From the NCBI RefSeq assembly GCF_900624995.1, contig NZ_UYXQ01000001.1:62001-126000 (forward strand): DNA of 64,000 nt, written 5' to 3'. The notes beneath the pieces are model-generated. The model was not told where the DNA came from. It ran no database searches and saw nothing but the letters and a program-made list of their open reading frames with translations. The translations under genes and the position numbers were made by a program. The DNA is from Pseudomonas antarctica (GTDB taxonomy: Bacteria > Pseudomonadota > Gammaproteobacteria > Pseudomonadales > Pseudomonadaceae). Position 1 is the stretch's first letter, and the number at the start of each line of letters is the position of its first letter. Below, piece after piece: positions 1 through 64,000 of the stretch.

Positions 1-2337
1 GCTGGTCAGGAAGCGATCACCCTTGCCAAACACCGCAGCGCCCTGAGGCAGTGGCTGGCCCTGCTGATCATTCGCGCTGAGCAACATTCGACGTACTTTC
101 ACCACATCGAAATTCACGGCATTGAAAGACCCTCGGCCGGCGGTGAGCACCTGGGTGCCGTTTTTCAGGTCGACACGCCTGGGCAAGGATTGGGTCTGCA
201 CCTCGACTCGGCTATGGGTGTAGACGGGTAAGCCGGCGATCACCGCTTGCCCACTGAAGTCGGTCCACACCGGACCTTGCGGTGTGTCGACTTTGGCTGC
301 GCCGATATCGCCCACCGAGACGATGCCGAACGTATCCTGCACGGCATAAGGCGAGAAGGTCAGCCCACCTCCGTGAGCCACCACGCCGCCATGCAACTGC
401 CCCGTGTAACTGCTGCCCTGGGGGTCGCGACTGCCCCCCAGGCCAACCCGGGTATAACGTGGCAACAGGTCCACATTGCCGCGCACCGATTGCTCCCGGG
501 TATTGAGGTCGCGCTCGACCCCCACTTCGTAATTCACGTACTCGTTAACCCGATCGCTGAGCGCTGTACCCGCCGTGATCCGTTCACCGCGGCGACTGGT
601 GTAGCTGTTTATACGACGATCCCCACCCAAGGGCACGCTGACCTGCAACCGCAATGACAGGTCATTATCCAGCGCGCTGTCGCGACGCCTGCCGCCCTGC
701 AGGGCATCGCGGCCGGATCGAGTGCCACCGACCTGCGAATCGGCGATCAACGTGACATCGGCGCGGCGGAAAGACTTGTTCCACGAGGCCGACACATGTG
801 CATTCGTTCGCCCATCAAATTGGGCACTGCGGGTGTAGCCCACGGAGAATGTGCCGAGCGCGGGATCGGCCCAGCTCATGCCTGCCGTGTACTGGTTCTT
901 GAAGCGCGCACTCAACTCATCGACCCTGGTTGGCCAGCCTGCTTCGGTTACTTCGCGATAACCTCGGGTTTGGGTGGTTGCGCTGAGGTTGACGTCGACA
1001 GTGGCCGCTACCGGGCTGCTCACCGATACGCTGCTGCGCGACCCGGACAGTGCATTTTTGCTGTCTCGGGACAGATTTTGGCGGGTGCTCACAGAAACCC
1101 GCTGAAAAAAAACACTGCTGAGGGTGCCACCTGCCGACCCGAATTCATCGGTACTCAACAGCCCCAAACCCACAGACGAGTCACGCCCAAACCCCCAGGT
1201 GCTGCTGCCCATCGCGACCACCGGTGTCGGGCCTTCTTCGCCAGCATTCCTGCGCAGTTTGCCAACCGAGAAATAGTAACCGGACGCCGCCTGAGCAGCG
1301 CCTGCAAACGAAGCCGCCGGCACCACGAAACTGCGCCTGGCGCCGCGCACATTGATCACACTGACGTCCAGGTCACTGGAGCCATTGAGCAAAGGCAACC
1401 CGGTCAGCCGGAAGGGGCCTTCGGGCACCAGCGTGTTGTGGATCAACACCCCGGACTGACGAACCTCAATGCGTGACGGGCTCTGCGCAAGCCCTTCGAC
1501 CACCGCATTGTTGCTGCCCGCAGCGGTGCGAGATTGGCCATCAGGGGAAAACTGCAGGCCAGACAACTGGACGCCGCCAAACAGTGGGTTATTGCTGGAG
1601 AGCTGGCCCACCTGAAAAGTCGATTGCAAGGCGGCAATATCCCGCTGCGCCAAGGCATACAGATGCTCGGTACGGGCCTTGCCATTGTCGGACACGTAAA
1701 ACTGGCGACTGCGAACAATCCAGTCATCAAGGTTGAACCCTGCCTCGGTGTAAGCCGAAACGAACCGGCTGGGCCCATTGCGCGAACGGCTATCGAAACC
1801 CAATACCTCATAGTTGAAGAGCGCCGCCGTGCCGCCTTTGGAAAAATGCACGCCGTCCCACTGGCGCTCACGCAATGACTTTGTGGGTACCACCAGCGCT
1901 ACCTCGTCCATGCCGGGACGCAGCGTCACTATCGTTGTTGGGAATGCACCGAGGAAGTCATGGCAAACCTGGCCCGGCGCGGCCCCCTCGCGCATGATCG
2001 CGCCGGGGGTTACCAGCCCTGCTTTCTCCAGCAAACCAGGGGTGAAACACAATCGGCCTGCTTGATCAAACCGCGCATCCACCAGCCCAAGGGGGTTGCC
2101 GTTGACCCGCAACCCCACCACCTGAACACCTTCGCGAAAGCGCGCTGCGTTGCGAAAGTAGTCGGAAACCTTAGGGTCAATACGATGGGTTGTCAGTGCT
2201 GCAACGTCGAAGCCCTCGCCCAGCTCCAACGCAGACACGAGACCAGGCAAACTCCACAGTGTCGCAAACCGCATGAGCAACGAGGGTCTGTAAAGCCGAA
2301 AGGATGCGGTCATGCTATTGCTCGATGAGCTGATCAT
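1..2337 (-). CDS. Fimbrial outer-membrane usher protein (3' end off window)
   Basis: Usher of the FimD/PapC family. It forms the outer-membrane pore through which chaperone-bound pilins are secreted and polymerised. I translated 779 uninterrupted codons on the minus strand from ATG 2337 to the window edge. A signal peptide with a hydrophobic stretch ending near SALELG is followed by the usual N-terminal domain with two cysteines (about residues 97 and 125), then a long beta-barrel region rich in G/S/T/Y. The last residues seen match the start of the usher C-terminal domain (pattern QGQPLPQGAAVFGKG), so roughly 60-70 residues should lie outside. It starts 7 nt after the chaperone stop, so it is part of the same operon. 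ATG 2313 is an alternative start. Family call is firm; the fimbrial type is not determined. Confidence 0.9.
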   Translation of the reverse strand, partial: MISSSSNSMTASFRLYRPSLLMRFATLWSLPGLVSALELGEGFDVAALTTHRIDPKVSDYFRNAARFREGVQVVGLRVNGNPLGLVDARFDQAGRLCFTPGLLEKAGLVTPGAIMREGAAPGQVCHDFLGAFPTTIVTLRPGMDEVALVVPTKSLRERQWDGVHFSKGGTAALFNYEVLGFDSRSRNGPSRFVSAYTEAGFNLDDWIVRSRQFYVSDNGKARTEHLYALAQRDIAALQSTFQVGQLSSNNPLFGGVQLSGLQFSPDGQSRTAAGSNNAVVEGLAQSPSRIEVRQSGVLIHNTLVPEGPFRLTGLPLLNGSSDLDVSVINVRGARRSFVVPAASFAGAAQAASGYYFSVGKLRRNAGEEGPTPVVAMGSSTWGFGRDSSVGLGLLSTDEFGSAGGTLSSVFFQRVSVSTRQNLSRDSKNALSGSRSSVSVSSPVAATVDVNLSATTQTRGYREVTEAGWPTRVDELSARFKNQYTAGMSWADPALGTFSVGYTRSAQFDGRTNAHVSASWNKSFRRADVTLIADSQVGGTRSGRDALQGGRRRDSALDNDLSLRLQVSVPLGGDRRINSYTSRRGERITAGTALSDRVNEYVNYEVGVERDLNTREQSVRGNVDLLPRYTRVGLGGSRDPQGSSYTGQLHGGVVAHGGGLTFSPYAVQDTFGIVSVGDIGAAKVDTPQGPVWTDFSGQAVIAGLPVYTHSRVEVQTQSLPRRVDLKNGTQVLTAGRGSFNAVNFDVVKVRRMLLSANDQQGQPLPQGAAVFGKGDRFLTS

Positions 2338-2344
2338 GAGTCGA

Positions 2345-3061
2345 TCAACCCTCTTCGGTATGGATCGGGGCGCGGTAGTTCTCTACCGAAAACCCATAAA
2401 CCGTCGCTGGCTGAATCTCGACCTCAACCACGCCGCTCAAAGGGCCTTCGACCTTTGCGATCAATGCCTCACCCGGCAAAATGTAGGTGCGCTGCAACGT
2501 CGCCGGAAGGCCTTGTGGAAGCAGCCGTACGTCTGGGGCCAGGCGCACGACATAGGCACTGTCGTTGTGGACCGTGAGACGCTCCCCCGCCCGCTGCCAC
2601 TTCAGTAACTCCCAGGGCGTGTGATGCCGAGGCAGGCCCTTTGGGTGCAGGATCAGCGGCAGATTCTGTCGAAGGGTGATGCCGATAGTCGCCGCCCCCG
2701 CAGCACGCGCTTGGGGGATGCCCTCAAAAGACACTCGTTTGAGCCGTTGAGTAACAAGCGGCTGTTTCAAGGTGCTGATAAAACGCACCCGTTGCGTGTC
2801 GCCCGCCTCCACACGTGTGATAGGCGGTGTGACAATCAATAAAGGTTCCAGGTCCTCAGGCACGTTCTCCACGACTGAATGAAGTAACGCAGGCCCCGCA
2901 TCGGTATTCTTGATGTTTATCGTGGCTTCGCCCTCGTCTTCATAAAGCACCACCACGGTTGTTTCCGGCTGCATACCGTCCGCCACAGCAACAGTGGTAA
3001 AAAAAAAGCAAATACCTGCACGCCACAACAGCGCACGACTCATTATTAAAAAACCACGCAC
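2345..3061 (-). CDS. Periplasmic pilus assembly chaperone (PapD-like)
   Basis: 238 aa with an N-terminal signal peptide (hydrophobic core AGICFFFTTVAVA). It has the immunoglobulin-like fold signature of PapD/FimC chaperones: a first beta strand giving VVLYEDEGEATINIKN, the segment GDTQRVRFIS, and KRVSFEGIPQ in place of the classical chaperone pattern before the second domain. It would cap pilin subunits in the periplasm by donor-strand complementation and deliver them to the usher encoded just downstream. The chosen start is a GTG at 3061 because GGGGAA lies about 7 nt upstream; the internal ATG at 3043 has no visible ribosome-binding site. Between it and the upstream pilin gene lies a hairpin that may limit its expression. 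Confidence 0.88.
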   Translation of the reverse strand: MRGFLIMSRALLWRAGICFFFTTVAVADGMQPETTVVVLYEDEGEATINIKNTDAGPALLHSVVENVPEDLEPLLIVTPPITRVEAGDTQRVRFISTLKQPLVTQRLKRVSFEGIPQARAAGAATIGITLRQNLPLILHPKGLPRHHTPWELLKWQRAGERLTVHNDSAYVVRLAPDVRLLPQGLPATLQRTYILPGEALIAKVEGPLSGVVEVEIQPATVYGFSVENYRAPIHTEEG

Positions 3062-3115
3062 TCAATATTCCCCGCAACTGATGACGCCGACTATCGACAA
3101 TCAAGCGCCCACAGA

Positions 3116-3158
3116 AAAACAGCCAACAAAAAGTAGTTAGTTCTTAGCTGGCTGTTTT
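3116..3158 (-). terminator. Hairpin between pilin and chaperone genes (attenuator candidate)
   Basis: Inverted repeat AAAACAGCCA (3116-3125) / TGGCTGTTTT (3149-3158) with a 23-nt loop, beginning about 8 nt after the pilin stop codon. Read on the minus strand the stem is followed by TTTTTC, the layout of an intrinsic terminator. In an otherwise continuous pilin-chaperone-usher operon it is likely to be a partial terminator or mRNA-stabilising hairpin that leaves the major pilin transcript in excess. Confidence 0.6.
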
Positions 3159-3165
3159 CTATTAG

Positions 3166-3813
3166 TTAGATATAACTCAAGACAAGCGTAGCGCGCCCAT
3201 CAATAGAGATATCGCGGCTCAGGTCCAGGTCCTGGGCCCTGTTGATGACTGCCTTCACCGCCAGAGTGCCCGTCAACTGGTTAATGGCAGCCGGTGCAAA
3301 GGTAGTGTTATTTCGCCACGAATACTGGGTAGGCGATTGAGTAACTTTGCCATCACTGCCCTGCCAGGCGCCCGCACTGGTACGCATGATGGGCTGCAGT
3401 GCAAAACCAGAAGACCGCAGGTCTCTGAGGGTGACCGAATACCCCCCGGTTCGCCGGGTTCCTACACTACCCAAACCAAAATTTTGCGCCTCGGTATAGC
3501 CTGCCCCCAGAATACCCGTCACCTTGCTGCCAGCCTGCAAGTCGGTAAAGGTAATCCCGAACCTGGCAGGCGTGGTGCCGCAATTGACGACCAGCGACGT
3601 GGTCCGCTCGTCACGCGGGTTGAACGCTACCTGGGACAACTCGCCTGAGCGAATCGTGCCGTAGTCGATAATGCCGCTGCCAGCCAGGCTGAGGTTACAG
3701 GCAGCCGGTGTAATTGTGCCCCTGACAACCAATTGGGCGCTGGTGTTTGCCTGGGCAATAAAAGCTGCAGCCAGGCACGCGATACCGAGAGTCAATCCAA
3801 CCATTTTTTTCAT
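3166..3813 (-). CDS. Fimbrial subunit, DUF1120-type
   Basis: 215 aa secreted protein with a clear signal peptide (MKKMVGLTLGIACLAAAFIAQA, predicted cleavage at AQA-NT). Only two cysteines remain in the mature part (TPAACNLSL and VVNCGTTPA), the spacing expected for the single disulfide of a pilin, and the C-terminus ends in a beta strand with a penultimate aromatic (ATLVLSYI), as in donor-strand-exchanged subunits. Resemblance is to the DUF1120 group of fimbrial proteins. It is the first gene of the operon with chaperone and usher, so it is probably the major subunit. AGGA lies 6 nt upstream of ATG 3813. The exact adhesive role cannot be read from sequence. Confidence 0.75.
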   Translation of the reverse strand: MKKMVGLTLGIACLAAAFIAQANTSAQLVVRGTITPAACNLSLAGSGIIDYGTIRSGELSQVAFNPRDERTTSLVVNCGTTPARFGITFTDLQAGSKVTGILGAGYTEAQNFGLGSVGTRRTGGYSVTLRDLRSSGFALQPIMRTSAGAWQGSDGKVTQSPTQYSWRNNTTFAPAAINQLTGTLAVKAVINRAQDLDLSRDISIDGRATLVLSYI

Positions 3814-4297
3814 GCTGTTCCTGCCAATAACATAGTTATCAGGTGCTCTTTATTTATGCCTTGGCGACTCCATCGCCTCTTTATTTGTCTTCCCGGACAT
3901 ACACAACGATAAATAAATACCACCCAGGCACAATTGCCGGATGACAGTCTGTCGCTTTGGCACTTCATTTAAGAATCAGACAACGCATCAGTAACTGTGG
4001 GAACGGTAAAAATAAACAGTAGCTTCAACCTAGTTACACAGTAGTCCTGCACAAAAAAAGAAAGAGAACACCGACTCACACGCTGTAGGTAAATTCAGAG
4101 TCCGCAATACAACAACATACGGTTAAAACGCACTACACCATCCAAGGCCTTATTCACTGCACGTTTACAAAACCAACCTACATTTCCCACAAGAATTGCC
4201 CACAGCCTGCATCAGGCAAATTACTGAAGCACAACGCGTTGGCGTCAGCGGTCGATCGTGGCACGATGGTCAGGTTATCGACCGAGACCCCCAAACC
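3814..4297. promoter_or_regulatory. AT-rich intergenic region between pilin operon and ppx
   Basis: 484 bp without a credible gene, visibly richer in A/T than the flanking coding DNA. It must hold the divergent promoters of the fimbrial operon (minus) and ppx (plus). Visible structure near the pilin start: the decamer CTCTTTATTT occurs twice as a direct repeat (3846-3855 and 3877-3886, offset 31 bp), and between the copies sits a small inverted repeat GGCGA-CTCCA-TCGCC (3863-3877). No convincing -35/-10 pair was identified. Confidence 0.5.
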
Positions 4298-5800
4298 ATG
4301 CCGCAATCCCAAGCCAAGAATCTGTCCCTGATCGCCGCCATCGACCTGGGCTCCAACAGCTTTCACATGGTCGTGGCCAAGGCCCAGAACGGCGAAATCC
4401 GCATCCTCGAGCGGCTCGGCGAAAAAGTGCAACTGGCTGCCGGAATCGACGACGAGCGTCAGCTCAATGAAGAGTCCATGCAGCGCGGGCTCGATTGCCT
4501 CAAGCGCTTTGCCCAACTGATCAATGGCATGCCCTTGGGCGCAGTGCGAATCGTGGGCACTAACGCCTTGCGTGAAGCGCGTAACCGCGGCGAGTTCATC
4601 CGGCGCGCCGAGGAGATTCTCGGGCACCCGGTAGAAGTCATCTCCGGCCGTGAAGAAGCGCGCCTGATCTACCTCGGCGTGTCCCACACCCTGGCCGACA
4701 CGCCCGGTAAACGCCTGGTAGCGGACATCGGCGGCGGCAGTACCGAATTTATCATCGGCCAGCGTTTTGAACCGCTGCTGCGCGAAAGCCTGCAGATGGG
4801 TTGCGTCAGTTACACCCAGCGGTATTTCAAGGACGGCAAGATCACCCCGGCACGCTACGCCCAGGCCTACACAGCGGCGCGCCTGGAAATCATGAGCATC
4901 GAACACGCCCTGCACCGTTTGACTTGGGATGAAGCCATTGGCTCCTCTGGCACCATACGTGCCATCGGCCTGGCCCTGAAAGCCGGCGGCCATGGCACCG
5001 GCGAGGTCAACGCCGAAGGCTTGGCGTGGCTCAAGCGCAAGCTGTTCAAGCTGGGCGATGCGGAGAAAATCGATTTCGACGGCATCAAGCCCGACCGCCG
5101 CACCATTTTCCCGGCCGGCCTGGCGATTCTCGAAGCAATCTTCGACGCCCTCGAACTGCAACGTATGGACCACTGTGACGGCGCCCTGCGCGAAGGCGTG
5201 CTCTACGACCTGCTGGGCCGTCATCACCACGAAGACGTGCGTGAGCGCACCCTCAGCTCGTTGATGGAGCGTTATCACGTCGACTTGGAACAAGCCGCCC
5301 GCGTGGAACGTAAAGCCCTGCATGCCTTCGACCAGGTAGCCGAAGACTGGGACCTGGAGGACGGCGTATGGCGCGAGCTGCTCGGCTGGGCCGCTAAGGT
5401 GCACGAGGTGGGCCTGGACATCGCCCACTATCATTACCACAAGCATGGCGCCTACCTGATCGAGCACTCGGACCTTGCCGGCTTCTCCCGCGAAGACCAA
5501 CAGATGCTCGCCCTGCTGGTGCGCGGCCATCGCCGCAACATCCCCAAGGACAAGTTTGCCGACTTCGGCGGCGAAGGCATCAAGCTGATTCGCCTGTGCG
5601 TACTGCTGCGCTTTGCGATCCTGTTCCACCACATCCGTGGGACCCAGGAAATGCCCCAGGTGACCCTGCGCGCCCATGGCGACAGCCTGGACGTGGTGTT
5701 CCCGAAAGGCTGGCTGGATGAAAACCAGCTGACCCAGGCGGACTTCGCCCAGGAAGCGGAGTGGCTGACGCGGGTTGGGTTCAGTCTGAACCTGCGCTAA
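4298..5800 (+). CDS. ppx: Exopolyphosphatase
   Basis: 500 aa Ppx/GppA phosphatase. It removes terminal phosphate from long-chain polyphosphate (and possibly pppGpp). The ASKHA-fold nucleotide/phosphate loops are visible: [13 protein letters not shown] at the N-terminus and [13 protein letters not shown] about residue 140. The C-terminal half carries the HD-like helical region ([26 protein letters not shown]). Length fits the bacterial Ppx family. The frame is open upstream to a TTG at 4196, but ATG 4298 ([12 protein letters not shown]) begins just ahead of the conserved domain and is the family start. It converges on ppk, the opposing synthetic enzyme, with a two-armed REP element between them. 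Confidence 0.95.
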
Positions 5801-5815
5801 AGCACACTACAAAAC

Positions 5816-5911
5816 AAATGTGGGAGGGGGCTTGCTCCCGATAGCGGAGTGTCAGTTGACCTATTCATCAACGGACCCACTGCAATCGGGAGCAAGCCCC
5901 CTCCCACATTT
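5816..5911. repeat. Paired inverted REP element (REPIN), GGGGGCTTGCTCCCGAT class
   Basis: Two 27-bp perfectly inverted arms, 5816-5842 beginning AAATGTGGGAGGGGGCTTGC and 5885-5911, separated by about 42 bp. The whole can fold into a long hairpin. It lies between the convergent ppx and ppk stop codons and probably also ends both transcripts. Same architecture but different core sequence from the elements at 17912, 32171 and 57323. Confidence 0.9.
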
Positions 5912-5928
5912 TTTGACCGTGTCGGGCT

Positions 5929-8151
5929 TTAGTTCACCGCCAGAATCGGGCTACCCAGCTTCTCCAGCAAGGTGGCCTGCGCACTGCGCGGGTTCTGGTT
6001 GCCGGTCGGTGTGTTACGCACGTAACGGCCGTCCGACTGCAGGCTCCAGCTGTGGGTGTTGTCGGTCAAGTAGCTTTCCAGCTCTTTCTTGACGCGCATG
6101 ATCAGCTTCTTGCCTTCCACCGGGAAGCATGTTTCCACACGTTTATCGAGGTTACGCTCCATCCAGTCGGCACTGGAGAGGAACATCTGTTCCTCGCCGC
6201 CGTTGAGGAAGTAGAACACCCGCGTGTGTTCCAGGAAGCGGCCGATGATCGAGCGAACATGGATGTTATGCGAGACCCCGACAATGCCTGGGCGCAGGCA
6301 GCACATGCCGCGCACCACCAGGTCGATGCGCACACCGGACTGGCTGGCCTTGTACAGCGCGCGGATGATCTTCGGATCGGTCAGCGAGTTGAACTTGGCG
6401 ATGATGTGCGCCGGTTTGCCGTCAAGAGCGAACTGGGTTTCGCGGGCAATCATGTCGAGCATGCCCTTCTTGAGCGTGAACGGCGCGTGCAGCAACTTCT
6501 TCATGCGCAAGGTCTTGCCCATGCCGATCAACTGGCTGAACAACTTGCCGACGTCTTCACACAAGGCGTCGTCGGAGGTCAGCAGGCTGTAGTCGGTGTA
6601 GAGCTTGGCGTTACCGGCGTGGTAGTTACCAGTGCCCAAGTGCGCGTAACGCACGATCTCACCGGCTTCGCGGCGCAGGATCAGCATCATCTTGGCGTGG
6701 GTCTTGAAACCAACCACACCATAGATCACCACCGCACCGGCTGCTTGCAGACGGCTGGCTAATTGCAGGTTGGACTCTTCGTCGAACCGCGCACGCAACT
6801 CGATCACTGCGGTGACTTCCTTGCCGTTACGCGCGGCATCTACCAATGCGTCGACGATTTCGGAGTTGGCGCCGGAGCGGTACAGCGTCTGGCGCACGGC
6901 CAATACATGCGGGTCCTTGGCAGCCTGGCGCAGCAGGTCGACCACCGGCGTGAAAGACTCGAAGGGGTGCAGCAGCAGAATGTCCTGCTTGCTCACCACG
7001 CTGAAAATGTTCTCGCTGTTTTGCAGCAACTTCGGGATCTGCGGCGTGAACGGCGTGTATTGCAGTTCCGGATGACTGTCCAGGCCGGTGATGCTGAACA
7101 GGCGCGTCAGGTTGACCGGCCCATTGACCTGGTACAACTCGGACTCGGCCAGGTTGAACTGCTTGAGCAGGTAGTCCGACAGGTGTTTAGGGCAGGTATC
7201 GGCCACTTCCAGGCGCACCGCGTCACCGTAGCGCCGCGAAAACAGCTCACCGCGCAGCGCGCGGGCCAAGTCTTCGACGTCTTCAGAGTCCAGCGCCAAG
7301 TCGGCGTTACGGGTCAGGCGGAACTGGTAGCAGCCTTTTACCTTCATGCCTTGGAACAGGTCATCGGCATGCGCATGGATCATCGACGACAGGAATACAT
7401 AGTTGTCGCCAGCGCCACCCACCTCTTCCGGTACCTTGATGATCCGTGGCAACAGACGCGGCGCCGGGATGATCGCCAGGCCCGAATCGCGACCAAAGGC
7501 GTCGATGCCTTCCAGCTCGACGATGAAGTTCAGACTCTTATTCACCAGCAACGGGAACGGGTGCGTCGGGTCGAGACCGATCGGGGTGATGATCGGTGAA
7601 ATCTCGTCACGGAAGTAACGGCGCACCCAGGTCTTGATCTTGGTGGTCCAGTGGCGACGACGGATGAAGCGGACCTGATGTTTTTCCAGTTCCGGCAGCA
7701 GGATGTCGTTGAGAATTGCGTATTGGCGGTCCACATGGCCGTGCACCAGTTCGCTGATGCGCGCCAGGGCCTGATGCGGCTGTAGGCCGTCGGCGCCGGC
7801 TTGTTCGCGGGCGAAGGTAATTTGCTTCTTGAGGCCGGCGACGCGAATCTCGAAGAACTCGTCCAGGTTGCTGGAGAAAATCAGCAGGAATTTCAGCCGT
7901 TCCAACAGCGGGTAGGACTCATCCAGCGCCTGCTCCAGCACACGGATGTTGAATTGCAGTTGTGACAGCTCGCGGTGGATGTACAGGCTGCTGTCATCCA
8001 GGTTGGTCACCGCGACCACCGGGGCCGGTGCGGGCGCCTCGGCCACTACAACAGGCGGTGCGGGCTCCAGCTCCGGCGGGGTCTCGGTGACTTTTTCCAC
8101 CACCGGGTGAGCGTCTTTTACGGCAACTTCTAAGAGTCCTTCGGTATTCAT
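5929..8151 (-). CDS. ppk: Polyphosphate kinase 1
   Basis: 740 aa PPK1, which reversibly makes polyphosphate from ATP. After a Pro/Ala/Val-rich N-terminal extension of about 50 residues comes the PPK N-domain ([19 protein letters not shown]), and the two catalytic-domain histidine motifs are present: [10 protein letters not shown] (the phosphorylated histidine region, H435 in E. coli) and [11 protein letters not shown] (H592 region). The conserved [18 protein letters not shown] segment is intact. It is 18 nt downstream of hemB on the same strand and probably cotranscribed. AGGAAC precedes ATG 8151. The proline-rich extension is longer than in the E. coli enzyme; its function is not known to me. 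Confidence 0.96.
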
Positions 8152-8169
8152 CGAGTGTTCCTGTGAGGG

Positions 8170-9204
<1,035 letters not shown>

Positions 9205-9238
9205 TTACGGGCGAGCGTTGCAGTTATAAGCGGCCATT

Positions 9239-9294
9239 ATGACGAAGGAATGACAGTTGTGCTTATCGATGCGACCTGTAGTCGCATTCGTCAT
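9239..9294. promoter_or_regulatory. Nested inverted repeats between hemB and dedA
   Basis: Two perfect inverted repeats lie inside each other in the divergent hemB/dedA intergenic region: outer arms ATGACGAA (9239-9246) and TTCGTCAT (9287-9294), inner arms ATGCGAC (9269-9275) and GTCGCAT (9281-9287) with a 5-nt loop. The outer pair lies about 56 bp upstream of the hemB start. Could be a cruciform, an operator or an RNA structure; nothing here identifies a regulator. Confidence 0.4.
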
Positions 9295-9391
9295 TTCCGT
9301 AGGAATTGTTCATCTCGTGACACATCTCGATACTTTCATGAATCTCCATGAAGGCGTAGGCTGCGCGTTCATTTCGCCAGCACCCCAGACC

Positions 9392-10027
9392 ATGCTTCAA
9401 CAATTTCTGCATGACTTCGGCTACTTTGCTCTCTTCCTCGGCACGTTCTTCGAAGGCGAGACCATCCTCGTGCTCGCAGGCTTCCTGGCGTTCCGTGGCT
9501 ACATGGATATCAACCTGGTGGTGGTCGTTGCCTTTTTTGGCAGCTACGCCGGCGATCAGCTTTGGTACTACATGGGGCGCAAGCACGGGCGCAAGCTGCT
9601 TGCGCGCAAGCCGCGCTGGCAATTGATGGGCGACAAAGCGCTGGAACATATCCGTAAACATCCGGATATCTGGGTGCTGAGCTTTCGGTTCGTCTATGGT
9701 CTGCGAACCGTGATGCCGGTGGCGATTGGCTTGTCCGGTTACCCGCCTTTGCGCTATTTGCTGCTTAATGGCATTGGCGCTGCGGTATGGGCAGCAGCGC
9801 TGGGCGCTGCGGCTTACCATTTTGGCGCGGTATTGGAAGGCATGCTGGGCAGCATCAAGAAATATGAGCTGTGGGTGTTGGGCGCGCTGCTGTTGCTGGG
9901 CCTAGGCCTGTGGCTACGTCGCCGCTTCAAGAACGCGCGCATTGCGCGCCAGGCCTGCGAAGATGCAAAGGCCCGGCTCGCCGCCGAGCCAGCCCCGATC
10001 GACGCGCCTAAGACGCCAATCGAGTAA
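9392..10027 (+). CDS. DedA family membrane protein
   Basis: 211 aa from ATG 9392. It has the DedA/VTT fold: an N-terminal re-entrant helix (FGYFALFLGTFFEGETILVL), the signature GxFxGDxxWYYMGRKHG (here GSYAGDQLWYYMGRKHG), RFVYGLRTVMPVAIGLSG, and three further hydrophobic segments, ending with a basic tail. Members are inner-membrane lipid transporters/scramblases (undecaprenyl-phosphate or phospholipid flipping) needed for envelope and proton-gradient homeostasis. The frame stays open upstream to 9257 with an ATG at 9338, but 9392 is next to the conserved first helix; no strong ribosome-binding site decides between them. Its 3' end overlaps the convergent downstream gene by 20 bp. Confidence 0.85.
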   Translation: MLQQFLHDFGYFALFLGTFFEGETILVLAGFLAFRGYMDINLVVVVAFFGSYAGDQLWYYMGRKHGRKLLARKPRWQLMGDKALEHIRKHPDIWVLSFRFVYGLRTVMPVAIGLSGYPPLRYLLLNGIGAAVWAAALGAAAYHFGAVLEGMLGSIKKYELWVLGALLLLGLGLWLRRRFKNARIARQACEDAKARLAAEPAPIDAPKTPIE

Positions 10028-11243
10028 GCCGGTCTCTGCAACAGTAGAGGCCGATCACGCTGAGCAAGCTGTAACTCACCAGGCCCAGCCAGCCCAAGTT
10101 GCTGGCCGGCCACAGCCCAACCAGCGGCGCCAGCCACACCAGTGGCACATTCAGCCCCAGGCGCACCATCTCAGCCTTCAATGCCCAGGGGCGATTCTCC
10201 AGGGCCACGCCCAGCGTAAACAACCCCAAGGCCATCGCACTCCAGCCTAAGACCAGCGCCGCCGTGGGCAACCCCTCGCCAAAATTCATCAAATAGCTGC
10301 CAAACCCCACATACGCCGCGAATTGCAGGGCAATGTAGACCTGCTGGCGCGCGTCCAGCGGCACTTCGAATTTGCGGAACTGGCTCAAGTCGGGCTTGGC
10401 CAGCGGGTATTTGGCCTTAACATCCGCCGGCCGCCAACCGGTGCGCATGAACCAGATGCGCAGCTTGTCCCACCTGCTCTGCGTACGTCGCGCGTCACTC
10501 CACAGTTGCGCATAAAACTGCAGGTTGGCCCACAGTGGGTTCCAACTGGCCAACGGCGTGGTGACGCCAAAGATAACCGGTTCGTTGTCGTCTTCTTCCT
10601 GGAAGCTGCCGAACAGCCGGTCCCAAATAATGAACACGCCGCCATAGTTGCGATCCATGTAAAGAGCATTCTGTGCATGGTGGGCCCGATGATTGGACGG
10701 TGTGACAAAGAACCACTCGAACCAGCCGAGCTTGGGCACGTGGCGCGTGTGCACCCAAAATTGATACAGAAGATTGAGCGACGCCACGCTGATAAACACC
10801 ACCAGCGGCACGCCCACCACAGCCAGCGGCAAATAGAAAATCCAGCTCAGCAGAAAGCCGGTGCTGGTCTGGCGCAAGGCGGTGGTGAGGTTGTAGTCCT
10901 CGCTCTGGTGATGCACCGAGTGCGCGGCCCACAGGATATTGCGCTCATGGCCACAGCGGTGCAGCCAGTAGTAGCAAAAGTCGTAGAAGACGAAGGCGAA
11001 CACCCAGGTCCAGACGTTCTGGCCCGAGAGTTCAATCAATGCCAGGTGCTTGAGGGCGAACGCGTAGGTCAGCAGGCCCACACCTTTGGTCAACAGCCCG
11101 GTGGTAGTCGACAGCACACCGGTGCTGAGGCTGTTGATAGCATCCGCCACCCGATAGTTGCGCTGGCCGCGCCAGTGGTCGGCCAGCAGCTCAACCACGA
11201 TCAAGGCAATGAAAAACGGTACCGCGTAAGGCACGAAGTCCAT
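10008..11243 (-). CDS. Sterol desaturase / fatty acid hydroxylase family membrane protein
   Basis: 411 aa integral membrane protein with the di-iron histidine clusters of the family: HRCGHE, HSVHH (in AAHSVHHQSEDYN) and NHRAHHA, plus the following WDRLFGSF motif. Several hydrophobic segments precede and follow, with an extra C-terminal hydrophobic pair. Related enzymes hydroxylate or desaturate lipid chains (alkylglycerol monooxygenase is the closest-looking layout). The substrate cannot be inferred. Monocistronic in appearance, overlapping the dedA 3' end tail-to-tail. Confidence 0.8.
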   Translation of the reverse strand: MDFVPYAVPFFIALIVVELLADHWRGQRNYRVADAINSLSTGVLSTTTGLLTKGVGLLTYAFALKHLALIELSGQNVWTWVFAFVFYDFCYYWLHRCGHERNILWAAHSVHHQSEDYNLTTALRQTSTGFLLSWIFYLPLAVVGVPLVVFISVASLNLLYQFWVHTRHVPKLGWFEWFFVTPSNHRAHHAQNALYMDRNYGGVFIIWDRLFGSFQEEDDNEPVIFGVTTPLASWNPLWANLQFYAQLWSDARRTQSRWDKLRIWFMRTGWRPADVKAKYPLAKPDLSQFRKFEVPLDARQQVYIALQFAAYVGFGSYLMNFGEGLPTAALVLGWSAMALGLFTLGVALENRPWALKAEMVRLGLNVPLVWLAPLVGLWPASNLGWLGLVSYSLLSVIGLYCCRDRLTRLAS

Positions 11244-11359
11244 GGGCTAGTCCGGTCTATTTTTGTTACATCAAGATTAGGTGTAGCGGCGCGAGATCCC
11301 ATTGGCAACAGGTGACAAATTAGTAGACATTTAACGCCATGAAATAGGGAGAAATACTC

Positions 11360-12025
11360 ATGAGCAAAAAGATTGCAGTGATCCTATCCGGCTGTGGCGT
11401 GTATGACGGCGCAGAGATCCACGAAAGTGTGATCACCTTGCTGCGCCTGGACCAGCGTGGCGCTGAGGTCCAATGTTTTGCGCCGGATATCGCGCAACAT
11501 CACGTGATCAACCACCTCACGGGCGAAGAGATGCCCGAGTCGCGCAATGTGTGGGTGGAGTCGGCGCGGATCGCGCGGGGTGAAGTGAAGGACATTCGTG
11601 AAGCCAGCGCCGAAGACTTCGACGCACTGATCGTGCCCGGCGGTTTTGGCGCGGCGAAGAACCTGTCGAACTTTGCCGTGGAAGGCGCGGGTTGCAGCGT
11701 CAACCCGCAGGTGCTGGCGCTGGCCGAAGCGTTTGCCGAAGCGGGCAAGCCGATGGGGCTGATCTGCATCTCGCCGGCGCTGGCCGCGAAGATCTACGGC
11801 CCCGGCGTAACCTGCACCATCGGCAATTGCGCCGAGACCGCCGCTGCCCTGGACAAAATGGGCGCCACCCATCAGGAATGCGGGGTTGAGGACATTGTCG
11901 AGGACAAGGCCCGCAAACTGGTGAGCACCCCAGCCTACATGCTCGGCAAGAGCATCAGTGAAGTGGCTTCAGGCATCAACAAGCTGGTGGATCGGGTGTT
12001 GGAATTGACCCACGAGAATGATTGA
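11360..12025 (+). CDS. elbB: Isoprenoid biosynthesis glyoxalase ElbB
   Basis: 221 aa DJ-1/PfpI-type protein of the ElbB family. It begins KKIAVILSGCGVYDGAEIHE, and the nucleophile-elbow cysteine lies in GLICISPALAAKIYG. The family has glyoxalase III-like activity and was linked genetically to isoprenoid synthesis in E. coli. GGGAGAAA lies just before ATG 11360. Standalone gene, closed downstream by a strong hairpin at 12056-12093. Confidence 0.9.
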   Translation: MSKKIAVILSGCGVYDGAEIHESVITLLRLDQRGAEVQCFAPDIAQHHVINHLTGEEMPESRNVWVESARIARGEVKDIREASAEDFDALIVPGGFGAAKNLSNFAVEGAGCSVNPQVLALAEAFAEAGKPMGLICISPALAAKIYGPGVTCTIGNCAETAAALDKMGATHQECGVEDIVEDKARKLVSTPAYMLGKSISEVASGINKLVDRVLELTHEND

Positions 12026-12055
12026 GCGCGCTTAATGGTGGCTAGCCCACCTGTC

Positions 12056-12093
12056 GTGGCGAGCGGGCTTGCCCCGAAAAGCCCGCTCGCCAC
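12056..12093. repeat. Solo REP hairpin, probable bidirectional terminator
   Basis: 15-bp perfect inverted arms GTGGCGAGCGGGCTT (12056-12070) and its complement (12079-12093) around an 8-nt loop. It sits between the convergent elbB and yaiI genes. The core GAGCGGGCTTG matches the REP cores elsewhere in the window. Confidence 0.8.
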
Positions 12094-12130
12094 AGCAACG
12101 CGTCAGCCACAAAAAGCCCTGTTCACAAGG

Positions 12131-12586
12131 TCAGGCCTCGCGCATCAACTTGGTCAGTAGCCTGTCCAGCGAATTGGCGAATGCCTGCTTGTCCTTTTCC
12201 CCATGAGGCGGTGGGCCGCCGCCCAGCTGGCCCTGTTCACGCAGATCGGTGAACAGGTTACGCACCGCCAACCGCTCACTCATGTTCGCCGGGCTGAACT
12301 CCTTACCTCGAGGATCGAGGGCCGTCACGCCCTTTTTTACCAGCCGGTCGGCCAGCGGCACATCGCTGCAGATCACCAACTCTCCGGGCACCGCGTGCTC
12401 AACCAGATAGTCATCCGCCGCGTCCGGGCCGCTGGGCACCACGATCAGCTTCACGCAGGCAAAACTCGGCTTGATCTGGCTCTGCCCGGCCACCAGCACC
12501 ACTTCGAACTGACGCTTGAGGGCGAACTTCACCACTTGGTCCTTGGCCGCACGAGGGCAAGCATCTGCATCGATCCATACGCGCAT
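12131..12586 (-). CDS. YaiI/YqxD family protein (DUF188)
   Basis: 151 aa. It begins MRVWIDADACP, the aspartate-rich PIN-like start of the YaiI/YqxD family, and continues with the conserved CSDVPLADRLVKKG and PRGKEFSPANMSERLAVRNL segments. The PIN-like fold suggests nuclease activity, but none is established to my knowledge. It starts 2 nt after the stop of the iron permease gene, so the two are probably translated from one mRNA. Confidence 0.9.
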   Translation of the reverse strand: MRVWIDADACPRAAKDQVVKFALKRQFEVVLVAGQSQIKPSFACVKLIVVPSGPDAADDYLVEHAVPGELVICSDVPLADRLVKKGVTALDPRGKEFSPANMSERLAVRNLFTDLREQGQLGGGPPPHGEKDKQAFANSLDRLLTKLMREA

Positions 12587-12588
12587 GG

Positions 12589-14484
12589 TTATGCTGCCAC
12601 ACGGCGTTTTTCCGCCACGCGGCTGCGGCCGTACAGCAGCACAATCGCCAGGATCGCCACGGCCTGCGCGCTCAGCGAGTAGGCATCGGCGTGAATGCCC
12701 AGCCAGTCGAAGTCAAAGAACGCCACCGGCCGCGTGCCGAAGATGCCTGCTTCCTGCAGCGCCTTCACGCCATGCCCGGCGAACACCACCGACAGCGCGC
12801 ACAACAGCGCCGCGTTGATACCAAAGAACAACGCCAATGGCAGCTTCGCCGAACCGCGCAGGATCACCCAGGCCAAGCCCACCAGCAGCACTAGCGCCGT
12901 GGCGCCACCCGCCAACACCGCGTTATGCCCGGCCGGACCGGCTTGCAGCCACAGGGTTTCGTAAAACAGGATCACTTCGAACAGCTCGCGGTATACCGAA
13001 AAGAACGCCAGCATCGCAAAACCGAAACGCCCGCCACCGCTTACCAGGCTGCTCTTGATGTAGTCCTGCCAGGCTGCCGCGTGGCGCCGGTCGTGCATCC
13101 ACACGCCCAGCCACAGCACCATCACACTGGCAAACAGCGCCGTGCAACCTTCCAGCAATTCACGCTGAGCACCGCTGACGTCAATCACATACGCCGCCAA
13201 TGCCCAGGTCGCCAGACCGGCCACCAGTGCCAGCCCCCAGCCGATGTTGACGCTGCGCACCGCCGATTGCTGGCCGGTATTGCGCAGGAACGCGAGGACC
13301 GCCGCCAGCACCAGAATCGCTTCCAGACCTTCACGCAACAGGATCAGCAAGCCGGAGATGTAGCTCAACGACCAGCTCAGGCCATCGCTGCCCAGCAAGC
13401 CGGCAGATTCGGTGAGCTTGCCCTTGGCCACATCCAGACGTTGCTGCACCTGCTCGATCGGTAAGCCGTCCTGCAACGACTGCCGGTAAGCCATCAGGGC
13501 TTTCTCAGTGTCTTTGCGCACGTTGGCGTTGACGTTGTCCAGGGAGCTTTCCACCAGCTCGAAGCCTTCCAGGTAAGCCGCTACCGACAAGTCATAAGCC
13601 TGTTCGTGATCACCGTTGCGGAACGCGGCGAGGCTCTTGTCCAGGGTCGTCGCGGTGTAATCAAGCAACTGTGCCGGACCACGCTTGACCTGCGGCGGTT
13701 GCGCACGCTGGGCGCGGAACGTCGCCGCTGCAGCCGGGCCTTTTGCAGCCAGCACTTCGTTGGGGGTCTGGCGGGCCAGGTCAGCGAGGTTGAAGGGGTG
13801 TTCGCTTTTTGCCGCAGCCGGGTCGGCGGTGAAGCCGGCGATGTAGGTTGCCAAGTCCCAGCGCTGGCGGTCATCCAATTGGTCGGCAAAGGACGGCATG
13901 TCGGTGCCTTCGACGCCCAGACCCAGGGTGTTGTAGATCGCATAGAGGCTCAGGCGGTCAAGCCGCGCAGCGTCCCGCAAGTTCGCGGGCGGCGGCGTCA
14001 TGCCCGTGCTGGCCGGGCCATCACCCGCGCCCGCAGTGCCGTGGCATACCGAGCAATGCTGGGCGTAGAGCGGTGCGCCGCGCGTGGGGTCTGGTGTGAT
14101 CGCAGGGGCCTGGCTGACTTCGTACGCCACTGCCAACTTGGCACCTAATTGACGGGCCTGGTGGGCAACGGTCGTGCCCTCCTCACGCGCGGTCACCGCC
14201 GCCAGTAATTCATTAACGCCTTTTATCAAGTCGGCGCGCTCGGGCTTCGCGGGTAAATTCGCGACCAAGCCCTGCAATACCCCAAGAAACTCCACCTGCT
14301 CGCGGTATTCGGATTCATCCACGACCTTGCCCGCGTCCACCGTCGGCGGGTAGTCAGCACCGATGTAATCCAGCAGGTGCAGGGCTTGAGGTGCGCCCTC
14401 GGCAGTCGCCGCCAACAGATTAAAGCTGCACGACATCAGCGCCGGCAGCATCAGCCAGGCGAGAAAACGGTAGAGGGCAGTCAT
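12589..14484 (-). CDS. Cytochrome c-FTR1 fusion iron permease
   Basis: 631 aa with three parts. A signal peptide is followed by a periplasmic c-type cytochrome domain with haem motif CSVCH (residues 144-148) and a likely axial Met in GTDMPSF (about 196). A helical linker (about 270-360) resembles the periplasmic helical part of EfeU/FTR-type proteins. The C-terminal FTR1 permease has about seven membrane helices carrying the iron-binding REGLE (384-388) and the variant RELFE (499-503). FTR1 permeases take up iron after oxidation of Fe2+; the fused cytochrome could be the electron acceptor, which is inference. No Fur-like site was seen in the 5' region. Cotranscribed with yaiI. Confidence 0.9.
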   Translation of the reverse strand: MTALYRFLAWLMLPALMSCSFNLLAATAEGAPQALHLLDYIGADYPPTVDAGKVVDESEYREQVEFLGVLQGLVANLPAKPERADLIKGVNELLAAVTAREEGTTVAHQARQLGAKLAVAYEVSQAPAITPDPTRGAPLYAQHCSVCHGTAGAGDGPASTGMTPPPANLRDAARLDRLSLYAIYNTLGLGVEGTDMPSFADQLDDRQRWDLATYIAGFTADPAAAKSEHPFNLADLARQTPNEVLAAKGPAAAATFRAQRAQPPQVKRGPAQLLDYTATTLDKSLAAFRNGDHEQAYDLSVAAYLEGFELVESSLDNVNANVRKDTEKALMAYRQSLQDGLPIEQVQQRLDVAKGKLTESAGLLGSDGLSWSLSYISGLLILLREGLEAILVLAAVLAFLRNTGQQSAVRSVNIGWGLALVAGLATWALAAYVIDVSGAQRELLEGCTALFASVMVLWLGVWMHDRRHAAAWQDYIKSSLVSGGGRFGFAMLAFFSVYRELFEVILFYETLWLQAGPAGHNAVLAGGATALVLLVGLAWVILRGSAKLPLALFFGINAALLCALSVVFAGHGVKALQEAGIFGTRPVAFFDFDWLGIHADAYSLSAQAVAILAIVLLYGRSRVAEKRRVAA

Positions 14485-14621
14485 GAATGAATCTCAAAGG
14501 GAAATGCGAAGTAACACATTGTTTATCTTTAAGGGGTTTGACTCAAGGCGTCAGTAATAAAACGGTGGAAATATCGCCGTCGAAATAATGGCACTCGCGC
14601 AAAAAACGAAGCAAAAAGCCA

Positions 14622-14649
14622 TTGTTTTGCCAGTAATGGCGCCTATAAT
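14622..14649 (+). promoter_or_regulatory. Sigma70-type promoter candidate for the lipoprotein operon
   Basis: Perfect -10 hexamer TATAAT (14644-14649) with a weak -35 TTGTTT (14622-14627) at 16 bp spacing, about 90 bp upstream of the chosen start of the first gene. The leader would contain a small hairpin TTCCTC (14682-14687) / GAGGAA (14696-14701). Confidence 0.45.
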
Positions 14650-14740
14650 GCCGCGCCCTGTTATTGCGAAAGGGAATTTATTTCCTCGTTTTTATGAGGA
14701 ATTAGCAGATCGGCTGATCACTTTCAGGGAAGAAGCTTGC

Positions 14741-16135
14741 ATGGCATTTCGCGCCTTAACTCCGCTCGCGCTCGTAGCGATGACCTTGCTGTCCGGGTGC
14801 TCAATGTTTCGCAGCTACGACACTGAGTTGCAAGCCACCAACCAACAACTGGCCACTGGCAATGTCGACGGCGCATTGAACCTGTTGGAAAAGAACAACA
14901 CCAGCGAAGACAAAGACCTGCTCTATTTCTTTGAAAAGGGTGAGTTGTTGCGCGCCAAGGGCGACCTCACCGGCAGCCAGACCGCCTGGCGTAGCGCTGA
15001 TCTGCAGGTGTACAAGTGGGAAGAATCGGTCAAGTTCGACAGCGAGAAGTACCTCGCTCAGTTCGCCAGCTTCATGGTCAACGATAAAGTGCGCCGCTAT
15101 GAAGGCTATGACTACGAAAAAGTCATGCTGACCACCCAGATGGCCTTGAACCTGCTGGCCCTGAATGACTTCGACGGCGCCCGCACCGAGATCAAGAAGA
15201 CCCACGAACGCGAAGCCGTGATCGCCGACCTGCGCGACAAGGAATACCTCAAGCGCGAAAACGAAGCCGAGCGCCAAGGCATCACCACCCAGATCAAAGA
15301 CCTGCGCGGCTACCCGGTGGAAGCACTGAATGCGCCGGACGTGGTCAACCTGAAAAACAGCTATCAGAGTGCGTTCAGCCATTACCTGGCAGGCTTCGTC
15401 TACGAAGCGCTTGGCGAAAGAGACCTGGCTGCGCCCGGCTATCGCAAGGCCGCCGAGCTACGGCCCAACACGCCATTGCTGGAGCAAGCATTGCTGGACC
15501 TGGATAAATCCAAGGTCGGCGCCGATGAGACAGACGTACTGATCGTGGTCCAGAGCGGCCTGGCACCGGCGCGTGATTCGATCCGCCTGCCGCTGCCGAT
15601 TCCGATCAATGGCAACCTGGTGATCACCCCGCTGTCGTTCCCGGTAATCAAAGCCGATACCTCCACCGCGGCCTTCGCCCAGATCGGCGTGGACGGCAAG
15701 CAACAGAACCTCACCGCACTCAACAGCATCACCGCCATGTCACGCCGCGCGCTGCGTGACGACATGCCTGCGATCATCGTGCGCACCACCGTGCGCGCGG
15801 TCAGCCGTGGTATTGCGCAGAACAACCTGAACAAGACCAATCCCATGGCAGGCCTGGTGCTGGGCATCGCTTCAGCCGTCACCGAAGGCGCCGACACGCG
15901 CACCTGGCGCACCTTGCCGGACATGACCCAAGTGACGCGCCTGCGCCTCAAGCACGGTGAGCACCAGGTCAGCCTGCCCAACGCCCTTGGCGGCACGCGG
16001 GTAACGGTCAAGGCTGACCAGCGCTATCAGGTGATCACCCTGCGCGTGGTCGGCAACCAAGTATTTGCCGGTGGCCTGGCCGCTCATGTGGTGCCGAGCA
16101 CGTCCACCCAGGCCATCGCCCTCAAACAACCTTAA
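14741..16135 (+). CDS. COG3014-type envelope lipoprotein with TPR-like repeats
   Basis: 464 aa. ATG 14741 starts a lipoprotein signal peptide ending in the lipobox LLSGC; the longer open frame back to 14588 lacks a signal and overlaps the likely promoter. The mature protein begins with helical repeats of TPR character (KGELLRAKGDLTGSQTAWRSAD, and SHYLAGFVYEALGERDLAAPGYRKAAELRPNTPLLEQ), followed by a beta-rich C-terminal half. It matches the uncharacterised COG3014 lipoprotein family. First gene of an operon with ycfL, lpoB and an lpoB-like gene, so a role in controlling peptidoglycan synthesis or another outer-membrane assembly is inferred. Confidence 0.75.
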   Translation: MAFRALTPLALVAMTLLSGCSMFRSYDTELQATNQQLATGNVDGALNLLEKNNTSEDKDLLYFFEKGELLRAKGDLTGSQTAWRSADLQVYKWEESVKFDSEKYLAQFASFMVNDKVRRYEGYDYEKVMLTTQMALNLLALNDFDGARTEIKKTHEREAVIADLRDKEYLKRENEAERQGITTQIKDLRGYPVEALNAPDVVNLKNSYQSAFSHYLAGFVYEALGERDLAAPGYRKAAELRPNTPLLEQALLDLDKSKVGADETDVLIVVQSGLAPARDSIRLPLPIPINGNLVITPLSFPVIKADTSTAAFAQIGVDGKQQNLTALNSITAMSRRALRDDMPAIIVRTTVRAVSRGIAQNNLNKTNPMAGLVLGIASAVTEGADTRTWRTLPDMTQVTRLRLKHGEHQVSLPNALGGTRVTVKADQRYQVITLRVVGNQVFAGGLAAHVVPSTSTQAIALKQP

Positions 16136-16145
16136 GGAGCACGCT

Positions 16146-16517
16146 ATGCGTCATTTCATTCTCGGCGCCCTGGCGCTGGTCCTGCTCGCCGGCTGCGCCA
16201 CCCCACCGCCGCCGGAACCCGGCAGCGCCGCCAGCAAAATCGTAGTGATGGGCAAGTTCAAAGGCATCGCCGTCGGCGCCATTCGTGTGGCCCGCGAAAA
16301 CGGCTTCCTCACGACCAAGGTGCAGTTGAGCAACATCACCAGCAGCAACCAGATGATGTATTACCGCTTTGCCTGGCTGGGTGCCGACGGCTTCCCGGTG
16401 GGCGATGAGGAAACCTGGAAGGTACTGAACCTGTACGCCAACCAGGCCACCTTCCTGCCGGCCATCGCCAACTTGCCCCAAGCGGCTGACTTCCGTCTTG
16501 AAGTGAAAACGCCTTGA
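16146..16517 (+). CDS. YcfL family lipoprotein
   Basis: 123 aa. ATG 16146 is preceded by AAGGAG and starts a lipoprotein signal ending LLAGC. The proline-rich stretch ATPPPPEPGS follows, and the rest is a small beta domain (VQLSNITSSNQMMYYRFAWLGADGFPVG) typical of YcfL, a DUF1425-type protein. In E. coli ycfL lies immediately upstream of lpoB, and the same order is seen here. The function of YcfL is not established. It lies 10 nt after the COG3014 gene. Confidence 0.82.
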   Translation: MRHFILGALALVLLAGCATPPPPEPGSAASKIVVMGKFKGIAVGAIRVARENGFLTTKVQLSNITSSNQMMYYRFAWLGADGFPVGDEETWKVLNLYANQATFLPAIANLPQAADFRLEVKTP

Positions 16518-16552
16518 AGCCCTCACCGATCAGTTTCCAGAGAGATTTCCCC

Positions 16553-17140
16553 ATGTTTGCACGCTTCTCGATTCTCGCCGTCGTCGCTCTTCTGGCCAGC
16601 GGTTGCTCCAACACCTCGCCGGTACTCGGTGGCAAGAACATCAGCTACGGCGACACTAAGGCCGTGGAACTGGTGACCAACGAGTTCGGTTCAACCGACT
16701 TGCAGATGATCGCCGAAAGCATGACCCGCTCCTTGGCCCAGTCCGGCATCTTGCAAGGCCGCCCGGTGGTGCAGGTGTATGACGTGAAGAACAAGACCAG
16801 CGAGTACATCGACACCCGCGAGATCACGACATCGATCAAGACCCAACTGATGAAGACCGGCACCGCCCGCTTCGCCAGCGACAACACCGACATGCAAAGC
16901 CAGGTCGACCAGCTGAAGCTGCAGAACCAGAGCGGTTTGTACAAGAAGTCCACCGTCAGCAAGACCGGCAACATGGTCGCCGCCAAGTACCGCCTGGAAG
17001 GCTCGATCAGCTCCATCGTCAAGCGCAGCTCGGACTACAAGGACGTGTTCTACAAGTTCAGCCTGCAACTGATCGACGTCGAAAGCGGCCTGGCCGAATG
17101 GATGGACGAGAAAGAAATCCGCAAGACCACGGAGCGCTAA
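16553..17140 (+). CDS. lpoB: Penicillin-binding protein activator LpoB
   Basis: 195 aa outer-membrane lipoprotein; the signal ends at LLASGC, starting at ATG 16553. The LpoB globular domain is recognisable: VVQVYDVKNKTSEYIDTREITTSIKTQL by context, then YRLEGSISSIVK and FSLQLIDVESGLAEWMDEKEI. In E. coli LpoB stimulates PBP1b from the outer membrane. The Pro-rich disordered linker of the E. coli protein is almost absent here, which would shorten its reach across the periplasm. Pseudomonas is known to use LpoP for PBP1b, so the partner of this protein is uncertain. Confidence 0.82.
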   Translation: MFARFSILAVVALLASGCSNTSPVLGGKNISYGDTKAVELVTNEFGSTDLQMIAESMTRSLAQSGILQGRPVVQVYDVKNKTSEYIDTREITTSIKTQLMKTGTARFASDNTDMQSQVDQLKLQNQSGLYKKSTVSKTGNMVAAKYRLEGSISSIVKRSSDYKDVFYKFSLQLIDVESGLAEWMDEKEIRKTTER

Positions 17141-17143
17141 GCA

Positions 17144-17884
17144 ATGCGTGTATGGATCAGTTTGATCAGCTTGCTGTGCGCCTTTGGCGCCTCGGCGGCC
17201 CCGAAGATCGCGGTGACCGACCTGGCCTACGAGGCGCGGGTCGAGGAGTACATCCACGCGGTCTCGGCCAGCAACAACTTCCAGGCCAGCGCGTATCACG
17301 CCAGCGGTGCGTCGAACTACAGCGAGTACGAGAGCCGCACCCGCTACATCGAACAGGCCGAGCTGCGTAAATTCAGCGGTGATATCAAGGGCGAGATTCT
17401 CAAGTCGCACCAGTTCCAGCTGGTGCAAGGCACGCCTTATACCACTGACGCCAAGGGTGACGTCTATGACGTGATCAAGCGCATCAAGGCCGGCAACTTT
17501 AAGGGCGCGGACTACGTGTTGTTCGGCACCCTGTCAGACATCGACTTCACCCAGGACATCAACGCCCTGGACCACACCAACAGCTATTCGGCCGTGCTCG
17601 GCCTGACACTGGTGGCGGACTTCAGCCTGATCAACACGCGCACTTTCGAGATCACCTCGGCGTTTACCGCAATGGGCGAAGGTCAGGACACCAAGCTGGT
17701 GAACAGCCGCGATGTTCGCGTAAGCCTGAACCGGCCACGCGTGGTGAAGGAAGTGTCGAAAGCCTTGGGTGAGGACGTGGCGCGCCAGTTGGCGGAGCAA
17801 TTGGGCGGCGGGTATCAAGACCCGGGCAAGCCTGCGTTGCGCAATAACCTGCCAAGGGATGAGGCGCCGAAGATTCTGCGCTGA
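17144..17884 (+). CDS. LpoB/CsgG-like periplasmic protein
   Basis: 246 aa with a signal peptide that lacks a lipobox (cleavage likely at ASA-AP), so it is probably soluble in the periplasm. The segments PKIAVTDLAYEARVEEYI, RKFSGDIKGEILKSHQFQLV, GADYVLFGTLSDIDF and LVADFSLINTRTFEITSAF have the alternating pattern of the LpoB/CsgG-type fold, with a long insertion near the N-terminus. It starts 3 nt after lpoB and is the last gene of the operon. It may act together with LpoB; this is inferred from position and fold pattern only. Confidence 0.6.
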   Translation: MRVWISLISLLCAFGASAAPKIAVTDLAYEARVEEYIHAVSASNNFQASAYHASGASNYSEYESRTRYIEQAELRKFSGDIKGEILKSHQFQLVQGTPYTTDAKGDVYDVIKRIKAGNFKGADYVLFGTLSDIDFTQDINALDHTNSYSAVLGLTLVADFSLINTRTFEITSAFTAMGEGQDTKLVNSRDVRVSLNRPRVVKEVSKALGEDVARQLAEQLGGGYQDPGKPALRNNLPRDEAPKILR

Positions 17885-17911
17885 ACCCAGGCGGTCCGGC
17901 TTGCACTTATC

Positions 17912-18002
17912 AATGTGGGAGCTGGCTTGCCTGCGATGGCATCAACTGGTTGTGCCTGATACTCCGAGGTGCCTGCATCGCAGGCAAGCCAGCTCGCACA
18001 TT
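17912..18002. repeat. Paired inverted REP element (REPIN), GCTGGCTTGCCTGCGATG class
   Basis: 27-bp arms 17912-17938 and 17976-18002 in inverted orientation with one mismatch and a 37-bp centre. It lies between the convergent lpoB-like and lysE-type genes. The core GAGCTGGCTTGCCTGC also occurs in the solo REP at 62037. Confidence 0.88.
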
Positions 18003-18021
18003 TTTAATCCGGTCTCGTCCG

Positions 18022-18654
18022 TTACGCCGTTGCGCGATGCAAGCTGGCGAGAAACCCCGCAGCCCCGACAAACAAACCGGCAAACGTGCGGTTCATACGC
18101 TTTTGCTGCTTAGGCGTACGCAACAGGCGCAAGACCTTCGACGCCAGCCCCGTATACCCCGCCATCACGATCATATCGACGCTGATCATGGTCGCGCCCA
18201 GGATCAGGTACTGGATCAGCAAAGGCGCCTGCGGGTTCACGAACTGCGGCAGCACCGCCAGCATGAACACCAGGGCTTTGGGGTTGCTGGCGTTGACGAG
18301 GAACCCACGGAACATCATTGCCATCGGCTTACCGATCGGGCGTATCGCCGCGTCCTCGCTCATGTCCATGGGCAGGGCACGCCATTGCTTGATGGCCAGG
18401 TACACCAGGTACGCCACACCAAACCATTTGATCGCATAGAACGCAGTGGAAGACGCCGCCAAAATGGCACCCAAGCCGCCCGCGACCACGGCGATTTGCA
18501 TCGCCAGGCCCAGTTGCAAGCCAATGGCATTCCAGTAGCCACGCAAGAAACCGTATTGCAGGCCGCTGGACATCGAAGCGATGGCACCTGCGCCGGGGGA
18601 AAGAGAAATGATCCAACTGGCCAGGAAAAAGGCCAGCCATGTGTCGAGTGCCAT
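18022..18654 (-). CDS. LysE/RhtB family amino-acid exporter
   Basis: 210 aa, about six hydrophobic segments. The family signature ISLSPGAGAIASMSSGLQYG is at residues 16-35, followed by the conserved RGFLVNASNPKALVFMLAVLPQF. RhtB-type proteins export neutral amino acids such as homoserine and threonine; the substrate is not predictable here. A 29-bp inverted repeat lies directly upstream of its start. Confidence 0.87.
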   Translation of the reverse strand: MALDTWLAFFLASWIISLSPGAGAIASMSSGLQYGFLRGYWNAIGLQLGLAMQIAVVAGGLGAILAASSTAFYAIKWFGVAYLVYLAIKQWRALPMDMSEDAAIRPIGKPMAMMFRGFLVNASNPKALVFMLAVLPQFVNPQAPLLIQYLILGATMISVDMIVMAGYTGLASKVLRLLRTPKQQKRMNRTFAGLFVGAAGFLASLHRATA

Positions 18655-18671
18655 TACACACCTCAGGGGGA

Positions 18672-18700
18672 GAGTTAGCGGTTGTACCTAAAGCTAACTC
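18672..18700. promoter_or_regulatory. Inverted repeat upstream of lysE-type gene
   Basis: Perfect 8-bp arms GAGTTAGC (18672-18679) and GCTAACTC (18693-18700) with a 13-nt centre, 17 nt upstream of the exporter start codon. On the mRNA it would fold next to the ribosome-binding site region; on DNA it could be an operator, or a weak terminator for the mscS transcript. Confidence 0.4.
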
Positions 18701-18743
18701 CGCCGACCAAAGGCTGGCTATCTATTTTTAATGGGTCGGGATA

Positions 18744-19316
18744 TTAGCGGTCGCCCGGGAACACATGGGTGCCGGGCCAACGCCGCACCGAGCGCTGGAA
18801 GAACAAGCTGTTAGGCACTTGCACCATCGCGCTATCGGAGCCCGCCTCTTCGACTTCGATCAGCGTGGTGTACAGCAGATTGATCGCGACGACCCGGCCT
18901 TTAACGCCCGGTTTGTCGACGGTATCCACCAGCTCGACGATGTCACCGAGGCGAAACGGCCCGACAGTGAAGATCAAGATCGCGCACAACAGGTTGGACA
19001 GCACCGACCACATGGCGAAGAACGCCACGGCAGCCACCGCGACAAACCCCGACAACGCCGTCCACAACACCGTGGCAGACACACCTAGACGACCCAACAC
19101 GAAGATCAACGCACCGCCCATGATCAGCCAGCGCAGGCCTCCGCGCAGCGGCATCAGCAATTGCGGTGGAAACGGGTAGCGCTCACCCAGACGGGTGAGG
19201 CCTTTGGCAACGAAACGCTGGGCAAGATAACCGGCCAACAGGATCAGCAGGATTTGCACGCCGATCCACGCAGGCTCGATCCACTGTGTCGGCAACGGCA
19301 ATTGCAGCGTTTCCAT
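18744..19316 (-). CDS. Small mechanosensitive channel, MscS family
   Basis: 190 aa. Three hydrophobic helices are followed by the pore-lining helix and beta domain of MscS (AVAFFAMWSVLSNLLCAILIF, then GPFRLGDIVELVD and VVAINLLYTTL). It is shorter than E. coli MscS and lacks most of the C-terminal cytoplasmic cage, as in the minimal members of the family. The start ATG overlaps the stop of the ABC-F gene by one base (TGATG), indicating translational coupling. Confidence 0.85.
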   Translation of the reverse strand: METLQLPLPTQWIEPAWIGVQILLILLAGYLAQRFVAKGLTRLGERYPFPPQLLMPLRGGLRWLIMGGALIFVLGRLGVSATVLWTALSGFVAVAAVAFFAMWSVLSNLLCAILIFTVGPFRLGDIVELVDTVDKPGVKGRVVAINLLYTTLIEVEEAGSDSAMVQVPNSLFFQRSVRRWPGTHVFPGDR

Positions 19317-21226
19317 CAGGACAGCGCCTCCAGCTCCGCTTGCAGGCTTTCGAGCAGTTCGAGGGCTTCCATCCAGCTTTCCTCCAACTGGCCTTCACGC
19401 ACCTTGAGCTTGGCTTGTTCAGCCAGCAGGTCGCGCAACTCGTCCTTGCGCGCAGCCTCGTACACGGCGCTGTCGCCCAGGCTGGCTTCGATCTTGGCCA
19501 GACGCTCGTGCACCTTACCCAGTTCGGCTTCCAGCTTGTCAGCTTCACGCTTGTGCGGCGCCAGTTGCTGACGCAGGGCGGCGGCGGCCTGGCGCTGGGC
19601 TTTCTTGTCGGTCTTGTCCGGGTTGACCGGCGTGTTGCTGGCCGGCGCGTTGCGCAGGCGGTACTCCGTCAACCAGCGGGCGTAGTCGTCCAGGTCGCCG
19701 TCGAACTCTTCAACTTTGCCGTCAGCCACCAGCAGGAAGTTGTCGGTGGTGCTCTTGAGCAAGTGGCGATCGTGAGACACCACCAATACCGCACCACTGA
19801 ATTCCTGCAGGGCCATGGTCAGCGCCAGACGCATTTCCAGGTCCAGGTGGTTGGTCGGTTCGTCGAGCAGCAACAGGTTCGGGCGGTCCCAGGCGATCAA
19901 CGCCAGGGCCAGTCGAGCCTTTTCGCCACCAGAGAAGTTCAGCACCGGCTCATCAATGCGCGCGCCACGGAAGTCGAAGCCGCCGAGGAAGTCACGCAAG
20001 GTCTGCTCGCGCTCGGTCGGCGCCAGGCGTTGCAGGTGCAGCAGCGGGCTGGCCTTGGCGTCGAGCGAATCCAGCTGATGCTGGGCGAAGTAGCCCACCA
20101 CCAGGTTCTCGCCACGGGTCAGGCGGCCGGCCAGAGGCTGCAATTCACCCGACAGGTTCTTGATCAGCGTCGACTTGCCCGCACCGTTAGGGCCGAGCAA
20201 ACCGATGCGCGCACCCGGCGTGAGCTGCAGCTTGACCTTCTCCAGGATGGTTTTGTCACCATACCCCAGGCGTGCATCCGAAAGGTCCAGCAAAGGGCTT
20301 GAGATCTTCACCGACTCGCGAAACACGAAGTCGAACGGCGAATCGACGTGAGCCGCCGACAGCTCTTCCATGCGCTCCAACGCCTTGATCCGGCTCTGGG
20401 CCTGACGGGCCTTGGTGGCCTGGGCCTTGAACCGGGCGATGTAGCTTTCCATGTGCGCACGTTGCGCCTGTTGCTTCTCGAAGGCCTGTTGCTGCTGGGC
20501 CAGACGCTCGGCGCGCGCACGTTCGAACGCAGTGTAGCCGCCACGGTACAGGGTGATTTTCTTCTGTTCGACGTGGGCGATGTTGTCGACCACGGCGTCG
20601 AGGAAATCCCGGTCGTGGGAAATCAGCAGCAAAGTGCCCGGGTAGCTCTTGAGGAAATCCTCCAGCCACAGGATCGCATCGAGGTCCAAGTGGTTGGTCG
20701 GCTCATCGAGCAGCAACAGGTCCGAGGGGCACATCAGCGCCTGGGCCAGGTTCAGGCGCATGCGCCAGCCACCGGAGAAGTCAGCGACCGGGCGATCCAT
20801 CTGCTCATTGGTAAAACCAAGGCCGGCAAGCATCTTGCGCGCGCGCGCGTCGGCGGTGTAGCCGTCGGCACTGTCGAGTTCCGAGTGCAGGCGGGCCTGG
20901 GCGGCGCCGTCCTGGGCTTTTTCAGCCTCGGCGAGGTCGTGTTGCACCTCACGCAGACGCAGGTCGCCATCGAGCACGTAGTCGATCGCAATGCGGTCCA
21001 GGGTGTCGATCTCCTGGCGCATATGGGCGATGCGCCAGTCGGCGGGCAGCAGGCAGTCCCCGGAGTCCGGGGTCAGCTCACCGAGCAACAGGGCGAACAA
21101 CGTGGATTTGCCGGCGCCGTTGGCACCGATCAGGCCGGCTTTGTGACCGGCGTGCAGAGTCAGCTCGGCGTCTTCAAGAAGACGTTGCGGGCCACGCTGT
21201 AATGTTAGGCTTTGAAGTCGGATCAT
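19316..21226 (-). CDS. ABC-F family ATPase (YheS-like)
   Basis: 636 aa with two ATP-binding cassettes and no membrane segments. First Walker A GANGAGKST, signature FSGGW and Walker B LLLLDEPTNHLD; second Walker A GPNGAGKST, signature FSGGEKARL and again LLLDEPTNHLD. A charged linker separates them and a Lys/Glu-rich coiled coil forms the C-terminus. ABC-F proteins bind the ribosome E site and relieve stalled translation; this length and domain order fit YheS. The frame is open upstream to 21538, but MIRLQSLTLQRG at 21226 is the family start. Confidence 0.93.
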   Translation of the reverse strand: MIRLQSLTLQRGPQRLLEDAELTLHAGHKAGLIGANGAGKSTLFALLLGELTPDSGDCLLPADWRIAHMRQEIDTLDRIAIDYVLDGDLRLREVQHDLAEAEKAQDGAAQARLHSELDSADGYTADARARKMLAGLGFTNEQMDRPVADFSGGWRMRLNLAQALMCPSDLLLLDEPTNHLDLDAILWLEDFLKSYPGTLLLISHDRDFLDAVVDNIAHVEQKKITLYRGGYTAFERARAERLAQQQQAFEKQQAQRAHMESYIARFKAQATKARQAQSRIKALERMEELSAAHVDSPFDFVFRESVKISSPLLDLSDARLGYGDKTILEKVKLQLTPGARIGLLGPNGAGKSTLIKNLSGELQPLAGRLTRGENLVVGYFAQHQLDSLDAKASPLLHLQRLAPTEREQTLRDFLGGFDFRGARIDEPVLNFSGGEKARLALALIAWDRPNLLLLDEPTNHLDLEMRLALTMALQEFSGAVLVVSHDRHLLKSTTDNFLLVADGKVEEFDGDLDDYARWLTEYRLRNAPASNTPVNPDKTDKKAQRQAAAALRQQLAPHKREADKLEAELGKVHERLAKIEASLGDSAVYEAARKDELRDLLAEQAKLKVREGQLEESWMEALELLESLQAELEALS

Positions 21227-21276
21227 AATGGCGGCGGAGTCTACCAGCTTCGTTGGCCGCTGGCTTGGGTGTGAAT

Positions 21277-21741
21277 ATGTGCGCTGACCTGTGGAGCTTT
21301 GCCCTCTCGACTTACGCCCGCTCAGGGTGCGAAGCCGCTTGCCTGCGCTTGCAGGCGCAAGGCGCGAATGTGTGCCTGTTGCTCTGTGGCGCGTGGCTGG
21401 AACAGCGCGGCGTGACGCCGACGCCCGAACGCATGCAGGCGCTGCAGGACATTGCGCGGCCGTGGCAGAAAGAAGTGGTCGAACCATTACGACAGGTGCG
21501 CGTGCAGTGGCGAGCCATGGCGCAGCAGGATGAGCCATTGGCGGCGTTACGCGAACGGGTCAAAGCCCTGGAGCAGGAGGCGGAACGGCAGTTGCTGACG
21601 CGGCTGGAGACGCTAACGCAAGCATGGCCGATCGGAGAAAGCGAGGATCAACAAGGATGGCTTGAAGGCTTGGCGACCGAAGCCGCCAACCTTGACCACG
21701 ACGCGCTGCAATCGCTGCGCGCCATGGCCACCGGCACTTAG
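21277..21741 (+). CDS. TIGR02444 family protein
   Basis: 155 aa from ATG 21277 (MCADLWSFALSTYARSG). The protein is soluble, largely helical, with an ACLRLQAQGANVCLLLCGAWL core, and matches the small TIGR02444 family common in Pseudomonas. Function unknown. It is divergent from the ABC-F gene by about 50 bp and overlaps the algP 3' end by 4 bp tail-to-tail. Confidence 0.75.
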   Translation: MCADLWSFALSTYARSGCEAACLRLQAQGANVCLLLCGAWLEQRGVTPTPERMQALQDIARPWQKEVVEPLRQVRVQWRAMAQQDEPLAALRERVKALEQEAERQLLTRLETLTQAWPIGESEDQQGWLEGLATEAANLDHDALQSLRAMATGT

Positions 21742-22922
21742 GAAGCGCTGGTTGGGGTGGTGCTTGGCGCTACCGGTGCAGGGGTGCTGCTGGCCGATGC
21801 GGTTGGCGCGGTGGACGCGGCCGGGGTAGCAGCCGGAGCTGCTGGCTTGGCAGCAGCTGGTTTTGCCGCTGGTTTTACAGCAGCAGGTTTGGCAGCTGGC
21901 TTAGCGGCTGGTTTCGCAGCAGCAGGTTTGGCAGCTGGCTTGGCGGCTGGTTTTGCAGCAGCAGGTTTGGCAGCTGGCTTGGCGGCCGGTTTTGCAGCAG
22001 CAGGTTTGGCAGCTGGCTTGGCGGCCGGTTTTGCAGCAGCCGTTTTAGCCGCTGGCTTGGCGGCCGGTTTTGCAGCAGCCGTTTTAGCCGCTGGCTTGGC
22101 GGCTGGTTTCGCAGCAGCCGTTTTAGCCGCTGGCTTGGCGGCTGGTTTCGCAGCAGCAGTTTTAGCCGCTGGCTTGGCGGCCGGTTTTGCAGCAGCCGTT
22201 TTGGCAGCTGGCTTAGCGGCTGGTTTTGCAGCAGCAGGTTTGGCAGCTGGCTTGGCGGCTGGTTTTGCAGCAGCCGTTTTGGCAACTGGCTTGGCGGCTG
22301 GTTTTGCAGCAGCCGTTTTGGCAGTTGGCTTGGCGGCTGGTTTTGCAGCAGCCGTTTTGGCAGCTGGCTTGGCGGCTGGTTTTGCAGCAGCCGTTTTGGC
22401 AGTTGGCTTGGCGGCTGGTTTTGCAGCAGCCGTTTTGGCAGCTGGCTTGGCGACTGGTTTTGCCGCAGCCGTTTTGGCAGTTGGCTTGGCCGAAGCTTTC
22501 GACGCAACAGCTTTTGCTGGCGTGCGAGCGCCCAGTACTTTAGCCACAGCTTCTTTCACACGACCAACGCCCTGGGCCAGTTTCAGGCTTTCCTGAGCAT
22601 CGCGTTTGAGTTGAGAAATGTAGGTGCGGGTTTCAGCTTGGCGATCCTTGAGGGCGTCCAACAGGTCCTCAAGTTCTTTGACAGCGTCTTTGGCTTTGGC
22701 TTGTGCCTTAGCCTTGCCGGCAGTCGCGGCGTCTTGCAGTTTGGTGCGGGATTTGTGCAGCTTTTCTTGCGCTTTACCGCGTTGTTTTTCCAGTTTGGCG
22801 AGCAGTTTTTCTGCATCAGCCAAGGCTTGGGAACACGCGCTTTCCAGATGTTCGAGCAAGCTGCCCGAAAGTTGTTGGAGTAAATGCAACGGGGTATTTA
22901 CAGGCTTCTGTTTGGCCGACAT
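21738..22922 (-). CDS. algP: AlgP, histone H1-like alginate regulator
   Basis: 394 aa. Residues 1-130 form a helical, charged N-domain (LLEHLESACSQALADAEKLL, KELEDLLDALKDRQAETR). Residues 146-358 are a low-complexity Lys/Pro/Ala tail built from a 13-residue repeat of the form KPAAKPAAKTAAA, and the end is Ala/Pro/Ser/Thr-rich without lysine. AlgP (AlgR3) of P. aeruginosa is a histone-like DNA-binding protein affecting algD transcription. Its linkage to algQ and algR is as expected. The tail length is likely to vary between strains because of the underlying tandem DNA repeat. Confidence 0.93.
   Translation of the reverse strand: MSAKQKPVNTPLHLLQQLSGSLLEHLESACSQALADAEKLLAKLEKQRGKAQEKLHKSRTKLQDAATAGKAKAQAKAKDAVKELEDLLDALKDRQAETRTYISQLKRDAQESLKLAQGVGRVKEAVAKVLGARTPAKAVASKASAKPTAKTAAAKPVAKPAAKTAAAKPAAKPTAKTAAAKPAAKPAAKTAAAKPAAKPTAKTAAAKPAAKPVAKTAAAKPAAKPAAKPAAAKPAAKPAAKTAAAKPAAKPAAKTAAAKPAAKPAAKTAAAKPAAKPAAKTAAAKPAAKPAAKTAAAKPAAKPAAKPAAAKPAAKPAAKPAAAKPAAKPAAKPAAAKPAAKPAAKPAAVKPAAKPAAAKPAAPAATPAASTAPTASASSTPAPVAPSTTPTSAS
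21849..22487. repeat. In-frame 39-bp tandem repeat array inside algP
   Basis: About 640 bp encoding 15 full copies of a 13-codon unit plus partial copies at both ends. Copies differ mainly at one or two positions (Thr, Val or Pro replacing Ala or Thr). Because the unit is a multiple of three, gain or loss of copies keeps the gene in frame. The composition also leaves long open frames on both strands, which I treat as artefacts. Confidence 0.92.
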
Positions 22923-23080
22923 GGTTTACCTCCTGGCTGACGTGGGTGCGGCTCATACTAGCCCTCTGCTCTTACCGCCGCTAGGGCATGTTGACAGTAT
23001 CGTTTGCCTTGCGTTGCACCGCGCGAAAATTCTTATCGAGATAACGAAAACCCACGACACTTTTTACGCACTCACACTGG

Positions 23081-23086
23081 CATAAT
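23081..23086 (+). promoter_or_regulatory. Extended -10 promoter candidate for the FKBP gene
   Basis: TGGCATAAT carries an extended -10 (TG-N) with hexamer CATAAT at 23081-23086, leaving a leader of about 22 nt to ATG 23115. No good -35 was seen, which is usual for extended -10 promoters. Confidence 0.35.
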
Positions 23087-23114
23087 CCGTCGCACTTTCG
23101 GCGGGAGAATACTC

Positions 23115-23792
23115 ATGTCGCGTCACCTTTTTTTAGTGCTTGGCTTGGTGGTTTTTGCAGCCAATGCGGGTGAGCAATCGCCGCCCAAAACAACTGCCAA
23201 CGACTCACACGACCTCGCCTACAGTCTTGGGGCCAGCCTCGGCGAACGTTTGCGCCAGGAAGTCCCCGACCTGCAGATCCAAGCCTTGCTCGACGGCCTC
23301 AAGCAAGCCTACCAAGGCAAGCCACTGGCGCTGGACAACGCGCGCATCGAGCAGATTCTCGCCCAGCACGAAGCACAAACCGCCGCAGACGCTCAGGCGC
23401 CACAAAGCGAAAAAGCACTCGCCGCAGAGCAACAATTTTTAACCAAGGAAAAAGCCGCAAGCGGCGTGCGTGAACTAGCGGATGGCATCCTGCTTACGGA
23501 ACTCACGCCAGGCAGCGGCAGCAAGCCGTTAGCCAGTGATGAGGTGCACGTGAACTACGTGGGGCGATTACCCGATGGAACCGTCTTCGACAAAAGTACG
23601 CAGCCGCAATGGTTTCGCCTGGACAGCGTGATCAGCGGCTGGACCAGTGCCCTGCAGCAGATGCCGGTGGGCGCTAAATGGCGGCTGGTCATTCCATCTG
23701 CCCAAGCCTACGGCGCCGACGGTGCGGGTGAGTTGATACCACCGTATACGCCACTGGTGTTCGAGATCGAATTGCTAGGTACCCGCCACTGA
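23115..23792 (+). CDS. FKBP-type peptidyl-prolyl isomerase, periplasmic
   Basis: 225 aa. ATG 23115 follows GGGAGA and starts a signal peptide (LFLVLGLVVFAANA). An FKBP_N-type dimerisation domain (SHDLAYSLGASLGERLRQEVPDLQ) is followed by a C-terminal FKBP domain: DEVHVNYVGRLPDGTVFDKS, VISGWTSALQQMPVGAKWRLVIPS and AYGADGAGELIPPYTPLVFEIELL. This is the FkpA/FklB/MIP layout; it would catalyse proline isomerisation during folding of exported proteins. The frame is open upstream to 23004 but those residues are not signal-like. Confidence 0.9.
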   Translation: MSRHLFLVLGLVVFAANAGEQSPPKTTANDSHDLAYSLGASLGERLRQEVPDLQIQALLDGLKQAYQGKPLALDNARIEQILAQHEAQTAADAQAPQSEKALAAEQQFLTKEKAASGVRELADGILLTELTPGSGSKPLASDEVHVNYVGRLPDGTVFDKSTQPQWFRLDSVISGWTSALQQMPVGAKWRLVIPSAQAYGADGAGELIPPYTPLVFEIELLGTRH

Positions 23793-23798
23793 CCCAAT

Positions 23799-23830
23799 AA
23801 AAAACGGTGCGCCATGCGCACCGTTTTTTT
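23799..23830. terminator. Bidirectional intrinsic terminator
   Basis: GC-rich stem ACGGTGCGC / GCGCACCGT flanked by A5 on one side and T7 on the other, between the convergent FKBP and algQ genes. It works as a terminator in both directions. Confidence 0.9.
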
Positions 23831-23846
23831 ATCTTGCCGCCGAGGT

Positions 23847-24305
23847 TCAGGCCTGGGTGGCCGCCTCTTCCTTATGGGCGTTATGCAGCACTTCGATCAG
23901 GCAGTCTTCCAGTTCGAAACGCTCATGCAGCAACCCACCAAGCTCTTTGAATTTTTCCGCAACACATTTGCCTGCATCACACAGGTCGGTAAACGCCAGC
24001 AGCTTTTCGGTGATGACATCGATTCGCGGGTAAAGCGTCTCGGCCAAGTCCAGACCACGCTGATCATCAAAAGCTTCCGCCTCTTTGGTCAGTTGTTCGT
24101 AGACGCCGAAATGGCCGGCAGACACGTAGTCCACCAACACACCACAGAATTCCTGCAACGGTTCGCGATTTTCAGCCAGTGCCTCAGGCTTGGCGCCGAG
24201 AGCATCAAAGGCCCGAACCAGTTCGTGACGTGCCTTCAACCAGCTGTCGATCAGCTTGTGCACCCCACCCCAGCGTTCCTGAGCATTCTGACAACTTTCC
24301 AGCAT
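23847..24305 (-). CDS. algQ: Rsd/AlgQ anti-sigma70 factor
   Basis: 152 aa helical protein of the Rsd/AlgQ family ([62 protein letters not shown]). It binds region 4 of RpoD and shifts RNA polymerase toward alternative sigma factors; in P. aeruginosa it positively affects alginate and siderophore genes. Position between algP and the dsbB-hem genes matches the conserved locus. The downstream terminator is shared with the FKBP gene. Confidence 0.94.
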
Positions 24306-24516
24306 GATGATCTCTCTTCCCTATAGGGGGGCGCTGCCGCTCTGTGCCCGCGCAACACTTCAAGGATAAAGCGGCAGCCGGACAAGGCCGCATCTGACAA
24401 ACGGTTTCGATAATGCGTGCGGGCCAGATTATGCCCGCATGACTATGGCTTCAAGGTACGCAGGAGAGAAAGTTCATACAAGTGTTTAATCCCGTCCTAC
24501 GCACTGTGACGTGTTT

Positions 24517-25041
24517 TTACGGGCTCGCAAGGCCTAAACGGCGGCTCAGCAACAATGAAGAAAACTGCGTAATACCCAGGATCAACATCGCCACAAAGAA
24601 CAGCAAGCTCCACTCGGGAAGGCTCAGGTCAAACAGTGTCCAGTTGATCTCTGCGCAGTCGACGGTGCCTTTGACCGTTAACTGCAGTGCTTGCCACATC
24701 GACAGGTTTTCAATCATGTACTGCAGACTCGGCCAGCAATCCGCGGCCTGCTCCGCTGCGGCATTTTGTAGCAGCACCTGGCGCACGGCAGTGATAGCTC
24801 CGAGTAATGTACACCCCATGCTGGCCAGCCAGTAGAAATAGGCCGCAGAGGAGCGCTTGGGATTATGAATCGCAGCAACCAGATTGATCAGCGTGAAGGT
24901 TGCCAGAAAGATGCGTTGCACCTGGCAAAGGAAACACGGACGGAGCAGCGCGCCATACTCGAGATAAAAAGACGCACCCAACGTCAGCGCACCAGCCATG
25001 AACGCCAGGAGAAACAAGGAGCGTGAAGGGGCCAAAGACAT
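24517..25041 (-). CDS. dsbB: Disulfide bond formation protein B (DsbB/DsbH)
   Basis: 174 aa, four membrane helices. Two periplasmic cysteine pairs are visible: CFLC in RPCFLCQVQR, and the pair in ADCWPSLQY ... GTVDCAEINW. DsbB reoxidises DsbA and passes electrons to quinone. The gene next to algQ in P. aeruginosa is called dsbH, one of two DsbB homologues there. ATG 25041 (MSLAPSRSLFLL) is preferred over the longer frame starting at 25101 because the first helix follows directly. Confidence 0.9.
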   Translation of the reverse strand: MSLAPSRSLFLLAFMAGALTLGASFYLEYGALLRPCFLCQVQRIFLATFTLINLVAAIHNPKRSSAAYFYWLASMGCTLLGAITAVRQVLLQNAAAEQAADCWPSLQYMIENLSMWQALQLTVKGTVDCAEINWTLFDLSLPEWSLLFFVAMLILGITQFSSLLLSRRLGLASP

Positions 25042-25277
25042 TGTTATCCGTACCGCAAGAGATAGGCCGTTACGGTAGAGGAAAGGCCCGACCCCTTTCA
25101 ATACACGCTAGAGCAGACAATTCCGCGAGAGCATAGGGATATGCCGTCAGAAACTGGATGACTTCAAGCTGCTAGCAGTAGGAATTTACTGCGCAGCGTT
25201 TTAGACCCCGTGTTTAGAAGGCAATGGACGGTTGGCCCATAGAAGCATCTGAGCCAACCTTCGTCCTCTTTCCTACT

Positions 25278-26519
25278 TCAAACTCGCGCAGGCGCTGGCA
25301 ACGGTGATGCCAGCAAACGGCTGTCCAACAGGCCCAGGCCTTCCTGGAATAATTGATTGCTGCGCTCGGTGTCGCCCAATTGAGCCAGCAGACGCGCCAG
25401 CTCAGCACAGGCTTCAGGATTGCGCTGCACCTGCAGGCTGCTTTCCAAATAATCCCGCGCCTTGCCCCATAAACTGTTTTGCAGGCAAAGACGGCCCAGG
25501 GTCAACAGCAAGCTGGCATCGCCCGAATGATCCTTCAGCCAACCCTCGGCAAATTTCAATTGCCGGGCCGGGTCTGCACCACGCAGCAAGCCGTAAAGTC
25601 GAATCAAATGACTGTCATAACCGCGCTTGATTGCGCCGCGCAGCACTTCTTCAGCCTTGGCATCGGCACCCAATCGTCGCAGCTGCTCAGCGTACGCCAG
25701 CACCAGTTGCGGCTCCTGGCGCTGCGCGGATGTCAGTTGCTCCCATGCCCGGTCCAGAGACTGCAAACCGGCTTCGCCCTGCTCTTCACGCAGAGCAGCC
25801 AGGCCGAGGTTTTCGCCCCAGGCACGGCGCTCCAGCTCAGCCAATTCGCTGGCGGGAAGGACTTTGTCCTTACGCAACTCCGGCAGCAGACGAATCACCG
25901 CCGACCAATCGCCCCGCTGTTGATGCAAGCGCTGCAACTGACGCAACACCTGCGGGTTATGCGGATGACGCTCATGCATCGCTTGCAGCGTGACCAGCGC
26001 ACCTTCAGTGTCTGCGCGGTCCATCTGCAATTGTGCATGGCTCAAAGCGATGGCCAGCTCAGCCTGGGGCTGACGCTCCAGGGCGCGCTCCAGAAAACCG
26101 TCAGACTCTTCATAACGGCCCTGCTCATTAGCTGCACGCGCTGCGCCAAGGTAGTAAAGCAACGGCTGACGCTCTGCTTCGGCGGCACGGTACAGGTGGC
26201 GTTCGGCACTGGCCCAGCGACCTTCGGCGAGGTCCATCTGGCCCTGCTCAATCGCTATCTGTACCCGGCGGCTGCGGTTGCGCCGCGACCAAGGGTTAAC
26301 CACCCCGCCAGAGGTGGTAACCAGGCTAATCAGCACACGGACCAGGTAGATCACCAGGACCACCGCAAACACCGCCACCAGTGTGGCCCACAGGCTCGAC
26401 TCGTAATGCAGCAGATGCGGGTAGGTAATCAGCACGTAACCGGTGTGTTTCGAAATACCCACGGCCAGTGCCAGGGCGATTGCAATCGCCAGCACCAAAA
26501 TCACATAGAAACGCTTCAT
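25278..26519 (-). CDS. hemY: HemY, haem biosynthesis-associated TPR protein
   Basis: 413 aa. Two N-terminal membrane helices with a periplasmic turn (HemY_N, up to about residue 68) are followed by a cytoplasmic TPR region (LYYLGAARAANEQGRYEESDGFLERAL; LLLTLGRLCLQNSLWGKARDYLESSL). This is the gammaproteobacterial HemY, unrelated to the protoporphyrinogen oxidase of the same name. Last gene of hemC-D-X-Y, 5 nt after hemX. Downstream, 25230-25259 holds a weak inverted repeat GGTTGGC/GCCAACC without a T-run. Confidence 0.93.
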   Translation of the reverse strand: MKRFYVILVLAIAIALALAVGISKHTGYVLITYPHLLHYESSLWATLVAVFAVVLVIYLVRVLISLVTTSGGVVNPWSRRNRSRRVQIAIEQGQMDLAEGRWASAERHLYRAAEAERQPLLYYLGAARAANEQGRYEESDGFLERALERQPQAELAIALSHAQLQMDRADTEGALVTLQAMHERHPHNPQVLRQLQRLHQQRGDWSAVIRLLPELRKDKVLPASELAELERRAWGENLGLAALREEQGEAGLQSLDRAWEQLTSAQRQEPQLVLAYAEQLRRLGADAKAEEVLRGAIKRGYDSHLIRLYGLLRGADPARQLKFAEGWLKDHSGDASLLLTLGRLCLQNSLWGKARDYLESSLQVQRNPEACAELARLLAQLGDTERSNQLFQEGLGLLDSRLLASPLPAPARV

Positions 26520-26524
26520 CCGCT

Positions 26525-27640
26525 CTACTCCTTGGCCGCCGGCGTGCCCGCCGAAGCCTTGGCTTCATCGGCAGAAAGATGACGACGCTCAAGATAGGCC
26601 TGCACGGCCGCCAAACTCGAAGCCAGGTCCGGCGTGACCACGGAAACGGCCTTGGGCTCAAGCTCGGCAATCCGCGCAAGGATCGCCTTGCTCTGCGGGT
26701 TGTCCTGATTGAAGTTGTCCTGCAGCACGCTGCGCGCTTCACCCAAGGAACGGCTGTACACCGCCGTCTCACCATTGAGCGCGGCCCATTGCGCTTGCTC
26801 CAAGGCGAGGCTCAAGGCCAGGCGTACCTGGCTCAAGCCTTGGCCGGCGAGCAGCGGGCGAATGTTATCGTCAGGGTTGAAGTCGATGCGGAAGTAGCGG
26901 GAAATCTGCTCCCACCATTGGCTCCAGCGGCTGTCCGTATCAGTGGTCGGGCGACCTTGGGAAGCCGGCTCGGTGAGCTGGTATTGCGGTGCGATCGCGG
27001 CCAACTGCACGACCTGATCACGCAAGGCCGCCAGTTGCAGGTACAGCCCGGTACGATCCGGCTGCTCGGTGCTGCGCAGTGCGGCGAGGCTCTTGGCCAA
27101 CTGCTCACGCGCGGCATACGCGCCGGGGTCGCTCTGCTCACGCAGAATTTCATCGGCGCCCTGAACCAGCGACTGGGCACTGTTGATGTCCTGCAGGGCA
27201 GACAGACGCAAGCTGGCCAGGCGGATCAAGTGTTCCGCTTCGGCCAGGCGCCAGTCCTGGCGGCTGGCACCCAGCACGGTTTCCAGGCGCTGGCTGAGAC
27301 GCTGCTGATCACCCTGCAGTTGCGCTACCAGGCGGCGACGCTCCTCCAACTCATTCGCTGCGGGCAATTGCGCCAGCCGAGCGGCCAGTTGTTGCTGGCT
27401 CTGCTTGAGCGACTGGGATTGATCATCAAGGGTCTGCACCTGGCCCAGCTGCTGCTGGCTGCTGGCTTGCAGGGCGCGGACCTGCCAGATGCCCCAACCG
27501 CCGGCGGCAACACCTGCGGCACCCAGTAATAGGGCTACGATTACCAGGCCATTGCCACGGCGTGGCGCGGTGACCGGTGACTCAACCGGCGCATCAAGTG
27601 CGGGCTGGGTTTCATCTTTAGGCAAGGCTGTTTCGCTCAC
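26525..27640 (-). CDS. hemX: HemX, uroporphyrinogen-III C-methyltransferase-like protein
   Basis: 371 aa. Short acidic cytoplasmic N-terminus, one membrane helix (GLVIVALLLGAAGVAAGGWGIWQV), then a long periplasmic coiled-coil rich in Gln/Leu (LGQVQTLDDQSQSLKQSQQQ; LEERRRLVAQLQGDQQRL) and a C-terminal helical domain. The family carries the methyltransferase name in databases, but the catalytic CobA/SUMT domain is not visible, so a structural or regulatory role in haem synthesis is more likely. 39 nt downstream of hemD. Confidence 0.9.
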   Translation of the reverse strand: MSETALPKDETQPALDAPVESPVTAPRRGNGLVIVALLLGAAGVAAGGWGIWQVRALQASSQQQLGQVQTLDDQSQSLKQSQQQLAARLAQLPAANELEERRRLVAQLQGDQQRLSQRLETVLGASRQDWRLAEAEHLIRLASLRLSALQDINSAQSLVQGADEILREQSDPGAYAAREQLAKSLAALRSTEQPDRTGLYLQLAALRDQVVQLAAIAPQYQLTEPASQGRPTTDTDSRWSQWWEQISRYFRIDFNPDDNIRPLLAGQGLSQVRLALSLALEQAQWAALNGETAVYSRSLGEARSVLQDNFNQDNPQSKAILARIAELEPKAVSVVTPDLASSLAAVQAYLERRHLSADEAKASAGTPAAKE

Positions 27641-27679
27641 GTATCCGTCCTTTGCGTATCAGAGAGTGGGGCGGCAGCC

Positions 27680-28429
27680 TCATAAGGCACAGCTGCGCAT
27701 CGCCACTAACAACGCCGCGGCACTCGCGCCGCGACAATCCACAACGTTTACTGCGCCAGCGGCCCGCGCCATTTCATAAACCCGCGGGCTGGGCACGAAC
27801 AACGGCAGCTGCGCCACCTGTGACCAATCTTCGCCGGCCAAGGCTTGCAGGTGCAAAAAACCCTGCCCACTGCTGACCACCACGCCGTTCAAGCGTTCCA
27901 ACTGGATACGTTGTATCAGCGCCCCCGGGCCATATGCCGGAAGCAAACGACGATACAACTCCAGATAGTCGACACTAGCACCTTGCTCGCGTAAACGCTC
28001 AGCCAGCAACTCGCGTCCACCCTCGCCTCGCAGGATCAGCACCCGGGCGCGGGGGCCTGCGATAGCCTCGCGCAAGGCGGGTAAGGCAAGCAAGGCTTCG
28101 CTATCGTCGCCGGTTTGCGGGTAGTAAACCTTGAGGCCATGACCGGCCAGTACCTGCGCAGTGGCCGCGCCGACGCTGAACCAGGGTAGATGCGGCCAGG
28201 GCCGATCCAACTGGTGCAAGGCAAGTCGCGCGGCCGGCTTACTGACCACGATCACCGCGCTATAGCGGCCCAGGTCGCGAAAAACCGCCTGCTGCTCGCC
28301 CGTCACCGGCACGGCTTCTATGTCCAGCAACGGCAGGATGCTGCTGAAAATGCCAGCTTCGGACAGCGTCGCGGCCAGGGCCATTGATTCCTCGGCAGGC
28401 CGCGTCAGCAGCACACGCCAGTCGGTCAC
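27680..28429 (-). CDS. hemD: Uroporphyrinogen-III synthase
   Basis: 249 aa. It cyclises hydroxymethylbilane to uroporphyrinogen III. The N-terminal [19 protein letters not shown], the middle [33 protein letters not shown] and the C-terminal [11 protein letters not shown] segments are those of the poorly conserved HemD family. It overlaps hemC by 4 bp (ATGA), so translation is coupled to the preceding enzyme, whose unstable product it uses. Confidence 0.93.
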
Positions 28430-29367
28430 TGCGGGCCGGCCTCGCCGTAGACGTTCTGCAGAATGGCGCCAGCGCCTTTCTCCAGCAGCTCTTCTGCCAC
28501 CTGGATACCCAATGCGGTGGCATCGCGTTGCGGCCCGCGCACCTCGGCGGTGAGCAGCGTGCCTCCTGCCGGGTCACCTACCAAGCCACGCAGCCAAAGG
28601 TTTTCACCTTCGAGCACGGCGTAGCAGGCGATCGGCACTTGGCAACCACCATTGAGGTGTTTGTTCAGGGCACGTTCGGCCGTCACACGGATCTCGGTGT
28701 CTTGATGATCAAGGGGTTTGAGCAGGGCGTGAATCTCACTGTCGGCGGTGCGGCATTCAATGCCCACTGCGCCCTGGCCGCCCGCAGGCAAGCTATCTTC
28801 AACGCTGATGGCCGAGGTGATTCGGTCTTCGAAACCCAGACGAATCAAACCGGCGGCAGCGAGGATAATCGCGTCATATTCGCCGGCGTCCAGCTTGGCC
28901 AGGCGAGTGTTGACGTTACCGCGCAAAAAGCGGATTTGCAGGTCCGGTCGCCGGGTCAGCAACTGCGCCTGCCGACGCAGGCTCGAGGTGCCGACGATAC
29001 TGCCCAGGGGCAGCTCGTCCAGCGACGCGTAAGTATTGGAAACGAAAGCATCACGCGGATCTTCGCGTTCGCAGATGCAATACAAGCCAAGCCCTTCGGG
29101 GAAGTCCATCGGCACATCTTTCATCGAATGCACGGCGATGTCGGCTTCGTTTTCCAGCAGAGCGGTTTCCAGTTCCTTGACGAACAGGCCCTTGCCGCCA
29201 ATCTTCGACAATGGCGAGTCCAGCAGCTTGTCGCCACGACTGACCATGGGCACCAGGGACACGTTAAGCCCAGGATGGGCCTGCTCAAGGCGTGCTTTGA
29301 CGTATTCGGCCTGCCACAAGGCCAGGGCGCTTTTACGGGTGGCGATGCGGATTTCGCGAGAGGACAT
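28426..29367 (-). CDS. hemC: Hydroxymethylbilane synthase (porphobilinogen deaminase)
   Basis: 313 aa. It polymerises four porphobilinogens to hydroxymethylbilane. Visible are [19 protein letters not shown] at the N-terminus, [21 protein letters not shown], and the dipyrromethane-cofactor cysteine in [16 protein letters not shown]. The conserved [10 protein letters not shown] segment is intact. It begins the hemC-D-X-Y set; a promoter with an Anr-like box lies in the 138-bp gap behind algR. Confidence 0.97.
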
Positions 29368-29390
29368 GGATCAATCCGTACTGAATAGAT

Positions 29391-29437
29391 ACGGCAGATA
29401 ATAACAGCTCAGGCAAATACGCTTTGATTTGAATCAG
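29391..29437 (-). promoter_or_regulatory. Candidate Anr/FNR-dependent promoter of hemC
   Basis: The sequence at 29424-29437 reads TTGAT-TTGA-ATCAG on the plus strand, 9 of 10 matches to the Anr/FNR consensus TTGAT-N4-ATCAA. On the minus strand a -10-like TATTAT lies at 29403-29398. A start at about 29389-29391 would put the box centre near -40 to -41.5, the position used by FNR-class activators, and leave a leader of about 22 nt before hemC. Confidence 0.55.
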
Positions 29438-29505
29438 CAAGTGCGGGGCCTCCCTGGCCGCGTCGCACCGGGATAAAGCATGCAGACCGCGCCAAAGCCC
29501 TCGGG

Positions 29506-30252
29506 CTAAAGCTGCTGCATCATCTTGCGCACACCGGCGACGTGGCGTCGGCTGACAATCAAAGCGTCGCCGTTGAGCCCTTTCAGGAATAACTGAAAGT
29601 GCCCAAGGGGTGTGCGTTGCAGGCGTTCTATTCGCTCGCGGGCCACCAGCGCGTTGCGGTGGATGCGCACAAAGCGGTCGCCGAACTCATCTTCAAGGGC
29701 CTTGAGCGGCTCATCGAGCAAGACTTCACCGGCCTCGTGACGCAGGGTCACGTACTTGTGGTCGGCGATAAAGTAGACCACCTGGTTCAGGGGAATCAGC
29801 TCGATACCTTTACGCGTCCGCGCACTGATATGGCTGCGCGGCCCATTGCCACTCTGGGCTGCCGGCTGGGTCAGCGCGGCGAGTTGCACGCGGTTAGGGC
29901 GCTCGGCTTTTTTCAGCGCCTTGAGCAGCGCTTCGGCGGTCACCGGCTTGGCGACAAAGCTGACACCACTGTCTTGGAGCGTCTGTGCAGAAAACTCTTC
30001 TTGAGCTGCACACAACACCACGGCAGGCGGCGATTCTCGCTCGCTCAGGCGGGCGGCCACTTGCAGGCCATCAAGGCCTGGCAGGCGAATATCGAGCAAC
30101 ACCACATCCGGCTTGAGGCTGTCGATCAGCGTCAACGCCTCCTCGCCGCTGGTGGCGCTAGGTTCAAGGACTGTATAACCCTCGAGTTCACTGATCATAC
30201 GGCTCAGTCGCTCGCGGGCTTGGGGTTCGTCATCAACGATCAGGACATTCAT
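29506..30252 (-). CDS. algR: Response regulator AlgR
   Basis: 248 aa LytTR-type regulator. Receiver domain with NVLIVDDEPQARERLSRM, phosphoacceptor Asp54 in VVLLDIRLPGLDG and the switch lysine in FVAKPVTAEALL; C-terminal LytTR DNA-binding domain (HISARTRKGIELIPLNQVVYF; FVRIHRNALVARERI). In P. aeruginosa AlgR controls alginate, type IV pili, rhamnolipid and cyanide genes. ATG 30252 (MNVLIVDDEP) is preferred to the longer frame from 30285. The cognate kinase gene algZ/fimS, which sits directly upstream in P. aeruginosa, is not present here. Confidence 0.95.
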   Translation of the reverse strand: MNVLIVDDEPQARERLSRMISELEGYTVLEPSATSGEEALTLIDSLKPDVVLLDIRLPGLDGLQVAARLSERESPPAVVLCAAQEEFSAQTLQDSGVSFVAKPVTAEALLKALKKAERPNRVQLAALTQPAAQSGNGPRSHISARTRKGIELIPLNQVVYFIADHKYVTLRHEAGEVLLDEPLKALEDEFGDRFVRIHRNALVARERIERLQRTPLGHFQLFLKGLNGDALIVSRRHVAGVRKMMQQL

Positions 30253-30753
30253 ATTGCGCTGGATTCCTGCGTGAGTCTCGCACAAGGATAGCGTAGAGAG
30301 GTGCGGTGACTTGCGTCACAGCGATCCACGCTAAGACTAGCGCGAGCGGCAAAAAGTGCCCCGGCAGCGGCACCCATATTTACCCGGACCTGTTCAATTG
30401 CGCCCAAGACCTGCTGCCTTCGGGCATCGTCGTAGGGTTTGCTGATACACAATCCGAATACCCCCCTTTTTAAATGGATAGTCAGGCTATGACCGCATCA
30501 CCTGACTTTGGTGCATTCACGCTCTATCAGTGCAACTGTAGACGCTCGCTGAGACGATATTGCCCAATCGTCAAATATCGTTTCAATTAACGCCTCCCTC
30601 CAGTCTCTTCCCGGATGCGGTCGACGGCAAGGCACTTAGCCATCCTTCGCACAAATAAAATGCCGGCCACCCGCAGCACCGCCTCCACGGGCAACCCTGT
30701 TATTATCGGCGGCACACCTCCACGCCTCTTTTAAGCAGATCACGAGCGAACCC
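30253..30753. other. 500-bp algR-argH gap without a kinase gene
   Basis: No convincing gene. A minus-strand frame (30249-30452, TTG start, 67 codons) ends with a TGA overlapping the algR ATG (ATGA), but its codon use is poor (AGG, CGA, AGT, TGT) and I recognise no domain. Further upstream a strong GGAGGGAGG precedes a 19-codon minus-strand frame starting with TTG at 30583. This overlaps a perfect inverted repeat, ACGATATT (30554-30561) and AATATCGT (30574-30581). The plus strand near 30700 carries a TATTAT that may be the argH -10. Confidence 0.5.
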
Positions 30754-32148
30754 ATGAGCACCGACAAGACCAATCAGTCCTGGGGCGGCCGCTTCAGTGA
30801 ACCCGTCGACGCCTTCGTCGCGCGCTTCACCGCCTCCGTCACCTTCGACCAGCGCCTGTACCGCCACGACATCATGGGCTCGATCGCCCACGCCACGATG
30901 CTCGCCAAGGTTGGCGTGCTGACCGGCGCCGAGCGCGACAGCATCATCGATGGCCTCACCACCATTCGCGGTGAGATCGAGGCCGGCACGTTCGACTGGC
31001 GCATCGACCTGGAAGACGTGCACATGAACATCGAGGCCCGCCTCACCGATCGCATCGGTGTGACCGGCAAGAAACTGCACACCGGTCGCAGCCGTAACGA
31101 CCAGGTAGCGACCGATATCCGCCTGTGGCTGCGCGATGAAATCGATCTGATCCTGGCCGAAATCACCCGCCTGCAAAAAGGTCTGCTGGAACAGGCTGAG
31201 CGTGAGTCCGGCACTATCATGCCCGGCTTCACCCACCTGCAAACTGCGCAACCTGTGACCTTCGGCCACCACCTGCTGGCCTGGTTCGAAATGCTCAGCC
31301 GTGACTACGAACGCCTGGTGGATTGCCGCAAGCGTGCCAACCGCATGCCGCTGGGCAGTGCCGCACTGGCCGGCACCACTTACCCGATCGACCGCGAGTA
31401 CACCGCGCAACTGCTGGGCTTTGATGCCGTCGGCGGCAACTCTCTGGATGGCGTATCCGACCGTGACTTCGCCATCGAATTCTGCGCCGCCGCCAGCATT
31501 GCGATGATGCACCTGTCGCGCTTCTCGGAAGAACTGGTGCTGTGGACCAGTGCGCAATTCCAGTTCATCGACCTGCCGGACCGCTTCTGCACCGGCAGTT
31601 CGATCATGCCGCAAAAGAAAAACCCCGACGTGCCCGAGCTGGTGCGTGGCAAGAGCGGCCGCGTATTCGGCGCGCTGATGGGTTTGCTGACCTTGATGAA
31701 GGGCCAACCGCTGGCCTACAACAAGGACAACCAGGAAGACAAAGAGCCGCTGTTCGACGCCGCCGACACCCTGCGCGACTCGCTGCGTGCGTTTGCCGAC
31801 ATGATCCCGGCGATCAAGCCCAAGCACGCGATCATGCGTGAAGCGGCCCTGCGCGGGTTCTCCACCGCGACCGACCTGGCGGACTACCTGGTACGCCGTG
31901 GCCTGCCGTTCCGTGACTGCCACGAGATCGTCGGTCACGCAGTGAAATACGGAGTAGATACCGGCAAAGACCTGGCGGAAATGAGCCTGGAAGAACTGCG
32001 TCAGTTCAGCGACCAGATCGAACAGGATGTGTTTGCCGGGTTGACCCTGGAAGGCTCAGTGAATGCCCGCGACCATGTGGGCGGCACAGCGCCGGCGCAG
32101 GTCAAGGCAGCCGTAGTACGCGGCCAGGAACTGCTGGCCAGCCGCTAA
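30754..32148 (+). CDS. argH: Argininosuccinate lyase
   Basis: 464 aa, last enzyme of arginine synthesis (argininosuccinate to arginine and fumarate). The fumarase/aspartase superfamily signature [15 protein letters not shown] with the catalytic serine is at about residue 285; the substrate-binding [13 protein letters not shown] and [13 protein letters not shown] segments are intact. ATG 30754 begins [14 protein letters not shown], the family start. Monocistronic; followed by a two-armed REP element. Confidence 0.97.
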
Positions 32149-32170
32149 AAAGCCTCAGACCAACGCGGTC

Positions 32171-32268
32171 AAAAATGTGCGAGCGGGCTTGCTCGCGAAT
32201 ACGGTAGACCAGTCGCCCTATGCATTGACTGACACACCGCTTTCGCGAGCAAGCCCGCTCCCACCTTT
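32171..32268. repeat. Paired inverted REP element (REPIN), GCGGGCTTGCTCGCGAA class
   Basis: Inverted arms 32171-32199 and 32242-32268 with two mismatches near the outer ends, centre about 42 bp. It separates the convergent argH and GST genes. Same class as the element at 57323-57420. Confidence 0.88.
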
Positions 32269-32285
32269 GATCCGCGCGCGGCTGA

Positions 32286-32945
32286 TTACTTCTTGGCAGC
32301 CATCATCGCCATAAACGCCGGCATCGCCGCTTCTCTATCCGCCGCTACCTTCTGGGCATTGGGCATGGCATGCAGTCGTTCAAGCAACGCTTTAGCCTTC
32401 GGCAACTCAGCCAGCAGGTCCAGGCCAAACAGCTTCTCGCCCACCGCGCAGGCGAGGTTCACGCTGTACATGAAATACAGATCGGCAATCGTGAAGCGCT
32501 CCCCCGCCGCGTACGGCGCAAATTTTCCATGCCGACCTAAAGACTCGATCCCCAACAGCAATTCGGTCTTGGACTTCTCCTTGATCGCGTCCGGCACCGG
32601 CATCCCGAAGAACGCTTCGGCAAAAGACGCACGGGCGGGCAACTCAATGTACAGCTCGATTTCCCTGCATAGCGCCAGCACCTGGGCACGCTGGAAAGGC
32701 TCGGCGGGGAGCAGCGAAGGGCCTTCCTGGGTGTGTTCGATGTACTCGAGAATCACGCTCGTTTCGTTGATGAAGCCCTGCTTGACGCCCAGCACAGGTA
32801 CTTTTCCTCTCGGGCTGATAGCCAGGGCTTCCTGCGTCTGGCCCGGGTAAAATGGCACTTCTTCAAACGGCAGACCTTTCTCCAGCAGCGCCAGTTTGAC
32901 CATGTTGTAATAGTTGCTGACCGAAAATCCGTAAAGCTTGAGCAT
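32286..32945 (-). CDS. Glutathione S-transferase family protein
   Basis: 219 aa. Thioredoxin-like N-domain (LKLYGFSVSNYYNMVKLALLEKGLPFEEV) containing the cis-proline GKVPVL and the glutathione-binding NETSVILEYIEHT, followed by the all-helical C-domain (AAGERFTIADLYFMYSVNLA). It conjugates glutathione or acts on peroxides; substrate unknown. Divergent from a small acidic-protein gene, with 126 bp between starts. Confidence 0.88.
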   Translation of the reverse strand: MLKLYGFSVSNYYNMVKLALLEKGLPFEEVPFYPGQTQEALAISPRGKVPVLGVKQGFINETSVILEYIEHTQEGPSLLPAEPFQRAQVLALCREIELYIELPARASFAEAFFGMPVPDAIKEKSKTELLLGIESLGRHGKFAPYAAGERFTIADLYFMYSVNLACAVGEKLFGLDLLAELPKAKALLERLHAMPNAQKVAADREAAMPAFMAMMAAKK

Positions 32946-33071
32946 CGCGAATGCCTCCAGGCCGGGTGTGGGGTTGGCTGCAGAAGGTATAGAGCGTCAA
33001 GCCCAACTTGACCAGCAGCATCACCTGCCTGAATGGGGGTAGACTGGCGCCCTTTCCTTGAGGAGCCTGCC

Positions 33072-33356
33072 ATGAGCGAGCCGACCGATATCGACAACGA
33101 CGAAGAAGAGTTCACCGAAAGCACGCTGATCCAAGCCATCGAAAACCAGATCGAAAGCGACAACCCGCCTGCCGCGAAAGCCACCTTGAACAAACTGACG
33201 CTGGTGGGTTACGAGCGCGAAGAGATTCTGAATCTGATGGCTCATGTGCTCGCCGTGGAAATCGACAAGATGTTGGAAGAAGACCGTGCCTTCAATACCG
33301 AATGGTACGAAACGGCGCTGCGGGCGCTGCCTGAATTGCCGCCCGAAAACGACTGA
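33072..33356 (+). CDS. Small acidic conserved protein of unknown function
   Basis: 94 aa from ATG 33072 with AGGAG 11 nt upstream. The N-terminus is strongly acidic (SEPTDIDNDEEEFTES); the rest is predicted helical with no membrane segment (LIQAIENQIESDNPPAAKATLNKL by context, EEILNLMAHVLAVEIDKMLEED). I recognise no named family. Monocistronic by appearance, ending in a REP-like hairpin. Confidence 0.75.
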   Translation: MSEPTDIDNDEEEFTESTLIQAIENQIESDNPPAAKATLNKLTLVGYEREEILNLMAHVLAVEIDKMLEEDRAFNTEWYETALRALPELPPEND

Positions 33357-33366
33357 ATCCAGTACC

Positions 33367-33400
33367 TTTGTGGCCTGGGAGCCTGCTTCCTCGCCACAAA
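33367..33400. repeat. Degenerate REP-like hairpin
   Basis: Arms TTTGTGGC (33367-33374) and GCCACAAA (33393-33400) around GGGAGCCTGCTTCCTC, which resembles a mutated REP core. It lies directly after the small acidic-protein gene and may terminate it. Confidence 0.5.
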
Positions 33401-33507
33401 CCTGCGCCCTATCAAGACCCACGACTTTCTCACTGGACAGCCGGGTAAAGTGCGTTCACCTTATGCCCTGCTAGCCTCTAATAAATTTTAGAAAGTCTGG
33501 AGTCCTT

Positions 33508-33762
33508 ATGTCGTATACCCCTGAGTTGGTTGCCGAACTGGAAATCCTTGTACTCTTCCCCTTGGACAGCACCAAGGAAGGTCTGAAAGTCCACCAGACC
33601 GCCGCGCCCACTGCCATTGCCGCTGCCAAGCGCCTCCATGCGAAAGGACTTATCGACCAGCCAGACGGTGGCTACCTGACCAGCCTTGGCCGGGACGCTG
33701 CAGAACAGGCCCAAACCCTGCTGACCATTCTGACCACCACCAACACCAAAGAAGCTGCCTGA
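33508..33762 (+). CDS. TIGR02647 family small protein
   Basis: 84 aa from ATG 33508 with GGAG upstream. The pattern resembles a compact winged-helix: LVAELEILVLFPLDSTKEGLKVH, AIAAAKRLHAKGLIDQPDGGYLT and a helical C-terminus. It matches the TIGR02647 family, which is described as possibly DNA-binding. Function unknown. Confidence 0.7.
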   Translation: MSYTPELVAELEILVLFPLDSTKEGLKVHQTAAPTAIAAAKRLHAKGLIDQPDGGYLTSLGRDAAEQAQTLLTILTTTNTKEAA

Positions 33763-33930
33763 CACCTGGTACCGCCCATGGAGTCCGCCCTCTGCGGATT
33801 CCGCGGGTATTGCTGTAGAAGGCACAAAATTCTGACGCCAAAAACCATTTCCCTCTAAACCTCCTACGCTTCTGTCTGTAAACTCCTACACGGCCGCCCA
33901 CGTCGGGCCCTGCGAGCCAACGAGTTCGAC

Positions 33931-36768
33931 ATGACCCGCACCCATGAAATCCGCCCCGACCTGGACGAAGGCATCGACCGCAAGGTGCTGACTCAGTTGC
34001 GCGCGCGGTTCATGGGCCTCAACGAAGGCCGCCTGGCCCGGGCGGTCGAAGGGCTGACGCCACGCCAACAAAGCGTGCTCACCCTGTTACCACTGTTTTT
34101 CCACGTCAATCACCCGCTGCTGCCAGGTTATGTCTCGAGCAATACGCCAGCCGGGCTGTCGAACTTTGAACCGGATGCTCAGGCGCTCGCCGAAGCCCAG
34201 CGCCTGACCCGTTCGTTTTCCTATAAGCCACGCCATGGCAACCCGCCTCGGCCAATTTATGGCCTGTTCCTGATGGGCAGCCTCGGCACTTTGGCTCAAG
34301 CGGATCAAAGCGACATGGACGTGTGGGTGTGCCACGCGCCTGATCTTGGCGAAACCGAACTGGCCGAACTGCGTAAAAAGTGCCAACTGCTGGAAGCCTG
34401 GGCTCTGACCATGGGCGCCGAGGCGCACTTTTTCCTGATTGAGCCGACGCGTTTTATGTTGGGTGAGCGCGACACGCAACTGAGCTCGGACGACTGCGGC
34501 ACCACCCAGCATTATCTGCTACTGGATGAGTTCTACCGCACCGCCATCTGGCTGGCCGGGCGCACGCCGATTTGGTGGCTGGTGCCGGTGTACGAAGAAA
34601 CCCGCTACGCCGAATTCACCCACGCGCTGATCTCCAAGCGCTTTATCCGTGCCGATGAAACCCTCGACCTTGGCCACCTGGCTCACATCCCACCGGGCGA
34701 ATTCATTGGCGCTGGGCTGTGGCAACTGTTCAAGGGCATCGAATCGCCCTACAAGTCGGTGCTCAAACTGCTACTGACCGAGGTCTACGCCAGCGAACAT
34801 CCGAACGTGCACTGCCTGAGCCTGCGCTTCAAGCGTGCGGTATTTGCCAACCAGATGGACCTGGATGAGCTGGACCCGTACATCGTGGTCTACCGCCGCA
34901 TCGAGGAATACCTCAAAGCGCGCAACGAGCCGGAACGCTTGGAACTGGTACGGCGCGCGCTGTACTTGAAGGTCAACCGCAAGCTCAGCGCCGGCCAACG
35001 CAGTACCAGTTGGCAGCGACTTCTGCTGGAGCGCCTGGCCCACGAATGGGGTTGGGACCCGCGTCAACTGACGCTGCTGGACAGTCGCAGCCAATGGAAA
35101 GTGCGCCAGGTCGCGGCCGAACGTCGTGCGCTGGTCAACGAGCTCAATCACAGCTACCGCTTTCTTACCCAGTTCGCCCGCACCGAACAGACCGTCAGCC
35201 TGATCAACAAGCGTGATCTCAATGTGCTTGGCCGGCGTCTATATGCCGCGTTCGAACGCAAGGCCGGCAAGGTCGAATTCATCAACCCCGGCATCGCACC
35301 GGACTTGGCCGAAGACACCCTGACGCTGGTGCAATCGCCCAACCGCAAAGAGCCCGGCCAGCACCATTGGGGCCTGTACAACGGCAACCTCACGGCGCTG
35401 GAATGGGAGCACTTCGCGCCGATCAAACGCAGTCGCGACCTGCTGGAAATGCTCACCTGGTGCCACCGCAACGGCGTCATCGACAGCAGCACCCGCCTGG
35501 CGCTGCACCCAGGCGTCAGCGACATGACCGAATTCGAGCTGTTCAACCTGTTGGGCAGCCTGCAACAGACCATCGCCCTGCCCTTGGCCAGCGTCGATGA
35601 GGAGCGCCTGTTGCGCTCAGCGGTCCCGGAAGAAGTATTGCTACTGATCAACGTCGGCGTCGACCCGCTCAAGCATCACCGCGACCTGAATATCCTGATG
35701 ACCACCGAACGCACCGACTCGCTGAGCTATGCCGGTGTGCGCGACAACCTGGTGCTGACCCTGGATCAGGTCACGCTCAACAGTTGGAACGAGGTGATGG
35801 TCAGCCGCTACGACGGCCCCCACGCACTGCTCGACTGCCTGCGTGACTACCTCAACCAACTGCCGTCAGACCATTTACCGCGCCTGCGAGTGCGCTGCTT
35901 CTGTCACAACCGTGCGCAGTTCATTGCCCAGCGCGTGGAGGAAATCTTTGATACAGCGCAGAACCTGCTGCTTGGCCAGTCCAACCACCGCTACCTGCTC
36001 CAAGTACAGCAGCACTATCACGTGATGGAACTGGTGCCAGGCCAGGCGAGCCATGTGTCACTGCCGACCCAGGATGCGCTGATCGCCTACCTCAGCGAAG
36101 AACTCGCCAGCTACAGCCCGCTGCACCTGGACGCCATGGCCCTGGAAGACCACGACCTGGCGTTGCTGCTGCCAATGGGTGTGGCCGATTGCGTGCAGGT
36201 GTTCTACCGAGTCAATGAAGGCTTCGCCGAATTGTATGTGCTGGATGAATTCAACGCACTCTGGCAGCAACGCTTGCCGTTTCATGACGAGCAGAGCTTG
36301 CTGGCACCACTGCAGCGCTTTCTGCAGTCGATCATCTATCGCCGGGAGGCGCTCTCGCCGCTGGACACTCAGCCGTTAGGTGAAGTGCAAACCTTGTATT
36401 ACAAACTGTTGCCGTCGGGCAGTAATCGCGCACGCGGCGTGGAACCTCGCCCGGCACCGCAGAACCCGGCCAATAAACCGTTTTATGACGTGCAGGCGAT
36501 TATCGGCAAGGGCGCGCCTGGGCAGGTGGGCATCACTCTGTACTGCAATCAGCGGGAGTTTTCCGAACTGGAGTTTGGCGACCAGCTGTTTGCAGTGGTC
36601 GCCCAGGAAATCGTCGGGCAGCGCCGGGAACCCGAACGCTACCGCTGCTACATCACCGACCTGGACTTGTCCGGCCTGCTCGGTGATGTGCACAGCCCGA
36701 GCAACTTATACCTACGCTACAAGGCCGAGCTGGAACTGTCGCTCAACAAAGCACTGAAACAGGTCTAA
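33931..36768 (+). CDS. cyaA: Class I adenylate cyclase
   Basis: 945 aa soluble enzyme making cAMP, which activates Vfr/CRP-type regulation. The N-terminal catalytic domain shows MGSLGTLAQADQSDMDVWVCH (nucleotidyltransferase Gly-Ser and Asp pair), TRFMLGERDTQLSSDDCGTTQH and LLLDEFYRTAIWLAGRTPIWW. The long C-terminal regulatory half follows without membrane segments. Length is a little above that of enterobacterial CyaA. In P. aeruginosa this enzyme contributes less cAMP than CyaB. Confidence 0.95.
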   Translation: MTRTHEIRPDLDEGIDRKVLTQLRARFMGLNEGRLARAVEGLTPRQQSVLTLLPLFFHVNHPLLPGYVSSNTPAGLSNFEPDAQALAEAQRLTRSFSYKPRHGNPPRPIYGLFLMGSLGTLAQADQSDMDVWVCHAPDLGETELAELRKKCQLLEAWALTMGAEAHFFLIEPTRFMLGERDTQLSSDDCGTTQHYLLLDEFYRTAIWLAGRTPIWWLVPVYEETRYAEFTHALISKRFIRADETLDLGHLAHIPPGEFIGAGLWQLFKGIESPYKSVLKLLLTEVYASEHPNVHCLSLRFKRAVFANQMDLDELDPYIVVYRRIEEYLKARNEPERLELVRRALYLKVNRKLSAGQRSTSWQRLLLERLAHEWGWDPRQLTLLDSRSQWKVRQVAAERRALVNELNHSYRFLTQFARTEQTVSLINKRDLNVLGRRLYAAFERKAGKVEFINPGIAPDLAEDTLTLVQSPNRKEPGQHHWGLYNGNLTALEWEHFAPIKRSRDLLEMLTWCHRNGVIDSSTRLALHPGVSDMTEFELFNLLGSLQQTIALPLASVDEERLLRSAVPEEVLLLINVGVDPLKHHRDLNILMTTERTDSLSYAGVRDNLVLTLDQVTLNSWNEVMVSRYDGPHALLDCLRDYLNQLPSDHLPRLRVRCFCHNRAQFIAQRVEEIFDTAQNLLLGQSNHRYLLQVQQHYHVMELVPGQASHVSLPTQDALIAYLSEELASYSPLHLDAMALEDHDLALLLPMGVADCVQVFYRVNEGFAELYVLDEFNALWQQRLPFHDEQSLLAPLQRFLQSIIYRREALSPLDTQPLGEVQTLYYKLLPSGSNRARGVEPRPAPQNPANKPFYDVQAIIGKGAPGQVGITLYCNQREFSELEFGDQLFAVVAQEIVGQRREPERYRCYITDLDLSGLLGDVHSPSNLYLRYKAELELSLNKALKQV

Positions 36769-36779
36769 AGCGGCTCTTG

Positions 36780-37190
36780 TTACAGGGAGAATGCGCCACC
36801 GTCTTTGGGCTGGCCTTCAACGCTGAGCAGCTCAAGTTTGAGGGTTTTGCCGCCGGGTGCCGGCCAGTCGATATGCTGGCCTACTTGCAGGCCGAGCAAC
36901 GCACTGCCTACCGGCGCGAGGATCGAGATCTTGCCTTCGTCTGCGTTGGCATCCTTGGGGTAAACAAGGGTCAGGTGATAGTCCTTACCGCTGCCTTGCT
37001 CACGGCAATGCACGCTGGAGTTCATCGTCACGACACTTGCAGGCACTTCCTCGTGGCCAACCACTTCTTCGGCGCGGTCGAGTTCGTGTTGCAGGGCTTC
37101 GACGCCCGGCGAGTCCTCGCCTACACGGTCGATCAATTGCTCAAGACGCTGCACGTCGAGACGGGTAAGTATGATGGAAGGTGCGGTCAT
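36780..37190 (-). CDS. rnk: Regulator of nucleoside diphosphate kinase
   Basis: 136 aa. N-terminal helical Rnk_N part (ILTRLDVQRLEQLIDRVGED) and a C-terminal GreA/GreB-type FKBP-like domain ([38 protein letters not shown]). Rnk binds RNA polymerase in competition with Gre factors and affects NDK levels. Convergent with cyaA, separated by 11 bp. Confidence 0.93.
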   Translation of the reverse strand: MTAPSIILTRLDVQRLEQLIDRVGEDSPGVEALQHELDRAEEVVGHEEVPASVVTMNSSVHCREQGSGKDYHLTLVYPKDANADEGKISILAPVGSALLGLQVGQHIDWPAPGGKTLKLELLSVEGQPKDGGAFSL

Positions 37191-37220
37191 GATTCAGGCA
37201 GACTCCTTTTTTCTGCACAA

Positions 37221-37253
37221 AAAAGCAAAACCCCGCCAGAAAAAGGCGGGGTT
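37221..37253 (-). terminator. Intrinsic terminator behind cyaY-DUF1289
   Basis: Stem AACCCCGCC (37229-37237) / GGCGGGGTT (37245-37253). Read on the minus strand it is followed by TTTTGCTTTTTT. It closes the cyaY-DUF1289 transcript before rnk. Confidence 0.85.
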
Positions 37254-37321
37254 CTCACGGACCTCGATGAGTTGAGGTGTACCGGGACACTACCACAGCG
37301 ACACAAATAAACAAGACGACC

Positions 37322-37546
37322 TCAGGCACGCTCCCTGCGTTGCTCGGCCTCGGCGCAAATCACCCGGCGCCGGCTATCGTCGGCGGAGCGCCATTCACGA
37401 ATGTCTTCCACATGGCGGAAGCAGCCGAGACAGACTTTTTGCTCGTCCAGGCGACACAAACTGATACAAGGTGACGGCACCGCCGGGCTGACATTGCTGA
37501 ACAGCGGCTTGGGCGGACGTACAGGCGCGGGCTGGGTCACGATCAA
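37322..37546 (-). CDS. DUF1289 domain protein
   Basis: 74 aa. Four cysteines in the pattern SPCISLCRLDEQKVCLGCFRHVEDIREW match DUF1289, a small probable metal-binding domain (iron-sulfur or zinc). It overlaps cyaY by 4 bp (ATGA), so it is cotranslated with an iron-donor protein, which fits a link to iron-sulfur metabolism by context only. Confidence 0.85.
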   Translation of the reverse strand: MIVTQPAPVRPPKPLFSNVSPAVPSPCISLCRLDEQKVCLGCFRHVEDIREWRSADDSRRRVICAEAEQRRERA

Positions 37547-37875
37547 ATCTCGTCGAAGTCCAGGTCAGCACCGGCTTGTTCCTGAACCAGACGCGCGAGC
37601 ATTTCGCTCAACAGCTCATCGCTGGTATCGCACTGCCAATTGTTGTCTTCTTCGTTGTAGTCGAAGTGAAAACCACCCGAACGTGCCGCCAGCCACAGCT
37701 GACGCAGCGGCTCCTGACGGCTGAAAATCAGTTGGGTGCCGTTTTCAAACTTGACGGTCAGCACGCCGGCCGAATTTTCCAGGTCCACGTCCAGGCCGCT
37801 GTCGTCGAAAATATCTTCCAGCGCCTGCTGGGTCGAATCCACCAGGTCGTGAAAACGGGCTTCGGTCAAACTCAT
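37543..37875 (-). CDS. cyaY: Frataxin homologue, iron donor protein CyaY
   Basis: 110 aa. Acidic N-terminal helix (SLTEARFHDLVDSTQQALEDIFDDS) and beta sheet (ADVDLENSAGVLTVKFENGTQLIFSRQ by context; FHFDYNEEDNNWQC) typical of frataxin. It supplies or regulates iron at IscS/IscU during cluster assembly. Divergent from lppL; first gene of a two-gene unit. Confidence 0.94.
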   Translation of the reverse strand: MSLTEARFHDLVDSTQQALEDIFDDSGLDVDLENSAGVLTVKFENGTQLIFSRQEPLRQLWLAARSGGFHFDYNEEDNNWQCDTSDELLSEMLARLVQEQAGADLDFDEI

Positions 37876-38113
37876 TGTGGCAACCTCAAAAGTGTCTGGT
37901 TTTGCTCAAGCGCCGCACAATACGGGCGAGCCCCGCTGATTGCAAAGGATACCGAGTTCATTACCGATGACAGTATGAAATATCCGTAACCAGCGTAGCC
38001 TGCTTCCGAAGTATCTCGGCAAACCCCCGCCGGACGGGTATTGCGGCGCATAGGCAAGCTGGCGGGTGGTCGGTATACTCGGGCGCAATTAATGCATATT
38101 CAAGGATTTCGCC

Positions 38114-38281
38114 ATGAAGCGCCTGATCTCTTCCCTTGCTGCGCTCGTCGCGGTCGCTTGCCTCGTTAGTGCCTGTGGTCAAAAAGGCCCGCTGTACCTG
38201 CCCGATGACAGCAAAGACCCGAATGAACAGGCGCAATCGTCGCAAAAGCCGGCAAAAGCGCACAAGCACGACACCTATTAA
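38114..38281 (+). CDS. lppL: LPS-assembly-type small lipoprotein LppL/LptM
   Basis: 55 aa, too short for most gene finders. ATG 38114 follows AAGGA; signal peptide [20 protein letters not shown] with lipid-accepting Cys21 in [12 protein letters not shown], the hallmark of the LppL/YifL (LptM) family, then a Ser/Gln/Lys-rich tail. LptM binds and matures the LptDE complex in E. coli. The gene is the conserved first member of lppL-lysA-dapF, 9 nt before lysA. Confidence 0.92.
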
Positions 38282-38290
38282 GGGAAACTC

Positions 38291-39538
38291 ATGGACGCTT
38301 TTAATTACCGGGACGGCGAGCTGTTCGCGGAAGGCGTGGCGCTGTCCGCGATTGCCGAGCAATTTGGCACCCCAACCTATGTGTACTCCCGTGCGCACAT
38401 CGAAGCCCAATACCGCTCTTTCACAGACCCACTGAACGGCGTTCCACACAGGGTGTGTTACGCGGTCAAGGCCAACTCGAATCTGGGTGTATTGAATGTC
38501 CTGGCGCGCTTGGGCGCTGGTTTCGACATCGTCTCCCGTGGCGAGCTGGAACGTGTACTGGCTGCCGGTGGCAAGCCCGAAAAAATCGTGTTCTCCGGCG
38601 TCGGCAAGAGCCGCGAAGATATGCGCCGTGCCCTCGAAGTGGGTGTGCACTGCTTCAACGTTGAGTCGACCGACGAGCTGGAGCGCCTGCAGATCATCGC
38701 TGCCGAGATGGGCGTTCGCGCGCCGATCTCCCTGCGCGTCAACCCGGACGTCGACGCTGGTACCCACCCATACATTTCCACCGGTCTCAAAGAGAACAAG
38801 TTCGGCATCGCCATTGCCGACGCCGAGGACGTGTACATCCGTGCCGCGCAGTTGCCGAACCTGGAAGTGCTGGGCGTCGACTGCCATATCGGCTCGCAAC
38901 TGACCACCCTGCCACCGTTCCTGGATGCCCTCGACCGCCTGCTGGCGCTGACCGAGCGTCTTGGCGAGTGCGGCATCTACCTGCAACACATCGACCTCGG
39001 TGGTGGTGTGGGCGTACGTTATCGCGATGAAGAACCACCGCTGATCGCCGACTATATCCAAGCCGTGCGCGAGCGCACTGAAGGCCGCGGCCTGACCCTG
39101 ATGTTTGAGCCGGGCCGTTATATCGTCGCCAACGCCAGCGTGCTGCTGACCCAGGTCGAGTACCTCAAGCACACCGAGTACAAGGATTTCGCCATCGTCG
39201 ATGCGGCAATGAACGACCTGATTCGCCCGGCGCTGTACCAGGCCTGGATGGATGTGACTGCCGTCAAGCCACGTACTGGCGAAGGCCGTAACTACGACAT
39301 CGTCGGCCCAATCTGCGAGACCGGCGACTTCCTGGCCAAGGAGCGTCAGCTGGCCCTGGAAGAAGGCGACCTGCTGGCCGTGCATTCAGCCGGTGCCTAC
39401 GGGTTTGTCATGAGTTCCAACTACAACACCCGCGGCCGTGCCGCCGAGGTGTTGGTGGACGGTGATCAAGCGTTTGAAGTGCGTCGCCGCGAGACGGTAG
39501 CCGAGTTGTATGCTGGCGAAAGCCTGCTGCCGGAGTAA
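38291..39538 (+). CDS. lysA: Diaminopimelate decarboxylase
   Basis: 415 aa PLP enzyme, alanine-racemase-type barrel, converting meso-diaminopimelate to lysine. The PLP lysine is in [10 protein letters not shown] (about residue 60); [19 protein letters not shown]-type segment VDCHIGSQL and the glycine-rich [12 protein letters not shown] are present, and the C-terminal CETGDFLA carries the second-subunit cysteine. AAGGGA lies before ATG 38291. Confidence 0.97.
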
Positions 39539-39541
39539 GCC

Positions 39542-40372
39542 ATGCTGCTGCGTTTTACCAAGATGCACGGGCTGGGCAACGATTTCATGGTCCTCGACCT
39601 GGTCAGCCAGCACGCGCACATTCTGCCCAAACACGCTAAACAGTGGGGCGACCGTCACACCGGCATTGGCTTCGACCAATTGCTGATCGTCGAGGCGCCA
39701 AGCAACCCGGAAGTGGATTTCCGTTACCGGATCTTCAACTCCGATGGCTCCGAAGTGGAACAGTGCGGCAACGGCGCGCGCTGTTTCGCGCGCTTTGTAC
39801 TGGACAAGCGCCTGACCGCCAAGCGCCAGATTCGGGTCGAAACCAAGAGCGGCGTCATCGAGCTGGACATTCGCAGCGACGGCCAGATCAGCGTCAACAT
39901 GGGCGCGCCACGTTGGGTGCCGGCGGACATTCCGTTTCAGGCCACCGAGCAGGCCACCCGTTACGCGCTGGACGTTGATGGCAAGACGGTGGATATCGCC
40001 GCCGTCTCGATGGGCAACCCCCATGCCGTGCTGCGTGTCGACGACATCAATAATGCCCCGGTGCATGAGCTGGGGCCGAAAATCGAACATCACCCGCGCT
40101 TTCCGGCACGGGTCAATGTGGGCTTCCTGCAGGTGATCGACCGTTCCCGCGCGCAATTGCGTGTGTGGGAACGCGGTGCCGGCGAAACCCAGGCCTGCGG
40201 CACCGGCGCTTGCGCCGCAGCCGTTGCCGCGATCAGCCAGGGGTGGATGGATTCGCCGCTGTTGATCGACCTGCCTGGTGGGCGTTTGTCCATCGAGTGG
40301 GCAGGCCCTGGCCACCCGGTGATGATGACCGGGCCGGCCTCGCGCGTATACGAAGGACAGGTCCGTCTATGA
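39542..40372 (+). CDS. dapF: Diaminopimelate epimerase
   Basis: 276 aa. It interconverts LL- and meso-diaminopimelate. Both catalytic cysteines are visible in [12 protein letters not shown] (first, QCGNGAR) and [13 protein letters not shown]. 3 nt after lysA. Its stop codon overlaps the start of a five-codon frame that leads into the next gene. Confidence 0.97.
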
Positions 40373-40386
40373 GTGAGCAAATCTAA
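40369..40386 (+). CDS. Five-codon frame bridging dapF and the DUF484 gene
   Basis: ATG AGT GAG CAA ATC TAA (MSEQI). Its ATG overlaps the dapF stop (ATGA) and its TAA overlaps the ATG of the following gene (TAATG), so a ribosome could pass through by two termination-reinitiation steps. Whether it is translated is unknown; it may simply be a spacer. Confidence 0.3.
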
Positions 40387-41102
40387 TGACCGATAAGCCT
40401 CAAGTACCCGCCGAAGCGTCCCCGAGCGAAAGTCTGGAGGCCGCTGCTGTCGCGGCGTACCTTGAGGCTAATCTGGACTTCTTCAGCCTGCACGAAGAAC
40501 TGTTGCCCGCCCTGCGAATCCCCCACCAACGCGGCGATACCGTGTCGCTGGTGGAGCGGCAGATGCAGATCCTGCGCGAGCGCAATATCGAAATGCGCCA
40601 CAAACTCTCGCACCTGATGGACGTGGCCCGCGACAATGACCGTCTTTTCGAAAAGACCCGTCGCCTGATTCTTACCCTGATGGACGCCACTAGTCTGGAA
40701 GAAACGGTGATCGCCGTGGAAGACAGCCTGCGCCAGGATTTCCAGGTGCCGTTTGTGAGCCTGATCCTGTTCAGCGACAACCCGATGCCGGTAGGTCGCT
40801 GGGTCAGCGCAGGCGACGCGCAAACCGCGATTGGCGGCTTACTCTCGGAAGGCAAGACCATCAGCGGCACACTGCGCGAGCATGAGCTGGACTTCCTGTT
40901 TGGCGCCGAACAGCGCAAGCAGATTGGCTCCACCGCCGTGGCCGCCCTGAGCCATCAAGGCCTGCACGGCGTCTTGGCCATCGCCAGCCGCGACCCGCAG
41001 CACTACAAAAACTCGGTGGGCACGCTGTTCCTGACCTATATCGCCGAAGTGCTGGGCCGGGTTCTTCCGCGCTTCACCACCGCCTTGCGCGCGGTGCGCT
41101 AG
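40386..41102 (+). CDS. DUF484 family protein
   Basis: 238 aa. A helical N-terminus ([24 protein letters not shown]) and coiled segment ([23 protein letters not shown]) precede a GAF-like alpha/beta domain ([37 protein letters not shown]). DUF484 is conserved between dapF and xerC in many gammaproteobacteria; biochemical function unknown. The start ATG overlaps the preceding stop. Confidence 0.9.
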
Positions 41103-41104
41103 CC

Positions 41105-42004
41105 ATGGAACGGCAACTGGACGCTTATTGCGCTCACTTGCGCAACGAGCGCCAGGTGTCGCCCCATACGCTGGAAGCCTATCGACGGGACTTGAACAAG
41201 GTCCTGGCATACTGCGAAAAACATCAGATTGCCAGCTGGAAAGCCCTGGATATCCAGAGCCTGCGCAGCCTGATCGCGCGGCTGCACCAGCAAGGCCAGT
41301 CCTCGCGCAGCCTGTCGCGGCTGCTGTCGGCGGTGCGCGGCCTGTATCACTACCTAAACCGCGAAGGCCTTTGCGACCACGACCCGGCCAACGGCCTGGC
41401 CCCGCCGAAGGGCGAACGGCGCCTGCCTAAGACCCTGGACACCGACCGCGCCCTGCAATTGCTCGACGGCGCCGTCGAGGATGACTTCCTCGCCCAACGC
41501 GACCAGGCAATCCTTGAGCTGTTCTATTCCTCGGGCCTGCGTCTGTCGGAACTGACCGGCCTGAACCTCGACCAACTGGACCTGGCGGACGGCCTGGTGC
41601 AAGTACTTGGCAAGGGCAGCAAGACCCGCGTGCTGCCAGTTGGCCGCAAGGCTCGGGAAGCCTTGCGACTGTGGTTGCCGCTGCGGGCATTGGCCAACCC
41701 GGTGGACGATGCCGTGTTTATCAGCCAGCAAGGCCGACGCCTGGGGCCACGGGCCATTCAAGTGCGGGTCAAGGCTGCGGGCGAACGCGAGCTAGGGCAG
41801 AACCTGCACCCGCACATGCTGCGTCACTCTTTTGCCAGCCACATGCTCGAGTCGTCACAGGACCTGCGCGCGGTTCAGGAACTGCTCGGCCACTCCGACA
41901 TCAAGACCACGCAGATCTACACCCACCTCGACTTCCAGCACCTGGCAACGGTGTACGACAGCGCCCATCCACGGGCCAAACGCATCAAGGGCGGCGACTC
42001 ATGA
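41105..42004 (+). CDS. xerC: Site-specific tyrosine recombinase XerC
   Basis: 299 aa. N-terminal SAM-like core-binding domain ([26 protein letters not shown]) and catalytic domain with the tyrosine-recombinase residues: Arg in [10 protein letters not shown], Lys in [10 protein letters not shown], His/Arg in [12 protein letters not shown], His in [11 protein letters not shown] and Tyr in IYTHLD. With XerD it resolves chromosome dimers at dif. 2 nt after the DUF484 gene and overlapping the HAD gene by 4 bp. Confidence 0.96.
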
Positions 42005-42696
42005 GTATCAAGCTGATCACCTTCGACCTGGACGACACACTCTGGGACAACGTACCCGTCATCATCGGCGCCGAAGCGTCGATGCGCGAGTGGCTGGCGG
42101 TGCACGCCACCAAGGTCGGCGACTTGCCTCTGGAACATTTCGCCAGCCTTCGCCAGCAAGTGCTGGAACGCCATCCTGAGCTCAAATACCGCATCAGCCT
42201 CCTGCGCCACCGGGTGCTGATGCACGCCTTTGAAGACGCCGGTTATCCACAGCCCGAAGCCAGGGAAATGGCGGACGTGTGCTACGAAGCGTTCATTCAT
42301 GCTCGGCACCAGCTCACGCCATTCCCTGAAGCCGAGCCGATGTTGCAGGCGCTGCACCAGCACTTCCTGCTTGGGGTAATCACCAACGGTAACGCTGACG
42401 TGCAGCGTGTGGGCCTGGCGGACTATTTTCACTTCGCCCTGCGCGCCGAAGATATCGGCATTGCCAAGCCGGATGCGCGGTTGTTTCAGGAAGCGTTGCA
42501 GCGTGGTGGCGTAGATGCCGGTCAGGCGGTGCATATCGGCGATCACCCCGGCGATGACATCGCCGGGGCGCAGCAGGCAGGGCTTCGCGCGGTGTGGTTT
42601 AACCCGACGGGCAAAGCTTGGGAAGCGGATAAGCGCCCGGATGCGCAAATTCGTAGCTTGAACGAGTTGCCCCCGTTGCTTCGCAGTTGGCAGTAA
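42001..42696 (+). CDS. HAD-superfamily hydrolase (YigB-like)
   Basis: 231 aa from ATG 42001, which overlaps the xerC stop (ATGA). HAD motifs: [49 protein letters not shown], with a helical cap domain after motif I. Gene order after xerC matches yigB of E. coli, a flavin mononucleotide phosphatase; activity on FMN is inferred only. Last gene of the lppL-to-HAD operon. Confidence 0.88.
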
Positions 42697-42721
42697 CGCT
42701 ATAGCCGCAACACTAAAGATC

Positions 42722-42753
42722 AAAATGTGGGAGCGGGCTTGCTCGCGCCCACA
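42722..42753. repeat. Solo REP element
   Basis: AAAATGTGGGAGCGGGCTTG followed by CTCGCGCCCACAT. Same class as the 32171 and 57323 elements but with only one arm; the outer ATGTGGG/CCCACAT can pair. Directly downstream of the HAD gene. Confidence 0.75.
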
Positions 42754-42791
42754 TGGGTATGTGTCGCCTTGTAGAAGTTTGTTACAGCCAT

Positions 42792-42822
42792 GAAAAAGCC
42801 CGCAGCGACGGCGGGCTTTTTC
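42792..42822. terminator. Bidirectional intrinsic terminator
   Basis: Stem GAAAAAGCCCGC (42792-42803) / GCGGGCTTTTTC (42811-42822), flanked by A- and T-runs, between the convergent HAD and sutA genes. Confidence 0.9.
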
Positions 42823-42841
42823 TTACAAGCGGGAGCTGACC

Positions 42842-43174
42842 TCAGATAGGTCGGCTGCCGTACTTGTTATCCGGCTTCTTCGGTGGGTCTGCCACCACGT
42901 TGGCTTCGACTTCCTGCACTTTGCCGCCTTTAGCGAGGAATTCTTCCATCGCACGGGCCAGCGCATCGCGCTCTTTGTTCTTGGCTTCAACGCTCGGCAG
43001 CTCATCTACCGAAACAGCGGCCTTGGCTTTGCCTTTGGCTACTTTAACAGGCGCGTCATCGCCACCGTCATCGCCTTCGTCAGGACCGTCTTCAACCGCT
43101 GCCGCGTCAAGACTATCGTCGGCCTCGTCGTCGCCTACTTCAAGTTCGTCGTTTTCCAGATCATCGTCGCTCAT
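42842..43174 (-). CDS. sutA: Transcriptional regulator SutA
   Basis: 110 aa. The first about 55 residues are an acidic Asp/Glu/Gly stretch, a Lys/Ala segment follows, then the conserved C-terminal half (SVEAKNKERDALARAMEEFL, KVQEVEANVVADPPKKPD, ending KYGSRPI). This matches SutA, an RNA polymerase-binding protein that raises expression of ribosomal and maintenance genes in slow-growing P. aeruginosa. Monocistronic, closed by the terminator at 42792. Confidence 0.85.
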   Translation of the reverse strand: MSDDDLENDELEVGDDEADDSLDAAAVEDGPDEGDDGGDDAPVKVAKGKAKAAVSVDELPSVEAKNKERDALARAMEEFLAKGGKVQEVEANVVADPPKKPDNKYGSRPI

Positions 43175-43275
43175 GTTCTACCTCATAACTTGCGAAAAGC
43201 AGATTAGTTATAGCCCAGCTTCACCCTCTGTCGAGGTCGCCGGAAAAAAATCACATCCACTGGATAACCAGTGGC

Positions 43276-43701
43276 TTACGCCCCATCACCGTGCAAGGTG
43301 GCGAGGACTTTACGAGCACCGCCCTGATCACGGTGCTCGCCCAGATAAACACCTTGCCAAGTCCCTATCGCCAAGCGGCCGGCCTTGACCGGCAAACTCA
43401 GCTGGCAGCCCAGGAGACTGGCCTTAAAGTGCGCCGGCAGATCATCCGGACCTTCGTCGTTGTGTTCGAACCCTGCACGCCCTTGCGGCACCAGCGAGTT
43501 GAAAAAACGCTCGAAGTCACGGCGAACCGCCGGATCGGCATTCTCGTTGACCGTCAACGAGGCCGAGGTGTGCTGCAGCCACAAATGCAACAGGCCCACA
43601 CGACACGCCTTCAATTCAGGCAAGCCGGCGAGCAACTCATCCGTTACCAAGTGAAAGCCCCGGGGCTTGGCCCGCAGGGTTATCAGGGTCTGTTGCCACA
43701 T
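43276..43701 (-). CDS. YjbQ family protein (UPF0047)
   Basis: 141 aa. It has the family core LLHLWLQHTSASLTVNENADPAVRRD and the C-terminal GTWQGVYLGEHRD with conserved His/Glu residues that form the metal site. Members are annotated as secondary thiamine-phosphate synthases, an activity seen in E. coli only when over-expressed; the physiological role is unclear. A 12-bp palindrome lies about 67 bp upstream. Confidence 0.92.
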   Translation of the reverse strand: MWQQTLITLRAKPRGFHLVTDELLAGLPELKACRVGLLHLWLQHTSASLTVNENADPAVRRDFERFFNSLVPQGRAGFEHNDEGPDDLPAHFKASLLGCQLSLPVKAGRLAIGTWQGVYLGEHRDQGGARKVLATLHGDGA

Positions 43702-43767
43702 ACAGTTCTCCGCCCATCGGCGCGCATTCTAGCGCGCTCAGGGAAAAAACAAAGTGCCGAATACGCC

Positions 43768-43779
43768 TACATGCATGTA
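43768..43779. promoter_or_regulatory. 12-bp perfect palindrome upstream of yjbQ-type gene
   Basis: TACATGCATGTA, in the 210-bp gap between yjbQ (minus) and the amtB terminator. Possible regulator binding site; no family assigned. Confidence 0.3.
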
Positions 43780-43871
43780 AGACTTTTGCACGATGAAAAG
43801 TACCGTGTGCGCCCCATCACAAACGCGCAGCAAAAACCGGTACAGCTTCCTATCACTGACAAACGCCAGGC

Positions 43872-43905
43872 AAAAAAATGCCCGGCAAGCCGGGCATGTT
43901 TTTTC
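43872..43905 (-). terminator. Intrinsic terminator of glnK-amtB
   Basis: Stem ATGCCCGGC / GCCGGGCAT with a short loop and T-run on the minus strand, 7 nt after the amtB stop. Confidence 0.9.
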
Positions 43906-43911
43906 GCGTAC

Positions 43912-45252
43912 TTACAAGTTGTAGCCGCGCTCGTTGTGTTTCGCCAGGTCGAGGCCGACAGCCTCTTCTTCTTCGGTAACCCGCAGGCCCATGACCGCAT
44001 CCAGCACCTTGAGGATGATGAAGGTCACGATAGCCGTGTAGATCACGGTGAAGCCGACGCCTTTGCACTGGATCCACACTTGCGCCGCGATGTCAGTGGT
44101 CGCCGCGTTGAAGCCGCCCAGCGAAGGGGCAGCGAACACGCCGGTCAGGATCGCGCCAAGGATACCGCCGATACCGTGCACGCCGAAGGCGTCCAGGGAG
44201 TCGTCGTAGCCCAGTTTGCGTTTCAGGGTAGTGGCGCAGAAGAAGCACACCACGCCCGCCGCCAGGCCGATCACCAGGGCGCCCATTGGGCCCACGGTGC
44301 CGGCCGCCGGGGTGATTGCAACCAGGCCGGCAACTACGCCCGAGGCGATGCCCAGTGCGCTTGGTTTGCCGTGAGTGACCCACTCGGCGAACATCCAGCC
44401 CAGCGCCGCCGCAGCGGTAGCGATTTGAGTGACCAACATCGCCATACCGGCAGTGCCGTTGGCCGCAGCAGCGGAACCAGCGTTGAAGCCGAACCAACCG
44501 ACCCACAGCATGGCCGCACCGACCAGGGTGTAACCCAGGTTGTGAGGCGCCATCGGGGTGGTCGGGAAGCCTTTACGCTTGCCGAGCACCAGGCACGCCA
44601 CCAGGCCAGCCACACCGGCGTTGATGTGCACCACGGTGCCGCCCGCGAAATCCAGTACGCCCCAGTCACCCAGCAACGAACCCGGACCGCCCCACACCAT
44701 GTGGGCAATCGGTGCGTAGACCAGGGTGAACCAGACGCCCATGAAGATCAGCATCGCGGAGAACTTCATACGCTCGGCGAAAGCACCGACGATCAGCGCA
44801 GGCGTGATGATGGCGAACGTCATCTGGAAGGTGACGAACACCGCCTCAGGAAACAGCGCCGCAGGGCCGGTAATGCTCGCCGGGGTCACACCCGACAGGA
44901 ACAGTTTGGACAGGCCGCCCACGAACGAGTTGAGGTTGACGACGCCTGCTTCCATACCGGTGGTGTCGAACGCCATGCTGTAGCCGTAAACGAACCACAA
45001 GATAGTGATCAAACCGGTGATGGCGAAGCACTGCATCATCACGGAAAGAATGTTTTTGGAGCGAACCATGCCGCCGTAGAACAGCGCCAGGCCTGGAATG
45101 GTCATGAACAGCACCAGCGCGGTAGACGTGAGCATCCACGCCGTGTCGCCGGAATTGAGGACTGGAGCGGGGGCTGGGTCCGCCGCCAATGCCAAGGCCG
45201 GCATTACGAGGGACAACAGGGCTCCTAGCCCTGCGAATTTACGCAGAGTCAT
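43912..45252 (-). CDS. amtB: Ammonium transporter AmtB
   Basis: 446 aa with a cleavable signal peptide (ALLSLVMPALALAADPAPAP) and eleven membrane helices. Conserved pore features: NSGDTAWMLTSTALVLFMT start, DFAGGTVVHINAGVAGLVACLVLG with the first pore histidine, and DDSLDAFGVHGIGGILGAIL with the second. The C-terminal cytoplasmic tail that GlnK binds (GLRVTEEEEAVGLDLAKHNERGY) is present. It moves ammonium into the cell and is blocked by GlnK. 35 nt downstream of glnK, same operon. Confidence 0.97.
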   Translation of the reverse strand: MTLRKFAGLGALLSLVMPALALAADPAPAPVLNSGDTAWMLTSTALVLFMTIPGLALFYGGMVRSKNILSVMMQCFAITGLITILWFVYGYSMAFDTTGMEAGVVNLNSFVGGLSKLFLSGVTPASITGPAALFPEAVFVTFQMTFAIITPALIVGAFAERMKFSAMLIFMGVWFTLVYAPIAHMVWGGPGSLLGDWGVLDFAGGTVVHINAGVAGLVACLVLGKRKGFPTTPMAPHNLGYTLVGAAMLWVGWFGFNAGSAAAANGTAGMAMLVTQIATAAAALGWMFAEWVTHGKPSALGIASGVVAGLVAITPAAGTVGPMGALVIGLAAGVVCFFCATTLKRKLGYDDSLDAFGVHGIGGILGAILTGVFAAPSLGGFNAATTDIAAQVWIQCKGVGFTVIYTAIVTFIILKVLDAVMGLRVTEEEEAVGLDLAKHNERGYNL

Positions 45253-45287
45253 ATTGTTTTCTCCTGGGGCGTTGGGGGTTTGGCGGC

Positions 45288-46048
<761 letters not shown>

Positions 46049-46309
46049 ATGCTCGCGCCTAAAGACCTCCTCGATGCCCTGAGCGGCCACGCCTCTCGCC
46101 TGTTCAGCGGCGACACCCCGCTGCCCCGCAACGAAATCGAAAGCCAGTTCAAGGCATTGTTGCAGAGCGGTTTCAGCAAGCTCGACCTGGTGAGCCGCGA
46201 AGAGTTTGATAGCCAGATGGTCGTGCTCGCCCGCACGCGTGCACGGTTGGAGAGCCTGGAGGCGAAGGTGGCGGAGTTGGAAGCGCGGTTGGCCCCCACT
46301 GCTGAGTAA
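46049..46309 (+). CDS. ubiK: Ubiquinone biosynthesis accessory factor UbiK
   Basis: 86 aa of the BMFP/YqiC family: PKDLLDALSGHASRLF, then an amphipathic middle and a C-terminal coiled coil (DSQMVVLARTRARLESLEAKVAELEARL by context). UbiK forms a trimer with UbiJ that assists aerobic ubiquinone synthesis. Followed 16 bp later by a strong hairpin. Confidence 0.9.
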   Translation: MLAPKDLLDALSGHASRLFSGDTPLPRNEIESQFKALLQSGFSKLDLVSREEFDSQMVVLARTRARLESLEAKVAELEARLAPTAE

Positions 46310-46325
46310 CTGCCACAACTCAGTC

Positions 46326-46359
46326 AACTGTGGGAGCGGGCTTGCCCGCTCCCACAGTT
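46326..46359. repeat. Solo REP hairpin, probable ubiK terminator
   Basis: Perfect 16-bp arms AACTGTGGGAGCGGGC (46326-46341) and GCCCGCTCCCACAGTT (46344-46359) almost without loop, followed by GTTTT. Confidence 0.85.
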
Positions 46360-46472
46360 GTTTTGCACTGCACCTTGGATACGTTCTGTAAAACCTCCCC
46401 CGCCTCGCTCTTCCCCACCTCGCCTACCCTTGAAAAACCCGCAGGAAGCGGCCTCTTTTTCAAGGAACGAGC

Positions 46473-47969
46473 ATGTCCCTCGCCATCGTCCACAGCCGCG
46501 CCCAGATCGGCGTCGAAGCCCCCGCCGTCACTGTTGAAGTGCATATGGCCAATGGTCTGCCGTCCCTGACACTGGTGGGCTTGCCCGAAACTGCGGTCAA
46601 GGAAAGCAAGGACCGCGTGCGCAGCGCCATCCTCAACTCGGCGCTGCAATATCCAGCCCGGCGCATCACCCTCAACCTCGCGCCCGCCGACCTGCCCAAG
46701 GACGGCGGGCGGTTTGATTTGGCGATTGCCCTCGGAATTCTGGCAGCCAGTGTGCAGGTGCCGGCATTGATGCTCGATGACGTGGAATGCTTAGGCGAGT
46801 TGGCACTGTCCGGCGAGGTGCGAGCAGTGAAAGGCGTGTTGCCTGCCGCGCTGGCGGCGCGCAAAGCCGGACGCACCGTGATAGTGCCTCGAGCGAATGC
46901 CGAGGAAGCGTGCCTGGCCTCGGGGTTGAAGGTGATTGCGGTGGATCACTTGCTCCAGGTGGTGGCGCACTTGAATGGGCATGTGCCGATTGAGCCTTAC
47001 AAGTCAGACGGCCTGCGGTACTTGAACAAACCCTACCCCGACTTGAGTGAGGTGCAGGGCCAGTTGGCGGCTAAACGCGCCTTGCTCATCGCGGCGGCAG
47101 GCGCGCATAACCTGCTGTTCAGCGGGCCGCCTGGCACCGGCAAAACCTTGCTCGCCAGCCGCTTGCCCGGTTTGCTGCCGCCACTGAGTGAACAGGAAGC
47201 CTTGGAAGTGGCGGCGATTCAGTCGGTGGTCAGCCTGGCGCCGCTGAGCCATTGGCCGCACCGCCCGTTTCGCCAGCCGCACCATTCGGCGTCGGGGCCG
47301 GCACTGGTGGGCGGCGGGTCAAAACCGCAACCGGGGGAAATCACCCTCGCCCATCATGGTGTGTTGTTTCTGGATGAGTTGCCGGAGTTCGATCGCAAGG
47401 TGCTGGAAGTGCTGCGCGAACCGCTTGAGTCGGGGCACATCGTAATTTCCCGCGCGCGCGACCGGGTGAGTTTCCCGGCACGCTTTCAACTGGTGGCCGC
47501 CATGAACCCCTGCCCTTGCGGCTATTTGGGCGAACCGAGTGGCCGCTGTCGGTGTACGCCGGAGCAGATTCAGCGCTATCGCAATAAACTCTCGGGGCCG
47601 TTGCTGGACCGGATCGACTTGCACCTGACCGTCGCCCGGGAAACCACGGCACTTAACCCGACCCAACAGCCTGGCGATAACACGGCGAAGGCCTCGGCCG
47701 AGGTTGCCGAAGCCCGCGAACGCCAACTAAAGCGCCAGGGTTGCGCCAATGCCTTCCTTGATCTGCCCGGTTTACGCAAACACTGCCAACTGGCAAAAGC
47801 CGATGAAGGCTGGCTGGAAAGCGCCTGCGAGCGGCTGACGCTGTCGTTGCGAGCGGCTCACCGTTTGCTCAAGGTGGCGCGCACGCTGGCCGACCTTGAG
47901 CGGGTCGAGCACATCGCTCGGCATCATTTGGCTGAGGCATTGCAGTACAGGCCTGCGGCGGTGGGCTAG
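46473..47969 (+). CDS. comM: YifB/ComM family AAA+ ATPase
   Basis: 498 aa Mg-chelatase-like protein. An N-terminal Lon-protease-like domain (MSLAIVHSRAQIGVEAPAVTVEVH by context) precedes the AAA+ module with Walker A GPPGTGKTLLA, Walker B VLFLDELPEF and arginine finger region, a zinc-type CPCGYLGEPSGRCRC insertion and a C-terminal helical domain. ComM is a hexameric branch-migration helicase that extends strand integration during natural transformation. The name follows Vibrio; in Pseudomonas usually annotated YifB. Confidence 0.92.
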   Translation: MSLAIVHSRAQIGVEAPAVTVEVHMANGLPSLTLVGLPETAVKESKDRVRSAILNSALQYPARRITLNLAPADLPKDGGRFDLAIALGILAASVQVPALMLDDVECLGELALSGEVRAVKGVLPAALAARKAGRTVIVPRANAEEACLASGLKVIAVDHLLQVVAHLNGHVPIEPYKSDGLRYLNKPYPDLSEVQGQLAAKRALLIAAAGAHNLLFSGPPGTGKTLLASRLPGLLPPLSEQEALEVAAIQSVVSLAPLSHWPHRPFRQPHHSASGPALVGGGSKPQPGEITLAHHGVLFLDELPEFDRKVLEVLREPLESGHIVISRARDRVSFPARFQLVAAMNPCPCGYLGEPSGRCRCTPEQIQRYRNKLSGPLLDRIDLHLTVARETTALNPTQQPGDNTAKASAEVAEARERQLKRQGCANAFLDLPGLRKHCQLAKADEGWLESACERLTLSLRAAHRLLKVARTLADLERVEHIARHHLAEALQYRPAAVG

Positions 47970-48003
47970 CCTGAAAACCCAAACCTTTGGCACGCCGGCT
48001 TTC

Positions 48004-48040
48004 GTGGCGAGCAGGCTTGTTGTGGCGAGCCCGCTCGACA
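48004..48040. repeat. Degenerate REP pair
   Basis: GTGGCGAGCAGGCTTG next to GTGGCGAGCCCGCTCGAC: two decayed REP-like halves in the 101-bp gap between the convergent comM and tetR genes. Only partly palindromic. Confidence 0.4.
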
Positions 48041-48070
48041 TAGAGAAATGTGACGGCAGCCGACAGTTAC

Positions 48071-48649
48071 CTAAGCGCGCAAATCCAGCAACAGCCTCGC
48101 CACTTCCATCACCTCATCCAGCACCGCTTCTGCCGACTCGGTGGAGGGATTCAGCATCAAGTCATCGGCATAACCCATCGCCATCGCGAAGATCTGCCGG
48201 GCAGCGCGCCGGGGCGAATCACAACGAAACACGCCTGCGATGACACCCTGTTCGATCACCTCGGCGAGCATGCCTTGCCATTGGGCGTTGATCACCAGAT
48301 ACGCCTGGGCCATTTGCGGGTCGTGCATCGCCTCGTCCCAGGCATCCAGCCACAACGCCCAACCGGCGTCGGCGGTGCACGGCAGGCAGTCGCGCAGAAA
48401 ACCCACCAATGCTTCAAGCGGCGGCACGCCCACCAGTGGCGCGCGCACTTCGTCCAACTGTTCGTTGGCGAAACGCACGAAGGCTTCGCGGCGCAGTTCA
48501 TTCCAGTCGCTGAAGTAGTGGTAGACGTGGCTACGCGACAGGCCGGCATGTTCGGCCAGGTCGCGGGTGGACACATCGGCAAACCCCTTGCTGCGAAACA
48601 GCTCCAAGGCAGCGGCGATGATCTGGTCTTTACGGTCGATACGCGACAT
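48071..48649 (-). CDS. TetR family transcriptional regulator
   Basis: 192 aa from ATG 48649, with GAAGGAA upstream; the frame stays open back through the operators but this is the last start before the DNA-binding domain. N-terminal helix-turn-helix: DQIIAAALELFRSKGFADVSTRDLAEHAGLSRSHVYHYF by context, with recognition helix GLSRSHVYHYF. The C-terminal ligand domain is unassigned. Divergent from an ABC-type membrane protein gene; two palindromes in the intergenic region are its likely operators and would repress both promoters. Confidence 0.92.
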   Translation of the reverse strand: MSRIDRKDQIIAAALELFRSKGFADVSTRDLAEHAGLSRSHVYHYFSDWNELRREAFVRFANEQLDEVRAPLVGVPPLEALVGFLRDCLPCTADAGWALWLDAWDEAMHDPQMAQAYLVINAQWQGMLAEVIEQGVIAGVFRCDSPRRAARQIFAMAMGYADDLMLNPSTESAEAVLDEVMEVARLLLDLRA

Positions 48650-48692
48650 GAGCAGTTCCTTCGGGCGCCGGTAGATAAACGGCGCTTGCATT

Positions 48693-48708
48693 TTGAGCGA
48701 TCGCTCAA
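48693..48708. promoter_or_regulatory. TetR operator O1 (perfect 16-bp palindrome)
   Basis: TTGAGCGATCGCTCAA, identical to its reverse complement, 44 bp upstream of the tetR start. Typical size and symmetry of a TetR-family operator. Confidence 0.8.
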
Positions 48709-48714
48709 GGATAC

Positions 48715-48730
48715 TTGAGCAGTCGCTCAA
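48715..48730. promoter_or_regulatory. TetR operator O2 (near-perfect 16-bp palindrome)
   Basis: TTGAGCAGTCGCTCAA. It shares both outer hexamers with O1, and its centre is exactly 22 bp from the centre of O1, two helical turns, so two dimers would sit on the same DNA face. 32 bp upstream of the divergent membrane-protein gene. Confidence 0.78.
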
Positions 48731-48762
48731 TAATAGCGTCTATCACTCCTTTGGTGCACCCC

Positions 48763-49677
48763 ATGTCATCCGTCACCCCACACATTCTGATCGAAGAAAG
48801 CAAGAAAATCGGCCAACAGTCCGCCAGCCAAACGTTGAAAGCCATCGCTCGGGCTTATCCCGGCAAGCTGTTCTGCACCTTGTCGCTGGTTGCGCTGGAG
48901 AATGCGCTGCTGCTGGCGTACCCGCTGTTTGCCGGGTTCGCGGTGGATTCAATTATCCGTGGCGATGCCGGCAGTGCGTTGTTCTACGCCGCCGTCGTCT
49001 TGGCGTTCTGGGTCGTCGGCGCGGCGCGTCGTGCGTTGGACACGCGCACCTTCACGCGGATCTACGCCGACCTCGCGGTGCCGGTGATCCTCAACCAGCG
49101 CCTGCAAAACCACAGCACCTCACGGGCTGCGGCGCGGGTGGTGTTGGCGCGGGACTTTGTCGACTTCTTCGAAAAACACGTGCCGATCATCGCCACGGCG
49201 TTGGTGTCGATCGTCGGCGCGGCGGTAATGTTGTTGGTGATCGAACCGTGGATCGGCCTGGCATGCCTGAGCGCCTTGCTGTTGTGCACCACGTTGCTGC
49301 CACGCTTTGCACGGCGCAATCAGGCGTTGCATGAACGCTTGAATGACCGCCTGGAGAAGGAGATCGGCCTGGTAGAAAAGGTCGGTGCACAGACCTTGCA
49401 GCGTCACTATCAGGTGCTGTCGCGCTTGCGCATCTGGCTGTCAGATCGCGAGGCCGCCGCGTTCCTGTTTATCGGTACGCTGGCAGCCTTACTGTTTGTG
49501 GTCGCGATCAGCCAGTTGGCGTTGTCGCCGGCGGTCAAGGCCGGGCACGTGTACGCGGTGATGACCTACCTGTGGACCTTCGTCAGCAGCCTGGACGAAG
49601 CGCCAGGCATGGTCGATCAACTGGCGCGGCTCAAGGACATTGGCAAGCGCGTGGATCCTGGCCTGGGCGAGCGCTAG
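48763..49677 (+). CDS. ABC transporter six-TM domain protein without ATPase domain
   Basis: 304 aa from ATG 48763. The sequence is almost all membrane helix (LVALENALLLAYPLFAGFAVDSI; LFYAAVVLAFWVV; ATALVSIVGAAVMLLVI; ACLSALLLCTTLL; FLFIGTLAALLFVVAI) and corresponds to the transmembrane region of exporter-type ABC proteins; I believe Pfam treats such stand-alone forms as a separate ABC_membrane family. No Walker A, signature or Walker B is present, and no ATPase gene is adjacent. It is expressed divergently from the TetR gene. Substrate unknown. Confidence 0.82.
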   Translation: MSSVTPHILIEESKKIGQQSASQTLKAIARAYPGKLFCTLSLVALENALLLAYPLFAGFAVDSIIRGDAGSALFYAAVVLAFWVVGAARRALDTRTFTRIYADLAVPVILNQRLQNHSTSRAAARVVLARDFVDFFEKHVPIIATALVSIVGAAVMLLVIEPWIGLACLSALLLCTTLLPRFARRNQALHERLNDRLEKEIGLVEKVGAQTLQRHYQVLSRLRIWLSDREAAAFLFIGTLAALLFVVAISQLALSPAVKAGHVYAVMTYLWTFVSSLDEAPGMVDQLARLKDIGKRVDPGLGER

Positions 49678-49755
49678 GTATCGGTCGCAACCACGTTATC
49701 CAACGCCCTGGCCACTCGCAGGCCTTGGCGACCTCTTCTGGAGGGGCACGCATTG

Positions 49756-51003
49756 TCACGTTCCTTGCTTGACCGTCGCCACCGCTTCGGAAACCGGCGT
49801 AACCTGCACGCTGCGACGTGGCAAGCGGCCATTGAGCAGTGCGTACGCGGCCAATCCGATCAGCAATCCCCAAAACGCCCCACCGATCCCCAGTAGGGTG
49901 ATATTTGCGGCGCACGCCAGAAAGGTGATCAGCGAGGCCTCTCGGGATGCGACGTCAGCCATAGCGTTGGCGAGGCTGGCGCCAATGGTGCCAAGCAGGG
50001 CCAACCCGGCCAGTGTGGTAATGAACGCCGCCGGGAGCGCCATGAATACGGCGGCCAGCGTCACCCCGAAAACCCCGACGAGTATGTAGAACACGCCTGC
50101 GGCAACCCCCGCGACCCAACGCTTGTGCGGATCCTGCGAAGCTTCCTTGCCCGTGCAAATGGCGGCGGTGATCGCTGCGACGTTGAACGCGTGAGAGCCG
50201 AACGGTGCCATTAACAACGAGCCCAGCCCGGTAACCGTCAAGATAGGGTTGGCGCTGGTCTTAAAACCATCGTTACGCAATACCAGCATACCCGGCATGT
50301 ACTGGCCCGTGAGGGTGATCAGAAACAGCGGGAGCGCCACACTAAGCAGCGCATTGAGCGAGAACTGCGGCGCGGTGAATACCGGCGCGGCCAACTGCAA
50401 GGACAGGCTCGACAGATCCACGCGCCCCTGCAGCAGCAGAAATGCCAGCCCCAGCGCCAAAATGCCAACGACGGCGTAGCGGGCAGTAAACCGCTTGAGT
50501 ACCCCATAAGCGGCAATCAACAACCCGACCAAGACAGGGTCCAGGCTCATGCCACCAAACGCGCCGATGCCGAACTGCAGCAGAATGCCCGCCAGCATGG
50601 CCGCAGCAATGCCCGGCGGAACCAGCCGGATGACTTTTTCAAAGAAACCGGACAGCCCCAGCAGTACAAACGCAGCGGCTGAAATCATGTAAGCGCCGAC
50701 CGCCTCGGCGTAGGGCGTGGCAGAGAGCGCGACCACCAGAAACGCTGCGGCGGGGGTCGACCACGCGGTGATAATCGGTTCACGGCTCAGCCAACTGAGA
50801 AACAGCCCGGTCACGCCAACGCCGATTGAAATCGACCAAACCCACGAGGCTGTCAGTTCCGGACTGAGCCCGGCCACCTTGGCAGCCTGAAACACCAGAA
50901 TAAACGTGCCGCCATAATTGACGATGACTGAAATCAGCCCCGCAATCACGGGAGGAAAAAGGTCGCGCAGGCGTAGCGACGACGGCGATACCAGAGAAGG
51001 CAT
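49756..51003 (-). CDS. BenE-type benzoate/H+ symporter
   Basis: 415 aa with about twelve hydrophobic segments. Family pattern: VIAGLISVIVNYGGTFILVFQAAK, SREPIITAWSTPAAAFLV, LVPPGIAAAMLAGILLQFG and PFGSHAFNVAAITAAICTG. BenE proteins import benzoate with protons; no benzoate catabolic genes lie nearby, so the natural substrate may differ. Divergent from a MocR regulator, the likely controller. Confidence 0.85.
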   Translation of the reverse strand: MPSLVSPSSLRLRDLFPPVIAGLISVIVNYGGTFILVFQAAKVAGLSPELTASWVWSISIGVGVTGLFLSWLSREPIITAWSTPAAAFLVVALSATPYAEAVGAYMISAAAFVLLGLSGFFEKVIRLVPPGIAAAMLAGILLQFGIGAFGGMSLDPVLVGLLIAAYGVLKRFTARYAVVGILALGLAFLLLQGRVDLSSLSLQLAAPVFTAPQFSLNALLSVALPLFLITLTGQYMPGMLVLRNDGFKTSANPILTVTGLGSLLMAPFGSHAFNVAAITAAICTGKEASQDPHKRWVAGVAAGVFYILVGVFGVTLAAVFMALPAAFITTLAGLALLGTIGASLANAMADVASREASLITFLACAANITLLGIGGAFWGLLIGLAAYALLNGRLPRRSVQVTPVSEAVATVKQGT

Positions 51004-51145
51004 GGGTGTGTTGCTCCTTGCAATAAGAGGGATTGAGCCTCGCGTGATGGGTCAGTTACCGGGGAAAAGCCTGAGACACAGGTCCAAGCCTACGGCTAGA
51101 CTGGCCTGCCGCTATAGACCAATTCATCCAAATAGGGCAGACCGC

Positions 51146-52645
51146 ATGGCAAAAACCTTCGAGCTGGAAACGCTGCAGATGCGGCTTAACGAGGATGAGT
51201 TTCAGCTTCTGGATCTGCACCAACGCATTCAGCGCGCACTGCGTGCGCTTATCCTCGAGGGAGTGCTTGCGCCCGGCCTGAAGCTCCCCGCGACGCGGGT
51301 ACTGGCCAAGTCATTGGGAATGGCCCGCGATACGGTGGAGAACGCCTACGTGCAGTTACACCGCGATGGTTTTATCGTACGGCGCGAGGGCTCCGGCAGT
51401 TATGTGTGCGATGCCATCGGCGCCCAATTGCGCGGCGCCTCCCGCCGACGCATCAAGGCGCAGGAAGTCAAAAGCAGCCAGGCGATAAGCGGCGCCGGCT
51501 TGAGCCAGCGGGGGCGGATGATCCTCGACAGCGGTGGCGTGTGCGACCAACAGGTCATCAAAGCATTCGCCACTGGCCTGCCCGAAACCCGCTCCTTCCC
51601 GACCGGTGTCTGGGAGCGCCTGCAACGCCAAGTGATGAAAGACTATCGCAGCAGCGTGCTGTTGCACGGCGACCCGCAAGGGGCCGAGCCGTTACGCAAC
51701 GCCATCGCCACCTACTTGAACCTCGAACGTGGGGCCAAGTGCTCTCCCAATCAGGTGGTGGTGCTGAGCAGTACTCGCCAAGCCCTGTTTCTGTGCGCGC
51801 AGTTGCTGGTGGACGTCGGCAAACCGATCCTGCTGGAGAACCCAGGTTACTTTGGCGCCAGGAAAGCCTTTGAAACCGCCGATACCAAGGTGGTGCCCAT
51901 CGATGTCGATGGTCAGGGCATACGTACCGACTTGCTGCACGCCGACCGCAGTGGCGCCAATTGCGTGTATGTCACGCCCTCTCATCAATACCCGACCGGC
52001 GCCACCTTAACGCTGGAGCGACGTTTTGAATTGATCAACTGGGCCGCGGAAAAAGGCAAATGGATCATCGAGGATGACTACGACAGCGAGTTTCACTACG
52101 ACGGCAAACCCACTGCCTGCGTGCAGGGCCTGGACAAGTATCAGCGCACGCTTTACATCGGCACGTTCAGCAAGACCCTCTACCCCGGCCTGCGCATGGG
52201 CTACATGGTGCTGCCCCATGAACTGGCCAAAGCCTTCACCTACGCCCGCAGCATGATGGACGGCCACACGCCGCAAATCCTGCAACTGACACTGGCGCGC
52301 TTTATGGAGGACGGTCACTACAACGCCCATGTTCGCGCGATGCGCAAACTCTATGCCGGGCGCCAAGCCATCATGCTCGACGCCATCGGCAAGCACTTGG
52401 GCGATGTCGTCACGGCCTCTCGGCCCCAGGGAGGGCTGCAAATTCCCTGCCTGTTGCACGAGGGTTGGTCGGAAGAAAACACCATCCGCCAGGCCGCCAG
52501 CGCAGGCGTGCAACTGCCCGGTCTCAGCCGGTTGTATGCCGGCGACGAAAAGAAACAGGGCTGGCTATTGGGCTACTCGTCCTTGAACGCACATGAAATC
52601 GAAACCGCCATGCTGCGCCTGGCGAACGCGCTCAAAACCCGCTAG
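51146..52645 (+). CDS. MocR/PdxR-type GntR regulator with aminotransferase domain
   Basis: 499 aa. GntR winged helix at residues about 20-90 (LHQRIQRALRALILEGVLAPGLKLPATRVLAKSLGMARDTV by context), then a fold-type I aminotransferase domain: YVTPSHQYPTGATL, EDDYDSEFHY, and the PLP lysine in GTFSKTLYPGLRMGYMV. Such regulators sense vitamin B6, GABA or other amino compounds through PLP chemistry. The frame is open upstream into benE, but ATG 51146 is the first start outside the intergenic promoter region. It faces the BenE-type gene across 142 bp. Confidence 0.9.
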   Translation: MAKTFELETLQMRLNEDEFQLLDLHQRIQRALRALILEGVLAPGLKLPATRVLAKSLGMARDTVENAYVQLHRDGFIVRREGSGSYVCDAIGAQLRGASRRRIKAQEVKSSQAISGAGLSQRGRMILDSGGVCDQQVIKAFATGLPETRSFPTGVWERLQRQVMKDYRSSVLLHGDPQGAEPLRNAIATYLNLERGAKCSPNQVVVLSSTRQALFLCAQLLVDVGKPILLENPGYFGARKAFETADTKVVPIDVDGQGIRTDLLHADRSGANCVYVTPSHQYPTGATLTLERRFELINWAAEKGKWIIEDDYDSEFHYDGKPTACVQGLDKYQRTLYIGTFSKTLYPGLRMGYMVLPHELAKAFTYARSMMDGHTPQILQLTLARFMEDGHYNAHVRAMRKLYAGRQAIMLDAIGKHLGDVVTASRPQGGLQIPCLLHEGWSEENTIRQAASAGVQLPGLSRLYAGDEKKQGWLLGYSSLNAHEIETAMLRLANALKTR

Positions 52646-52693
52646 TCCACGGGCCATAGGGGCTGCTCGCTGGCAGGCGCTTTTGTGGCACCT

Positions 52694-54670
52694 TCAGCGA
52701 AACCGGTCTACCTCATGGCGCAAACCGGCCGCCAGGGTTTCCAGTTCCTTGGCGGTAACGGCCAGGTTGGACACCACCTCACGCTGCTCGCTGTTGGCCA
52801 GCGCAATGCTCTGCAAGTTACTGCTGAGCAACGTCGCGGTGCTGCTTTGCTCTTGAGTGGCGGTGGTGATCGCCGCGAACTGCTGACCGGCCGAGCGGCT
52901 TTGTTCGTCGATACGCGCCAGGGCCGAGGCCACATCAGCGTTGCGCGACAAGCCTTCCTGCATCAACACATTGCCTTGTTCCATGGTGCTGATGGCGTTG
53001 CCGGTTTCCTGCTGAATGCTTTGGATCATCCCGGAGATTTCATCGGTCGCCTGGCGCGTACGCGAGGCCAGGTTGCGCACTTCGTCGGCGACCACGGCAA
53101 AACCACGGCCTTGTTCGCCGGCCCGGGCGGCTTCGATGGCCGCGTTAAGCGCCAACAGGTTGGTCTGTTCGGCAATCGAGGTGATCACGCCGACGATCCC
53201 GCCGATCTCCTGGGAGCGTTCCCCCAACGTGTTGATCACGGTGGCCGTGCTGTTCAGCGCGGCGGCGATATGTTCCAAGGACGACGACGCTTCTTGCATC
53301 GAGGTGCGGCCGATACGGGTTTGCTGCGCGTTTTCCTGGGCCAACCGCTCGGTGTTGCCCATGTTGTCGGCGATGTTCAGCGAGGTGGCGCTGAACTCTT
53401 CCACTGCGCCGGCCATGCTAGTGATCTCGCCGGACTGTTGCTCCATGCCCTCATAGGCACCGCCAGACAAGCCGGACAATGCCTGAGCACGGCTGTTAAC
53501 GTCTTCAGCCGCTTTTCGAATGTGCGAAACCATCGTCGACAGCGCCTCGCCCATCTGGTTGAAGCTGCGCGCCAATTGGCCGATTTCGTCATGGCTGGAC
53601 ACATTGAGGCGCGCGCTCAAATCGCCCGCGCCTAGGGCTTCGGCTTGGCGCACCAAATCACTCAGTGGCTGCAATTTGCTGCGCAGCAGCCACACCGCCG
53701 CACTCACCGCGAGCAACATCGCCAGTACGCTGCCGATTACCAGGCGAATACCCACCGCCCAGGTCACTGCGCGGATTTCAGACTTCGGCATGCTCGCCAC
53801 CACCGCCCACGGGCCGCCGTCGAACGGTACCGAGACACTGTAGAAATCTTCGTTCTTGTCGCTCCAGAAGCTGCCTTTGCCTGGGTTCTTGGCCAGGTCG
53901 AGCATCACCGGGATCGCCTGGTCCAGCGCCTGCACACCGGCCGGTGGCACCAGCCAGTGTTTCTGTTCGTCCAACAGGGCCAGAGAGCCGGTCTGGCCGA
54001 TACGGAAGCGCTTGAGGTTATCGAACTGGGCCTTCTGCGCGTCGGTGTAATCGAAACCGACAAACAGCACCGCAATCACCTTGCCAGCAGCATCGCGAAC
54101 AGGGGTGTACTGGGTCATGTAGGAGCGGTCAAACAACACAGCTCGGCCGACATAACTCTGCCCGGCGAGCAGCCGTTGATAAGCCGGATGCTGGTGGTCC
54201 AGGGCCGTACCAATGGCGCGGCTGCCGTCTTGCTTGGCCAGGGATGTACTGACGCGAATGAAGTCTTCGCCGCTGCGCACGAATACGGTGGCCACACCGC
54301 CGGAGGTGTCCTTGAATTCGTCGACCTCATCGAAATCGTTGTTCAACAGGACGCTGCCCAGGAACAGGCTCGGCGTCTGTACGCCTGCCACCGTGACCTG
54401 CTGCTCACCACGCAGGCTCAAACCGGCGCCGAAGCGCTTTTCAAACAGCCCGCTCAAACGCTGGGTACTCTCGCGCAAGGTGCTGTGGAAGGTATTGAGT
54501 TGGTCGGCGAGCAAGCGCGCCTCGCTGGCCAGGTGTTCCTCGCGGGTGTCGAGGTTGGCTGAGTCGAGGGAACGCAAGGCGAAAACCGTACTGCCGCTGA
54601 TGACGACAGCCAGAATCACGGCGAGTGCGAGGCCTAACTGGGAGGCAATCCGAGCACGAGGTTGAGACAT
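52694..54670 (-). CDS. Methyl-accepting chemotaxis protein with Cache sensor
   Basis: 658 aa. Transmembrane helix 1 ([19 protein letters not shown]), a periplasmic double-Cache-type domain of about 280 residues ([66 protein letters not shown]), transmembrane helix 2 ([20 protein letters not shown]), HAMP and the signalling hairpin with the invariant tip [32 protein letters not shown]. Ligand not predictable; Cache_3-Cache_2 receptors often bind small organic acids. No CheB/CheR pentapeptide at the C-terminus (ends HEVDRFR). Confidence 0.95.
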
Positions 54671-54845
54671 GACAGCTCCTGGCCGAGGCCAGGATCATCC
54701 TGATCTCATAGCGCAGCTCGGCAAATTATCGAGTGGGAAACGTTGGCACGGTTGCTCCAACACACCTTATTCGGCGGGCGCGGGAAATACTTGAGCGATT
54801 CACAGGGGTATCGCGCAAACGATTGCCTGAACGGACTGCAAAGCG

Positions 54846-55766
54846 TCAATCCAGGCGCTCGACCTGGGGCAATTCCATGGCCTTGACCTCACCCTGGAGA
54901 AACTCCGCCAACCGCCGTAAGCGCTCGCCGCCGGGACGGGTTTTAGGCCACACCAAATAGTAATTTTCCCCACTCGCCACCGCCGTCGGCCACGGCAGGC
55001 TCAAGCGCCCCTGAGCCACGTCTTCGGCGACCATCAGCAGGTCGCCCATGGATACGCCGTAACCCCGCGCGGCGGCGATCATGCCCAGCTCCAAGGTGTC
55101 GAACACCTGCCCGCCCTTGAGTGACACCTGGGACGACAACCCCATGCGCTCGAGCCAGTTGCGCCAGTCGCGGCGGTCGGGCGTTGGGTGCAGCAGCTCA
55201 GCGGACGCCAGGCGTGTGACATCCCAGGGCCCATCCTCCAGCAGGTTCGGGGCGCCCACCGGGATCAGCAACTCAGGGAACAAGTAGCTGGCCTCCCAGT
55301 CCGCCGGAAAATGCCCGTAGCTCAGCAATACCGCACAATCGAACGGCTCCTGATTGAAGTCCACTTCATCCACGCTCATCCACGCGCTGGTCAGTTGCAC
55401 CTCATTGCCCGGCTGCAACGCCCGGAAGCGGCTCAGCCGCGCCAGCAACCAACGCATGGTCAAGGTGGACGGCGCTTTCATGCGCAGGATGTCGTCTTCG
55501 GCATTCAGGGTGTGGCAGGCGCGTTCCAATGCCGCGAAGCCCTCGCGCACACCAGGCAGCAGCAGGCGCGCCGCCTCGGTGAGCTGCAGGTTGCGGCCAC
55601 TGCGCTGGAACAGGCGGCAGGCGAAATGCTCTTCGAGCGTGCGGATATGCCGGCTGACAGCACTTTGCGTGATCGAAAGTTCCTCCGCCGCTCGGGTGAA
55701 AGAGTTGTGCCGTGACGCCGCCTCAAATGCGCGCAAGGCATACAACGGAGGGAGACGACGTGGCAT
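54846..55766 (-). CDS. LysR family transcriptional regulator
   Basis: 306 aa. Winged-helix N-terminus (LPPLYALRAFEAASRHNSFTRAAEELSITQSAVSRHIRTLEE by context) of the GcvA-like group and a LysR effector domain. ATG 55766 is preferred; the frame extends to 55817 but covers the palindrome in the intergenic region. Divergent from the MATE gene, with 143 bp between; the same arrangement is known next to the P. aeruginosa MATE gene in this locus. It probably regulates that gene. Confidence 0.9.
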   Translation of the reverse strand: MPRRLPPLYALRAFEAASRHNSFTRAAEELSITQSAVSRHIRTLEEHFACRLFQRSGRNLQLTEAARLLLPGVREGFAALERACHTLNAEDDILRMKAPSTLTMRWLLARLSRFRALQPGNEVQLTSAWMSVDEVDFNQEPFDCAVLLSYGHFPADWEASYLFPELLIPVGAPNLLEDGPWDVTRLASAELLHPTPDRRDWRNWLERMGLSSQVSLKGGQVFDTLELGMIAAARGYGVSMGDLLMVAEDVAQGRLSLPWPTAVASGENYYLVWPKTRPGGERLRRLAEFLQGEVKAMELPQVERLD

Positions 55767-55801
55767 AGATGAACCTGCGACAGAGTAATACCGAACCCTA
55801 T

Positions 55802-55818
55802 CATGAGTTTTAATCATG
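55802..55818. promoter_or_regulatory. LysR-type operator candidate
   Basis: CATGA-GTTTTAA-TCATG, a 17-bp inverted repeat between the lysR and MATE genes, close to the T-N11-A form of LysR sites. Position near the lysR promoter would allow autorepression. Confidence 0.4.
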
Positions 55819-55909
55819 CGAACGATCGCTTTTATCCTTTTGTGTAATGCGTGGAGAGCGCCGAGAATCGACCCTTCCCCACCCCTCTGACTTGTTGAGC
55901 GTGATGATC

Positions 55910-57307
55910 ATGCAGCATCCAGTGCGTACTGAACTCTGGGCCATTCTGCGGCTGTCAGGGCCGTTGATTGCCTCACAGTTGGCGCACATGTTGATGGTGC
56001 TGACCGACACCCTGATGATGGCCCGCCTGAGCCCCGAAGCCTTGGCCGGTGGCGGCCTGGGCGCAGCAAGCTATTCGTTCGTGGCGATTTTCTGCATCGG
56101 CGTGATTGCCGCTGTGGGCACCCTTGTGGCCATCCGCCACGGCGCGGGCGACATCGAAGGCGCCACCCGCCTGACCCAGGCCGGGCTTTGGCTCGCCTGG
56201 CTGATGGCCTTGGTGGCCGGCTTGCTGCTATGGAACCTCAAGCCCGTGCTGCTGATGTTTGGGCAAACCGAAACCAACGTGCACGCGGCAGGGCAATTCC
56301 TGACCATTCTGCCGTTCGCCCTGCCCGGCTACCTGAGCTTCATGGCCTTGCGTGGTTTCACCAGCGCCATCGGCAAGGCCACCCCGGTGATGGTGATCAG
56401 CCTGTGCGGTACGGTGCTCAACTACGTCCTCAACCACGCATTGATTGAAGGCATGTTTGGCCTGCCCAAATTGGGCTTGATGGGCATCGGCCTGGTCACT
56501 GCAATCGTCGCCAACAGCATGGCCTTGGCACTGATGTGGTACATCCGCAGTAACCGGGCTTACGCCGCCTACCCGCTGAGTTCGGGCCTACTGCGCCTCA
56601 ACACCCAGTATTTGCGCGAGTTGTGGCGCCTGGGCCTGCCGATTGGCGGCACCTATGCGGTGGAAGTCGGCTTGTTCGCCTTCGCGGCGCTGTGCATGGG
56701 CACCATGGGCAGTACGCAGTTGGCAGCCCACCAGATTGCCCTGCAGATTGTCTCGGTGGCGTTCATGGTGCCGGCGGGAATGTCGTACGCGATCACCATG
56801 CGCATCGGCCAGCATTACGGCGCCGGGCAGTTGCTGCAGGCACGCATGGCGGGACGCGTCGGCATCGGCTTTGGCGCGGTGGTGATGTTGGGATTTGCGG
56901 CGGTGTTGTGGCTGTTTTCCGACCCTCTTATCGGGCTCTTCCTCGACCACAACGACCCGGCCTTCCACGACGTTATCGTCCTGGCCGTCAGCTTGCTGGC
57001 CGTAGCCGCATGGTTTGAGCTGTTCGACGGTGTGCAAACCATCGCCATGGGCTGCATCCGTGGGCTGAAGGATGCCAAGACCACCTTTCTGGTGGGCTTG
57101 GGCTGCTATTGGCTGATCGGCGCGCCGGCGGCGTGGTTGATGGCCTTCACCCTCGGCTGGGGGCCAACCGGTGTGTGGTGGGGTTTGGCGCTGGGCCTGG
57201 CGTGTGCGGCCGTCAGCCTGACGTGGGCGTTTGAGGCGAAGATGAAGCGGATGATTCGCCGGGAGCCGGAAATACAGCCTGTATTTCGTGCCGCACAGAC
57301 AGAGTAA
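55910..57307 (+). CDS. MATE family multidrug efflux protein (NorM-like)
   Basis: 465 aa with twelve membrane helices in two bundles. Family segments: LSGPLIASQLAHMLMVLTDTLMMARLSPEALAG by context, GLMGIGLVTAIVANSMALALMWY, TQLAAHQIALQIVSVAFMVPAGMSYAITMRIGQHYGAG by context, and WFELFDGVQTIAMGCIRGLKD. It exports cationic drugs with Na+ or H+. The start could also be ATG 55904 or upstream to 55847; 55910 (MQHPVRTELW) begins just before the first helix. Probably controlled by the divergent LysR. Confidence 0.92.
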   Translation: MQHPVRTELWAILRLSGPLIASQLAHMLMVLTDTLMMARLSPEALAGGGLGAASYSFVAIFCIGVIAAVGTLVAIRHGAGDIEGATRLTQAGLWLAWLMALVAGLLLWNLKPVLLMFGQTETNVHAAGQFLTILPFALPGYLSFMALRGFTSAIGKATPVMVISLCGTVLNYVLNHALIEGMFGLPKLGLMGIGLVTAIVANSMALALMWYIRSNRAYAAYPLSSGLLRLNTQYLRELWRLGLPIGGTYAVEVGLFAFAALCMGTMGSTQLAAHQIALQIVSVAFMVPAGMSYAITMRIGQHYGAGQLLQARMAGRVGIGFGAVVMLGFAAVLWLFSDPLIGLFLDHNDPAFHDVIVLAVSLLAVAAWFELFDGVQTIAMGCIRGLKDAKTTFLVGLGCYWLIGAPAAWLMAFTLGWGPTGVWWGLALGLACAAVSLTWAFEAKMKRMIRREPEIQPVFRAAQTE

Positions 57308-57322
57308 AAGCCTTACTCGAGC

Positions 57323-57420
57323 AAAATGTGGGAGCGGGCTTGCTCGCGAATGCGGCGGATCAGTCGATAGGTTCGGTGACTGACACTCCGTATTCGCGAG
57401 CAAGCCCGCTCCCACATTTT
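57323..57420. repeat. Paired inverted REP element (REPIN), GCGGGCTTGCTCGCGAA class
   Basis: 29-bp perfectly inverted arms 57323-57351 and 57392-57420 around a 40-bp centre, the most intact example of this class in the window. It lies between the convergent MATE and EAL genes. Confidence 0.92.
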
Positions 57421-57436
57421 TGATTGGGCTCGCAAT

Positions 57437-59101
57437 TCAACCCAGCAGCGCCTGCTGGCTCTTACCGAAGGTCAAATACTCCACCAACTCCGGCAACGGC
57501 AACGGCTTGCTGATCAGGTAGCCCTGGGCTTGGTCGCAGCCGAACAAGCGCAACAGCGCCAGCTGCTCAGGGGTTTCCACGCCTTCGGCCACCACTTCCA
57601 GGTTGAGGTTGTGGGCCAGGTTGATCATGGCGTGCACCAGCTTGCGGTTTTCTTCGCGCTCCTCCATACCGCCGACAAAGCTCTTGTCGATCTTCAGCAA
57701 GGCAATGGGCAGGCTGTTGAGGTGCACAAAGGACGAAAACCCGGTGCCGAAGTCATCCAAGGAAAACCGCACACCCAAGCGGCCGAGGGCGTCCATGGTC
57801 TGTTTGACCAAGTCACTGCGACGCATCACGGCGGTTTCGGTCAGTTCGAATTCCAGCCACTGTGCCTCCACACCCCGCTCGGCAATCAGCCGGCTGAGGG
57901 TCGAGAGCAATTGGCTGTCCTGGAACTGTCGAAACGACAGGTTGACCGCCATGTGCAGCGGCGGCAGGCCGCGTTCGCGCAGGTCTTGCATGTCGCGCAG
58001 GGCCCGCGAGATCACCCAGTAGCCCAGCGGCACGATCAGGCCGCTTTGTTCGGCCAGCGGCACGAATTCGCTGGGCGCCAGCAGGCCGCGTTCGCCGTGG
58101 CGCCAGCGCACCAAGGCTTCCAGGCCGACGATATGCCCGTCGTCCAGGTCCAGGCGCGGTTGGTAGTGCAGTTCCAGTTCGTCACGGCGCAACGCACGGC
58201 GCAGTTCACTTTCCAGGTCGGCCAAGCTGCGTGCGTTGCGGTTGATACGTTCGTTGAAGATATGAAAAGTGCAGCCTTGAGTGCTTTTGGCTTGCTGCAT
58301 AGCGATGTGTGCGTGCCACATCAACGGGTCGGCACCGGCGCGCGCGCGGGCATGCGCCACGCCTAGGCTGCAGCCAATCAGCAGGCTTTCGCCATCCACC
58401 CAATAGGGTTCGGCCATGGCTTCGGTGATGCGTTCAGCCATCCACTCAGCACGCTGGGGCGCGCGGCGGGTGTCAATCAGCAGGGCGAATTCGTCGCTGC
58501 CAAGGCGCGCCAGTTGATCGCCGGCTTCGAGCTGGCCCTTAAGGCGCGAGACCACTTGCAAGATCAGCCGGTCACCGGCCTGGTGGCCTAATGCGTCGTT
58601 GGCATGCCGGAAATTGTCGAGATCGAGGTGGCCGAGGGCCAGGCCGCGGCCTTCGTTTTCAGCCAATCGCGCCGCCAGCAAGGTCTGGAACCCCTGGCGA
58701 TTGGCGATACCCGTGAGCGGGTCCTGTTCGGCCAGGCGCTGTAAAGTCGTCTCCAGCACGCCGCGCTCGCGGACATGGCGCAAGCAGCGGCGCAACGTGT
58801 CGGCATCCAATACATCGCGGATCAACCAATCGCTCACACCCAGCGGCGAAACCAGCGGTTCCTGTTCCAACAGCAATACACACGGCAGATTGCAGCGGCC
58901 GGGGCCGGGTTGCAGGCTGGGCGTGGTCAATAGCACGGCACTGTGATCGTCATCGAACAGACGACTCACCGAGTCCCAGTTGGGCGCACTGATCAGCACA
59001 GCCCCATCGCCCATCGGCGCCAGGCACTCGCGCAACAACGCTGCCCACGCTGGCTCATCGGCCAGTAGCAGCAAACGCAAGGGTTCGACAGGCGTAGACA
59101 A
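57437..59101 (-). CDS. GGDEF-EAL protein, probable c-di-GMP phosphodiesterase
   Basis: 554 aa, cytoplasmic. Residues 1-110 look like a degenerate receiver domain (LRLLLLADEPAWAALLREC). The GGDEF domain (about 125-285) carries GSDEF at 201-205 in place of GGDEF, so cyclase activity is doubtful. The EAL domain (about 300-550) keeps GLEALVRWRH (EAL 328-330), the DDFGTGFSSF loop, KIDKSFV, AEGVET and QGYLISKPLP, so it should hydrolyse c-di-GMP. The locus beside rep matches proE (PA5295) of P. aeruginosa, a phosphodiesterase affecting exopolysaccharide. A Fur-like palindrome lies upstream. Confidence 0.88.
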   Translation of the reverse strand: MSTPVEPLRLLLLADEPAWAALLRECLAPMGDGAVLISAPNWDSVSRLFDDDHSAVLLTTPSLQPGPGRCNLPCVLLLEQEPLVSPLGVSDWLIRDVLDADTLRRCLRHVRERGVLETTLQRLAEQDPLTGIANRQGFQTLLAARLAENEGRGLALGHLDLDNFRHANDALGHQAGDRLILQVVSRLKGQLEAGDQLARLGSDEFALLIDTRRAPQRAEWMAERITEAMAEPYWVDGESLLIGCSLGVAHARARAGADPLMWHAHIAMQQAKSTQGCTFHIFNERINRNARSLADLESELRRALRRDELELHYQPRLDLDDGHIVGLEALVRWRHGERGLLAPSEFVPLAEQSGLIVPLGYWVISRALRDMQDLRERGLPPLHMAVNLSFRQFQDSQLLSTLSRLIAERGVEAQWLEFELTETAVMRRSDLVKQTMDALGRLGVRFSLDDFGTGFSSFVHLNSLPIALLKIDKSFVGGMEEREENRKLVHAMINLAHNLNLEVVAEGVETPEQLALLRLFGCDQAQGYLISKPLPLPELVEYLTFGKSQQALLG

Positions 59102-59157
59102 GCTAGCTCCCTAGACTCTGCAAAATTTCGTTGGCGGCCGGCATTATGACGCGCGGC

Positions 59158-59186
59158 CTGATAATCACCAATGATAAGGGTTATCA
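59158..59186 (-). promoter_or_regulatory. Fur-box-like site upstream of the GGDEF-EAL gene
   Basis: TGATAAGGGTTATCA (59172-59186) matches the 7-1-7 Fur consensus TGATAAT-N-ATTATCA at 12 of 14 positions. A further half-like TGATAAT starts at 59158, so overlapping dimers are possible. It sits 57-85 bp upstream of the minus-strand start at 59101 and about 170 bp from rep. Confidence 0.5.
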
Positions 59187-59357
59187 AATACGCTAGCTGT
59201 AAGGATTAGCCTCAGAAAGCCCCTACATCCTGCGGCAAAGTATCAAAACCGGCAAATATAGATCGAGTGGTACGTCACACTGTCGTTCTGTAAGAGCAGA
59301 ATCCTGCGAGCCTGTTAAAATGCCCGCCCTTTTGAACAACGACGCCTAAAATTCTGT

Positions 59358-61367
59358 ATGTCCCGACTCAATCCCCGGCAGCAAGAAGCCGTGAACTACG
59401 TCGGCGGCCCTCTATTGGTGCTCGCCGGTGCTGGCTCCGGCAAGACCAGCGTGATCACCCGCAAGATCGCGCACCTGATCCAGAACTGCGGCATCCGCGC
59501 CCAGTACATCGTCGCCATGACCTTTACTAACAAGGCGGCGCGCGAAATGAAAGAGCGTGTCGGCACGCTGCTCAAGGGCGGCGAAGGCCGTGGCCTCACC
59601 GTGTGTACCTTCCACAACCTGGGCCTGAACATCATCCGCAAGGAGCATGCACGGCTGGGCTATAAGCCGGGCTTCTCGATCTTCGATGAGACCGATGTGA
59701 AGTCGCTGATGACTGACATCATGCAAAAGGAGTACGCAGGCGACGACGGCGTGGATGAGATCAAGAACATGATCGGCGCCTGGAAAAACGACCTGATCCT
59801 GCCGCCCCAGGCCCTGGAAAACGCACGCAACCCCAAGGAACAGACCGCCGCCATTGTCTACACCCACTATCAGCGCACGCTCAAGGCGTTCAACGCAGTG
59901 GACTTCGACGACCTGATCCTGCTGCCGGTGAAACTGTTCGAGGAACACGCCGACATCCTCGAAAAATGGCAGAACAAAGTCCGCTACCTGCTGGTGGACG
60001 AATACCAGGACACCAACGCCAGCCAATACCTGCTGGTGAAAATGCTGATCGGCAAGCGCAACCAGTTCACCGTGGTAGGCGACGACGACCAGTCGATCTA
60101 CGCCTGGCGTGGCGCGCGCCCGGAAAACCTGATGCTGCTCAAGGACGACTACCCGTCCCTGAAAGTGGTGATGCTGGAGCAGAACTACCGCTCCACCAGC
60201 CGCATCCTGCGCTGCGCCAACGTGCTCATCTCCAACAACCCCCACGAGTTTGAAAAACAACTGTGGAGCGAGATGGGCCATGGCGACGAGATTCGCGTGA
60301 TCCGTTGCCGCAACGAAGACGCTGAAGCCGAGCGCGTAGCCGTCGAATTGCTGACGCTGCACCTGCGTACCGATCGGCCCTACAGCGACTTTGCGATCCT
60401 GTATCGCGGCAACTACCAGGCCAAGCTGATCGAGCTGAAGCTGCAGCACCACCAGATTCCCTATCGGCTTTCGGGTGGCAACAGCTTTTTCGGACGCCAG
60501 GAAGTAAAAGACCTGATGGCCTACTTCCGCCTGATCGTGAACCCGGACGACGACAACGCCTTCCTGCGCGTGATCAACGTGCCGCGTCGGGAGATCGGCT
60601 CCACCACCCTGGAAAAGCTCGGTAACTACGCCACCGAACGCAAGATCTCGATGTACGCCGCCACCGACGAAATCGGCCTGGGCGAACACCTGGACACGCG
60701 CTTCACCGACCGCCTGTCGCGCTTCAAACGCTTCATGGACAAGGTGCGCGAGCAGTGCGCCGGCGAAGATCCGATCAGCGCGCTGCGCAGCATGGTCATG
60801 GACATCGACTATGAAAACTGGCTGCGCACCAACAGTTCCAGCGACAAAGCCGCCGATTACCGCATGGGCAACGTCTGGTTCCTGATCGAAGCGTTGAAAA
60901 ACACGCTGGAGAAGGACGAAGACGGCGAGATGACTGTCGAAGACGCCATCGGCAAGCTGGTGCTGCGCGACATGCTCGAGCGCCAGCAAGAAGAGGAAGA
61001 CGGTGCCGAAGGCGTGCAGATGATGACCTTGCATGCCTCCAAGGGCTTGGAATTCCCCTACGTGTTCATCATGGGCATGGAAGAGGAAATCCTCCCGCAC
61101 CGTTCCAGTATCGAAGCCGACACCATCGAAGAAGAACGGCGCCTGGCCTACGTGGGCATTACCCGCGCGCGTCAAACCCTGGCCTTCACCTTTGCCGCGA
61201 AACGTAAGCAATACGGCGAAATCATCGATTGTGCCCCCAGCCGGTTCCTCGACGAGCTACCGCCGGACGACCTGGCCTGGGAAGGCAATGACGACACCCC
61301 GACCGAGGTGAAGGCCGTTCGCGGCAACACCGCCTTGGCGGATATACGCGCGATGTTAAAGCGCTAG
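59358..61367 (+). CDS. rep: ATP-dependent DNA helicase Rep
   Basis: 669 aa SF1A helicase that clears proteins from DNA ahead of replication forks, moving 3' to 5'. Motifs: Q-motif NPRQQEAVNYVGGPLLVLAGAGSGKTSVITRKI (Walker A GAGSGKT), Ia AMTFTNKAAREMKERV, II VDEYQDTNASQY, III GDDDQSIYAWRGA, IV LEQNYRSTSRI, V MTLHASKGLEFPYVFIMGMEE, VI EERRLAYVGITRARQTL. Length and the C-terminus fit Rep rather than UvrD. 256 bp separates it from the EAL gene start. Confidence 0.97.
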   Translation: MSRLNPRQQEAVNYVGGPLLVLAGAGSGKTSVITRKIAHLIQNCGIRAQYIVAMTFTNKAAREMKERVGTLLKGGEGRGLTVCTFHNLGLNIIRKEHARLGYKPGFSIFDETDVKSLMTDIMQKEYAGDDGVDEIKNMIGAWKNDLILPPQALENARNPKEQTAAIVYTHYQRTLKAFNAVDFDDLILLPVKLFEEHADILEKWQNKVRYLLVDEYQDTNASQYLLVKMLIGKRNQFTVVGDDDQSIYAWRGARPENLMLLKDDYPSLKVVMLEQNYRSTSRILRCANVLISNNPHEFEKQLWSEMGHGDEIRVIRCRNEDAEAERVAVELLTLHLRTDRPYSDFAILYRGNYQAKLIELKLQHHQIPYRLSGGNSFFGRQEVKDLMAYFRLIVNPDDDNAFLRVINVPRREIGSTTLEKLGNYATERKISMYAATDEIGLGEHLDTRFTDRLSRFKRFMDKVREQCAGEDPISALRSMVMDIDYENWLRTNSSSDKAADYRMGNVWFLIEALKNTLEKDEDGEMTVEDAIGKLVLRDMLERQQEEEDGAEGVQMMTLHASKGLEFPYVFIMGMEEEILPHRSSIEADTIEEERRLAYVGITRARQTLAFTFAAKRKQYGEIIDCAPSRFLDELPPDDLAWEGNDDTPTEVKAVRGNTALADIRAMLKR

Positions 61368-61413
61368 AATCGACTACTTTTTAATCTACTTTCGGCGCAC
61401 ACCGCGCCATTAG

Positions 61414-61998
<585 letters not shown>

Positions 61999-62006
61999 TC
62001 GATAAC

Positions 62007-62024
62007 ACCCCAAATAATTGGGGT
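62007..62024 (+). terminator. Short hairpin after xpt
   Basis: ACCCCAA-ATAA-TTGGGGT, perfect 7-bp stem 8 bp after the stop codon. No T-run follows, so termination strength is uncertain; the REP hairpin just downstream may do this job. Confidence 0.4.
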
Positions 62025-62036
62025 GGGCACAATTCA

Positions 62037-62070
62037 AAATGTGGGAGCTGGCTTGCCTGCTCCCACATTT
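62037..62070. repeat. Solo REP hairpin
   Basis: AAATGTGGGAGC / GCTCCCACATTT arms around TGGCTTGCCT, core as in the 17912 class. Between the convergent xpt and acetyl-CoA hydrolase-family genes. Confidence 0.85.
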
Positions 62071-62085
62071 GATTTGTGGTGCCTG

Positions 62086-64000
62086 TCAGTGCGCGGTGGC
62101 CTGCAGGCCGGCGAGCAGCAAACGCTGGTAAAGATCCTCTTTCAGCCCGTCCGGCTTGTCCAGCCGCATCCGCTCCAGATGCTTGGGAAACACCTGCGAC
62201 TCCGGTGCGTCCAGCGCCGCCTTGCCCAGCTCCAGAATCTCCGTCAGCTTGAATTTGCTCTTGAGCCAGTTCAATGCTCGCAACAGATCCTTTTCCTCCT
62301 CCGTGAAGTCGGAGCCCAACGGATACTCCGGAAACAAACGGCGATGTCGCGCCTGAATATCCTGGAGCCGCTGCGGCGTATTGTCGGCAAAGCGCGGGGC
62401 CAGCTGGAAATCCTTGGGCAACTTGCCAGCCTTTTGCGCCTGTTCGATCAAGTCACCCTGAAAGCGCGAGTCGGTAATATTCAGCAGCGCCTCAATCACT
62501 TTGGCATCTGTCTGCCCACGCAAATCGGCAATCCCGTACTCGGTGATCACGATATCGCGCAGGTGGCGAGGAATGGTGCAGTGGCCGTACTCCCAGACGA
62601 TATTGGAACTGACCTCACCCGCCGACTCGCGCCAGCTGCGCAGGATCAGGATCGAACGCGCGCCTTCCAATGCATGGCCCTGAGCAACGAAGTTGTATTG
62701 CCCGCCGACGCCGCTGAGCACGCGGCCGTCTTCCAACTGATCAGCGACACCTGCGCCGAGCAGCGTCACTATGATCGCGCTGTTGATAAACCGCGCGTCC
62801 AGGCGCTGCAGGCGCTTGAGTTCTTCCTGACCGTAGAGCTCGTTGATGTAGCTGATGCGGGTCATGTTGAATTCCAGGCGCTTGGCGTGAGTCATTTCCT
62901 GCAAGCGCTGGTAAAAACTGCGCGGCCCGAGGAAGAAGCCGCCATGAATCGAAATGCCGTCAGGTTGAGCTGCGTCATCCAGAGTGCCTGCGTTGGCTTG
63001 CTGCTGTGTCGCCACATCTGGGTAGACCTTGCGACGGATAATCCCGGCATCGGCCAGTACCAGCAGGCCGTTGACGAACATTTCGCTGCAACCGTACAAG
63101 CCATGGGCGAACGGCGCGACGCCGCCCTCATGGCTGATCAGCGGCGCCCATTGGTACACATCGAGGTCGGTCAACAGCAATCGATAGGCTTCGTTGTCGG
63201 CTTGACGCGCCAGCAAGGCGGCGGTCAGCGCATCGCCCATGGAGCCGATGCCGATCTGCAAGGTGCCGCCATCGCGCACCAAGGTACTGGCATGCAGACC
63301 GATAAAGTGGTCCTGAAAACCCACGGGCATGTTCGGTGTGGAGAACAGCGTGGTGCTGTCCTTTTTGTCGATCAAATAGTCGAATTCTCCCATGCCCCAT
63401 TCGGCGTCGCCGGGCATGTAGGGCAAGTCGCTGTGCACCTGGCCAACGATCAGAATGGTTTCCCCTGCCTCGCGGCGCTTCTCGATCATGGGCAGCAGGT
63501 CGAGCGTGATATCGGGGTTGCAGCTCAAACTCAGGCGATCCGGATGCTCGGTGCTGCTGGCCACCAACTGCGCCACCAGATTCAGGCCGGCAGCGTTGAT
63601 ATCTCGTGCCGCGTGGCTGTAATTGCTGCTGACGTAATCCTGCTGCGCCGACGCACTGTGAAGCAGGCTGCCGGGTTGCATGAAGAACTGCTGCACGCGG
63701 ATATTGGCCGGCAGGCTGTCCTTGTGCAGGTCAGCGAGAAAATCCAGCTCAGGGTAATCACCGAACACCCGCTCGATAAAGGGTTCGAGAAAGCGCCTTT
63801 GCAAACCATCGCCCATGGTTGGGCGGCCCAAGGCCAGCGCGGTGTAAATCGTCAGCGCCCGCTCCGGCAACGTGGCGATGCGCCGGTACAGCGCGTTGAC
63901 GAACAGGTTGGGCTTGCCCAAGCCAAGGGGCATGCCCATGTGGATATGCGCGGGCAAACGCGCCAGTACGTCGTCAACTGCTTGCTCGATTGAACACAAC
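62086..64000 (-). CDS. Acetyl-CoA hydrolase/transferase family protein (5' end probably off window)
   Basis: At least 637 aa read on the minus strand. The first in-frame start in the window is a TTG at 63999, and the segment CSIEQAVDDVLARLPAHIH looks like the family N-terminus, so only a few residues are probably missing. The C-terminal AcetylCoA_hyd_C domain is visible (QYNFVAQGHALEGARSILIL, TIPRHLRDIVITEYGIADLRGQTDAKVIEALLNI by context). These enzymes hydrolyse acyl-CoA or transfer CoA to organic acids; specificity unknown. It is longer than the typical 500-aa family members because of an N-terminal and a C-terminal extension. Confidence 0.82.
   Translation of the reverse strand, partial: LCSIEQAVDDVLARLPAHIHMGMPLGLGKPNLFVNALYRRIATLPERALTIYTALALGRPTMGDGLQRRFLEPFIERVFGDYPELDFLADLHKDSLPANIRVQQFFMQPGSLLHSASAQQDYVSSNYSHAARDINAAGLNLVAQLVASSTEHPDRLSLSCNPDITLDLLPMIEKRREAGETILIVGQVHSDLPYMPGDAEWGMGEFDYLIDKKDSTTLFSTPNMPVGFQDHFIGLHASTLVRDGGTLQIGIGSMGDALTAALLARQADNEAYRLLLTDLDVYQWAPLISHEGGVAPFAHGLYGCSEMFVNGLLVLADAGIIRRKVYPDVATQQQANAGTLDDAAQPDGISIHGGFFLGPRSFYQRLQEMTHAKRLEFNMTRISYINELYGQEELKRLQRLDARFINSAIIVTLLGAGVADQLEDGRVLSGVGGQYNFVAQGHALEGARSILILRSWRESAGEVSSNIVWEYGHCTIPRHLRDIVITEYGIADLRGQTDAKVIEALLNITDSRFQGDLIEQAQKAGKLPKDFQLAPRFADNTPQRLQDIQARHRRLFPEYPLGSDFTEEEKDLLRALNWLKSKFKLTEILELGKAALDAPESQVFPKHLERMRLDKPDGLKEDLYQRLLLAGLQATAH

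Follow-up and report, generated by a model that had tools for sequence, protein, structure and literature searches.

Analysis of a 64,000-nucleotide stretch of Pseudomonas antarctica DNA (hereafter called the window) leads us, on balance, to the view that a TetR-type regulator and a divergently transcribed membrane gene form a one-gene ligand-inducible system, in which an inner-membrane exporter without an ATPase of its own, probably driven by ions, is kept repressed. In the mechanism that we propose, the TetR/BetI-type protein would bind two palindromes in the gap between the genes until a small molecule releases it and the membrane gene is transcribed. The membrane protein, a member of family PF13748 and presumably a homodimer, would then most likely carry a toxic substance or a metabolite out of the cytoplasm or the inner leaflet into the periplasm, with an ion gradient, felt by invariant membrane carboxylates, as the source of energy, and in some lineages the substrate may be handed on to tripartite pumps of the RND or MacAB type. 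We consider it quite likely that the membrane protein transports an inducing compound. The regulation is of an ordinary kind; it is the membrane family that is the interesting part.

The two operators are 16-bp palindromic sites situated between the TetR gene and the membrane gene. Operator 1 (positions 48693–48708) is the perfect palindrome TTGAGCGATCGCTCAA and operator 2 (48715–48730) reads TTGAGCAGTCGCTCAA; their centres are 22 bp apart, and the coordinates and sequences given in the preliminary description of this region were confirmed. The pattern TTGAGCNNTCGCTCAA, with up to two mismatches, is matched five times in the window when both strands are counted, as against 0.66 expected matches, and none of 100 shuffled windows reached five. 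In the 6.2-Mb genome the exact motif TTGAGC-N4-GCTCAA occurs at five places, two of them in this gap, versus one place for a control consisting of the pattern read backwards. When two mismatches are allowed, the forward strand of the genome is not clearly enriched (36 matches vs. 35 for the control), and the reverse strand gives 49 vs. 26. Chance palindromes are ruled out by the window shuffles, the exact genome count and the conservation at the loci of relatives described below. A search of the openly licensed literature did not find the operator sequence, its one match being an unrelated short string. The three other TTGAGC-N4-GCTCAA sites of the genome lie away from this gap.

The preliminary description had suggested a search of other Pseudomonas genomes for the palindromes, and in a sample of 149 genomes, 14 of which carry a PF13748 gene above the cut-off, both palindromes at 22-bp spacing were found in 11 of the 14. 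A TetR orthologue (E ≤ 1e-30) is encoded by exactly these 11 genomes possessing both gene and operators and by none of the other 138; the remaining three loci have neither the palindromes nor an upstream TetR gene. A wider set was obtained by scanning one genome per species, which yielded 431 encoded relatives, of which the best 80 were kept, so that these are the closest relatives rather than a random draw. Among these best 80 of 431, a divergent TetR homologue (>100 bits) stands beside the membrane gene at 54 loci, and 53 of the 54 contain exactly two TTGAGC-N4-GCTCAA sites in the gap, while the 26 loci without an adjacent TetR gene, one of which (L119) has only 185 bases upstream, do not carry the sites in any case. 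TetR regulation is therefore not universal in the family. Elsewhere in the 1.27 Mb of the loci of the 80 relatives the motif does not occur. Absence of the palindromes from orthologous loci had been named in advance as the outcome that would count against the operators; what we observe is their conservation at 53 of 54 TetR-bearing relatives. The lone exception is a metagenome-assembled genome of a Caballeronia symbiont (L109), in which the frames of tetR and of the PF13748 gene appear disrupted and the palindromes are missing, a picture that fits decay in a symbiont. The arrangement of regulator, operators and membrane gene thus occurs in many related bacteria from several proteobacterial groups.

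Some further observations concern the Pseudomonas loci. In L014–L016, L086–L088 and similar loci the gene is about 85–89% identical and lies at other genomic sites, with no TetR gene and no palindromes. In the window, positions 49756–52645, between the membrane gene and a chemoreceptor gene, contain benE and a gene judged by eye to be GntR/MocR-like; in most of the TetR-linked Pseudomonas loci checked, by contrast, the chemoreceptor gene comes immediately after the membrane gene or no more than about 1.1 kb beyond it.

The exact 22-bp phasing proposed in the preliminary description holds in the window and has to be abandoned as a general rule. Indeed, among the 53 TetR-linked loci the spacing is 22 bp in 28, 23 bp in 11, 24 bp in one and 25 bp in two, and the remaining loci have 31 bp (one), 33 bp (two), 34 bp (four), 35 bp (three) or 36 bp (one); operator 2 is found at 31–36 bp in most enterobacterial loci. 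Since no locus falls at 26–30 bp, a rough helical phasing may hold. The corresponding Rayleigh R of 0.75 at 10.5 bp was obtained from 21 hand-picked, non-independent groups and carries little weight.

On the + strand, a tentative −35 hexamer TTGCAT (48686–48691) and a tentative −10 hexamer GATACT (48710–48715), separated by an 18-bp spacer, enclose operator 1, and operator 2 is located directly 3' of the −10. The −35 hexamer is weak and occupies the same position relative to operator 1 as in other loci; at the position of the −10 hexamer, Caballeronia and Gellertiella have TATAAT. A generic promoter scan of this stretch of the window found no promoter. In a scan limited to placements around operator 1, which by construction fixes operator 1 in the spacer, the −10 lies one base past operator 1 in 52 of 53 loci. 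The fairer test, a scan of the surrounding + strand with the placement left free, ranked the placement with operator 1 as the spacer as the single best in 24 of the 53 loci, tied best in 25 and beaten in four. With the geometry fixed, 17 representatives score 8.5 of 12 vs. 3.8 (sd 1.5) in base-shuffled flanks, where none of 20,000 resampled means reached 8.5. For enterobacteria (TTGACT-17-TACAAT/TAGACT) as well as for Caballeronia and Gellertiella (TATAAT) the predicted promoter at operator 1 is strong, and that of the window's own Pseudomonas group is weak, scoring 7 of 12 and being mostly tied with or beaten by other placements. The predicted position of operator 1 between −35 and −10 is accordingly clear in most other genera and weak in the window. 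Given the results of this free scan, blocking of the polymerase by a repressor seated on operator 1 is well grounded for the group, and for the window we infer it; with operator 1 between the two hexamers and operator 2 just downstream, RNA polymerase would be excluded until the ligand releases the repressor.

The regulator gene (48071–48649, − strand, 192 residues) is divergent from the membrane gene, and its product combines a TetR_N domain with a BetI-type TetR_C_6 domain. Pfam identifies the helix-turn-helix domain PF00440 (E 1.5e-14, 53.9 bits, cut-off 24) and the C-terminal ligand-binding domain PF13977 (E 8.4e-16, 58.6 bits, cut-off 27), and the best match in the PDB is the TetR protein 5vl9 (1.2e-12). 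The segment of the recognition helix is close to LSRSHxYHYF in the 19 representatives compared. By its domains and the co-inherited palindromes the protein is a TetR/BetI-type repressor, for which operator binding and ligand release may be expected; identity with the choline-responsive BetI proper was rejected, the score being 46.0 bits vs. an NCBIfam equivalog cut-off of 201.3. Repressors of the TetR, QacR and AcrR types act on palindromic operators at divergent pump genes. The locus resembles these systems in its divergent layout, in the palindromes near the promoter and in the combination of a helix-turn-helix with a ligand domain, and differs from them in its target, which is here a PF13748 protein. 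From the sequence evidence it is very likely that the TetR protein controls the membrane gene through both sites, and autoregulation of tetR is likely.

The membrane gene (48763–49677, + strand) encodes 304 residues corresponding to PF13748 (ABC_membrane_3), a six-helix transmembrane domain (TMD) of the ABC-exporter type with no nucleotide-binding domain (NBD). The match covers the full profile (1–237 of 237; E 1.4e-77, 260.8 bits, cut-off 27), and Pfam detected no ATP-binding domain in the protein. Among the three neighbours tested, namely the TetR protein, a YifB-type AAA protein and BenE, there is no ABC ATPase, and no frame with both a Walker A motif and an ABC signature was detected in 16.7 kb around the membrane gene. 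Pfam and the 16.7-kb scan thus agree with the preliminary description, according to which the gene encodes the six-helix ABC domain only, with no ATPase in or beside it; an ATP-binding cassette, in the protein or in a dedicated neighbour, by which an ABC transporter is recognized, is lacking at the window locus. The same description had named truncation of the gene in this strain alone as an outcome that would count against it. No Walker A motif was found in the frame of the PF13748 gene in 127 locus records, some of them overlapping, a count which left out matches below the Pfam cut-off and one marginal case (G705, 27.0 bits in an open frame of 596 residues). A strain-specific truncation is therefore rejected, the protein being a full-length representative of a family whose examined members have no ATPase.

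Alternatively, the membrane protein may be an ordinary ABC half-transporter working with an ATPase encoded elsewhere in the genome. Split genes of this kind are known, an YddA-type TMD having its NBD in another operon (PMC13316013), and one genome (L155) has an ABC ATPase two genes away from its PF13748 gene, with a permease of the FtsX/MacB type also near; moreover, E198 and R125 of the window protein align with E208 and R127 of MsbA. We nevertheless hold a borrowed ATPase to be rather unlikely, as the 127 locus records contain no fused ATPase and an ABC-ATPase-like frame occurs in the examined flanks of only three of the 54 TetR-linked loci when searched by motif, or four when searched by similarity to MacB (L085, L140, L144 and L145), to which the features of the cytoplasmic loops described below have to be added. 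That the membrane protein uses no ATPase is, in our judgement, probable. The non-ATPase mechanism raised in the preliminary description has gained in likelihood and keeps the status of a proposal.

Canonical ABC exporters dock their ATPase by coupling helices at the TM2/TM3 and TM4/TM5 loops. An AlphaFold2 model of the window protein, built from 48 sequences (mean pLDDT 82.6), has helices at residues 33–65, 69–114, 121–160, 162–206, 209–254 and 260–296, with a loop at 115–120 (TM2/TM3) and a tight turn at 207–208 (TM4/TM5); neither place has a helix in the model, so that coupling helices may be missing, which would speak against a borrowed ATPase. Multi-sequence profile alignments to canonical exporters likewise leave 8–9 residues unmatched in the first cytoplasmic loop (VSFFDKQS in MsbA) and about 19 around the second, and the alignment to BmrA has smaller gaps of 6 and about 11, the placement of the gaps differing between profile alignments. 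On the basis of the model and the alignments we propose that the PF13748 family may have shortened the cytoplasmic loops on which an ATPase would dock.

The relationship to canonical exporters is evident at the level of profiles. Comparison by hhalign with the TMDs of seven full-length ABC exporters gave Prob 98 (E 2.8e-13, 272 columns), and addition of MsbA to these seven gave Prob 98 (E 1.2e-14, 282 columns); the comparison with MsbA alone is weak (Prob 46). The family profile searched against PDB sequences recovered BmrA and its relatives, with BmrA as the best match (E 1.6e-4), and PHROGs returned one distant 'ABC transporter' family (2e-10). With the model as query, Foldseek gave no match at E ≤ 0.001, the best being BmrA (E 6.7e-3), and VIA-align aligned 281 residues with P-glycoprotein (Z 19.2, rmsd 3.4), followed by SUR1 (Z 19.1); SbmA is absent among the matches listed in the structure comparisons. 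A P-glycoprotein-like prediction for ABC_membrane3, for which no experimental structure is reported, is mentioned in PMC9408558, and the family is listed in PMC4649718. PF13748 thus resembles MsbA and BmrA in its full-length profile match and differs from them in the gaps at the docking loops and in an invariant charge set of its own.

An established ATPase-free transporter with an ABC-exporter fold is SbmA, which imports peptides in a proton-driven manner; according to PMC13316013, SbmA derives from a YddA-like ancestor, and the loss of the coupling helices and the glutamate ladder are stressed. PF13748 shares with SbmA/BacA (the SLiPT family) a TMD of the exporter type without ATPase; coupling helices are absent from SbmA (PMC13316013) and may be so from PF13748. 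An importer of this sort, with the TetR protein sensing the imported compound, is nevertheless very unlikely. In hhalign two SbmA sequences gave Prob 0.27, and SbmA plus nine YddA-type TMDs 0.6 (both being shallow templates), vs. 98 for canonical exporters; Pfam, which reported PF13748 alone at E up to 0.001, gave no match to SbmA_BacA (PF05992). Moreover, the operon partners in distant PF13748 members are exporters, and these members are associated with efflux genes rather than with peptide uptake. From the match to the exporter profile and the low scores against SbmA, PF13748 appears to descend from canonical exporters by an ATPase loss of its own. We tentatively advance the possibility that with PF13748 nature has arrived a second time, independently of SbmA/BacA, at such a protein: the TMD of a canonical ABC drug exporter would have shed its ATPase and turned into an exporter driven by a gradient, controlled by ligand-sensing repressors from at least two families (TetR and MarR) and situated in some lineages at RND or MacAB efflux loci.

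Residues that could serve such a gradient-driven exporter are found among those identical in all 48 aligned sequences, namely E46 (TM1), R89 and D93 (TM2), R125 and E137 (TM3), N194 and E198 (TM4), H215 and E230 (TM5) and R296 (end of TM6). The family thus has the invariant acids E46, D93, E137, E198 and E230, and SbmA has its glutamate ladder. Judging from the helix numbering in the model, E46, R89, D93, E137 and E230 would lie at similar depth on the cytoplasmic side. After removal of the NBD, MsbA still moves ethidium when a proton gradient supplies the driving force, and the triple mutant D41N/E149Q/D252N, affecting TM1, TM3 and TM5, is described as transport-inactive (PMC4979069). Invariant acids of PF13748 are likewise present in TM1, TM3 and TM5. 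Of the three coupling carboxylates of MsbA, D252 alone aligns with an invariant acid (E230), and this in the multi-sequence alignment only, as E230 is no longer aligned to D252 when MsbA is compared alone; E46 and E137 are 4 and 9 residues off the other two. In consisting of the TMD alone PF13748 resembles NBD-deleted MsbA and LmrA, with the difference that the ATPase was removed artificially there and is naturally absent here.

The genomic company of the more distant family members again involves ligand-type regulators and efflux genes. At L041, L042 and L048 the PF13748 relative has a MarR gene as its neighbour, and at L059 the neighbour is a different TetR gene. In L048, whose membrane protein is 48% identical to that of the window, the MarR protein matches PDB entry 3g3z over its full length (9.5e-90), and the layout is the same as that of NMB1585/NMB1586 of Neisseria meningitidis. 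NMB1585 binds its own upstream region, and expression of NMB1586 is said, with reference to unpublished data, to rise in an NMB1585 knockout (PMC2650471); from the layout, NMB1586 is a probable PF13748 protein. In both this pair and that of the window, a ligand-type regulator neighbours a membrane protein of the ABC type; the Neisseria genes are co-directional and the regulator belongs to the MarR family, whereas the window has a divergent TetR gene. The missing ATPase is not remarked on in the accessible text of PMC2650471. The statement in the preliminary description that no function had been described for the pairing stands for TetR/PF13748 and needs a footnote, since a pair of the MarR/PF13748 type, with family membership judged from layout, was described in 2009 (PMC2650471). 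In the openly licensed literature we found no function for PF13748 or its pairing with TetR, and no experiment on the transport activity, binding or inducer of any PF13748 protein.

In one genus of family f189 (L148–L151), all four loci contain overlapping genes for PF13748, an HlyD adaptor, an AcrB-type RND pump and an AraC regulator, with the PF13748 gene heading the operon. In Stenotrophomonas, a MacB-type frame is located near the PF13748 gene in 12 of 13 loci; the upstream flank of the remaining one (L119) is very short. At the S. maltophilia D457 locus (L123, 2023–8918), the PF13748 gene comes after a two-component pair next to genes of the MacA/MacB type; Pfam, applied to this Stenotrophomonas locus only, identified MacB, HlyD and a histidine kinase, and the response regulator was recognized by eye. 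MacRS/MacABCsm has been described in a similar layout (PMC10295115), and by this likeness the L123 genes may be the same ones. The substitution R287Q in SMD_2317 of S. maltophilia, one of many changes that arose during antibiotic evolution (PMC11047544) and taken to come from a tobramycin-evolved population, falls in the L123 PF13748 gene; it corresponds by eye to R289 of the window protein, which is not invariant, and is weak evidence.

Such company also suits a non-transporting accessory, sensor or scaffold of the efflux machinery or the membrane, with the exporter fold re-used for regulation, and here the position at the head of the RND operon, the vicinity of MacAB-type genes in Stenotrophomonas and the tie in Z between P-glycoprotein and SUR1, a channel-regulating ABC protein, all point the same way. 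The TetR-linked group, on the other hand, has its own repressor, and no HlyD- or RND-like frame was seen in the examined flanks of its 54 loci, so that the efflux-gene company belongs to distant members only; furthermore, the invariant charges would lie close to the cytoplasmic ends of the helices, where a moving gate would have them. An accessory role is for these reasons unlikely. As an exporter, the protein would represent an overlooked efflux family; one published table carries the annotation 'ABC transporter six-transmembrane domain-containing protein' (PMC11047544). The case bears on whether the ABC-exporter fold can work in the absence of ATP, a claim made for truncated MsbA and LmrA, and whether it does so more than once in nature. 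With proteins of only about 300 residues that stand alone and have a repressor of their own, the family lends itself readily to such a test, and the operator pair, which tracks its repressor, offers a ready reporter for finding the inducer.

Several single loci show other arrangements. In Mesocricetibacter intestinalis (L136, 7138–7950), a divergent MerR-like regulator, assigned by eye and with an interrupted frame, faces the PF13748 gene, and its C-terminal part has no Pfam match. The distant PF13748 gene of L155 (G416, 4575–9216) lies amid genes for a MacB/FtsX-type permease, a beta-lactamase-family protein and an ABC ATPase. In a metagenome-assembled Massilia genome (L113), an RND-like frame and a histidine kinase are found near a PF13748 gene without TetR. 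In genome G515 (L045/L047), PF13748 is matched by two stretches that are close together but separate, which suggests that the gene may be broken or split.
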